Virus record (IMG/VR): IMGVR_UViG_3300010430_000290
Coordinates: 1 to 33,646 of that record
Strand: one strand, 5' to 3'
DNA length: 33,646 nucleotides
Source of the DNA: a virus
Both the position numbers and the translations under genes were made by a program. The notes under the pieces are model-generated. The model did not search any database and was not told the DNA's origin. It saw only the letters and a program-made list of their open reading frames with translations. Shown in pieces: positions 1 to 33,646 of this stretch; the stretch's first letter is position 1; the number at the start of each line of letters is the position of its first letter.

Positions 1-123
1 CCACAATATAGACGAGGCGGATTGCGTGGCGCTAGAGCGGCCATTAGAGAGCAAGCGCTTAAAGATAAAGACGCAAGATTCTCACCTGCTCAAAAAATAA
101 CAGACGCAGCCAAGTGGGCAGCA
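1..123. repeat. Left copy of 123-bp terminal direct repeat
   Basis: Identical over all 123 bases to 33524-33646. It lies inside a continuous reading frame, so it is best read as the overlap of a circular assembly, not as physical phage ends. Confidence 0.95.
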
Positions 124-3105
124 AAATCAGAGCAGCCATTAGTTCGTGCGGCAGGAGAGCGAACTCTGCAGCAACAGCAAAGCGGTGTGCTTGGATGGGT
201 GCCGGGCTTTGGTAACAGATTTGCCGGATGGGAGCCCGAGTGGATAGAAGCTTATAAGAAAGGCGATGAGGCTACTAGGGCAGATCAGGTAAGGATGTTT
301 GATGAGCTTGCCAAGATAAGAAATGAATCACCAGAAGTGTTTGCGTTATATAACCAAATAATGACGGAAGGGCAGCAGCAAGCAGGTCTTAGGTATAATC
401 TCTTAAAAGACATCTCAGATATTACGGCGCAGCTTGGTCCAGAAGGAAAAGAAATAAAAAGACTTCAGAAGATGGTGGAGTCTGAAAGTATAACACCAGA
501 AACATACAACAAGAGATCAGCAATGCTTGCCGAGTTTAAAGATCTTTGGGATCTGGCTCTAAGGGAGCAAGATCCCAAGAAGATTGACAGGTTAAGATCA
601 AGAGCACTGAAGGCAGAGACTGATAGGCCACCTCTTTTAAATCGTGAAAGAGTAGAGGCGAGAAGAAAGAAGACGTTTGCAACAAACAGGGAGTATGTTT
701 TAGCTGCAACAAGGCTGGCAAAGTCTGCACCATCTATGGCGCAATTTTCCTATGATGGAACCCCGATGAGCACGCTCGGCTTTTTGCTGGACTCAAGAAA
801 TAAAAAGCTGGACCCAAGAAAGGTTACAGTAAAGCTGCTAGACAATGCGCAAGCATATAGAGACAACCCTGCACTTCTACAGCTTGCTCAAGAGCATACA
901 GGAAACCTTTTAAATATAAGACGCACCCTCGACGAGGCGGGTGCAATGATGGGAGAGCTTTATGGTAAAGACGGCGTTACCATCTTGGGGCCAGAAACAC
1001 TTCTTAACAACTTTGTTTCGGGATACTTTCCGGGCGGAAAGATAAAAAAGTTTTTTGATCCAGAAAGAACCAAGGACGGTGGTGCATCAAGCTCTCTTGT
1101 TGATGTTCAAAATCACTTAAACTTAAAAACGGATGGAAGAAGAAAGCAGAAAAAGCCCTCTAGGGATGAGCTGAGCGACGCCATAGGGGAAGAAGTTCCA
1201 GCACCAACGCTTTCAGAGTTTAGAAAAGTATTGGCTGATGATCAAAACGCATACAGAATATATTCTCAGTATGCTGCAAACGTCTACGCCATGGCCAATA
1301 GGGCCAAGATGATTTCTAACATAAAAAAAATGGGTCTCAATAAAAGAATATTTAAAAACAAGGAAGACATACCCCAAGGAAGTGAGCCGTATTATGTACA
1401 GCTTAAATCTAAAGCAGGAAGCGGAAAGTCAAGACTTGTAGAGTTTGGAGAGCTTGATGGGCACTGGGCTCCAAAGACCCTAGAAAGAAACCTTCGCCTG
1501 TTTCAAGAAGCAAGCATTGATGGACTGGGAATGCTCGCATCCTTACAGAATATATTTAAACAAACCCACACAGTTATGGGCATTCCGTATTTTGCAAACA
1601 CTGCTACAGGTATGGCAGTTATGCAGATGCTTGACGGAGGGTCTCCTTTGTCCATCATGGATGGCATGAGAAGCCTTTCAAAGAAAGATAAGTTTTATGA
1701 AGCGTATCGTGATGCTGGATTTATGTTTGATCCTGATCGCCTTTTTGGTTTGGAGTCTGGTAATCGCAGCCTTATAATGAGACTTACTTCCGACATTGGA
1801 AGCAAGATCTATAGCAAGGTTCAAGATAAACCAATGGCAAAGGAGTTTTTCGATAAAGCTGAAAACTTATTCATACAGCTCGAAGACCCAAACAAGTTTA
1901 AAAAAACCAAAGCAGCTGCAAAGGCGGCGACTGTTGGCGCAGCCACCGCTGGTCTTGCTGCGTACACGGGGTTTCTACCACCAACGACAGCCGCTGGTGC
2001 AGGAGTTCTTGGGCTTGGAGTGTTGCAGGGTCTTGCCCTTGTCAAAGGACGAGAGGGCGCAATGATGCTGGATCAGGGCGGTCGAATGGGTGCCTTCAAG
2101 AGGCACGTCTACACTCAAGCAAAAATCATTAGCGACAGGCAAAGAATACCATTGGAAAGAGCTGTTGACATTGTTCTTAGTGACCCCCAGCTAAGAAGAA
2201 GGTCGGCCCAGCACGCAACATATATCAATATTGATTACGGTTACCTTCCAGAAGGAATAGAAACACAGTCAAAATATATGCCAAACAGTCCGTTTATTAA
2301 GTTTGCAACACGAGCAACTGAAATGATGTTTGACATGCCAGCGCAAAACCCTATTCGACTTGCGTCCTTAACAGCAATGCAGAGAGAGTATTTTAAGAAT
2401 CTCTCCGACGATAAAACAGCCAACTACGAGTTAGCTCCATTTAACACAGCTGGTCTCGCTATACCCATAGGGGACAATGATTACGTCAACCTTGGGTACC
2501 AGATCCCGCTGCATGCAGGTATTTTTAGAGAGGCGTTCGCGCTACCAAGCACGGTTTTGGGACTTGGAGGCGTAGGGCCAAGGTCTGCAGCAGAGTACGT
2601 TTCTCGACAGGGAAGAGAAGGCATGTCCGGGTTTCCGTTAGCGACAGGGTATGCTGCGCCACTTTTTCGAGCAGCTCAAGGAACTGACAGGCATGGTCGA
2701 AAGCTGGAGCAGCAAGATGTTCTTCCAGAGCTTTTTTCAGGATTCATAACAAGCGTTCCCTACTACGCAAGAGAGCTAGAAAAAGCATTTTACGGTGGAG
2801 TAAACAAGAACGGCCTAACTCCGGGAGAGATATTTTTAAATGCTATAGCGCTAAAGATAACCCCTAACAGCTACATGCAAAAACAAAGAGAGTACGCAAT
2901 CAGCGCCTACAATAGAAGAGCAAACGAGATAAAGGCCAGATACAACAACATGTTAAAAAACAATCCGGGCAACAACAAGGTAATGCTGGATGCGCAAGAA
3001 AAGATGGTAAAAGACCGGGAACAGTTGGAGCAATACCTGTATAATGCAATTATAAAGAACACTAACAGCTACCTAAACAGAACAGAGGTTCCTAGGGGGG
3101 AGTAA
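1..3105 (+). CDS. C-terminal part of a giant (about 1,635 aa) virion / DNA-ejection-type protein
   Basis: This is the second part of the gene that begins at 31721. The reading frame is open from base 1 with no start needed (the TTG at 22 is not the true start), and the frame at 31721 continues here once the 123-bp terminal overlap is removed. The whole protein is about 1,635 residues and this part covers roughly residues 602-1635. It is mostly charged and helical. An Ala/Gly-rich hydrophobic stretch at about residues 1240-1282 could form one or two membrane segments. It is followed by a region with aromatic and Pro-Phe motifs resembling C-terminal domains of phage 'large polyvalent' proteins (weak, from memory). 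Size, place at the end of the tail/appendage block and membrane-like segment suggest an internal virion or ejection protein. It ends one base before the next gene. Function is inferred. Confidence 0.85.
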   Translation, partial: PQYRRGGLRGARAAIREQALKDKDARFSPAQKITDAAKWAAKSEQPLVRAAGERTLQQQQSGVLGWVPGFGNRFAGWEPEWIEAYKKGDEATRADQVRMFDELAKIRNESPEVFALYNQIMTEGQQQAGLRYNLLKDISDITAQLGPEGKEIKRLQKMVESESITPETYNKRSAMLAEFKDLWDLALREQDPKKIDRLRSRALKAETDRPPLLNRERVEARRKKTFATNREYVLAATRLAKSAPSMAQFSYDGTPMSTLGFLLDSRNKKLDPRKVTVKLLDNAQAYRDNPALLQLAQEHTGNLLNIRRTLDEAGAMMGELYGKDGVTILGPETLLNNFVSGYFPGGKIKKFFDPERTKDGGASSSLVDVQNHLNLKTDGRRKQKKPSRDELSDAIGEEVPAPTLSEFRKVLADDQNAYRIYSQYAANVYAMANRAKMISNIKKMGLNKRIFKNKEDIPQGSEPYYVQLKSKAGSGKSRLVEFGELDGHWAPKTLERNLRLFQEASIDGLGMLASLQNIFKQTHTVMGIPYFANTATGMAVMQMLDGGSPLSIMDGMRSLSKKDKFYEAYRDAGFMFDPDRLFGLESGNRSLIMRLTSDIGSKIYSKVQDKPMAKEFFDKAENLFIQLEDPNKFKKTKAAAKAATVGAATAGLAAYTGFLPPTTAAGAGVLGLGVLQGLALVKGREGAMMLDQGGRMGAFKRHVYTQAKIISDRQRIPLERAVDIVLSDPQLRRRSAQHATYINIDYGYLPEGIETQSKYMPNSPFIKFATRATEMMFDMPAQNPIRLASLTAMQREYFKNLSDDKTANYELAPFNTAGLAIPIGDNDYVNLGYQIPLHAGIFREAFALPSTVLGLGGVGPRSAAEYVSRQGREGMSGFPLATGYAAPLFRAAQGTDRHGRKLEQQDVLPELFSGFITSVPYYARELEKAFYGGVNKNGLTPGEIFLNAIALKITPNSYMQKQREYAISAYNRRANEIKARYNNMLKNNPGNNKVMLDAQEKMVKDREQLEQYLYNAIIKNTNSYLNRTEVPRGE

Positions 3106-3106
3106 T

Positions 3107-3430
3107 ATGGCTACAAAAAAAACAAGCAAAAAAGAATCAAAAAAGAAAAAAGACAATGCCGACAACATGGCGGGGCTGCTGCCTGTCAGTGAGCTAAGGG
3201 GCGTACTCGGTCAGGAGATGTCGCCTTCGGCAAAGATATTAAAACTTGGCTTTATCCTCAGTGGAGGCATAAATGTAAACCCGTACCAAGTGGGTTACCA
3301 TTTAAAGATGCACCCAGCAGAAGTGCATGCCGGGTTAACGGAGCTAAAGCACAGAAAAGAAATCGTACCGGGAGCAGATCGCGACACGGTTGATGTAAAA
3401 AGAGAAAGCCATTTTGGCTTAACTAAGTGA
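3107..3430 (+). CDS. Small basic protein with possible winged-helix-like segment, function unknown
   Basis: A 107-residue protein. The first ~20 residues are almost all Lys, Ser and Thr (highly basic and probably disordered). Residues ~40-90 look like a compact helical domain with a possible helix-turn-helix arrangement, ending in a basic segment. It starts at ATG one base after the stop of the giant virion gene, behind a GGGGAG ribosome site inside that gene's end. It sits between the last virion gene and the lysis genes. I do not recognise the family. DNA binding or packaging is possible from the charge but unproven. Confidence 0.75.
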   Translation: MATKKTSKKESKKKKDNADNMAGLLPVSELRGVLGQEMSPSAKILKLGFILSGGINVNPYQVGYHLKMHPAEVHAGLTELKHRKEIVPGADRDTVDVKRESHFGLTK

Positions 3431-3440
3431 AGGAGTTAGA

Positions 3441-3641
3441 ATGGAAACATTTTTGATTTACTTGGCCATTGGGCTGGGTATTATGAATGCGGTCATGCCG
3501 CTAGTTAAAAAGATTGTCAGCAAAACAAAGAACAAGAGCGATGACAAGGTGGTCGAGATTATAGAAGAAGCCTTGTTGCTGGCAAAAGGATTGCAAGCAG
3601 AGAAAAGCGGCATCGAGGCCGCTAAAAAAAAATCTGCTTAG
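3441..3641 (+). CDS. Putative holin (one N-terminal membrane segment)
   Basis: A 66-residue protein with a hydrophobic segment at about residues 3-25, directly followed by a Lys-rich stretch and a charged, probably helical cytoplasmic tail. An AAGGAG ribosome site lies just upstream of the ATG. The next gene is a peptidoglycan peptidase, and a small single-span membrane protein immediately before an endolysin is the usual position for a holin. The topology (one segment, N-terminal, with long charged tail) fits small class III-like holins, but could also suit a different membrane protein. The assignment rests on size, topology and neighbour, not on a recognised family motif. Confidence 0.6.
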   Translation: METFLIYLAIGLGIMNAVMPLVKKIVSKTKNKSDDKVVEIIEEALLLAKGLQAEKSGIEAAKKKSA

Positions 3642-3655
3642 AACCTTGGTTTACC

Positions 3656-4090
3656 ATGTCGAAGAGAAACGCGAATATAAACAGCCTCAAGGATCCCTTT
3701 CGCTCGGCAATACTATGGCTAATCTACCTGATAGAAGAAGAGGGATTAGCCGTTACGGTGTTCGAGACAAAGAGGAGTAACGAGAGGCAAAACAATCTAA
3801 AGAAGCGAGGCGCAAGTAAGGCCAATGCGGGTCAAAGCCCTCATAACTATGGCCTTGCTTGTGACTTTGTTTTAGACACTAAAAAAGTAAAAGTTCAAGA
3901 GCGCGAATGGCAGGGTAAAATGTATCCCGATGCTTGGGATTACAGTACGCCAGAAGCCAAAGCGGTTTACGACCGTCTTGGCGAGCTGGCGGAGTCCATT
4001 GGCTTAGAGTGGGGTGGCAGATGGAAGTTTCTCGACGTGCCGCATGTTCAGCTTAAGGACTGGAAGAAGCTTAAAGATACTGACCGTTAA
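3656..4090 (+). CDS. Endolysin, M15-family L-alanyl-D-glutamate / D-Ala peptidase
   Basis: A 144-residue single-domain zinc peptidase of the M15 (VanY / T5-endolysin type) fold, expected to cut the peptide stem of peptidoglycan for host lysis. Zinc ligands are visible: His63 and Asp70 in the SPHNYGLACDF motif and His130 in DVPHVQL. The segment GLEWGGRW (about 117-124) is the typical pre-catalytic motif and Asp127 is a plausible catalytic acid. There is no signal peptide and no wall-binding domain, so it probably needs the upstream membrane protein as holin. The absence of a binding domain is more usual in phages of Gram-negative hosts. Its last 20 bases overlap the end of the convergent gene at 4071. 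Confidence 0.9.
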   Translation: MSKRNANINSLKDPFRSAILWLIYLIEEEGLAVTVFETKRSNERQNNLKKRGASKANAGQSPHNYGLACDFVLDTKKVKVQEREWQGKMYPDAWDYSTPEAKAVYDRLGELAESIGLEWGGRWKFLDVPHVQLKDWKKLKDTDR

Positions 4091-4298
4091 GGCTGTAGCA
4101 CTGAGGTTCGTACTCCTCAATCAGTCCCGCTCGACACAGCGCTGTCATCACTAGCCTTGCTTTTACGTTTAACCGAACAGCTATGGATAGTGGACCCATC
4201 CCTTCCTTGTACATTCGAACAGCCTCCTTCTTTGCTTCCGCTTGGCTTATGCCCATCTTGACCCAGTGCCTTGGTTCCGACTTGCGCTTCATAATCAT
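4071..4298 (-). CDS. Small helix-turn-helix protein
   Basis: A 75-residue protein. Residues ~28-60 have the pattern of a helix-turn-helix (an MYKEGMGPLSIAVRLN first helix and turn, then a recognition helix), like small resolvase/homeodomain-type HTH modules in phage regulators. The start is ATG at 4298, overlapping by four bases (ATGA) the stop of the -1-frame nuclease ORF, so translation is probably coupled. It is the last gene of the leftward block and its end overlaps the end of the convergent endolysin gene by 20 bp. Regulation of the convergent late operon or of its own block is possible. No target is evident. Confidence 0.72.
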   Translation of the reverse strand: MIMKRKSEPRHWVKMGISQAEAKKEAVRMYKEGMGPLSIAVRLNVKARLVMTALCRAGLIEEYEPQCYSLNGQYL

Positions 4299-5055
4299 AT
4301 ACTCCCATCTGGTTCCACATTTAACTCTCCTACTTTAAACAACTCACTATATGCAAGGTTGAAGGTTTCACACCTAGCCCTAAAAGTATTGGTGCCATCA
4401 CTGTCTCCGGGCTTTAAGAACTTGGCTTCTTTAAAAAACAGATCAGTAGGTATATAGCCCATAAGAAAAACTTTAGACAGGTCTCTCTTTACGGATGCGA
4501 AGATATAGTAATCGCAATCTTGACGACGTGTTATGTTAGGTATTGATGCGGCGTAATCTATTCGAGGCTTATTGTTTCTTACCTTGCTTTTAACGTCTAT
4601 GGTTGCGCCCCTTAGCGAGATGTCCCAGTCATAAGTATTGTTATGCTTTGCTGCCCCAAGATAATGACAGGCTGCGTATTCTCCCAGTATTCCGGCAACG
4701 GTTCCGTCGCCACGCCTTATGCTATTCTTTAGCGTATCTTTAAACCGAGCAGCTTCTGCTTGCGCATTCTTTATCCACTCCGGTCGGACTTCAACTGTAA
4801 TGACATCTGCTGGTTGTTCTGTTTTTTTTTAAGAGGTGCTCCACCTTTTGACATCCCTACCCATAGATTTAGTTCAGGGCTTTGAATAACCATGGCGGCA
4901 TCGGTTGTGGGAATGTCTCTTGGTTCGGTTTTTTGAATGCCTAGCAAGGTGCTGTTAGGAAAAACTTTTTTAACACCAAATAAAAACTTGGTCATCATGT
5001 CCCAGTCTGCCTCTGATGATTTAATAATACTTACTTCACGCACTGTTAACTTCAT
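4295..5055 (-). CDS. PD-(D/E)XK-like nuclease made by -1 frameshift (fusion product, about 253 aa)
   Basis: Two open frames appear to form one gene. The first starts at ATG 5055 and, without shifting, stops at 4771. The second is open from 4828 to 4295 but has no ATG, GTG or TTG until far inside and is preceded by an in-frame TAA at 4831-4829. They are joined at a run of nine A (minus strand, 4830-4822). Slipping -1 on A AAA AAA gives L-KKK-TEQP and a 253-residue fusion. The downstream part has a GILGE helix (E126), then D143/D145 and an IDVKSK strand (D154, K156), the arrangement of a PD-(D/E)XK nuclease core. An AGGTGGAG Shine-Dalgarno-like element at 4846-4839, eight bases before the A run, resembles the dnaX frameshift stimulator. 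Its stop overlaps the next start (ATGA), which argues the frame is translated. A one-base homopolymer assembly error (true A10) would also explain it. Confidence 0.65.
4771..5055 (-). CDS. Zero-frame (unshifted) product of the frameshift gene
   Basis: The 94-residue reading without frameshift shares its first ~78 residues with the fusion product and then ends after 16 frame-specific residues. The shared N-terminal part (about residues 1-75) has beta-strand/helix character and contains a WVGMSKGG segment. I do not recognise the family. The start ATG overlaps the end of the upstream resolvase-like gene by 20 bases, as usual in this block. The short form may be a separate product, as with dnaX gamma and tau, or simply the incomplete reading of a gene broken by a homopolymer miscount. 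Confidence 0.5.
   Translation of the reverse strand: MKLTVREVSIIKSSEADWDMMTKFLFGVKKVFPNSTLLGIQKTEPRDIPTTDAAMVIQSPELNLWVGMSKGGAPLKKKQNNQQMSLQLKSDRSG
4822..4830 (-). promoter_or_regulatory. A9 slippery run, candidate -1 frameshift site
   Basis: Nine consecutive A on the minus strand inside codons CTT AAA AAA AAA CAG. It holds a heptameric A AAA AAA slip site and is also long enough for polymerase slippage. AGGTGGAG lies eight bases upstream, and AGGTGgagCACCT can form a small hairpin there. The -1 frame is open for 177 codons after the run. Confidence 0.55.
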
Positions 5056-5371
5056 TGTATATCCTCATAAGATCTCCAAACAGATCAATGTCTAGCGTGA
5101 CGTAGGTAGGTCCGTGGTCCCACTTTGTTATAGCGACAGGCCGAAGTAAGCCGCAAGCTTTCTTCGCCTGTTCCATTGCTGCCTTTATGTTTGGTCGCTT
5201 GCCTACTTTGCATTCAACCCATAGGTCACCAACATTCATGACATCGGGACACTCGGCACCGTCGCGATACTGTATTCCACGACGAGCTTTCTTGAAGCCC
5301 AGTCGTTGAAAATGTTTAGCCATCTCTCTCTCAAAGTTATGGCCTTTTGTTCGCGATCTTTTGCCAGTCAA
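5036..5371 (-). CDS. Resolvase-like PD-(D/E)XK endonuclease
   Basis: A 111-residue protein with the compact nuclease layout of archaeal-type Holliday junction resolvase and VRR-NUC-like proteins: Glu14 in the first helix (NFEREMAKHF), PD at 42-43, WVECK (E53, K55) and Gln68 in a following helix. It probably cuts branched or recombination intermediates; the exact substrate is not readable from sequence. The start is TTG at 5371, overlapping the TGA of the upstream gene by four bases. This longer start keeps the RSRTKG N-terminus typical of the family, whereas the next ATG (5323) would remove Glu14. Genes on both sides belong to the replication/recombination block. Confidence 0.8.
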   Translation of the reverse strand: MTGKRSRTKGHNFEREMAKHFQRLGFKKARRGIQYRDGAECPDVMNVGDLWVECKVGKRPNIKAAMEQAKKACGLLRPVAITKWDHGPTYVTLDIDLFGDLMRIYNEVNSA

Positions 5372-5592
5372 ACCGAATCCACCCTTCCGTACTGATCTTC
5401 GTTTTCATAATCAATACGCTCTTGCAGGTCTTCGTTTCTAATAACCATCATCTTCATGCGGTTCAAGATTACGTTTGCCTCAGAGAAGGTAAACTTAATA
5501 ACCCTTGCATGCGAGTCTGGAAGCTCTGTTGCTTCTGCTTTCTCAAACTCCCGTATGCGTTCTTCTATTAACTGTATTAACTGATGTTGCAT
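5368..5592 (-). CDS. Small helical protein, function unknown
   Basis: A 74-residue acidic protein, largely alpha-helical with possible coiled-coil character (IQLIEERIREFEKAE near the start and a second helix with VILNRMKMMVIRNEDLQ). Its ATG overlaps the stop of the preceding gene (TAATG) and its own stop overlaps the TTG start of the resolvase-like nuclease, so it is embedded in the translationally coupled series. No recognised family. It could be an accessory factor for the adjacent nucleases, but this is only context. Confidence 0.7.
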   Translation of the reverse strand: MQHQLIQLIEERIREFEKAEATELPDSHARVIKFTFSEANVILNRMKMMVIRNEDLQERIDYENEDQYGRVDSV

Positions 5593-5921
5593 TATTGCTC
5601 CCCTTCCGGACCATCTGAATGATGAACCGATCTGTCTTCACAGATTGTATTAAAAAAAATATCATTAATCAAATCTCTGTCTATTTTTTCTTCAAAGTGT
5701 CGATGCGCGTCAGGCCATAAGCGCAGCGGTATGCTTTTTTTCTTCATGCGACCGCCGCTAACTTCAGCCAAACTTTCTTCAAGTTCTTCACAAGCTAGTG
5801 CTATCAAGTACGCGGCAATGCCAAACTCTTTAATGACTGCAGCCTTGCTTCGCAACCCGTCTACCTCCTCAGTGTAGGCGAGCAGCGTGAGCATGGCTTC
5901 CTCGAAGACGTGGCTACGCAT
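5592..5921 (-). CDS. Hypothetical helical protein following the exonuclease
   Basis: A protein of 109 residues if started at ATG 5921 (MRSHVFEE). This start overlaps the end of the YqaJ-type exonuclease gene by only eight bases, fitting the compact style. The frame is open up to an ATG at 6002, which would add 27 mostly basic residues but overlap the exonuclease by 89 bases. The protein has Ala/Leu/Glu-rich helices (residues ~5-50) followed by a basic KKK stretch and an acidic C-terminus. No family recognised. The position right after the exonuclease suggests a role in DNA metabolism, unproven. Confidence 0.68.
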   Translation of the reverse strand: MRSHVFEEAMLTLLAYTEEVDGLRSKAAVIKEFGIAAYLIALACEELEESLAEVSGGRMKKKSIPLRLWPDAHRHFEEKIDRDLINDIFFNTICEDRSVHHSDGPEGEQ

Positions 5922-6579
5922 TAGCTGCGGCGATGTCTTGTTTTTCTTCTTGGACTTCTTTCCAGAACTCAATGCAACCCTCAAGTATCTCCTCATGCGC
6001 AAAGCAGTCAGCCTCTATCAGAATAGTTTCCCTGTCTGCAGTGGTGAGGTGGTGTACGGACAAATCCCATCTGGTGAGACCCGTCAACATCATGTAGTAC
6101 TGGCATTGTAGCCAATAGTTTTCAGGCATCTTTTTTTCAAGACCGTCCCATTTTCGTTTTCCAAAGTAGTGAGTAACCTTTGCTTCCCATCCCCATTTTA
6201 TTCCGCTAACCACAAGGCCATCACTGTGAGGTGACACTTTATACCTAGAGTTTAGCCTTACTAAACCATCAGGAGACCCCACCAAAAAGTCATAGTCAGG
6301 GTGAACAAATGTGTGGCCCGGAAGTAAATCGTTCTCAACCTCAGCAACAGGGTCCATAACGTGTTCACCTGTTTTCTCTTCGTACCACTTTCTAACGGAG
6401 TCCTCATACATAAGACCCGACTCTGTAAACTTGTTACCCTCAAAGTTATCTGCAAGCCTACCGCTCTTCTCGCCTAAAAGTTGATCACGAGTCTTGTACT
6501 CACTGACGCCAAGTATGGCGGCAATGTCGGTGCCGCCAATACGCTGGGTTCTGTCTTTTGGTTTCACGAACAATATCAT
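5914..6579 (-). CDS. YqaJ-type phage recombination exonuclease
   Basis: A 221-residue nuclease of the YqaJ / lambda-exonuclease family within the PD-(D/E)XK superfamily. Seen in sequence: the GGTDIAAILG signature (15-24), a helix with GLMYEDSVRKWYEEKTG (55-71), the SPDG motif (Asp104), the metal-binding EAK motif (132-134), and a LQCQYYM helix (Gln158/Gln160). Family members resect double-stranded ends 5' to 3' to give a 3' single strand for an annealing protein. A Rad52-type annealer and SSB are encoded upstream in the same block, so the three likely act together in recombination-dependent replication or end repair. Start ATG at 6579. Confidence 0.9.
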   Translation of the reverse strand: MILFVKPKDRTQRIGGTDIAAILGVSEYKTRDQLLGEKSGRLADNFEGNKFTESGLMYEDSVRKWYEEKTGEHVMDPVAEVENDLLPGHTFVHPDYDFLVGSPDGLVRLNSRYKVSPHSDGLVVSGIKWGWEAKVTHYFGKRKWDGLEKKMPENYWLQCQYYMMLTGLTRWDLSVHHLTTADRETILIEADCFAHEEILEGCIEFWKEVQEEKQDIAAANA

Positions 6580-6587
6580 CTATTCTC

Positions 6588-6764
6588 CTATACACATTCG
6601 GCAAACCCAAGAAGAAACCCGACCACAGCTGCCGTCCACTTTAAAGCGGTAATCCCTCCCTCGATTCGCAACATTAAAAACTGCTGCTCCTTTTGCTTCT
6701 TTAGAACTTCTTGAAGCTGGTCTTCAATAAACTCCATTCTTATCTCAATATCTTTCAACGTCAT
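6588..6764 (-). CDS. Short membrane protein with N-terminal coiled coil (XhlA-like)
   Basis: A 58-residue protein from ATG 6764, which overlaps the TGA of the upstream ATPase gene in an ATGA arrangement; a longer reading from 6785 is possible. Residues ~1-35 form a charged helix with heptad-like spacing, and residues ~38-55 form one hydrophobic span with a very short tail. This is the layout of XhlA-like phage membrane proteins. A second protein of the same layout is encoded at 19229 in the late block. Its place among replication genes is odd for a lysis protein. It could anchor a replication complex at the membrane, but there is no direct evidence. Confidence 0.65.
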   Translation of the reverse strand: MTLKDIEIRMEFIEDQLQEVLKKQKEQQFLMLRIEGGITALKWTAAVVGFLLGFAECV

Positions 6765-7747
6765 ACCTTTGCTCCAACGCTCCAACTTGCTGTCTCAGCA
6801 CGACCATCAAAGCCGTCCTTGATCGAAAGCGATACGCTGAATGGCTTCTGCTCTCTGCCAGCCTTAACTCTGACAAAGACATTGTTCATGATGGTATCTT
6901 CTTTTCCATACCCAGAATCTGTAGCTATATCCATTACACTACTCATAGCTATTAAGCCATCCACTGCACCAAATATCGCACCACTTCCACGAAGCGCCAT
7001 TCCCGGATTCGCCTTGTCGCTTGCGCTCGGCTTTCTGGTGTGATGAATCACAAGCACTGCAGCCCCAGTGACATCCCGTATATGTCTAAGGTTTTCCATT
7101 ACTTGTATGATGTCAGCCGAATCATTCTCATCTCCGTAGTGTAAGTTTCTGAATGGATCAAAAACAATCAGGTCCAGCTTCGGTATGCCTGACTTTATTG
7201 CATCTGCCAACTGAAGGGCCTCAGAGTTTTTCATCATATCAAGACCGCCCCCAAACCTAAAAAACAAATCCAAGTCCGATGGATCTCGAACCCCTTTCGA
7301 CTTAGCCAATGAGCACACCCTTGAATAGATATTATGAGGGCCATCCTCCAGAAAACAAAACAACACGCTGCCGCGCTCCCCTGTTCCTGTCATCAGGGGG
7401 TCGCCAAAAAGCGCACCCCCCGTGGCGACTGCCAAGCCAAGCTCTATAGCAAGCCAAGACTTTGCAGTCTTAGGTGCGCCAGCCAGCATCACCAAGTTCT
7501 TAGACTCCATAACGCCTTCGACCAGCCACCTTATGGGCGGAGGTCTTTCCTTAAAGAAGTCCTTTGAGGTCTTAACGCCTAAGCTTTTAAACAACTTTTT
7601 ATTCTCACGATCTACCTTATCAAGGTAATCCCCTAGGTTTTTACGCTCCCTCTCCTCTTTTGCGTAATGCTCTGCATCCAGCTCATCCAACGCCAGAAAC
7701 AGTGCCTCATCTCCCGTAATAGGCTTTTCATTCTGCATCGTACTCAT
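6761..7747 (-). CDS. RepA-type RecA-fold ATPase / putative replicative helicase
   Basis: A 328-residue P-loop ATPase of the RepA / AAA_25 group (plasmid RSF1010 RepA-like hexameric helicases). Walker A is AGAPKTAKS (89-97), with Ala in place of the usual Gly before Lys96. Walker B is LDLIVFDP (191-198), and VLVIHHTRKP (231-240) matches the conserved His-containing motif of this family. The N-terminal ~75 residues are charged and helical. There is no primase domain and no separate primase gene in the window. It probably loads or unwinds DNA during replication with host polymerase. Start ATG 7747 follows an AGGGAAGG ribosome site and overlaps the sigma-factor gene by 20 bases. Confidence 0.87.
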   Translation of the reverse strand: MSTMQNEKPITGDEALFLALDELDAEHYAKEERERKNLGDYLDKVDRENKKLFKSLGVKTSKDFFKERPPPIRWLVEGVMESKNLVMLAGAPKTAKSWLAIELGLAVATGGALFGDPLMTGTGERGSVLFCFLEDGPHNIYSRVCSLAKSKGVRDPSDLDLFFRFGGGLDMMKNSEALQLADAIKSGIPKLDLIVFDPFRNLHYGDENDSADIIQVMENLRHIRDVTGAAVLVIHHTRKPSASDKANPGMALRGSGAIFGAVDGLIAMSSVMDIATDSGYGKEDTIMNNVFVRVKAGREQKPFSVSLSIKDGFDGRAETASWSVGAKV

Positions 7748-8381
7748 AACCTTCCCTCTTTAATTTCTTTCCAACTTTTTCCCTAGCTTTTTGAAGTCTA
7801 TGGTTCACAGCTTGACGTGTGATGTTTAACTCTTCAGCTATCCTGATCTCCCTCATGTCTCTGCCATAGTACAGACGCCACACGATCCAGTATATGGGCG
7901 GCAAAGTCTCCGCTATCTCCCACGCTCTTGAATATGTTACGCGATTGTTAACAGAGTCTGGTTGGCTCTCAGCAGCATACTCCCCTGCAATATCTCCATC
8001 CCACGTTAACCGCTCCCGCTCTTCTCTATAGTTTCTTTTGCGCCTCCTAGTCGCAGCGTCACTGCGTATGATAAACCATGCAGTTCTCCAGAAAGGATAG
8101 TTGTCTCCGTTCTGATCTTTCTTTTTACCATACGAACGAAGGGCCTTGAGTATAGACTCAAGACCCTCCTGATAAAGATCTTCCACGTCAGCGTCAGGAT
8201 AGTTACCCTTAAACCGACGAGCAAAGCTTTTTGCAATATGCTTATAACGCTCTATTATCTTTGCTTGCGCCACCGGGTCGCCATCGCGGCCCCGGTAGAG
8301 CAAACTTGGATCCTCGTCCGGCCACTCCTTAGAATGGCGAGGCTGATGATCCCCCGTGAGGGTTTTTGAGAACTTGGACAC
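7728..8381 (-). CDS. Sigma-70-family RNA polymerase sigma factor
   Basis: A two-domain sigma factor. Region 2 is clear, with DVEDLYQEGLESILKALRSY and an FWRTAWFIIRSDAATRRRKR helix. Region 4 has LPPIYWIVWRLYYG followed by the HTH IAEELNITRQAVNHRLQKA. Regions 1.1 and 3 are absent or minimal, as in small alternative or phage sigma factors. It should bind host core RNA polymerase and direct it to phage promoters, probably those of the late operon (inference). Start choice: GTG at 8381 has a good AAGGAAG site upstream and gives 217 residues; ATG 8429 and TTG 8435 are in frame but overlap the SSB gene by about 100 bases without a clear ribosome site. Confidence 0.88.
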   Translation of the reverse strand: MSKFSKTLTGDHQPRHSKEWPDEDPSLLYRGRDGDPVAQAKIIERYKHIAKSFARRFKGNYPDADVEDLYQEGLESILKALRSYGKKKDQNGDNYPFWRTAWFIIRSDAATRRRKRNYREERERLTWDGDIAGEYAAESQPDSVNNRVTYSRAWEIAETLPPIYWIVWRLYYGRDMREIRIAEELNITRQAVNHRLQKAREKVGKKLKREGYEYDAE

Positions 8382-8718
8382 TAGCGCTTCCTTCCCCTGA
8401 CTTCTTTGAGAGAGGAAACTCCCAGTCATTAACAACTATAATAGGCTTTCGCTGCTTTTGGCCATCTTTACCTTCCCACTGCTCCACTTGTAGGCTACCA
8501 GTGATGACAATGCCATCACCCTTGGTAAAATGCTCCGCCACCGCGACCCCTCTTTTACCCCAGATCTTTACCGCTACAAAGTCCGAAGCCTGATTTTTTT
8601 CTGCTCTCTTATCATAACGATTAGAGACCACAACAAACTCAGTCACTTGCAGGTCTTGAGAAATCATTTTGATTTCAGGTTCAGTTACAATTCTTACGCT
8701 ACCAGTTGTGTTCAGCAT
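8329..8718 (-). CDS. ssb: Single-stranded DNA-binding protein (SSB)
   Basis: A 129-residue OB-fold SSB. Recognisable blocks are GSVRIVTEPEIK near the N-terminus, VTEFVVVSNRYDK, DFVAVKIWGKRGVAVAEHFTKGDGIVITGSL and the basic loop EGKDGQKQRK before IIVVNDWEF. The C-terminal tail is Gly/Ser-rich and ends in Pro-Phe like bacterial SSBs, but lacks the acidic DDD run. It would coat single strands during replication and annealing. Its ATG overlaps the stop of the Rad52-type gene (TAATG), suggesting matched expression of the two partners. Confidence 0.88.
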   Translation of the reverse strand: MLNTTGSVRIVTEPEIKMISQDLQVTEFVVVSNRYDKRAEKNQASDFVAVKIWGKRGVAVAEHFTKGDGIVITGSLQVEQWEGKDGQKQRKPIIVVNDWEFPLSKKSGEGSASVQVLKNPHGGSSASPF

Positions 8719-9341
8719 TACTCACCCTCCTTTTGGATGTTGCCTTGTGCCTTCATGGCTAAGGCATTAGCTTTCTCTTTCCATTCTTGTGGAAGCTTTT
8801 TGATCTCATCCTTATACTTTGAGACCACCTTCTTCCACGTTGCCTTTGTCGTTACAGGTCCAAAGTCATGCTCCAACATCTGCAAAACCTTAGAGCTGTC
8901 TTCTTCGTTGTACTTAGACGCATGCGTGTCTTCTTTGCCAGTGTGCAAATCATTGTGCTTGTCATATAATGAGTTGCCGAACTGATTACCCAGTGACCTA
9001 AAAGATCTCTTCATGCTGTCCGTTACGGCATCCTTGATGGCAAGCTCTAAGCCCTGCTTCGTGCTCGCATCTCCCACGCCTACGTCTTGTCGGACTATCT
9101 CCCCGTCTACAAAATCTATTTTGATAGACATTTGACAAACGGCAACAAACCCCTTCTCTGTTTTTTCCCATGTTAGACTTTTGATCTCACTGCTCCAGCC
9201 ATCGTATCCAAAGATACGGTTAGCTTGTTCCAGAACAAACCATCCCTCAACATAAGAAACCATCATACTGCCCTGCTTCCGCTTGGATATAGCTGATGGA
9301 TCCAGCCCCTCACCTAGCAAGACCTCTGTTTTTTCTAGCAT
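8718..9341 (-). CDS. Rad52-family single-strand annealing protein
   Basis: A 207-residue protein matching the Rad52/Rad22 annealing core: VSYVEGWFVLEQANRIFGYDGWS in pieces near residues 28-52, then a strand pair with VCQMSIKIDFVDG, and the hallmark helix LELAIKDAVTDSMKRSFRSLGNQFGNSLYD (about 98-128). It anneals complementary single strands and pairs in phages with an exonuclease (the YqaJ-type gene at 5914) and SSB (next gene). The C-terminal ~60 residues are charged and less conserved. An AGGAGGG ribosome site precedes ATG 9341. Confidence 0.88.
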   Translation of the reverse strand: MLEKTEVLLGEGLDPSAISKRKQGSMMVSYVEGWFVLEQANRIFGYDGWSSEIKSLTWEKTEKGFVAVCQMSIKIDFVDGEIVRQDVGVGDASTKQGLELAIKDAVTDSMKRSFRSLGNQFGNSLYDKHNDLHTGKEDTHASKYNEEDSSKVLQMLEHDFGPVTTKATWKKVVSKYKDEIKKLPQEWKEKANALAMKAQGNIQKEGE

Positions 9342-9352
9342 TACGCCCTCCT

Positions 9353-9610
9353 CTAGCCTATGTTAAAAGGGTCGTACCAACTGTTGGTACTCCCTCCGAC
9401 ACCCGTCTGGGTACTCCCCTCCCATTCGGGTGTCATTTTTTCTACCTCATCAGCACTCAGAAAAACCACGTACTGTATTCTATCGGCAACGGTTAACCGT
9501 CCCGAATGAATATATCTCTGCACTGTTCTTCTGTGTACCGATAATATCTCAGCAGCCTTATCGATTGTGATAAGACCACCACTCTCAAGAACCTCTATTG
9601 CATTTGTCAT
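9353..9610 (-). CDS. Excisionase/MerR-type helix-turn-helix protein
   Basis: An 85-residue protein with an N-terminal winged HTH of the HTH_17 / excisionase type: LITIDKAAEILSVHRRTVQRYIHSGRL, then a beta wing, to about residue 58. The remaining ~27 residues are Gly/Ser-rich and probably disordered. As no integrase is present it is more likely a transcription regulator or accessory DNA-bending protein than a true excisionase. It sits directly after the GroES-like gene (one-base gap) and before the annealing protein gene. Confidence 0.8.
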   Translation of the reverse strand: MTNAIEVLESGGLITIDKAAEILSVHRRTVQRYIHSGRLTVADRIQYVVFLSADEVEKMTPEWEGSTQTGVGGSTNSWYDPFNIG

Positions 9611-9611
9611 A

Positions 9612-9935
9612 CTACCACCAGCAGTAGACGTCTTCGCTGTTTACGAAGCTAAACCTACCATCAGCAACTGCATCTAAACAGTTGCCCACAACCATAACCT
9701 TCGTGCCGAGCTTGGGTCTCTTTGTTTCAGGCTCTTCGCCAAAGCAACCCTCCCCCATTGTCACAATCTCATGACACAACGCCATGCTGTAGTTACTGTT
9801 TTCCTTTAGCACGATGCTTAGGTCCGTTAAGTCGTCTTGCATCAAAGCCTTAACGATAACGAAGCCATTCTTTATGTTCATCTTACTGAAGTCTTTTTCT
9901 TCTAAACTTCTGTAAGGGTTTATATTTGCTGTCAT
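9612..9935 (-). CDS. GroES-like (Cpn10) co-chaperonin homologue
   Basis: A 107-residue protein that lines up with Cpn10 along nearly its whole length. NGFVIVK (23-29) fits the first strand DRVIVK of GroES. The loop that follows holds the tripeptide Ile41-Val42-Leu43, the same IVL that GroES uses to bind GroEL. HEIVTMGEG (55-63) matches GEVLAVGNG, PKLGTKVMV (74-82) matches VKVGDIVIF, and SFVNSEDVY (96-104) matches the terminal ESDIL strand. The N-terminal 20 residues are extra. Such proteins (for example T4 gp31) replace host GroES for folding phage capsid protein. The assignment is from manual motif alignment and divergence is high. A strong AAGGAGGAG ribosome site precedes ATG 9935 and a long non-coding leader lies upstream. 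Confidence 0.7.
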   Translation of the reverse strand: MTANINPYRSLEEKDFSKMNIKNGFVIVKALMQDDLTDLSIVLKENSNYSMALCHEIVTMGEGCFGEEPETKRPKLGTKVMVVGNCLDAVADGRFSFVNSEDVYCWW

Positions 9936-9977
9936 ATTTTCTCCTCCTTAGTGGGCTTCACCGTAGCACGACACACC

Positions 9978-9986
9978 TATTTGTCA
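9978..9986 (+). promoter_or_regulatory. Partial copy of the GTGAC-N7-GTCAC regulatory repeat
   Basis: TATTTGTCA here is identical to the core of both repeats in the divergent control region (13442-13450 and 13564-13572). It lies about 45-50 bases upstream of the GroES-like gene, so it could be a second site for the same regulator or sigma factor. Only nine bases are shared, so chance is possible. Confidence 0.3.
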
Positions 9987-10235
9987 TACTACTTTGTTAA
10001 AATAAAGTGAGCATGCGGGTCTGCTTCTAAGCCTCCTACCCCTTATGGGTAGTGCGAATGGCTCCACCGATTGACCGCTTCGACAAGCTCGTGCCGACCT
10101 CTCCGAGGTTAGGCGTCTAGTTATGTGGGCATCAGTCCACTTTATCACGGGATATTGCAGCGCCCGCTACCCGATGATCAATCGGGGTGCAGTTTAAAAC
10201 ATAACGCGATGCGTCGTTACATTCTTGGTTGTATG

Positions 10236-10277
10236 ATTTATATCTCTCTCTCTTTTGAGAGAGAGAGAGATATAAAT
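10236..10277. repeat. Perfect 18-bp inverted repeat with alternating GA/CT stem
   Basis: The left arm ATTTATA followed by eleven alternating T/C bases pairs perfectly with the right arm, leaving a six-base loop (10254-10259, TTTGAG). There is no T-run after it on either strand, so it is not an ordinary Rho-independent terminator. It lies about 50 bases beyond the end of the gene at 10325 in the non-coding gap. Confidence 0.8.
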
Positions 10278-10324
10278 ATAAACATACTTCTTTTTGATCT
10301 TGTTCCACTTCTCAACTCGAATAC

Positions 10325-10831
10325 CTACCCCACCCATTCTTCTATCTCCTCCTTAGCTTCTGGGCTGTTAACATACATGGTCCCATCCGTATCCAGCCGA
10401 ACCCACTCGGCTGACTTGATGGCCACCAACGGCCTCGCCGTCGCTGCGCTCTCTACATAGAAAGACCCTAGCTTGTACGGATTGTACTTGGCCTTGAACC
10501 AATGATAACCCACCAACATCTGGTCTGTCTTTGGTTTCAATGGAGTCCATTGGATGGGGGGTTGGTACATCTTAACCTTGCTGCCCCTCCCATCGCTGCC
10601 AAACCTCCCTCTTCCCGTAGGGACAAAGCTAACAAGCTCGCCCACCACAAAGGCGTGGACGTTCTTCTTCTTCGTTCTAAGCACCCGCTTCCTGCCAGCT
10701 GGCTGCACTCGAAAGACTGGCTCCCTTATCAGGACCTCATTAGCATGTGCCACCACCCTGCCATTAAGCTGGATGCTGTAGCACTTCTTGTGTAGGTTCC
10801 GGTACACTTTTACTTTTAGATTGTTAAACAT
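10325..10831 (-). CDS. Conserved phage protein of unknown function
   Basis: A 168-residue protein. Its N-terminal ~65 residues (LKVKVYRNLHKKCYSI, GRVVAHA, AGRKRVLRTKKKNVHAFVVG) resemble a short family often met in unrelated tailed phages near replication genes, where function is unknown. The C-terminal 100 residues have no match I can name and contain aromatic-rich strands (GYHWFKAKYNPYKLGSFYV). An AGGGAGGG ribosome site precedes ATG 10831. It is the last gene before the hairpin-rich gap. Confidence 0.75.
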   Translation of the reverse strand: MFNNLKVKVYRNLHKKCYSIQLNGRVVAHANEVLIREPVFRVQPAGRKRVLRTKKKNVHAFVVGELVSFVPTGRGRFGSDGRGSKVKMYQPPIQWTPLKPKTDQMLVGYHWFKAKYNPYKLGSFYVESAATARPLVAIKSAEWVRLDTDGTMYVNSPEAKEEIEEWVG

Positions 10832-10852
10832 TGTTACCCTCCCTTGGTTTTT

Positions 10853-11149
10853 TCATGGCGACTCCCCTTGTCCATAATGAGCTGCCTCCTTGGGCAGGAA
10901 CTCCTCTGGCGCATGCTCGTAATAGATATCGGTCGCTCGTTCTCCCAACCCATAGACATTGGTAAGTATCTTCACCAGCTGGTTGATGTCTTTACGTTGC
11001 TCGCTTCCTTTTTTCCATTCGCTATGGTCATCGCTCATCGAGTACCACCAGTCATGAGCCTTGCACTTTTCCTTAAGCAAGTTCATGATCTTTCGAGCAT
11101 CGTCTAAGTTTGTCCCATCCTCTAAGTTTACTTGATATATTTTAGTCAC
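10853..11149 (-). CDS. Hypothetical protein
   Basis: A 98-residue protein starting at GTG 11149. The GGAGGG ribosome site overlaps the end of the upstream gene, which supports this start. It is acidic and mixed alpha/beta in appearance, with a Trp pair (HDWWYSMSDDHSEW) in the middle and a helix-rich C-terminus. No family recognised. It lies between a Cys-rich protein and the conserved phage protein in the early block. Confidence 0.68.
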   Translation of the reverse strand: MTKIYQVNLEDGTNLDDARKIMNLLKEKCKAHDWWYSMSDDHSEWKKGSEQRKDINQLVKILTNVYGLGERATDIYYEHAPEEFLPKEAAHYGQGESP

Positions 11150-11152
11150 TGT

Positions 11153-11941
11153 CTACCCTCCTATTTGTATTAGTCTGTCTTTCATCGTGATCATGCTACC
11201 CGATCTGGCTGCGTGATCTTCAAACGCTACGACGTAGCCCCTATTCTTGCGAGCACATAGCGGTCCCCGCTTTCCTCCGCATGGCTTAGCCCCTAAGCAA
11301 CTCGTACCCTCGATGGTCTGAGCCGGGCACCCTACGAACCTCACCCCATTATCTACCCATGCCTTCTTCTTCAGTTTCGGCACGATGGTCACCACGTCTA
11401 GTCCCTTGCCTACATACTCAAAGACTTCGCTCCTTGTATCGCATGAGACATTCATGGTGATGTTCTTCAGCTTGTAAGCCTTTTCGGCATCAGCTCCACG
11501 CCTATGGGTGTACCCAAAGACGTGATCATGTTTCTTACATGCCTTGTCTATGGCTTTCATGGCTGACCAGTCAACGCTTCCCTCGTCTTTGGTCCATTCC
11601 TCTCCGTCCTTCATCCACTTACTAGGATGCAGACCGCAGCTGTGTGGACATGAAGACTGGTCTGTCTTTATGCTGGCCACCGGACCACGTAGGGACCGAC
11701 GTGCTTTCTTTTTGCCGACCAGCTTGCCGTTATTGGTATCAGGTTGCAAGATGAACTTGCTACCTACCGTGGGCATGTCTCCGACCTCAAAGAACCTGAT
11801 TGACCTAGATGTCATCTCCTTGAGATCTGAGACTAAGGACTCCCATCCATGCCCCTTCCTATAGACATCGTTCCAGTGCCATCCGACGGGACCGTTGTAC
11901 CCGTAACATGGCGAGCGATGTCGCTGTTTTTTTCCCTCCAT
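11153..11941 (-). CDS. Cys-rich phage/plasmid-family protein, probable metal binding
   Basis: A 262-residue protein. It has a central SSCPHSC motif (about residues 96-102), a GYTHRR motif with following NITMNVSCDT strand (about 141-170), and a C-terminal GCPAQT...SC...CGG...LCARK cluster followed by VVAFEDHAARS. This order of CP-x2-C, YTH, CPAQ, C-x-x-C and a final F-x-x-H resembles a Cys-rich family of phages and plasmids of unknown biochemistry (from memory, low certainty on the name). Seven or more Cys suggest zinc or an Fe-S centre. It lies in the early block between a zinc-ribbon protein and a small hypothetical protein. Start ATG 11941. Confidence 0.75.
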   Translation of the reverse strand: MEGKKQRHRSPCYGYNGPVGWHWNDVYRKGHGWESLVSDLKEMTSRSIRFFEVGDMPTVGSKFILQPDTNNGKLVGKKKARRSLRGPVASIKTDQSSCPHSCGLHPSKWMKDGEEWTKDEGSVDWSAMKAIDKACKKHDHVFGYTHRRGADAEKAYKLKNITMNVSCDTRSEVFEYVGKGLDVVTIVPKLKKKAWVDNGVRFVGCPAQTIEGTSCLGAKPCGGKRGPLCARKNRGYVVAFEDHAARSGSMITMKDRLIQIGG

Positions 11942-11953
11942 ACTGCCTCCTTG

Positions 11954-12157
11954 TCATTGGTCGTCGTAGTAGTTTTCGTCTAGTTCGGCGGGGTCTCCTT
12001 GACCTCCGCCGCTTCCGTCTTCCCTCTCCATTCCGCAGTTGTCCCGATACGTGGAACAACAGCTTATGCATAATCGTCCTGCATAAATCCCGAATGACCA
12101 TCTCGGTTCAACCTCATCAGCGTCCCCTTCATGGCCACAGCGTGTACAATATGTCAT
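11954..12157 (-). CDS. Small zinc-ribbon protein
   Basis: A 67-residue protein with CTRC (residues 4-7) and CISC (30-33, with an adjoining Cys) that together look like a four-Cys zinc ribbon. The C-terminal half is Gly- and Asp-rich and acidic. Start ATG 12157 overlaps the stop of the upstream gene (ATGA). Such small ribbons are common in phage early regions and may bind nucleic acid or host proteins. No specific function can be assigned. Confidence 0.72.
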   Translation of the reverse strand: MTYCTRCGHEGDADEVEPRWSFGIYAGRLCISCCSTYRDNCGMEREDGSGGGQGDPAELDENYYDDQ

Positions 12158-12345
12158 ACTTCCTCCTTCTTAATGATTAGCACGTAGCCCCCGTCCCCAT
12201 CGTTTGCATCCTTTCGATACTTGTAGACTCGACGCATGTTAGGGTGCTCCGCTGCGCATAGATAACTGTCGGTCACAAAAGACCACCGAGTAAAAACTCC
12301 CGGTTCACTTGGACCACCACGGCCCACGAAACATAGATACTTCAT
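12154..12345 (-). CDS. Small hypothetical protein
   Basis: A 63-residue protein beginning MKYLCFVGRGG, with beta-strand character and a basic KYRKDAND segment, ending in a Val/Ile strand and acidic tail. A good AAGGAGAATAAC ribosome site precedes ATG 12345, and its stop overlaps the start of the zinc-ribbon gene (ATGA). No family recognised. It is accepted as a gene because of these signals and its fit in the leftward series. Confidence 0.65.
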   Translation of the reverse strand: MKYLCFVGRGGPSEPGVFTRWSFVTDSYLCAAEHPNMRRVYKYRKDANDGDGGYVLIIKKEEV

Positions 12346-12370
12346 GTTATTCTCCTTGCTTGGGTTATTC

Positions 12371-12392
12371 GCTGCCCCCCTAGGGGAGCAGC
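12371..12392. repeat. GC-rich inverted repeat between small genes
   Basis: GCTGCCCCCC and GGGGAGCAGC form a stem with one C-A mismatch and a tight TA/CTAG loop, in the 60-bp gap between the genes ending at 12406 and starting at 12345. No U-run follows on the minus strand, so it is more likely an mRNA stability or attenuation hairpin than a terminator. Confidence 0.5.
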
Positions 12393-12405
12393 TGATAACA
12401 CAACC

Positions 12406-12576
12406 TCAGTTCCATACTCGTCGAAGCTTGGTGCGCTTCCTTGTTTTCGTATCAACGGACCATACGGTTCCTCGATACAAGTTAATCCCCATCGCGTGGA
12501 TGATGGATGGCGTCACGATCTTGAAACGCTTGCCGTTCATAAGCGTCCCGGTTACATGATATTCAAATGCGCTCAT
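12406..12576 (-). CDS. Small basic protein (56 aa), function unknown
   Basis: A short gene of 56 codons. ATG 12576 follows an almost ideal AAGGAGGTGAAAT ribosome site, and the ATG overlaps the upstream TGA (ATGA), so it is probably real despite its size. The protein has strand-like segments (EYHVTGTLMNGKRFKIVT) and a very basic C-terminus (KTRKRTKLRRVWN), which might bind nucleic acid. No family recognised. Confidence 0.7.
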   Translation of the reverse strand: MSAFEYHVTGTLMNGKRFKIVTPSIIHAMGINLYRGTVWSVDTKTRKRTKLRRVWN

Positions 12577-12824
12577 ATTTCACCTCCTTCGTTTTCAATA
12601 GCCATCTCCATGATAGCTTCCCTCTCTCTTTCCATTGTCATGGCTGCACTCCTAAGAGTGGCAGACATGGCCACAAGATCACTCACTCCGTCCCTTATGC
12701 CAACTTCGTGATGCATCTCACTTTCCAATGACGTAATTTCTTTCGCCATCTTGCGCATGATAAGTCTCGCACGTGCGATCTTTTCTTGACGGTCCTCAAG
12801 TGTGCCGTATTTGTGTCGTCCCAT
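12573..12824 (-). CDS. Small coiled-coil protein
   Basis: An 83-residue protein that is nearly all charged helix with heptad-like spacing (LEDRQEKIARARLIMRKM, then EREREAIMEMAIENE), starting with a short basic MGRHKYG. An AAAGGAGC ribosome site precedes ATG 12824. Its last codons carry the ribosome site for the next gene and the two overlap by four bases. No family recognised. An oligomeric scaffold-like or regulatory role is possible but unproven. Confidence 0.7.
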   Translation of the reverse strand: MGRHKYGTLEDRQEKIARARLIMRKMAKEITSLESEMHHEVGIRDGVSDLVAMSATLRSAAMTMEREREAIMEMAIENEGGEI

Positions 12825-12843
12825 TGTCTTGCTCCTTTGTTTT

Positions 12844-12883
12844 AGTTACTCGATACCATCGGGTGAGATGGTACCTGATAACT
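12844..12883. repeat. Two-part inverted repeat at the end of the first leftward gene
   Basis: The outer arms AGTTA (12844-12848) and TAACT (12879-12883) and inner arms TACCATC (12854-12860) and GATGGTA (12867-12873) form a stem with an internal loop and the hexaloop GGGTGA. It begins at the stop codon of the leftward gene at 12882. No T-run follows, so transcript processing or partial termination is as likely as full termination. Confidence 0.6.
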
Positions 12884-13226
12884 AAGACCGGACGCGAAGC
12901 TTGGTCTTCGGTTGTGCCGCTTGTAACCTTTGCACAATTGCACTGTTAGGGTTTGGCTGCTTAGGTGAACTATAGGGAATGATCCCGGCCGAGTGTTCAG
13001 CGTGCACACGTTTCAAGCTATCCTTGATACCGTGCTGCATTAAATTATAGTCTACCTTTTTGGGTGTACCTCTAACGATCCGACGCTTTTTAGGCTTCGG
13101 TTGTTTTTTGGTGGCCACCTTTTTGCGTGCCTCAAGTTCAGCTCGACCCTCAGCCTGCAAAGCAAACATGCGGTCAGCGTCAACATCAACGCGCGACGGT
13201 TTAAAATTTCTTTGTTCATTACTCAT
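12882..13226 (-). CDS. Basic protein, first gene of the leftward block
   Basis: A 114-residue protein from ATG 13226; ATG 13229 is adjacent, and a GGAGG site lies seven bases before 13226. The frame is open upstream to 13307 but that part lacks a ribosome site. The sequence is polar: an acidic-to-helical first third (DVDADRMFALQAEGRAELEA), then a strongly basic KKQPKPKKRRIVRG linker, and a C-terminal half rich in Gln, Pro and Lys. It looks disordered and nucleic-acid-binding. As first gene of the block it may be expressed very early. No family recognised. Confidence 0.7.
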   Translation of the reverse strand: MSNEQRNFKPSRVDVDADRMFALQAEGRAELEARKKVATKKQPKPKKRRIVRGTPKKVDYNLMQHGIKDSLKRVHAEHSAGIIPYSSPKQPNPNSAIVQRLQAAQPKTKLRVRS

Positions 13227-13434
13227 CATAAAACCTCCAAAGTTTGAGAATGTTAAGAACGTGCAGCGTACCATGCGAGGTGTTAGGGCTGCTATGTAAT
13301 GCCGCATTATTGCGTCACTGCCCTAAACAATGCATTTGCAATGCCACGGTGCCAACAATGGACCAAAGTAGGGTTAAGTGGTTGATTTCATTATGGATTA
13401 GCGGTTGGCACGTCTTGCAAGGTCAATCTCAAAA

Positions 13435-13462
13435 GTGACGTTATTTGTCACTCTATTGCGAC
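13435..13462. promoter_or_regulatory. Regulatory repeat copy 1 (GTGAC-N7-GTCAC)
   Basis: GTGACGTTATTTGTCAC followed by TCTATTGCGAC. The first 17 bases are a dyad with GTGAC/GTCAC arms. It matches copy 2 at 24 of 28 positions. It may be an operator, a phage-specific promoter element or an origin iteron. Confidence 0.6.
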
Positions 13463-13556
13463 CACTAAAAGGATTAAATGCTATATATGTATGAAAAGCT
13501 TCCAAGTAGCTGAAATCAAAGAAGATGTCACAATATGTTACAGGCACTTATGCAGA

Positions 13557-13584
13557 GTGACATTATTTGTCACCCTATTATGAC
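13557..13584. promoter_or_regulatory. Regulatory repeat copy 2 (GTGAC-N7-GTCAC)
   Basis: GTGACATTATTTGTCAC followed by CCTATTATGAC, 122 bp to the right of copy 1 and in the same orientation. On the minus strand the conserved flank reads like a -10 element (CATAAT) just before the dyad, so binding here would overlap a leftward promoter if one exists. Confidence 0.6.
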
Positions 13585-13667
13585 TGAACACATGATCAGT
13601 GACTACCCCCTTTTTACTTTAATGTAATTGGCTGATCAAAGTACTGGACAAGTGAGCAGGGATGAGT

Positions 13668-13689
13668 CCCCCCCTCTCCCACCCACCCC
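13668..13689 (-). other. G-quadruplex motif
   Basis: On the minus strand the segment reads GGGG-T-GGG-T-GGG-AGA-GGGGGGG, that is, four G tracts of three or more with loops of 1, 1 and 3 bases. It lies between the dyad repeats and the start of the late operon. Confidence 0.6.
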
Positions 13690-13781
13690 ATATTTAGTGG
13701 TAGGTGTTTGTATTACATACCAAATATAGTAGTACAGCTGAGTGATGCTGAATAAATGTATAGGTCATGACTCAGAAGAGC

Positions 13782-13810
13782 TTGCCTAAAGTCCACGATC
13801 CACTTATTAG
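13782..13810 (+). promoter_or_regulatory. Weak sigma-70-like promoter candidate for the late operon
   Basis: TTGCCT (13782-13787) and TATTAG (13805-13810) are separated by 17 bases, about 50 bases before the first late gene. The match to consensus is modest, and a phage sigma factor is encoded, so the real late promoter may not look like this. Confidence 0.2.
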
Positions 13811-13860
13811 TATAACTCTACATTAGCAAAATCCACCCCCGGAAAAATTTTGGAGTTTTG

Positions 13861-14394
13861 ATGCCCCCAAACAAGAACACTCTTAGAAGTCATATTAATC
13901 ACATCATCAAGTCAACAAACTACGATGCTTTGTTGCCAGTTTATCGCGACAATCCTCCAGCTATAATCGAGCATGGTATTGCAACGGACTTGGAGTTGGC
14001 GAAGCATGGAAAGTGCATAGCTAAGAATAAGAACCAAGACCTATGTAAGGGCTTAAGAGTTCAGGGCAGCTATTTTTGTTACTTCCATGATCCAGAAATT
14101 GCCGACATTAGGGATATTTATCATAAGCAAAAAACGAACGAGGGGAAGGACGCTGCTAGAGCTGCGGCCATTCTCCCGGCAAGTCTTACTGCTCCAGCTA
14201 TAGAAACTATGGATGATGTTAGAACCTTCTGCATCGAGACAGCTCACCAGATAAGAATAGGCGAACTGGATGCTAAGGCTGGATCTGTTGTTGCTTCATT
14301 TGTCAATCACATCATTAAGACCTTACCTGAAGAGGAGATCATGCAGGACACTGTAGCCGATAGGCTGAGAGATATATTAATAAGTGATGACTGA
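13861..14394 (+). CDS. Putative terminase small subunit (Cys/His zinc-motif type)
   Basis: A 177-residue protein, the first gene of the late operon and 63 bp before the terminase large subunit. It contains a C-x8-C-x9-C-x3-H motif (about residues 51-76, ending YFCYFHDPE), a zinc-binding module of the kind found in many phage proteins beside or within small terminases. The C-terminal half is helical (MDDVRTFCIETAHQIRIGEL and a following helix), which would suit oligomerisation. It should recognise phage DNA and deliver it to the large subunit. Start ATG 13861 with TTTTGGAG upstream; TTG 13858 is less likely. The assignment is mainly from position plus zinc motif. Confidence 0.65.
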   Translation: MPPNKNTLRSHINHIIKSTNYDALLPVYRDNPPAIIEHGIATDLELAKHGKCIAKNKNQDLCKGLRVQGSYFCYFHDPEIADIRDIYHKQKTNEGKDAARAAAILPASLTAPAIETMDDVRTFCIETAHQIRIGELDAKAGSVVASFVNHIIKTLPEEEIMQDTVADRLRDILISDD

Positions 14395-14457
14395 AAAAGA
14401 CTCCACGCTCCTTGGGGAGCTGAAGTCTCAGTGAGACAATAAGGAACGAGAAGAGAT

Positions 14458-15900
14458 TTGGCTAGTGAAAAAATATTCCCATCCTACAAAAAACTAATAA
14501 AGCTTGCCGCACTGTGTCATGTTGTAGACCAAAGGTCTGGCAAGGCAGTGCCGTTTGATTTGCTGGAGGAGCAAGCCGAAGTATTAAAGACCATGTGCGA
14601 AAACAGAATGTGCATCTTCCTGAAGGGGCGTCAGATTGGCTGTTCAACTGTTATATGTTTCCTAGATGCAATCTATGCGATTTGTAATCCGGCGACTAAG
14701 GTAGCCGTAGTGGCTGATACCGAGCAGAAAGTACACGGCCTACTGGACCGTGTACGGGACTTCATTAAGCATTTGGGGATACATATGGAGATTTCCAACA
14801 GAGCAAAGATTAGGCTTTCTAATGGTTCCGAGATTCATGCCTTAACAGCCAATGCGTCTAAGGGGCAAGAGCAGTCCAAGGCAGGGCGCTCCATGTCCTA
14901 TCAGATGCTCCACTTATCAGAGATAGCCTTCTGGCCCGATCAAGATGCGTTTGGCGCTCTAACGGCCTCTGCGGGGATGTCAGCACCCATCATCATTGAA
15001 TCTACCAGCTCTGGTCCCGGAGATCTCTTTTGGCACTTATGGATGGGAACCAATAACTTTAAGAAGATATTCTTTTCCGTGGAGTCCCATAAGGCCTACC
15101 GGGCTGACCCTAAGCTTTTAACCGCCGATCAAATCGAGAAAGGTAAAGACTTGGGCTTTACGACCGAAGGCGGCATGGCTTGGTTCTTTAGAACCTTAGA
15201 AGATAGATTTTCAAATGATCTAATAAAGTGCCTGAGAGAGTATCCGCAAATACCTGAACACGCCTTCCAGTCGGCTGCTGGCCGATGGATAGGTCTAACA
15301 TCCCCAGTTTTAAAGCATATTTTAGTAGATGGTAACATAAAGGTTTTTCAGGAGCGTCAGCATGGTCACTTCTATTCTGTAGGAGTAGATACGTCCGGAG
15401 GCATTGGAAAAGACAATAATGCCATAGCTGTAATAAATAAGATAACTGGTGGACTTGTATGTACGTATTATGATAACGAGAGTACCATTGACGAACTAGC
15501 AGAAAAGGTGCGTAAGGTATATGAGTTATATGCGCCAGATCACGTTTGTGTTGAAACAAATGGGATAGGTCAAGCAACCTCTCAGTCGTGTAGAGACAAA
15601 GGTGTTCCGGTGCGAGAGTTTAAAACTACGGACGCATCCAGATATACAGGACTCCTGTTGGTAAAACTGGCCGTAGAAAGAGAGGGTCTTGCGGGACCGG
15701 AGGAGTTGGCTTTGGAGTGCGATGATCTCCATATTGATAAACATGAACGGTTCGCCGGAAAAAAAGACCTTTGTATGGCTTTAGGGTTTGCGCTTGAGGA
15801 TGCAAAACGCAACCCTGTTATTATTAAAAAAGAAAAAGACGAAAACGTGTTCGACATGACCAAGCACTTAAAACCAAGCGGAAACTGGAGGCGATTTTAA
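14458..15900 (+). CDS. terL: Terminase large subunit
   Basis: A 480-residue DNA-packaging motor with both domains. The ATPase domain has Walker A-like KGRQIGCST (56-64) and Walker B with catalytic Glu in LHLSEIAFW (151-159). The C-terminal nuclease has VGVDTSGG (Asp near 308), CVETNGIG (Glu near 364) and a late Asp in KKDLCMALG (near 437), the RNase H-like set. It pumps DNA into the prohead through the portal and cuts it. The start is TTG 14458: an in-frame TAA lies 18 bases upstream and the next ATG would cut off the N-terminal ~45 residues. Its stop overlaps the next ATG (TAATG). Confidence 0.95.
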   Translation: MASEKIFPSYKKLIKLAALCHVVDQRSGKAVPFDLLEEQAEVLKTMCENRMCIFLKGRQIGCSTVICFLDAIYAICNPATKVAVVADTEQKVHGLLDRVRDFIKHLGIHMEISNRAKIRLSNGSEIHALTANASKGQEQSKAGRSMSYQMLHLSEIAFWPDQDAFGALTASAGMSAPIIIESTSSGPGDLFWHLWMGTNNFKKIFFSVESHKAYRADPKLLTADQIEKGKDLGFTTEGGMAWFFRTLEDRFSNDLIKCLREYPQIPEHAFQSAAGRWIGLTSPVLKHILVDGNIKVFQERQHGHFYSVGVDTSGGIGKDNNAIAVINKITGGLVCTYYDNESTIDELAEKVRKVYELYAPDHVCVETNGIGQATSQSCRDKGVPVREFKTTDASRYTGLLLVKLAVEREGLAGPEELALECDDLHIDKHERFAGKKDLCMALGFALEDAKRNPVIIKKEKDENVFDMTKHLKPSGNWRRF

Positions 15901-16424
15901 TGCCCGAGCAAATAAGATCAGCACAAGCACTGAGCGGCAAAAGCATTACTGCAGCCATGGCAGATGACCCAAGCCTTTTGAAAGGGTTAACTGACGAAGA
16001 AATCGAAATGCTTATAGGCATGGTTGAGATGGAAGTAGTTGAAGACAGTAAAAACGTAGGGGATTATGCTGCACAAGGACTAGATATGTATGGCGACCTT
16101 GTAAATGCAACATCTGGTGCTGGAGGAGCGATTGTTGGCGGAATGCTTGGTGCAGCATCTGGACCGCTTGCGCCGATAGGGGTTCCCGCTGCGACAGCGG
16201 CTGGTGGACTAGTTGGACAGGGGGCAGGTACAGCGCTTAAAGCCGGAACAAGCGCAATAACAAAAGGCGTCCATGAAGACCGACTAAAAAGAGTCGGCGG
16301 TGGAGAACGAAAACGCCATGAAAGACTGGCTCGGCTTAAAGCTGTTCAGCGCCAAAGGCTAACCAACCGAGAAGACCAAAAAGCATTACGAGATCATTAC
16401 CAGTCAGTAGCTGGAAACCTTTAG
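15900..16424 (+). CDS. Hypothetical protein with Gly/Ala-rich hydrophobic segment
   Basis: A 174-residue protein in three parts. The N-terminal helix region (to about residue 60) is acidic. The Gly/Ala-rich hydrophobic stretch at about 70-115 (GGAIVGGMLGAASG and similar) could insert into or cross a membrane. The basic helical C-terminus is ERKRHERLARLKAVQRQR-like. Located between terminase and portal. Gly/Ala hydrophobic stretches occur in phage ejection or minor head proteins, so a minor virion protein is plausible. Family not recognised. TAATG overlap with terL. Confidence 0.72.
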   Translation: MPEQIRSAQALSGKSITAAMADDPSLLKGLTDEEIEMLIGMVEMEVVEDSKNVGDYAAQGLDMYGDLVNATSGAGGAIVGGMLGAASGPLAPIGVPAATAAGGLVGQGAGTALKAGTSAITKGVHEDRLKRVGGGERKRHERLARLKAVQRQRLTNREDQKALRDHYQSVAGNL

Positions 16425-16432
16425 GAGAATAA

Positions 16433-16729
16433 ATGAAAATGCACTTACCAAGTGATGTAGAAGCAGATGTAGAAAAGCTAGCAAAATCTGTTGCCAAAAA
16501 CAAAATGGCTGCAGAGATTAACATTATTAAGCACCCCAAAGCTGACCAGCGCGATGGCGACGAAGGCAAGTATGATCGCCTATCTAACGATATTAGTGAG
16601 ATGTTAGACTCATGGCACGATAAAGATCATAAATACTACAAAGATCTTGATGGGCTAATGAGGGGAAAAAAGAACATTAAGCATGACGAAGAAGAGTACG
16701 ATGAAGATCATGGCGAAGAGGACTATTAA
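16433..16729 (+). CDS. Small acidic hypothetical protein upstream of portal
   Basis: A 98-residue protein, charged and helical, with a strongly acidic end (EEEYDEDHGEEDY). An AGGAGAAT ribosome site precedes the ATG, and its stop overlaps the portal ATG (TAATG). No family recognised. Its position in the head block suggests a minor head or assembly protein. Confidence 0.72.
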   Translation: MKMHLPSDVEADVEKLAKSVAKNKMAAEINIIKHPKADQRDGDEGKYDRLSNDISEMLDSWHDKDHKYYKDLDGLMRGKKNIKHDEEEYDEDHGEEDY

Positions 16730-18555
16730 TGGCTAGCCTACTTGAAGGTGACGGCAAAGACGTAGTTCTTGCTAAGAATGAAAACGGAACAAATCTTACC
16801 GCCCGAGAACTGTGTAACCAGTTAGTGGAGATTGGTAAGAAGTCTGCGTCAGACTTTCTGTTGAAAGCTGAGCGCAACGAACTCTTTGTTCGCGGCGAAC
16901 AGCGGCAAGACATTGATCGAGTTGGCCGAATGATGGGCGACATTCCGTGGAATGATACTGTGCCACTTGTTACGCACAACCTTCTTAGGAACCTTGTCTT
17001 AACGTGGTGCTCAAGGCTGCTTGAAGAAAGACCGTCTGCAACAGCATACCCCACAAGCGCAGACATGGGAGACATTGAGGCCGCAAAGGCTGCTCAGCAG
17101 CTCATTGAGTATTTTGAGTTTGAAAACAATGTTGACTCAAAGATGTGGGACATTGCGAAAAACGCATGCTCTCACGGAGTAGGTGGAATCAAATGTTACT
17201 ACGACCCTGAAGCTGATGAGGTAAAATGGGATCTTGTAACAATCTTTGATTACTATATTGATAACGTAGAGAACCCGGATGATGCAAACTGGTGCGTATT
17301 TAGAAGATACATAAATCTTCATGACGCAAAACAGTTATTAAAAAAAGTAGGCATTACAGAGGTTGAACCTAAAGCGTATTCCGTTAATGATCTTGAGGAA
17401 AGAGAAGGTGTTGAAGTCCATGAGCTTTGGTATCAGCCTGACAACCGCATCGAAAAAGGCGCTTACGTTTTATTTGTTGACGGGAATGTGGTGGAACACA
17501 TGGACTATCCCTACGTATTTCAACACCTTGAAGATCCGGATAGTGGACAGACAAGATCCTATTTACCGGTATGCCTATTCAAAGTCGGATACATTCGAGG
17601 TACCTGTTACGGTGACACATGGATGAACGATGCTGTACCTATTCAGCGTCAAATCAATGAAATCGAATCAGTAATGACAAAGCTAAGACGTGACACCGGT
17701 TCAGTTAAGCTGCTGGCTCCGGGATCCGTTGTGGACGCTTGGGATGATTCAAACTCAATGATCAAATGCGACGACCCTCAAAAAGCAGCCATGGTTAAAT
17801 GGCTTGAACCACCAAAATATAGCTCACTTCTATTTGAAGATAGAGACAGGTTAGAACAGCGACTCTATGACATAGCTGGCCTAAATGAAGTACTGACTGG
17901 AGCGGAGGGCGCAAAAAGCGGCACCTCCGCCAAGCAGATTGCTTACATTAGCCAGTTGGACAATATGAAACATGCAGGTACTTTCCGACACATTGAAAAG
18001 TTTTTAACCCAGCTATGGGGATTAACATTACATTTAGTAAGGAAGTATTATGTTCTACCAAGAATCGTTCGGATCGTTGGACCCGCTGATGAGATTGCAT
18101 CTATTTATTTCACTGGTGCCGATATTGACGGTGTTGATATTCGCTTGGAACCCAGATCGGGTATGGAAAGATATTCTGCCACGAAGTCTCAAAATGTTAT
18201 TGATCGACACGCCCAAGGCTTGGAGGCGGCGGATAATGTACCGGAGCGCTCGACGACTGGTCTTGATCTTACGATGGAAGAAGCAAATCTTAAGGCAACG
18301 GTAATCGAACAAGCAAAGCTGGTAATGGAGGGCTATCAGGTGACTCCGTTAACAAATATTAACCCAGTGTATGGTGCTCAAATCTTAACAGGATTCCTAG
18401 AAGGTTATGGTCAAGAGCTGGACGAAACTCAAATCCAAGCAGTTATCAACCTTAAAGCAATGTATGACCAACTAGGGGCATCACAAGCACAACAACAACA
18501 ACAAATGCAACAACAGCAACAGCAACAACCCCCTCAAGGGGAACCTATCCAATAA
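16729..18555 (+). CDS. Portal protein
   Basis: A 608-residue protein that follows the terminase and precedes scaffold and capsid. Its size and layout fit a podovirus/P22-like portal: a helical N-terminus with RNELFVRGEQRQDI, a central wing with FDYYIDNVENPDD, a stem/crown region with QRQINEIESVMTKLRRDTG and DIAGLNEVLTGAEGAKSGTSAKQI (seen in pieces), and a long helical C-terminus. It forms the ring through which DNA is packed and leaves, and to which the adaptor binds. The last ~25 residues are nearly all Gln, encoded by CAA/CAG repeats (about 18487-18530), which is unusual but may be a flexible tail. Confidence 0.88.
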   Translation: MASLLEGDGKDVVLAKNENGTNLTARELCNQLVEIGKKSASDFLLKAERNELFVRGEQRQDIDRVGRMMGDIPWNDTVPLVTHNLLRNLVLTWCSRLLEERPSATAYPTSADMGDIEAAKAAQQLIEYFEFENNVDSKMWDIAKNACSHGVGGIKCYYDPEADEVKWDLVTIFDYYIDNVENPDDANWCVFRRYINLHDAKQLLKKVGITEVEPKAYSVNDLEEREGVEVHELWYQPDNRIEKGAYVLFVDGNVVEHMDYPYVFQHLEDPDSGQTRSYLPVCLFKVGYIRGTCYGDTWMNDAVPIQRQINEIESVMTKLRRDTGSVKLLAPGSVVDAWDDSNSMIKCDDPQKAAMVKWLEPPKYSSLLFEDRDRLEQRLYDIAGLNEVLTGAEGAKSGTSAKQIAYISQLDNMKHAGTFRHIEKFLTQLWGLTLHLVRKYYVLPRIVRIVGPADEIASIYFTGADIDGVDIRLEPRSGMERYSATKSQNVIDRHAQGLEAADNVPERSTTGLDLTMEEANLKATVIEQAKLVMEGYQVTPLTNINPVYGAQILTGFLEGYGQELDETQIQAVINLKAMYDQLGASQAQQQQQMQQQQQQQPPQGEPIQ

Positions 18556-18568
18556 GGAGATATAAGTA

Positions 18569-19057
18569 ATGGCTCAGATTATATGGAACCCCGGCATGAA
18601 AAAGCCGAACGCACCAGACTCTTCTCAGTATGATTTTTTGGGCGCACCCGCCCTATGTTACGAAGGGGTGCTTGCAGCAACAGGAGACTTCACCATTGTT
18701 GACGCCAATACCGTTTTAAATGATTTAGCAGCAACGTATCCCACCATGGTAGACGCAAATGGTAGAACAACTTTGATACCGGTAATGGCGAGAATAGAGA
18801 GCATGGGTGATCGTGATTGGGGAGTTGCCTCTTTTACGGTTACCCCAGCACTACCAACCACCGCCGTGGCACAGCCCGGAGGTCCGTCAACTTTAACCGT
18901 AGACATGAAGCACGTAAGCGGAATGTCAGGCAGTGCTTTGTATGAACTACCCAGCAATAAAATGTCAGAACCGGCGTGGAAGGGGTTTTCTTTTAAGACA
19001 GGATCACCCTCTCATCCGTATGCTATCAGCATTTGGGTTGCTAATCAGCGAACTTAA
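18569..19057 (+). CDS. Hypothetical head-region protein, decoration candidate
   Basis: A 162-residue protein preceded by an AAGGAGAT ribosome site. The sequence is beta-rich with many Thr, Pro and Gly (SFTVTPALPTTAVAQPGGPS) and lacks long helices or membrane segments, resembling a small structural beta-sandwich. It lies between portal and scaffold, where phages often encode decoration or head-fibre proteins. No family motif is recognised, so the role is inferred from composition and place. Confidence 0.7.
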   Translation: MAQIIWNPGMKKPNAPDSSQYDFLGAPALCYEGVLAATGDFTIVDANTVLNDLAATYPTMVDANGRTTLIPVMARIESMGDRDWGVASFTVTPALPTTAVAQPGGPSTLTVDMKHVSGMSGSALYELPSNKMSEPAWKGFSFKTGSPSHPYAISIWVANQRT

Positions 19058-19070
19058 AGGATAAATCAAA

Positions 19071-19232
19071 ATGCCTTTTAAATCTGAAAAACAAAAAAAA
19101 TGGATGTACGCCAACAAGCCTGACATGGCTGCAGAGTGGAGTGCAAAAGAGAAGCTGCCTAAGAAAAAGAAAAAGAAAAAGAAGTACTCTGATGAGGAAA
19201 AAATGAAGGCAGTAGAAAGGATTTCGGAATGA
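19071..19232 (+). CDS. Small Lys-rich phage protein with KSEKQKKWMYAN motif
   Basis: A 53-residue protein. The N-terminus MPFKSEKQKKWMYANKPDMA matches a short motif common in small phage proteins of unknown function (typically 'KSEKQRRWMFAN-P'). The middle is a run of eight Lys, then a short acidic/basic helix. The start has AAAGGAT upstream and the stop overlaps the next start (ATGA). The positive charge suggests DNA or capsid-interior binding, unproven. Confidence 0.72.
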   Translation: MPFKSEKQKKWMYANKPDMAAEWSAKEKLPKKKKKKKKYSDEEKMKAVERISE

Positions 19233-19432
19233 CTGATAACGGTTGGTCGGAATATTCAAAGCTTGTTTTATCTGAGCTTGAAAAGCACGGTGAAAAACTT
19301 GAAAGAATGTCTGACCAAATGATCAGGCATGGCGAAGAGCTGGCACAACTTAAGGTTAAGGCTGGCATGTGGGGTGCTGTTTCTGGCACCATCGTAGGTA
19401 TTGGTTCATATATTATGACCAAGCTTAACTAA
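19229..19432 (+). CDS. Short coiled-coil plus membrane-anchor protein (XhlA-like)
   Basis: A 67-residue protein. Residues ~8-45 form an amphipathic helix with repeated HGEKLERMSDQMIRHGEEL pattern, then KVKAGMWGAVSGTIVGIGSYIM forms one membrane segment at the C-terminus. This layout (charged coiled coil, K-A-G-x-W, one span) is typical of XhlA-like or phage 'holin-associated' proteins. It lies between head genes, not beside the endolysin. A similar layout is seen at 6588. It may be an additional lysis factor or a virion membrane-interacting protein. Confidence 0.72.
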   Translation: MTDNGWSEYSKLVLSELEKHGEKLERMSDQMIRHGEELAQLKVKAGMWGAVSGTIVGIGSYIMTKLN

Positions 19433-19448
19433 CAAAACAGGAGAACCC

Positions 19449-20261
19449 ATGGAAAATGGTGAAGTCGTAAACGAGGCCCCGGCACCCTCAATCGAAGAAC
19501 AGATGGTAAGCCATCTGGAAAACAGCGCAAATGAGGAATCGCAATCCTCCGACACCGATGGCGAAACTATCGAGGAACCCGGTTCCGACACCGAACAAGT
19601 CGAGGCTCAAGATGAGCAGGAAGAAAACGAGTGGGTGGATGATGCATCAGAAGAGCCTCAAGAAGAGGTTATTCCTAAAGCAGCATTTACTAAAAGAATA
19701 AACAGCCTTCAGGCTGCACGGCGAAAGGCTGAGGCCCACGCCGAGCAACTTGATACACAGCAAAAGCAGTACGAGCTTATGTTTTCAGAAATGAAAGATA
19801 GACTCAATGACGCAGAAAAGAAACTGTCAGAATACGTTGATAGCGACCCTAGAGATTTTCAAATCAGACAGATGAAGCTTCAACAACAAATGGCAAGCCT
19901 TAAGCAACGTCAACAGCAAGAGCAGTATCAGCGAAGGATGGCTGAGCAGCAAGAACAAGTCGTCACAGAGCGTGCCGATGAGATTATTGACACAGCATTA
20001 GGTTTAGCAGAAAAATACAATACTTTTAGTTCAGAGGAACTGGTTATTGCTTTTTCTAAATCTGATGACGTATCAATGAATGATCTGGCTAAAAGCATTC
20101 ACAACTCTCGCGTAAAAACCTATCGAAAACACTTAGCAAAGGGCAGACCAAACGATGCCCCTAAACCAATGGGCACTCAAGGTGCTCGCATAAACACTTC
20201 AGGAAATTCCGCCGACGACATGGTGGCATTTCTTGAATCACTATCTGGAGAAAAAAGATAA
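19449..20261 (+). CDS. Scaffolding protein
   Basis: A 270-residue protein directly before the major capsid gene, the usual place for scaffold. The first ~75 residues are very acidic (Glu, Asp, Ser, Thr). Residues ~80-180 are a long Gln/Glu/Lys-rich coiled coil. The C-terminal ~40 residues are basic (KTYRKHLAKGRPND), fitting the capsid-binding tail of scaffolds. It shapes prohead assembly and leaves or is degraded before DNA entry. AGGAGAAC ribosome site upstream; stop overlaps the capsid ATG (TAATG). Confidence 0.82.
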   Translation: MENGEVVNEAPAPSIEEQMVSHLENSANEESQSSDTDGETIEEPGSDTEQVEAQDEQEENEWVDDASEEPQEEVIPKAAFTKRINSLQAARRKAEAHAEQLDTQQKQYELMFSEMKDRLNDAEKKLSEYVDSDPRDFQIRQMKLQQQMASLKQRQQQEQYQRRMAEQQEQVVTERADEIIDTALGLAEKYNTFSSEELVIAFSKSDDVSMNDLAKSIHNSRVKTYRKHLAKGRPNDAPKPMGTQGARINTSGNSADDMVAFLESLSGEKR

Positions 20262-21628
20262 TGGCTATTACATTTAATGAAATCGCTGAACTCGTTGCAC
20301 GTTTTGGTAACTCAATCGTGACCGAGCAAGCAAATATGGCTGCGCCCTTTGTAGGCAAAGGTCATATTAAGAAAGTAAAACAGGCTGGTACTGTTGGTAT
20401 TGTTAACGTGAAAACTGGTGGTATCAACTCAACTGGTTTTATTTCTGATGGTGGTTCCTTGCCGTCCGGTTCTAATACTGAACCTGTTCAGCTTGCATAC
20501 CATCCAAAAGCACTTTTCAGTCGCTTGAGTGTTCCTCGTATTGCAGCTCTTACTTGCATCAGCAAGCAAGACGGTGTGAACTTGGTTCGTGAGCAAATGG
20601 AAACTGTTGGCGCTGACTTGGGTCGTACCCTTGGGCGAGCATTGTTTCGCTCTGGTGCTGTTCCACGTCCAGTTGCTCTCGGTAACTACACTGATGCTGG
20701 TGCTGGTACTATTGGTGTTCCTCGTGCCATTACCATTGTAGGCAACGTCGGTGCTCCCGGTATCGACATTAGTGGCTTTCGTGTTGGGCACACTTTTACA
20801 AGTGCTACCTTGACGTACACCCAAACCAACCCCGTATTGGCAGCAACGCCTTGCGCATTGGTTGTTTCGGCGGTTGACTATGGAACAAGTAATGTAAGTT
20901 TTACGCCTCACAATATTCTTCCTAACGGAACTATTGGCGCGGCTATTACTGCTCCCAACACTGGTGCCTTGTCTGCTACCGTATTCTTGAGTGCTGGTTT
21001 TGATGACTTGGTTCCACTTGATGGCGGTGCGCTTCAAAACGCAATGACATCATTGTTGGATCTTGCAGATGCAACCTTGGATCCCAACCCCCCAGCACCA
21101 GCTGCGCCTGTATCAACTCTTGGTACAACTGGTAACTATGCGGGCATTGCTGCTGCCGGTGATGACTATACTGGTAGCGAGATTGCCGTTGGCGGTGCGT
21201 TAACTATTGAAGTTTTGGATCAATTGTCAAAACAAGTTAAACGTCGCTCCGGTAAGCCATGGACACATGTTGCTATGAATAGCTCTATGTTTCATAACTA
21301 CATGAGTCTTTTGCTTTCAAATCGTAGATTTGTTGGTGCTGGACAGTCTGCTGATGCGGGTACTCCCTCAACTGCAACATATGAAGGCAAGCCTATCTGT
21401 GTTGATGAGAATATGCCTGATCAGGAACTCTTGTTATTCACTGACTCCGATACGAAGTTAGCTGAATGGCGTGATTTCAAGCCAGACTTTGATGGCAAGT
21501 CAGCTGCAATGGTTTCACCTACTGACTTTATCTATGATACCCAAATCTTTGGTATGTACAATGTACGATGTACCAAACGAAATGGCTTAGGTAAGTTAAC
21601 AGGCGTTACCGGCGGAACTTGGGCATAA
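20261..21628 (+). CDS. Major capsid protein (HK97-fold type)
   Basis: A 455-residue protein following the scaffold. The N-terminal arm, a spine-helix region (VNLVREQMETVGADLGRTLGR, in pieces, about 105-128) and C-terminal blocks such as WTHVAMNSSMFHNYM, KPICVDENMP and FGMYNVRCTKRNG fit a coat protein of the HK97 fold. Residues ~130-265 are Thr/Ala/Gly-rich with beta character and may be an inserted surface domain. Codon use differs from neighbours: Arg is largely CGT/CGC and many codons end in T, whereas adjacent genes favour AGA, a pattern expected of the most highly translated gene. It is the probable client of the GroES-like protein. Confidence 0.88.
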   Translation: MAITFNEIAELVARFGNSIVTEQANMAAPFVGKGHIKKVKQAGTVGIVNVKTGGINSTGFISDGGSLPSGSNTEPVQLAYHPKALFSRLSVPRIAALTCISKQDGVNLVREQMETVGADLGRTLGRALFRSGAVPRPVALGNYTDAGAGTIGVPRAITIVGNVGAPGIDISGFRVGHTFTSATLTYTQTNPVLAATPCALVVSAVDYGTSNVSFTPHNILPNGTIGAAITAPNTGALSATVFLSAGFDDLVPLDGGALQNAMTSLLDLADATLDPNPPAPAAPVSTLGTTGNYAGIAAAGDDYTGSEIAVGGALTIEVLDQLSKQVKRRSGKPWTHVAMNSSMFHNYMSLLLSNRRFVGAGQSADAGTPSTATYEGKPICVDENMPDQELLLFTDSDTKLAEWRDFKPDFDGKSAAMVSPTDFIYDTQIFGMYNVRCTKRNGLGKLTGVTGGTWA

Positions 21629-21994
21629 ATGATTAAACCATCTCTTAAAACACAAAAGAGATTGGCTTCACGGCTATCCCGACACAACATTCAAGCGAGT
21701 GTTGTTGTCGGGGAGCTTTTATTTATGGAGCCAGTTAAAATGAAACTTAGAACCAGATGTGGGTTAACCTTTGTTATCAATACTGAAATCCCGATTTGTC
21801 CTTTTCCTAAACTTGGCCACTTCTCTATCCCGCTTGACGGCAGAGTTAGTCGTCTGGCTGTTGCACAGCATTACAATAAAATGTGGGAAGACTCTCAAAA
21901 ACCTTCAAAAGAAGCTGCACAAAAAGCCCTAGAGGCTGGCGAAGAGTTTGCTGACTTTTTAAACCATATTAGAAAAGTAAGGGTGTCCGTGTAA
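21629..21994 (+). CDS. Hypothetical protein between capsid and adaptor
   Basis: A 121-residue protein whose ATG directly follows the capsid stop. The first half has beta-strand segments with two Cys (RTRCGLTFVINTEIPICPFP); the second half is helical and charged. It overlaps the adaptor gene by one base (TAATG). A head-completion or connector accessory role fits the place, but no family is recognised. Confidence 0.7.
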   Translation: MIKPSLKTQKRLASRLSRHNIQASVVVGELLFMEPVKMKLRTRCGLTFVINTEIPICPFPKLGHFSIPLDGRVSRLAVAQHYNKMWEDSQKPSKEAAQKALEAGEEFADFLNHIRKVRVSV

Positions 21995-22767
21995 TGCTAT
22001 TATCCACTGCTAGAAAAATGACAATAACCTTTCTTGACGATCCCGATGGTCAAAGGTGGACGCCGCCTACAGCGGGTACGGCCTTTGACACAACCAATGA
22101 AGTAGATCTTGCTATTCAAATGGCAGCTCAAGAATGCGTATCAAACTACTGCACCCTAGGTGGAGATTTTTTTGATGTTGTAATGAATATAGATACTACA
22201 GATGGAACCTTTTCTTTTGGGTCTCTTTATGATCCAGCAGTAGTGCCCGACCCAAACATTCAAAGACCAATAGCTCCGCTAATGATTCGAGCTGTAAACT
22301 TAAGACAGGGTACTTCTTATTTTAACATTCACGCCATCCGAGAAAAAGATGTTGAAGTGGATATGGATATTATTCAGGGATTAAAAGTCAGAGTTGTTTT
22401 TACGCCTGACTTTACAGGACTGGCTGCAGGTGAAAATTTAAGATATTCAAGACCAGTAAGTGATCCATACACCGGACTTCCCGGTCAGCTGGATTGGCCA
22501 GTGTTTGATCAATGGGTTTGCGCCGTAGCGGCAAAGCATTTAACTCCAAAAGAAAATCAAGCAAACAATCAGCTTGATGAGCGAATCATGATGCTAAGAG
22601 ACAGCTGCATGACTGCGCCTGAAAATCCTATTTCTGTTATCTTTCCATCAACTAGAAACAAAACAGTTATACCCGGTGCCCTTTGGTATCGCTGGAGCTA
22701 TGCAGCTCGCGACACCAGATCGGATCAAAGTTTTGTTCTTAGATTGCACAGAGTGCGTTTCTGGTAA
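21994..22767 (+). CDS. Head-to-tail adaptor (tubular protein A / gp4-like), putative
   Basis: A 257-residue protein located after the capsid and before the tail hub, as expected for the portal-binding adaptor ring. The N-terminus is helical, with FDTTNEVDLAIQMAAQECV. A beta-rich middle (FFDVVMNIDTTDGTFSFGSL) follows, and later IFDQWVCAVAAKHLTP-like helix and LDERIMMLRDSC precede the C-terminus with Trp/Arg-rich strands. A helical N-terminal bundle followed by a beta region agrees with T7 gp11/P22 gp4-type connectors in outline, but sequence similarity is not obvious by eye. TAATG overlaps on both sides. Confidence 0.6.
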   Translation: MLLSTARKMTITFLDDPDGQRWTPPTAGTAFDTTNEVDLAIQMAAQECVSNYCTLGGDFFDVVMNIDTTDGTFSFGSLYDPAVVPDPNIQRPIAPLMIRAVNLRQGTSYFNIHAIREKDVEVDMDIIQGLKVRVVFTPDFTGLAAGENLRYSRPVSDPYTGLPGQLDWPVFDQWVCAVAAKHLTPKENQANNQLDERIMMLRDSCMTAPENPISVIFPSTRNKTVIPGALWYRWSYAARDTRSDQSFVLRLHRVRFW

Positions 22768-24524
22768 TGGGACGTGCAATACCTCAACATAGTTATGACC
22801 ATACACGAAGATCTCAAAGAGATATTATCGTTTATAATGATCTTGAACTTAGAAATGTTTTAGGGAATGTTAAACGAGGAAGCCGTGTAGTTATTGCATC
22901 CAAGATAGCGGTAACCAGAACTGTTGAGATAAAGCTAGTAGACGACAATAGCAATATTGATTCATCTCAAGGAATCATTATATCTGGGTTTGGTACAGGA
23001 AGACTGGTACCAAAAGAGGGAACAGTAACACCTTTTGATATGTTTCGCATAAGGGTTTCTGGGGCAACCAAGACATTATCAAAGAGCCCAATAAGTATTC
23101 AATATTTAAACTTTTCTGGTTTTGACAAAGTAGTAAACATTGTTCCTGAAGGAACCTCGAAAACACTAAGAAACTTTTCAATGATTGGATGCGTAATCGA
23201 AAAATGTAACACAATGCTTGGAACATCGAATACGCCTTTAATATATGCAGACACCACGAGGCTGGCTCAAGCAGAAATAACAAACAATGTCTTAAGTCCT
23301 CACCCGACAATAAGTGCTCAGCAGTGCGCTTTAAGTTTGGATATTGTTTACGAGGACACAACCATTGATGGAAATATCGATAGAGATCCCTCTGTTAGTT
23401 TTATCTATGCAAACAAGGCAATGACTGGCGGAGTGCAAGAAACATCATTTTCAAACAATGTTATAAACGGTGAAGTTAATATTGCATTTGATCAGTCTGG
23501 GTTAAGCAGCAACACGTTTAAAGAAAAAGTCATATTGGATGGATCTCCCGGAGGGGTTACAACCATAAGTCAAAGCGTGATTAATGATAACAGGTTTATC
23601 AGGATTCTTTATGATTCTTTAGAGCTTAAGGATTTATCCTATACGTCTATAAATGGAAACGTGATCAAGGGCCTCGTTAACGGGGTGTCCTGTCACATGC
23701 TAACAATAGTTGGAAACTATATTAGCGATATAGGATTTTCAAATCTGTTATCAAATACTGAGAACTACATTTTAAGAGAAAACTTTGCGTTTACTAACTA
23801 CTCACTAGAAAATCAGTACAAGCCATTGTTTGGAGCAGGAAGAATATCGACTGGTGGCGAGGTGCTTGCGCAGCAAATAATCGAAAGTACTACAAGTTAT
23901 TTTGAATGCGTAGTTACTGCAGATGCAAACCCACCACTACCAGCGACGGAAGCCGACTGGCAGCAGTTAAAGAACGACTTAGGTGCAAACGAAAAAGTTT
24001 ATGTTGAGTTCTATGTTCCAGAAGGAACTCGCAACCCAACAGTTCCGCCTGAAGGCAAGACCGTTATTATTAGACTTAAGGCTTGGGTAAAAAACGCTGG
24101 GCCTAGCAATGAGATGATAACCGTTAGGATAACCAACCAAGACAGCGATACGGCAAACACATTACCCGTCACTGTTCATAAGCCACAAAGTTTTTTGATT
24201 GCTGAAAATGTTGGCAACGGGGCTTGGGAGCCAATGGTTTTTGAGTGGATTATTGAGCCCGGACTTTTTTGGGATGTAGGTCAACAAGTTCAAATATGGT
24301 TTCAAGTAAACACGGATCAAAACGCATTGGGGCCAGCACTGTCTTTTGTTGCAGGGCACTATCAAGACTATATAGCCCAGACACAGCCAGCAATAGATTA
24401 TGGTCCAATGATTGCCTCGGCGATAGCAGTTCCGCAAAGCTTGGTAACGGTGTCTGCAAGCGCAGCCCTTAAAAAAGGAAGAGCGCCTGTACAAAAGATG
24501 AGACCGTTTAAGGAGAAAAGGTAA
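22767..24524 (+). CDS. Parallel beta-helix tail protein, spike or fibre candidate
   Basis: A 585-residue protein. Residues ~50-340 show repeated short strands with Asn-rich turns (ITNNVLS, FSNNVINGEV, INDNRFIRI, INGNVIKGL, IVGNYIS), the hallmark of a right-handed parallel beta-helix. Residues ~350-560 form a separate beta-sandwich-like domain with TADANPPLPAT and several Trp. The C-terminus is basic. Beta-helix proteins at this place are usually tailspikes or receptor-binding proteins, sometimes depolymerases. No catalytic residues can be pinpointed by eye. It sits between adaptor and hub genes, somewhat earlier than usual for a spike. Confidence 0.72.
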   Translation: MGRAIPQHSYDHTRRSQRDIIVYNDLELRNVLGNVKRGSRVVIASKIAVTRTVEIKLVDDNSNIDSSQGIIISGFGTGRLVPKEGTVTPFDMFRIRVSGATKTLSKSPISIQYLNFSGFDKVVNIVPEGTSKTLRNFSMIGCVIEKCNTMLGTSNTPLIYADTTRLAQAEITNNVLSPHPTISAQQCALSLDIVYEDTTIDGNIDRDPSVSFIYANKAMTGGVQETSFSNNVINGEVNIAFDQSGLSSNTFKEKVILDGSPGGVTTISQSVINDNRFIRILYDSLELKDLSYTSINGNVIKGLVNGVSCHMLTIVGNYISDIGFSNLLSNTENYILRENFAFTNYSLENQYKPLFGAGRISTGGEVLAQQIIESTTSYFECVVTADANPPLPATEADWQQLKNDLGANEKVYVEFYVPEGTRNPTVPPEGKTVIIRLKAWVKNAGPSNEMITVRITNQDSDTANTLPVTVHKPQSFLIAENVGNGAWEPMVFEWIIEPGLFWDVGQQVQIWFQVNTDQNALGPALSFVAGHYQDYIAQTQPAIDYGPMIASAIAVPQSLVTVSASAALKKGRAPVQKMRPFKEKR

Positions 24525-26107
24525 TGACAGACAATACCTCGGCAGCAATAAACACATCACAATGGAACAAAAGAAACATGTGGGTCAATCAATCGGAAGA
24601 GCTTACAACTCGGCCCGGTCAAGACCAGCTGTGTTCGTTTACTGCCTTTCCCGCCACAACCAAGCAAGACCCAAAAGGAAGCTTTACAGCAAAGTCTCAA
24701 TTTGCAGACAGTGTTCAGCATTACGTTCTGATGGGCGTAAGGGCTTCTTTTTCAGACACGCTAGAAATGCTTGTTATGGAAGAAAATTTATCAAACACTA
24801 AAAGAAAGCAAGTGTTGCCTTTGGGTGCCAACAGGCCCATCAGGGCAATGACTGGTGCGGTGGTAAATGGTCAAGTTATTATTTCAGGTCCAGACATTCC
24901 AACTCTATGGGGCTACACTGGCAGCGGCATAGTGATTGCAAAGTCTGAAAGATCAGTAAATCCATCACTCCAAACACTTAGTATGCCAAGAGGCATTTGT
25001 GTTTCATGGGTAGATAGATGTGTTATTGCTCAAGGCGAAGCATTGTTTATATCTGATCCGATGGCACCACGAACCTATACGGCGGATGGCTTTTTGGCAT
25101 TGCCGGGCGTTGTGTATGGCTTGCATGTTACAGATGTGGGCGACTTAGTGGCCGTAACAAGCGAAGGCGTCTACTCTCTAAACTCTCAATCAGTTGCACA
25201 AGGCGCTGGAATCGTAGGGTCGGTAAATAAGCTTTCAAACTATAAAGCAAATGATTACAACCAAAGCGCAATGACTCCTTTTGGGATTTACGGTTTGACT
25301 AAACGTGGATACAAAAGAATAGACATAGATACGTCAGACGAAATACCTTTATCCGACAAAAGATTTGTTAGATCTCTTTCAGACATGATCTCGTTCCCCG
25401 ATTACAGGTCTGGAAAAGTCTGGCAAACAGATACAGGCATGGCTATCGCGATTGGGTCTATAGATAAAAATGCAAACGACACCTTTGAGGGCGGCGTTTG
25501 CATGGTAGACCTTTACCAAGGATTAAGAAGCTGGTGGACACCAAGTAAGATGAAAAAACTCAACGGGGTTTTGACAAGCAGAGAAGGTGAAACGCTGTTT
25601 TTATTTACGGCCAATAATGAAATCGCTCCGGGAACCAACCATAATATGGGAGCAGTAATGCAGTTCCATTTGGACAGAGATACCGTTGTGGGCAATCAAA
25701 TCCCAGCGGGGCAAGAGTATAAGATAGATATTTCTTATAGCGGATCTATAGCAGGATTAGTTCCATATAATCCAGAGTTTCAACCAGTCGTAAGAGCTAT
25801 TTTTATGAAAGCAGACAATGGCGGCAAGGTTGTAAAGGTAGCTGTAAGAGGCGAATACGAAAAAAAGAATGGCACTCTTCAGCAAATAACAACCGAGGCA
25901 AATGGCGTTGTAATAAATGGCGTAACAGTGTGGGGTCCAATAAATAATACAGACAAACTTAAAACCGTAGAGCTGGAGGGGAATAGGTTTCAGTTCGCTA
26001 AGCGAACAGATGATATTTCTATAGAGGTTCAGGCTGCGGGGGGAAGAGTTAGGATTGGCGGAGTGTCTTTTGCTTCAAGAGGCTACGGCCAAAGGAGACC
26101 AGTGTAA
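24524..26107 (+). CDS. Tail hub / nozzle protein (P22 gp10 or T7 gp12-like), putative
   Basis: A 527-residue, beta-rich protein with repeated strand-turn units (VVNGQVIISGPDIPTLWGYTG, VDRCVIAQGEALFISDP, VGDLVAVTSEGVYSLN, FGIYGLTKRGYKRI) spaced like blades of a beta-propeller, with beta-sandwich-like C-terminus. P22 gp10 and T7 gp12 nozzles share this design and lie just after the adaptor. The fit is by architecture and gene order. It would form the tube below the adaptor that keeps packaged DNA in. TAATG start overlap. Confidence 0.62.
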   Translation: MTDNTSAAINTSQWNKRNMWVNQSEELTTRPGQDQLCSFTAFPATTKQDPKGSFTAKSQFADSVQHYVLMGVRASFSDTLEMLVMEENLSNTKRKQVLPLGANRPIRAMTGAVVNGQVIISGPDIPTLWGYTGSGIVIAKSERSVNPSLQTLSMPRGICVSWVDRCVIAQGEALFISDPMAPRTYTADGFLALPGVVYGLHVTDVGDLVAVTSEGVYSLNSQSVAQGAGIVGSVNKLSNYKANDYNQSAMTPFGIYGLTKRGYKRIDIDTSDEIPLSDKRFVRSLSDMISFPDYRSGKVWQTDTGMAIAIGSIDKNANDTFEGGVCMVDLYQGLRSWWTPSKMKKLNGVLTSREGETLFLFTANNEIAPGTNHNMGAVMQFHLDRDTVVGNQIPAGQEYKIDISYSGSIAGLVPYNPEFQPVVRAIFMKADNGGKVVKVAVRGEYEKKNGTLQQITTEANGVVINGVTVWGPINNTDKLKTVELEGNRFQFAKRTDDISIEVQAAGGRVRIGGVSFASRGYGQRRPV

Positions 26108-26697
26108 TGGCTATTTCTGACGGCAGTGTTATAAATCAAAACGACATAAATGTTCAATTTAGTGATGCTACAGTTGGACCCATAACGGGTCTTACGGTGG
26201 GTATTGATGCTATGAAAAGCATGAATAATGCTTACACCGTTTTGGGTAGGTTTAGGGTTTGGCAGGAAAATCCGTCTGCATCAAACGTAATAACTAAGAG
26301 GTTTTTTACAAGCCCGGATGATTATGATATATACGCTGTAGGTGTAAGTGTTAGATTTGCATCCCCTTTAACCGTTGGCGCATCTTTTGGGTGTACTGTT
26401 AAGATACAAGGGGCAATCACTGATTTAGAAACAGACTTGCCGCTTCCTGATCACCTTTTTTTGATGGAGCCCATATCGAACAGAGAAGGTCAGTCTGATC
26501 TTTTAACTTTTGGGGCCACAGCTCCGCTAAGCAACGCTTTAAGATATGTTACTTATGATGTAGATAGCAATAGACCCGCTAACACCATATTAAAAGGGTC
26601 GAAGTATGAAGTGATAACAACCATGGCCACACCTACTGATGGAAAAGTTATGGTTGAGACATTTATTCTTGTGAAGAATGCTTTAAGGAGAAACTAG
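26107..26697 (+). CDS. Hypothetical tail-region protein
   Basis: A 196-residue, predominantly beta-strand protein with no membrane segment (VGVSVRFASPLTVGASFGCTVKI, KVMVETFILVKNALRRN). The ATG overlaps the hub gene's stop and the next gene begins directly after its TAG. It probably encodes a small tail or appendage subunit, judged from its place. Family not recognised. Confidence 0.72.
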   Translation: MAISDGSVINQNDINVQFSDATVGPITGLTVGIDAMKSMNNAYTVLGRFRVWQENPSASNVITKRFFTSPDDYDIYAVGVSVRFASPLTVGASFGCTVKIQGAITDLETDLPLPDHLFLMEPISNREGQSDLLTFGATAPLSNALRYVTYDVDSNRPANTILKGSKYEVITTMATPTDGKVMVETFILVKNALRRN

Positions 26698-27849
26698 GTG
26701 AAAACAGGTAGATTTCCGTGGTTCGCCAGACCGGGCCAAACACTTGACCCTAAGTCTCTAAACGAGAACTTCCGAAAAGGGGTGGACTATATTCGTGATG
26801 CCTTAAAGATGAGGTACACCTATAGCCTTATCACTTTTGATTTAACAGACTTAGACCTAAGCTCAAATGCGTACAAGCACAGATTCATATTCGATCCCAG
26901 TGACCCCATGGAGATAGTAGGCGGAGAGCTGATTGCATCCGGATACACTGACGGAGAAAGCATATACGCAAGATGGGTTGGACCGGATGAGGTTGCAACA
27001 GTTCAGATAACAAGCGATGCAAACCCTCCAGTATCAACAAACGTAGTTCTTCCAAATGGAGGCCCAACAAAAAGCTGGAGATGGCTTGAGGCAAAAGGAA
27101 ATCAAAACTTTGATCTTGCTGAAGACATAAATCAAAGAGCGCTAAGAGTTGGAGACCCAACCCCAATAGGTGCAAACATTATTTCAATAGAAGGTGACTC
27201 AGCGCTGTCATCAAGCGGAAAGAGCGCAACCTTAAATGTATGGATTAGGCAAAGCAGAGGAACGAATCCAGAGTTTGAGCTGCCGGAGCTGTTTAATGGA
27301 ACAGACCCGGCAGACGCTGATAAGTTTAACGCTGTAGCTGCGTTATTAGAAATATACAGAAACAGCGCTGTAACGGATTTAAACACTATAAGATGTGAGG
27401 TTATCATGGCTTCCGGTGGAATGGGTGCAACAGGAGCTGGTCCTGCAAACAACCCTCTGCAAGCTAAAATGAATTCAACAATACCGTCGCCTACAACATC
27501 TGATGGTGATTGGAAACTAAAGCGAGTGGATACTGGCTTTGCGGCATCCGGAGCCTCTCTGGCTCCCGGTGCCACACCAAGAAGATTTGTAACTCAGATC
27601 ATTAAAGGCGGTGTACCAGTTCTTACGCAAGAAACTGCGTTAGGAAATCCGGGTGCTCCAGCTACTTATAGTGAGATATACAGACGGGGTGATACGATAG
27701 CTCCAACTATAGATCTTACAGACCCAGCAGCGGCGTCAGTAACTCTTCCGGTTGAAGACAATACACTTCTAAATACGGAGCTAGACGCAGTAGCTGCTGG
27801 CCATGAAATAGAAACAATATACTACTACATGTGGTACAGCTTAGAGTAA
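26698..27849 (+). CDS. Putative tail appendage / fibre-anchor protein
   Basis: A 383-residue protein from GTG 26698, immediately after the upstream stop with AAGGAGAA as ribosome site inside that gene's end. The N-terminal ~50 residues (WFARPGQTLDPKSLNENFRKGVDYI) resemble short attachment segments of tail appendages. The rest is beta-rich, and a TSDANPPVST motif recalls TADANPPLPAT in the beta-helix protein at 22767, suggesting related modules. The C-terminus ends in aromatic strands (YYYMWYSLE). Function inferred from place and composition. Confidence 0.7.
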   Translation: MKTGRFPWFARPGQTLDPKSLNENFRKGVDYIRDALKMRYTYSLITFDLTDLDLSSNAYKHRFIFDPSDPMEIVGGELIASGYTDGESIYARWVGPDEVATVQITSDANPPVSTNVVLPNGGPTKSWRWLEAKGNQNFDLAEDINQRALRVGDPTPIGANIISIEGDSALSSSGKSATLNVWIRQSRGTNPEFELPELFNGTDPADADKFNAVAALLEIYRNSAVTDLNTIRCEVIMASGGMGATGAGPANNPLQAKMNSTIPSPTTSDGDWKLKRVDTGFAASGASLAPGATPRRFVTQIIKGGVPVLTQETALGNPGAPATYSEIYRRGDTIAPTIDLTDPAAASVTLPVEDNTLLNTELDAVAAGHEIETIYYYMWYSLE

Positions 27850-27860
27850 AGGACAACAAC

Positions 27861-29030
27861 ATGGTTTACCAACCTTACGCCGCAGAATACACAAAAAAGA
27901 GAAATATCTCTCAAACCCGGCCAAGCATTAAAGACGATGATGATATTACAGCAAAATCTAAAGACCTAGCTGTATCAAAATCTTTAAACAATAAAGAGCA
28001 GACTCCATCGGTAATGCCTACGGGGAATCAAAAGGCACCAGCCGTGGCGGCAAGGGAGACCATAGTTAACAGTGCGGAGCAGCAAGCCCAGAAGCAGGGC
28101 ACGGCACCAAACATTGGAAACATTAAAGCTGCGCCAAGTTTTGATATGAGTATGGCTAGAAAAGCTGGTTCGCCAAGCACAAATACAATACCCGCAGCAG
28201 AGCCGGAAAACAATATAGACACAGAAGGTTATCGAGATTTTGATGCAACACCGATAGACTTTAATAAGTTTAACGAGTTTCTTGGGGGTCAAGGAAACGG
28301 TCAAGGCGACGGTCAAGGTGGAGATGATGGTGGGTCAGGCTTGCCAGAAGGCTTTGGGGATGCGTTAAAACAAAAGCTTATGGAGATACTTGAAATGGAC
28401 GCATCGGAAAGAGCTAGAAATGAAGCGGGACGAGCGCTGCTGGCAGCTCGTTCGCAAGCGGGTCGTGGTCAAATGGGAATGTCTGGAGCAATGTTAGGCT
28501 TACAGTCCGACGTTATGGGTGAAGCAGCATTAAGAGCTGAAGACTATCTCATGGACCAGCAAATCGACGCAGCCAGAACTGGTGTCAGGCTAGAGGCCAT
28601 GGATAGAGCCGAACAACTTGGTTTGATTGACTGGGTAAGAAGCGCAACGCAGCAAGGCAGTAGTCCAGAAGAGATAATGGAAATGCTTGCAACCCTCGGG
28701 GTGTCCGGTGAAGACGCTGAAGCACTGTTAAGCGGAGCTGGCGGGGGAGAAGAAGAGCTTATCTTTGATAACAATACTGTACCTTCCAACTACCAAAGCT
28801 TTTTATCGGGTGCAGTAGGATTTAATCCGGATGGAGCTGTGTATTACGAAGGACATATAGGCTTTGATGCGGGTCTCATTGTGCCGCTTGATGCAAACCT
28901 GCCAGCCGGAGTGGGCACTAGAAAGTGGGGGGTTCGAGAGATTGATGGGGTCTTTTACCATAAGTACACAATGGAAGACTCAGAAGGAAACGAATATGTC
29001 TTCTACACTCCAACCGAAGAAAACCCATAG
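27861..29030 (+). CDS. Hypothetical virion protein with Gly-rich linker
   Basis: A 389-residue protein. The frame extends up to 27831, but AAAGGAC just before ATG 27861 and the end of the previous gene at 27849 favour the later start. Residues ~1-140 are polar and disordered-looking. A GQGNGQGDGQGGDDGG linker leads to a helical, Ala/Met/Glu-rich middle (~170-300; ARSQAGRGQMGMSGAMLGLQ) and a beta-type C-terminus. The helical Ala-rich segment is reminiscent of ejection/internal virion proteins. Family not recognised. Confidence 0.72.
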   Translation: MVYQPYAAEYTKKRNISQTRPSIKDDDDITAKSKDLAVSKSLNNKEQTPSVMPTGNQKAPAVAARETIVNSAEQQAQKQGTAPNIGNIKAAPSFDMSMARKAGSPSTNTIPAAEPENNIDTEGYRDFDATPIDFNKFNEFLGGQGNGQGDGQGGDDGGSGLPEGFGDALKQKLMEILEMDASERARNEAGRALLAARSQAGRGQMGMSGAMLGLQSDVMGEAALRAEDYLMDQQIDAARTGVRLEAMDRAEQLGLIDWVRSATQQGSSPEEIMEMLATLGVSGEDAEALLSGAGGGEEELIFDNNTVPSNYQSFLSGAVGFNPDGAVYYEGHIGFDAGLIVPLDANLPAGVGTRKWGVREIDGVFYHKYTMEDSEGNEYVFYTPTEENP

Positions 29031-29039
29031 GATTTAATA

Positions 29040-31715
29040 ATGACAAACGATCAAATAATGGCATTCGTTGCCGTAAAGCCAGACGGAACAGTTGACCCAG
29101 TAACTAGCGCGAGAAACGCAATAAAGGCTGGAGCCAGTCGCGAGGAAGCGGTTATGGTTTTTAAGGCTGCAAACATTGTGGGAAACCCAGAAGGAATGAC
29201 GGGGGTTTCTGCGGAGCCACCGTTGCCATGGAGAGCGGCTTGGGAAAAGATTAAAGCAGAGCCATCACAAAAATACATTCAATCCCCTGCATCAGAGAAA
29301 GATCTATCTGTCGAAACAGACATTATAGATTTTGACAACATCAAGATGACTCCATTATATAGTCCTGAATGGTATGCGGCAGAGCAGCCTAGAGATATGC
29401 CAAAAGATTATATTCATAATGTTCCGCAGCGGCAGCCGGGAACTAAGTATTCTGCTGAATGGTATAATGCTGAGCAGCCTAGAGATATGCCTTCCGACTA
29501 CGTTCACAATGTTCCCTATCCAGAGCAAACAGGTTTTACTCGGGAAAGCTCTATAGCTCCAATAAGGGCAACGGAGGTTATGGGTCAAACACCAACATAT
29601 GCCATGACCCCCGAAATGGGAGAGCGAATAGACTTTAAAGAAGGAGAGCAGGTAACCATACCAAACCCCTACTCTATGCAGGGGTCTTCTATGGAATCTC
29701 GCTTTGCGCCCGGTCAACCATCTGAAGTGGGCGGAGTGCCCCCGGTTTACGGGCAGACTGGTGCATCTTTAATGGAGACAGGCGAGCGGGTAGATTTTAC
29801 TAATGAGCCCGCACAAGTCCACGTTGTAGGCCCTCGTGGACGGGGTTTTTCGAGGGCAGAGCCAACGTTTATTTCCCCTTCTCCGGAATTTTATCAGCAA
29901 CAATCAAAAATGCCGCCGCCTGACATGTCCGGTCAAACGCCCGTGGCTTACGGTCAAAGCATGGCAGTTCCTCCTCCGGATCTATCAGGTCAAACACCAG
30001 CGCCACCAATGCCAGCGGATTTTGCTAGTGATTTCTATTCTCAGCAGACCGCTGCTCTGCCTCCAGAGGCACAGCACGGTCCTTATGGTATGACACAAAA
30101 GCCACCGACTGGTGAGCTTCATGGTCCCTATGGTGAAACATCTGCAAGCCTTGCGGGTCAAACAATGCGACCTGCAGCGGATTTATTAAAAGATGATACC
30201 GTAGAAATGTACGATAAAATGCTTAGGGAAGGGCAAAGCTTACAAGCTGCTACTCAAAAAGCACCTGCCTCTAACGAGGCTCCACGATCTTTCTATGCAA
30301 GCAAAGATCAACAAAGAAAAAATCGTGAAGAGCTTATGGAAAAGCTGTCCAAGATTTTAAACCCTACTCCAACGTATGACTTTGTAAACAGAAATGAGAA
30401 TATTGGTATTCAACGATACAAAGCATACAATGACCCGAAAAAAAGAGCAGCCATGGCAAAGCAACTGGCAGTGAAAAAAGCGCTTGCGGAAAGAGATGGT
30501 CCACCTTCTGAGGAGGCAATGTTGTCTGCCAAGACTGGGGCACCAATGCGTGGCGCAATAGACGTGCCATCAAACAAGCAATCATTACAGAAGCCAGCTA
30601 CCTTAGATCAAGCCAAACAACCACCCGTTGGCGGTCAAACCATGAAACAAATACAAGACCAAGGCCAAAAAGAAGGATTAAAAAGCTATAAAGATCGAGA
30701 AGCTGAATACCTTAAAAGCATTGGAATGACCGCTCAAGAAAAGCAAATGTATGCAAACGCTGATCCCAAATGGAAAAAAGAAGGCTACAAGGCTGTAAGG
30801 GTAGATCAAGGCGACAGTCCAAAAGAAGCAGGAAAGAAGATAACTGACGACGTGATAAGCCAAATGGCCGGAGTCGGCGGTGCAGAGTGGGAAGGATTTA
30901 TACCTACCATTCAAAACGCAATACGCCAACTGGAAAACATTGCCGAAGGAAGAGACCCTTACGATGCCGCAAGGGCTAGGGTTGCCGGGTCCAGCAGAAG
31001 ATCTCTTGCTGGAACGGAGTACGCAGCCAAGACGCAAGCAGCTCAAGATGTAAGATCTCGAACATCTAAGTCTATGTCGCAAGGAACTAACGCAGCACTT
31101 GAGTCTGGACAGGCAACTGCAAAACTAAAAGACCAAAGATCGGCCAAAGAAGAAAGCGCAGCAGTTAAACTGTTTGATGGCATGCCTATGGATAGTTTGC
31201 TTAGATGGGGCAAGGATCCTAAAAATAAAACCCGTATGGAAAAAAATCCGCGTATTGGAGCTGCTTACATGGCAGCAATAAAAAGAGCTAGGAACTTGGA
31301 AACAAAAAGTCAGGCATCGGCAAACAAGAAAACAAAAGACGCCAAAGATAAGCTGGACAAGGAACAGAAGAGAAAAGCACAGCAAGATAGTGCGGTAACA
31401 AAGTTCGGTGAAGCAGCGTCGAAAGCAAAGAGCAGCTTTGAAGGAAACTATAAAGCCGCCATGACAAGGATTTCAAAGAACCAAGCTGAAGGTGGAAGGA
31501 AGCGAGGAGGAGCCAAAGAAGAAATGGCGTATAAGAATACGGCAAAAGAATGGTCTAAAAGATACAGAAACATTCAAGAAAAGTATGATCTTCTTTACAA
31601 TAAAGCTGTGCCAAAGGATTCTGCGAGAGCGGAGAGTGTTAAGAATAAAGAGATTCGCAAGCTGAGAAAGCTGGGAGAAGAGCTTATTCGTGACATAAAT
31701 GGATACAAAGGTTAA
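29040..31715 (+). CDS. Large Pro/Gln-rich repeat protein, probable internal virion protein
   Basis: An 891-residue protein with low-complexity character. Two near-identical 22-residue units (EWYAAEQPRDMPKDYIHNVP and EWYNAEQPRDMPSDYVHNVP) start near residues 110 and 140, a 30-residue period also visible in the DNA. They are followed by many SGQTP / GQT and HGPYG motifs in a Pro-rich stretch (~200-390). The second half is Ala/Lys/Glu-rich, helical and very basic toward the end. It lies just before the giant protein gene and five bases apart from it. Large, repeat-rich, helical proteins here are often ejected into the host. Function inferred. Confidence 0.75.
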   Translation: MTNDQIMAFVAVKPDGTVDPVTSARNAIKAGASREEAVMVFKAANIVGNPEGMTGVSAEPPLPWRAAWEKIKAEPSQKYIQSPASEKDLSVETDIIDFDNIKMTPLYSPEWYAAEQPRDMPKDYIHNVPQRQPGTKYSAEWYNAEQPRDMPSDYVHNVPYPEQTGFTRESSIAPIRATEVMGQTPTYAMTPEMGERIDFKEGEQVTIPNPYSMQGSSMESRFAPGQPSEVGGVPPVYGQTGASLMETGERVDFTNEPAQVHVVGPRGRGFSRAEPTFISPSPEFYQQQSKMPPPDMSGQTPVAYGQSMAVPPPDLSGQTPAPPMPADFASDFYSQQTAALPPEAQHGPYGMTQKPPTGELHGPYGETSASLAGQTMRPAADLLKDDTVEMYDKMLREGQSLQAATQKAPASNEAPRSFYASKDQQRKNREELMEKLSKILNPTPTYDFVNRNENIGIQRYKAYNDPKKRAAMAKQLAVKKALAERDGPPSEEAMLSAKTGAPMRGAIDVPSNKQSLQKPATLDQAKQPPVGGQTMKQIQDQGQKEGLKSYKDREAEYLKSIGMTAQEKQMYANADPKWKKEGYKAVRVDQGDSPKEAGKKITDDVISQMAGVGGAEWEGFIPTIQNAIRQLENIAEGRDPYDAARARVAGSSRRSLAGTEYAAKTQAAQDVRSRTSKSMSQGTNAALESGQATAKLKDQRSAKEESAAVKLFDGMPMDSLLRWGKDPKNKTRMEKNPRIGAAYMAAIKRARNLETKSQASANKKTKDAKDKLDKEQKRKAQQDSAVTKFGEAASKAKSSFEGNYKAAMTRISKNQAEGGRKRGGAKEEMAYKNTAKEWSKRYRNIQEKYDLLYNKAVPKDSARAESVKNKEIRKLRKLGEELIRDINGYKG
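29367..29516 (+). repeat. Two 90-bp-spaced coding repeats
   Basis: The DNA segment containing AGCAGCCTAGAGATATGCC occurs twice 90 bp apart inside the Pro/Gln-rich gene and encodes the EQPRDMP repeat. Near-identity at DNA level suggests a recent tandem duplication. Confidence 0.75.
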
Positions 31716-31720
31716 CCCTA

Positions 31721-33646
31721 ATGGCGTACTCAGATAAAAAATCAGCTCAAGACATATACGATTCTTTAGGTATCAGCGATAAGCCTTTTGAGAAATGGTG
31801 GAAAGAGCAAGAGGAAATATCGAGTGCGGCGGTCACCCCCAAGGTGAGCCGCAGCGCAGAACGCCAAGAAGTTGGTGAGATAAAAAGAGAGCTTGGCTCA
31901 AAGATAAAGAGTGGCAACGAGATTGAGTCTCTGTCGGCGTTGATGGTAGACCAGACTATAGACATATTTAAAAAGAACGGAAAATTGATCGCTAAAAACT
32001 GGAAACAGTTTTATGATGACCCCACTGGTGATAACTTTGAGAAAGCAGCTGGGAAAAGTATTTTTACCGGAGCAATGCTTCCAGTAAAAAACGAAATAGA
32101 AATGTCTCTGGCTAAGAATCCGGACGGAAGCTGGAACTCTAAAAAAGCAAAAGACTACTACAACAGAACAGGAGTTCGACTTTTATCTGAAAGCGAAATC
32201 AGCAAGCTTCCAGCATCAGAGGCTGACATTGTTCGATCTTATCAGGGAGACCTTTTAGATAAGGCCGCTCACGGTGTTACAAACTTGGCTCATGGTTTGG
32301 CAATGCCATTTATTCAAGCTTATGACAACTTGGGAGTAGCAGCTAAAAGCGCTAAAGAAGGCGATACCTTAAAGGCTTACGGTCAGGCATGGGCATCCTT
32401 ATTGGATATTCCAGCTGGTTTAGTTTTAGGTCTAGGACCAATGGCTGCGAGGCTTACTACTGATTATTCAAAGTTTGCTCAAGAAGACCCTATAGGTGCA
32501 TACGCCACCAAGGCAGGAGTTGGCCACTTAGGCAAAAGAGCTGCAGCTGGAGTTAAGGGTGCAATCGAAAAAGTTGAAGTTCCTAAAGAGAAATCTTGGC
32601 AGGACTTTGAGAAGGTTGAAAGCCCTGAAGGAGCCCCTCAGTTTGGACCTATGGAGCCAGTGGAGGCAGCGGTTCGCGAGGGCCGAATGGCTCAAGTGGA
32701 TACCCCTACGGGAAAGGTAGCCGTTAACTACGATGGGCAAACTTTAAAGGAAACCCAGTTCGCCCGTAATTTACCCGATGAAATATTAGAAAGTGTTGAA
32801 TACGAACAGGCTACCCAGACACCACCATGGGAAAGAGCAGCACAAAAACAAAAAGCGCCCGAGCCAACAGATGGGACTCAAGTGATCCCAAAGGAAGCAG
32901 CAGAAAAGGCTGCAACCAAAGACGCCAAAGGTGCCGTCAGAGCGATGACCCTTGAGCAGGCTGAACGGCGTGATTTCCAAGAGGCTAAGCAGTGGACAGA
33001 CACGGAAAAGGCAGCTTGGCTAGAGCGCCGTGAAGAGGCTCGGAGGGAAGTAAGGTCGGCATACAAACAGCTTCTAAATGAAGAAATGCCGAAGCCGGGA
33101 AGAAGTGTTTTACAGAGAGATCATGGGGCCATGACGGTAGACCAAGCAGCCCAGCGAGCCAAAGACCTAAGGACCGGAAAGGTTCCCACTGAAAATCTAC
33201 CTGCAAAAGAAAACCAGATAGCTCACGGCGACAGATATTACGGAGGCGCATTCACTCAATCACTCCTTACAGATTATACCATAAAAGAGCTTCGGGAGAT
33301 GGTGAAGGATCTTCAACAATCAAACCCTGATTTTAAAGTTCCCGCAAGAACAAAGAAGGCCGAGATTGTTAAGCGCATTGTTGAGGAAAGATACGCAGCA
33401 GACAAAAGAGCAATAGAAGGAAGACCGAACGCAGAGTGGTCACCGCTTCCAGAGGTTGAGGTTGAAGCAACAAAGGGAACACCCAGAGGGCCAGCCCCTC
33501 TTGAAAAGGGAACGCTTCCTGAACCACAATATAGACGAGGCGGATTGCGTGGCGCTAGAGCGGCCATTAGAGAGCAAGCGCTTAAAGATAAAGACGCAAG
33601 ATTCTCACCTGCTCAAAAAATAACAGACGCAGCCAAGTGGGCAGCA
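31721..33646 (+). CDS. N-terminal part of the giant virion / ejection-type protein
   Basis: The gene starts at ATG 31721, six bases after the preceding stop, and is open to the end of the window. It continues at position 1 in the same frame (ends at 3105), giving about 1,635 residues. This part covers residues 1-642, of which the last 41 duplicate the start of the window. Residues ~185-260 hold a moderately hydrophobic segment (AHGLAMPFIQAYDNLG, LLDIPAGLVLGLGPMAARL) that could associate with membrane. Residues ~518-556 (YTIKELREMVKDLQ ... KKAEIVKRIVEE) look like a SAP-type or Rho-N-like DNA-binding helix-extended-helix motif. A virion protein with membrane-active and DNA-binding parts suits DNA ejection, but this is inference. 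Confidence 0.88.
   Translation, partial: MAYSDKKSAQDIYDSLGISDKPFEKWWKEQEEISSAAVTPKVSRSAERQEVGEIKRELGSKIKSGNEIESLSALMVDQTIDIFKKNGKLIAKNWKQFYDDPTGDNFEKAAGKSIFTGAMLPVKNEIEMSLAKNPDGSWNSKKAKDYYNRTGVRLLSESEISKLPASEADIVRSYQGDLLDKAAHGVTNLAHGLAMPFIQAYDNLGVAAKSAKEGDTLKAYGQAWASLLDIPAGLVLGLGPMAARLTTDYSKFAQEDPIGAYATKAGVGHLGKRAAAGVKGAIEKVEVPKEKSWQDFEKVESPEGAPQFGPMEPVEAAVREGRMAQVDTPTGKVAVNYDGQTLKETQFARNLPDEILESVEYEQATQTPPWERAAQKQKAPEPTDGTQVIPKEAAEKAATKDAKGAVRAMTLEQAERRDFQEAKQWTDTEKAAWLERREEARREVRSAYKQLLNEEMPKPGRSVLQRDHGAMTVDQAAQRAKDLRTGKVPTENLPAKENQIAHGDRYYGGAFTQSLLTDYTIKELREMVKDLQQSNPDFKVPARTKKAEIVKRIVEERYAADKRAIEGRPNAEWSPLPEVEVEATKGTPRGPAPLEKGTLPEPQYRRGGLRGARAAIREQALKDKDARFSPAQKITDAAKWAA
33524..33646. repeat. 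Right copy of 123-bp terminal direct repeat
   Basis: Identical to bases 1-123. Removing one copy gives a unique circle of 33,523 bp and restores the full 1,635-residue gene. Confidence 0.95.

Follow-up and report, generated by a model that had tools for sequence, protein, structure and literature searches.

A phage gene for a predicted PD-(D/E)XK nuclease that is probably expressed by programmed -1 recoding at a run of nine adenines

Gene content and reading frames of the locus

We analyzed a 33,646-bp IMG/VR virus record over its whole length (hereafter, the window). The plus strand carries its head genes (terminase, portal, and a weak major-head match), and Rad52-like, SSB, sigma-like, AAA ATPase, YqaJ exonuclease, and RusA/Hjc-like resolvase genes form an early block on the minus strand. 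This block ends with a 94-codon ORF, 5055-4771 (-), the start of which overlaps the resolvase gene by 20 nt. The locus contains the following features.

5036..5371, minus strand: upstream gene, RusA/Hjc-like resolvase (phrog_244, E 2.4e-12)
4771..5055, minus strand: frame-0 ORF encoding a 94-aa protein with an N-terminal domain (about residues 1-70), a linker, and a frame-0 tail
4841..4849, minus strand: SD-like stretch AAAAGGTGG, -7.3 kcal/mol with the anti-SD, 12 nt upstream of the heptamer
4829..4831, minus strand: TAA of the nuclease frame, from CTTAAA, at the run's 5' edge, also in L094 and L015
4822..4830, minus strand: A9 slip run, exactly nine A's in five lineages
4828-4822, minus strand: in-phase heptamer A_AAA_AAA within A9
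nt 235-282 of the 94-codon ORF, minus strand: tail read only in frame 0, part of the 94-aa protein
4771..4773, minus strand: frame-0 stop TAA, about 50 nt past A9
4295..4822, minus strand: -1 frame, predicted PD-(D/E)XK nuclease without its own start, 175 codons, stop TGA
4071..4298, minus strand: small HTH-like gene downstream, with an ATGA overlap with the nuclease stop

The A9 run occupies nt 226-234 of the 94-codon ORF and is read as AAA AAA AAA in frame 0. A preliminary description of this DNA had pointed to A9, with its A_AAA_AAA, as the place where the upstream ORF is joined in the -1 frame by an open frame of 177 codons lacking a usable start and preceded by TAA. The run, the heptamer, the TAA, and the missing start are all present in the sequence, but counting from the re-read A the frame has 175 sense codons. 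Its earliest ATG, GTG, or TTG is at 4462, deep within the domain, and the TAA at the run's 5' edge rules out an entry into the nuclease frame from further upstream. Across the -1 junction the reading is LKKK followed by TEQPADV..., giving the junction peptide LKKK-TEQPADVITVEVRPEWIK and a predicted fusion of 253 aa. We also found AGGTGGAG 8 nt upstream of A9, the spacing originally given, and the nuclease-frame TGA (4297-4295) does overlap the ATG of the next gene as ATGA.

The sequence ATGTGGAAYCAGRTRGGAGTATATGATK at the nuclease end and HTH-gene start (4290-4320, -) is near-identical in L094, L002, and L015 (L015:2517-2545). The nuclease stop of L015 precedes ATGTGGAAYCAGRTRGGAGTATATGATK, yet the sequence is almost unchanged there. 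It also opens a frame MWNQxGVYD, and its conservation may reflect merely the RBS (GGGAG) of the next gene.

Two further homopolymers were observed elsewhere in the window. A T8 on the coding (-) strand at 5652-5659, within ORF 5592-6002 and encoding FF, is kept in L097, L098, and L100, with no alternative frame noted. The gene at 3107-3430 (+) has a very Lys-rich N-terminus (MATKKTSKKESKKKKD) with an A8 at 3115-3122, and L100 has an A8 at the same place.

Predicted structure of the two parts

The model of the nuclease part (pLDDT 86.9) has a PD-(D/E)XK fold. VIA-align gave Z scores of 8.0-9.4 against NhoI and Eco15I of the BisI family (family name from PMC11347163) and 7.4 against both DpnI and archaeal Hjc, within an overall range of 9.4 to 7.0, at sequence identities of merely 12-16% to these structures. 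By its model, then, the nuclease part is a PD-(D/E)XK protein nearest to BisI-family enzymes, DpnI, and Hjc, which it resembles in both predicted fold and active-site layout. The residues singled out in the preliminary description as the PD-(D/E)XK motif (E126, D143/D145, and D154-V-K156 of the fusion) correspond to E48, D65/D67, and D76-V77-K78 in nuclease numbering, and across 43 relatives each is invariant or shows at least 90% conservation. Searches by sequence returned no solved structure for the nuclease, and Pfam, PHROG, and PADLOC returned no match for the window nuclease and weak ones for some relatives. Some of those weak PADLOC matches were to models of methyl-directed restriction enzymes. 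In L106, the nuclease is followed directly by a Dam-type N6-adenine methyltransferase gene (L106:3556-4005; PF05869, E 1.4e-11), which precedes the HTH-like gene and was not seen in the other relatives. Together with the weak PADLOC matches it would fit a link to DNA modification, the Dam gene being a single case.

The model of the N-terminal domain (pLDDT 73.6) comprises two helices and three strands, with disorder setting in at about residue 70, so that by the models the run falls in a linker between two folded parts. Pfam, PHROG, and PDB sequence searches with this domain gave no match, and a fold search from the same model gave nothing credible, with a best Z of 2.8. We considered a beta-clamp-binding motif in the frame-0 tail, which reads QMSLxL in the window, L002, and L015, but rejected the idea because the tail has PMLLPL in L094 and nothing similar in L106. 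Conservation of the tail does not extend to L106, so any function of its own in the short product is hypothetical.

Relatives with and without the nuclease

We scanned IMG/VR with three queries: the nuclease, the N-terminal domain, and the neighboring resolvase. Besides the window, four further lineages have the same split: L002/L003, L094, L015, and L106, with nuclease identities to the window of 89%, 83%, 55%, and 37%, respectively. The N-terminal domains of the five lineages fall to 38% identity. Each of the five places the nuclease in the -1 frame, with exactly nine A's at the junction. The run consists of three AAA codons in the window, L002, L094, and L015. In L106 it reads TTA AAA AAA AAG, with the phase moved by one base and the count still nine, and the in-phase heptamer there is A_AAA_AAG, as in E. 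coli dnaX.

Among the relatives found with both the N-terminal domain and the nuclease, none had an unbroken fused ORF. The comparison of homologues proposed with the original observation thus came out in its favor, with slip run and split frames kept in every such relative. A search of 2.9 million viral contigs for the GGNGCNCCNCTN-A9 pattern returned only these relatives and one unrelated contig. L096 matched the run pattern by chance and is without the nuclease.

L105 serves as a natural control. The N-terminal domain protein, 94 aa long and ending KAKKAPPKKPQPVLPMEAVER, is all that it encodes between the upstream resolvase (68%) and the small HTH-like gene downstream, both of which it has in common with the window; the A run and the nuclease are absent. 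The N-terminal domain can therefore stand alone, and the run accompanies the nuclease. The RusA/Hjc-like resolvase is a neighbor in all relatives.

In about 80 other phage loci (about 40 without near-identical ones) the nuclease is a separate ORF, and nearly all of these ORFs have a start codon (ATG, GTG, or TTG) at the domain edge or close to it. A scan of genome contigs returned a single remote nuclease relative, and in the phage collection there was neither a relative of the N-terminal domain nor a nucleotide match to the locus. One stand-alone nuclease relative, at L010:1269-1775 in MW202481.1 (Manatee Spring podovirus), had been left unannotated.

Selection and codon use

To compare the two parts we calculated dN/dS among the window, L002, and L094, between which dS is 0.96-2.9. 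Values were 0.08-0.11 for the N-terminal domain and 0.02-0.15 for the nuclease read in the -1 frame, versus 1.4-2.1 in the shifted control frame. These estimates show strong purifying selection on both parts, which are therefore evidently translated, in agreement with the earlier impression that the -1 frame is a coding one. Over the 48 nt read in both frames, a short stretch, dS drops to 0.05-0.65, as would be expected for dual coding. Lys codons in these genes are AAA and AAG at about 1:1, so A9 is not the default spelling of KKK. With that usage, and at near-saturated synonymous divergence, the retention of three consecutive AAA codons in several lineages is not explained by codon bias.

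Signals around the run

The preliminary description had likened the layout to that of dnaX. An in-phase A_AAA_AAR heptamer is present in five of five lineages, as is an SD-like stretch 10-12 nt upstream (-5.1 to -10.7 kcal/mol, scores equaled by 5-25% of windows from the same gene). The likeness to dnaX is partial: the SD-like stretch scores just modestly above background, and no conserved downstream structure accompanied it, as the lineages share no stimulatory hairpin downstream, with z-scores mostly between -1.4 and 0.7 and one lineage at -2.2. An upstream hairpin next to the run (AGGTG-GAG-CACCT) was set aside, being present in the window, altered in L002, and gone in L015.

A second run of nine adenines

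Another A9 lies at 3624-3632 (+), at the 3' end of a 66-aa ORF (3441-3641) with one hydrophobic segment, and has exactly nine A's in the window, L097, L098, L100, and L105. A -1 shift at this run would lead, stop-free and in frame, into an M15 endolysin at 3656-4090 (216 aa for the window). The equivalent of the 66-aa ORF in L106 has an A_AAA_AAC heptamer shortly ahead of its stop, which would give the same endolysin fusion. The endolysin ATG is without an SD (-0.3 to -2.7 kcal/mol in the five lineages scored); 14 of 16 other window genes have an SD of -5 kcal/mol or better. The second A9 could be a recoding site or could reflect translational coupling, and we regard it as a lead, not a result.

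Discussion

Together, the frames, the relatives, and the selection estimates make it very probable that this gene is expressed by programmed -1 recoding at A9. Most decoding would stay in frame 0 and yield the 94-aa protein, and a fraction would enter the -1 frame on A9 and yield the 253-aa fusion, the C-terminal 175 residues of which form the predicted PD-(D/E)XK endonuclease. As A9 itself would encode a flexible linker, the shift would amount to a conditional gene fusion in which the nuclease is kept scarce relative to its N-terminal domain. The split frames, the missing start, the conservation over five lineages, the selection on both parts, and the predicted fold of the nuclease are seen in sequence; the slippage itself, its efficiency, and its agent are inferred. 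With a TAA at the run edge in three lineages, the shift appears to be confined to the run. The neighboring resolvase, YqaJ exonuclease, Rad52-like, and SSB genes suggest a role for the nuclease in phage recombination or DNA processing, and by the same gene context the N-terminal domain may be a partner or targeting domain.

We considered whether the nuclease might instead be translated alone, from a non-standard start codon or by reinitiation, with the A run a coincidence of a Lys linker. Related nucleases are separate genes, an ATT is found near the domain edge in the window and L002 (only these two), and L002 has an in-frame ATG 14 codons before the nuclease, with a CTC codon there that removes the TAA; in L002, an unshifted start from that ATG is conceivable. 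For the family as a whole this reading is quite improbable. No start codon of any kind is common to all five lineages, an upstream start such as that of L002 is absent in the other four, there is no SD ahead of the nuclease domain, and A9 is missing exactly where the nuclease is missing. The frame-0 stop, moreover, is about 50 nt inside the nuclease, from which we infer that ordinary reinitiation is unlikely. Still harder to credit is a decaying gene or an error of sequencing or assembly. Errors are common in homopolymers, and the sequences are all metagenome contigs, but the A9 and the split are repeated in contigs of five distinct phage lineages, which argues against sequencing error, and purifying selection on both parts and the TAA at the run edge in three lineages speak against decay or error as well.

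Which machine would slip within programmed recoding is more evenly balanced. RNA-polymerase slippage, giving mRNA with A10, may contribute alongside tandem tRNA-Lys slippage on A_AAA_AAR. A purely ribosomal shift in the manner of E. coli dnaX, with tandem tRNA-Lys slippage on A_AAA_AAA or A_AAA_AAG, stimulation by the SD-like stretch, and incidental extra A's, falls a little short of an even chance in our judgment. The heptamer and the SD-like stretch in all five lineages favor it, and according to PMC4066793 A_AAA_AAG and A_AAA_AAA are the usual IS-element motifs, making up 72% of IS-element heptamers. Seven A's would be enough for the ribosome, however, yet nine are retained; the last codon of the run is AAA, not AAG, in four lineages despite even use of the two; and in L106 the extra A is the wobble base of TTA, which accounts for only 7 of the 57 Leu codons of that locus. 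A conserved downstream structure is absent, and at the second A9 of these phages no SD-like stretch keeps a constant spacing from the run. Transcriptional slippage is associated with homopolymers of about nine or more A/T, and the run has exactly nine in five lineages; the A9 of Y. pseudotuberculosis tssM3 gives 15-25% frameshifting (PMC4256274). That exactly nine A's are kept in two codon phases tips the balance slightly toward the polymerase, although with lineages that are not independent this is not an exact probability. We would extend this only tentatively to the idea that nine-A runs are a -1 recoding device at two unrelated genes in these phages, with RNA-polymerase slippage as the agent, set by run length and not by stimulatory RNA signals. 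If true, A9 would add a nuclease to a small protein of DNA metabolism and an endolysin without a ribosome-binding site to a peptide with a membrane segment.

The E. coli dnaX -1 frameshift uses A_AAA_AAG with an upstream SD and a downstream hairpin. The present locus resembles it in the Lys-coding A run, the in-phase A_AAA_AAR, the SD-like stretch about 10-12 nt upstream, and the two predicted products with a common N-terminus. Unlike dnaX, it has no conserved downstream hairpin and a run nine A's long, and its predicted shifted product, which would gain a catalytic domain, is the longer of the two, the reverse of the situation in dnaX. The dnaX frameshift is covered in PMC5009743 and PMC4066793. 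The phage tail-chaperone G/GT and capsid-extension frameshifts reviewed in PMC5009743 are similar in that, in a tailed phage, a small ORF is extended near its 3' end by a -1 shift that adds a domain to a minority of the product, but here no structural or tail gene is involved, and the added domain is a nuclease that is a stand-alone gene elsewhere. The transcriptional slippage genes tssM1 (A11) and tssM3 (A9; PMC4256274) likewise have nine or more A's and two length variants, the latter predicted from sequence in our case; the present example differs as a phage gene with an SD-like stretch. Influenza A PA-X is a viral nuclease form that depends on frameshifting (PMC3498833), but it uses a +1 shift in an RNA virus and has its nuclease domain upstream of the shift, whereas here the nuclease is downstream and would depend on the shift.

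According to the preliminary description, no phage nuclease is known to be regulated in this way, and we likewise found none made by frameshifting in the open-access literature. The GeneTack cluster survey (PMC3711429) names no such phage nuclease in its main text. Phages with programmed -1 recoding are already known, as are nucleases of this fold; what is unusual here is the nuclease payload.

Programmed recoding in tailed phages is known mainly from structural and tail-assembly genes. Here a nuclease that is an ordinary gene in other phages appears to have been placed behind a slip site, such that its only product would be a limited fusion with a partner domain. Because some relatives have the nuclease and the run and others lack them, the mechanism, whether ribosome or polymerase, can be tested, and so can the reason for it, which may be the limiting of a harmful nuclease or the building of a two-form complex. 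The locus is also a warning that such nucleases are missed by annotation pipelines.
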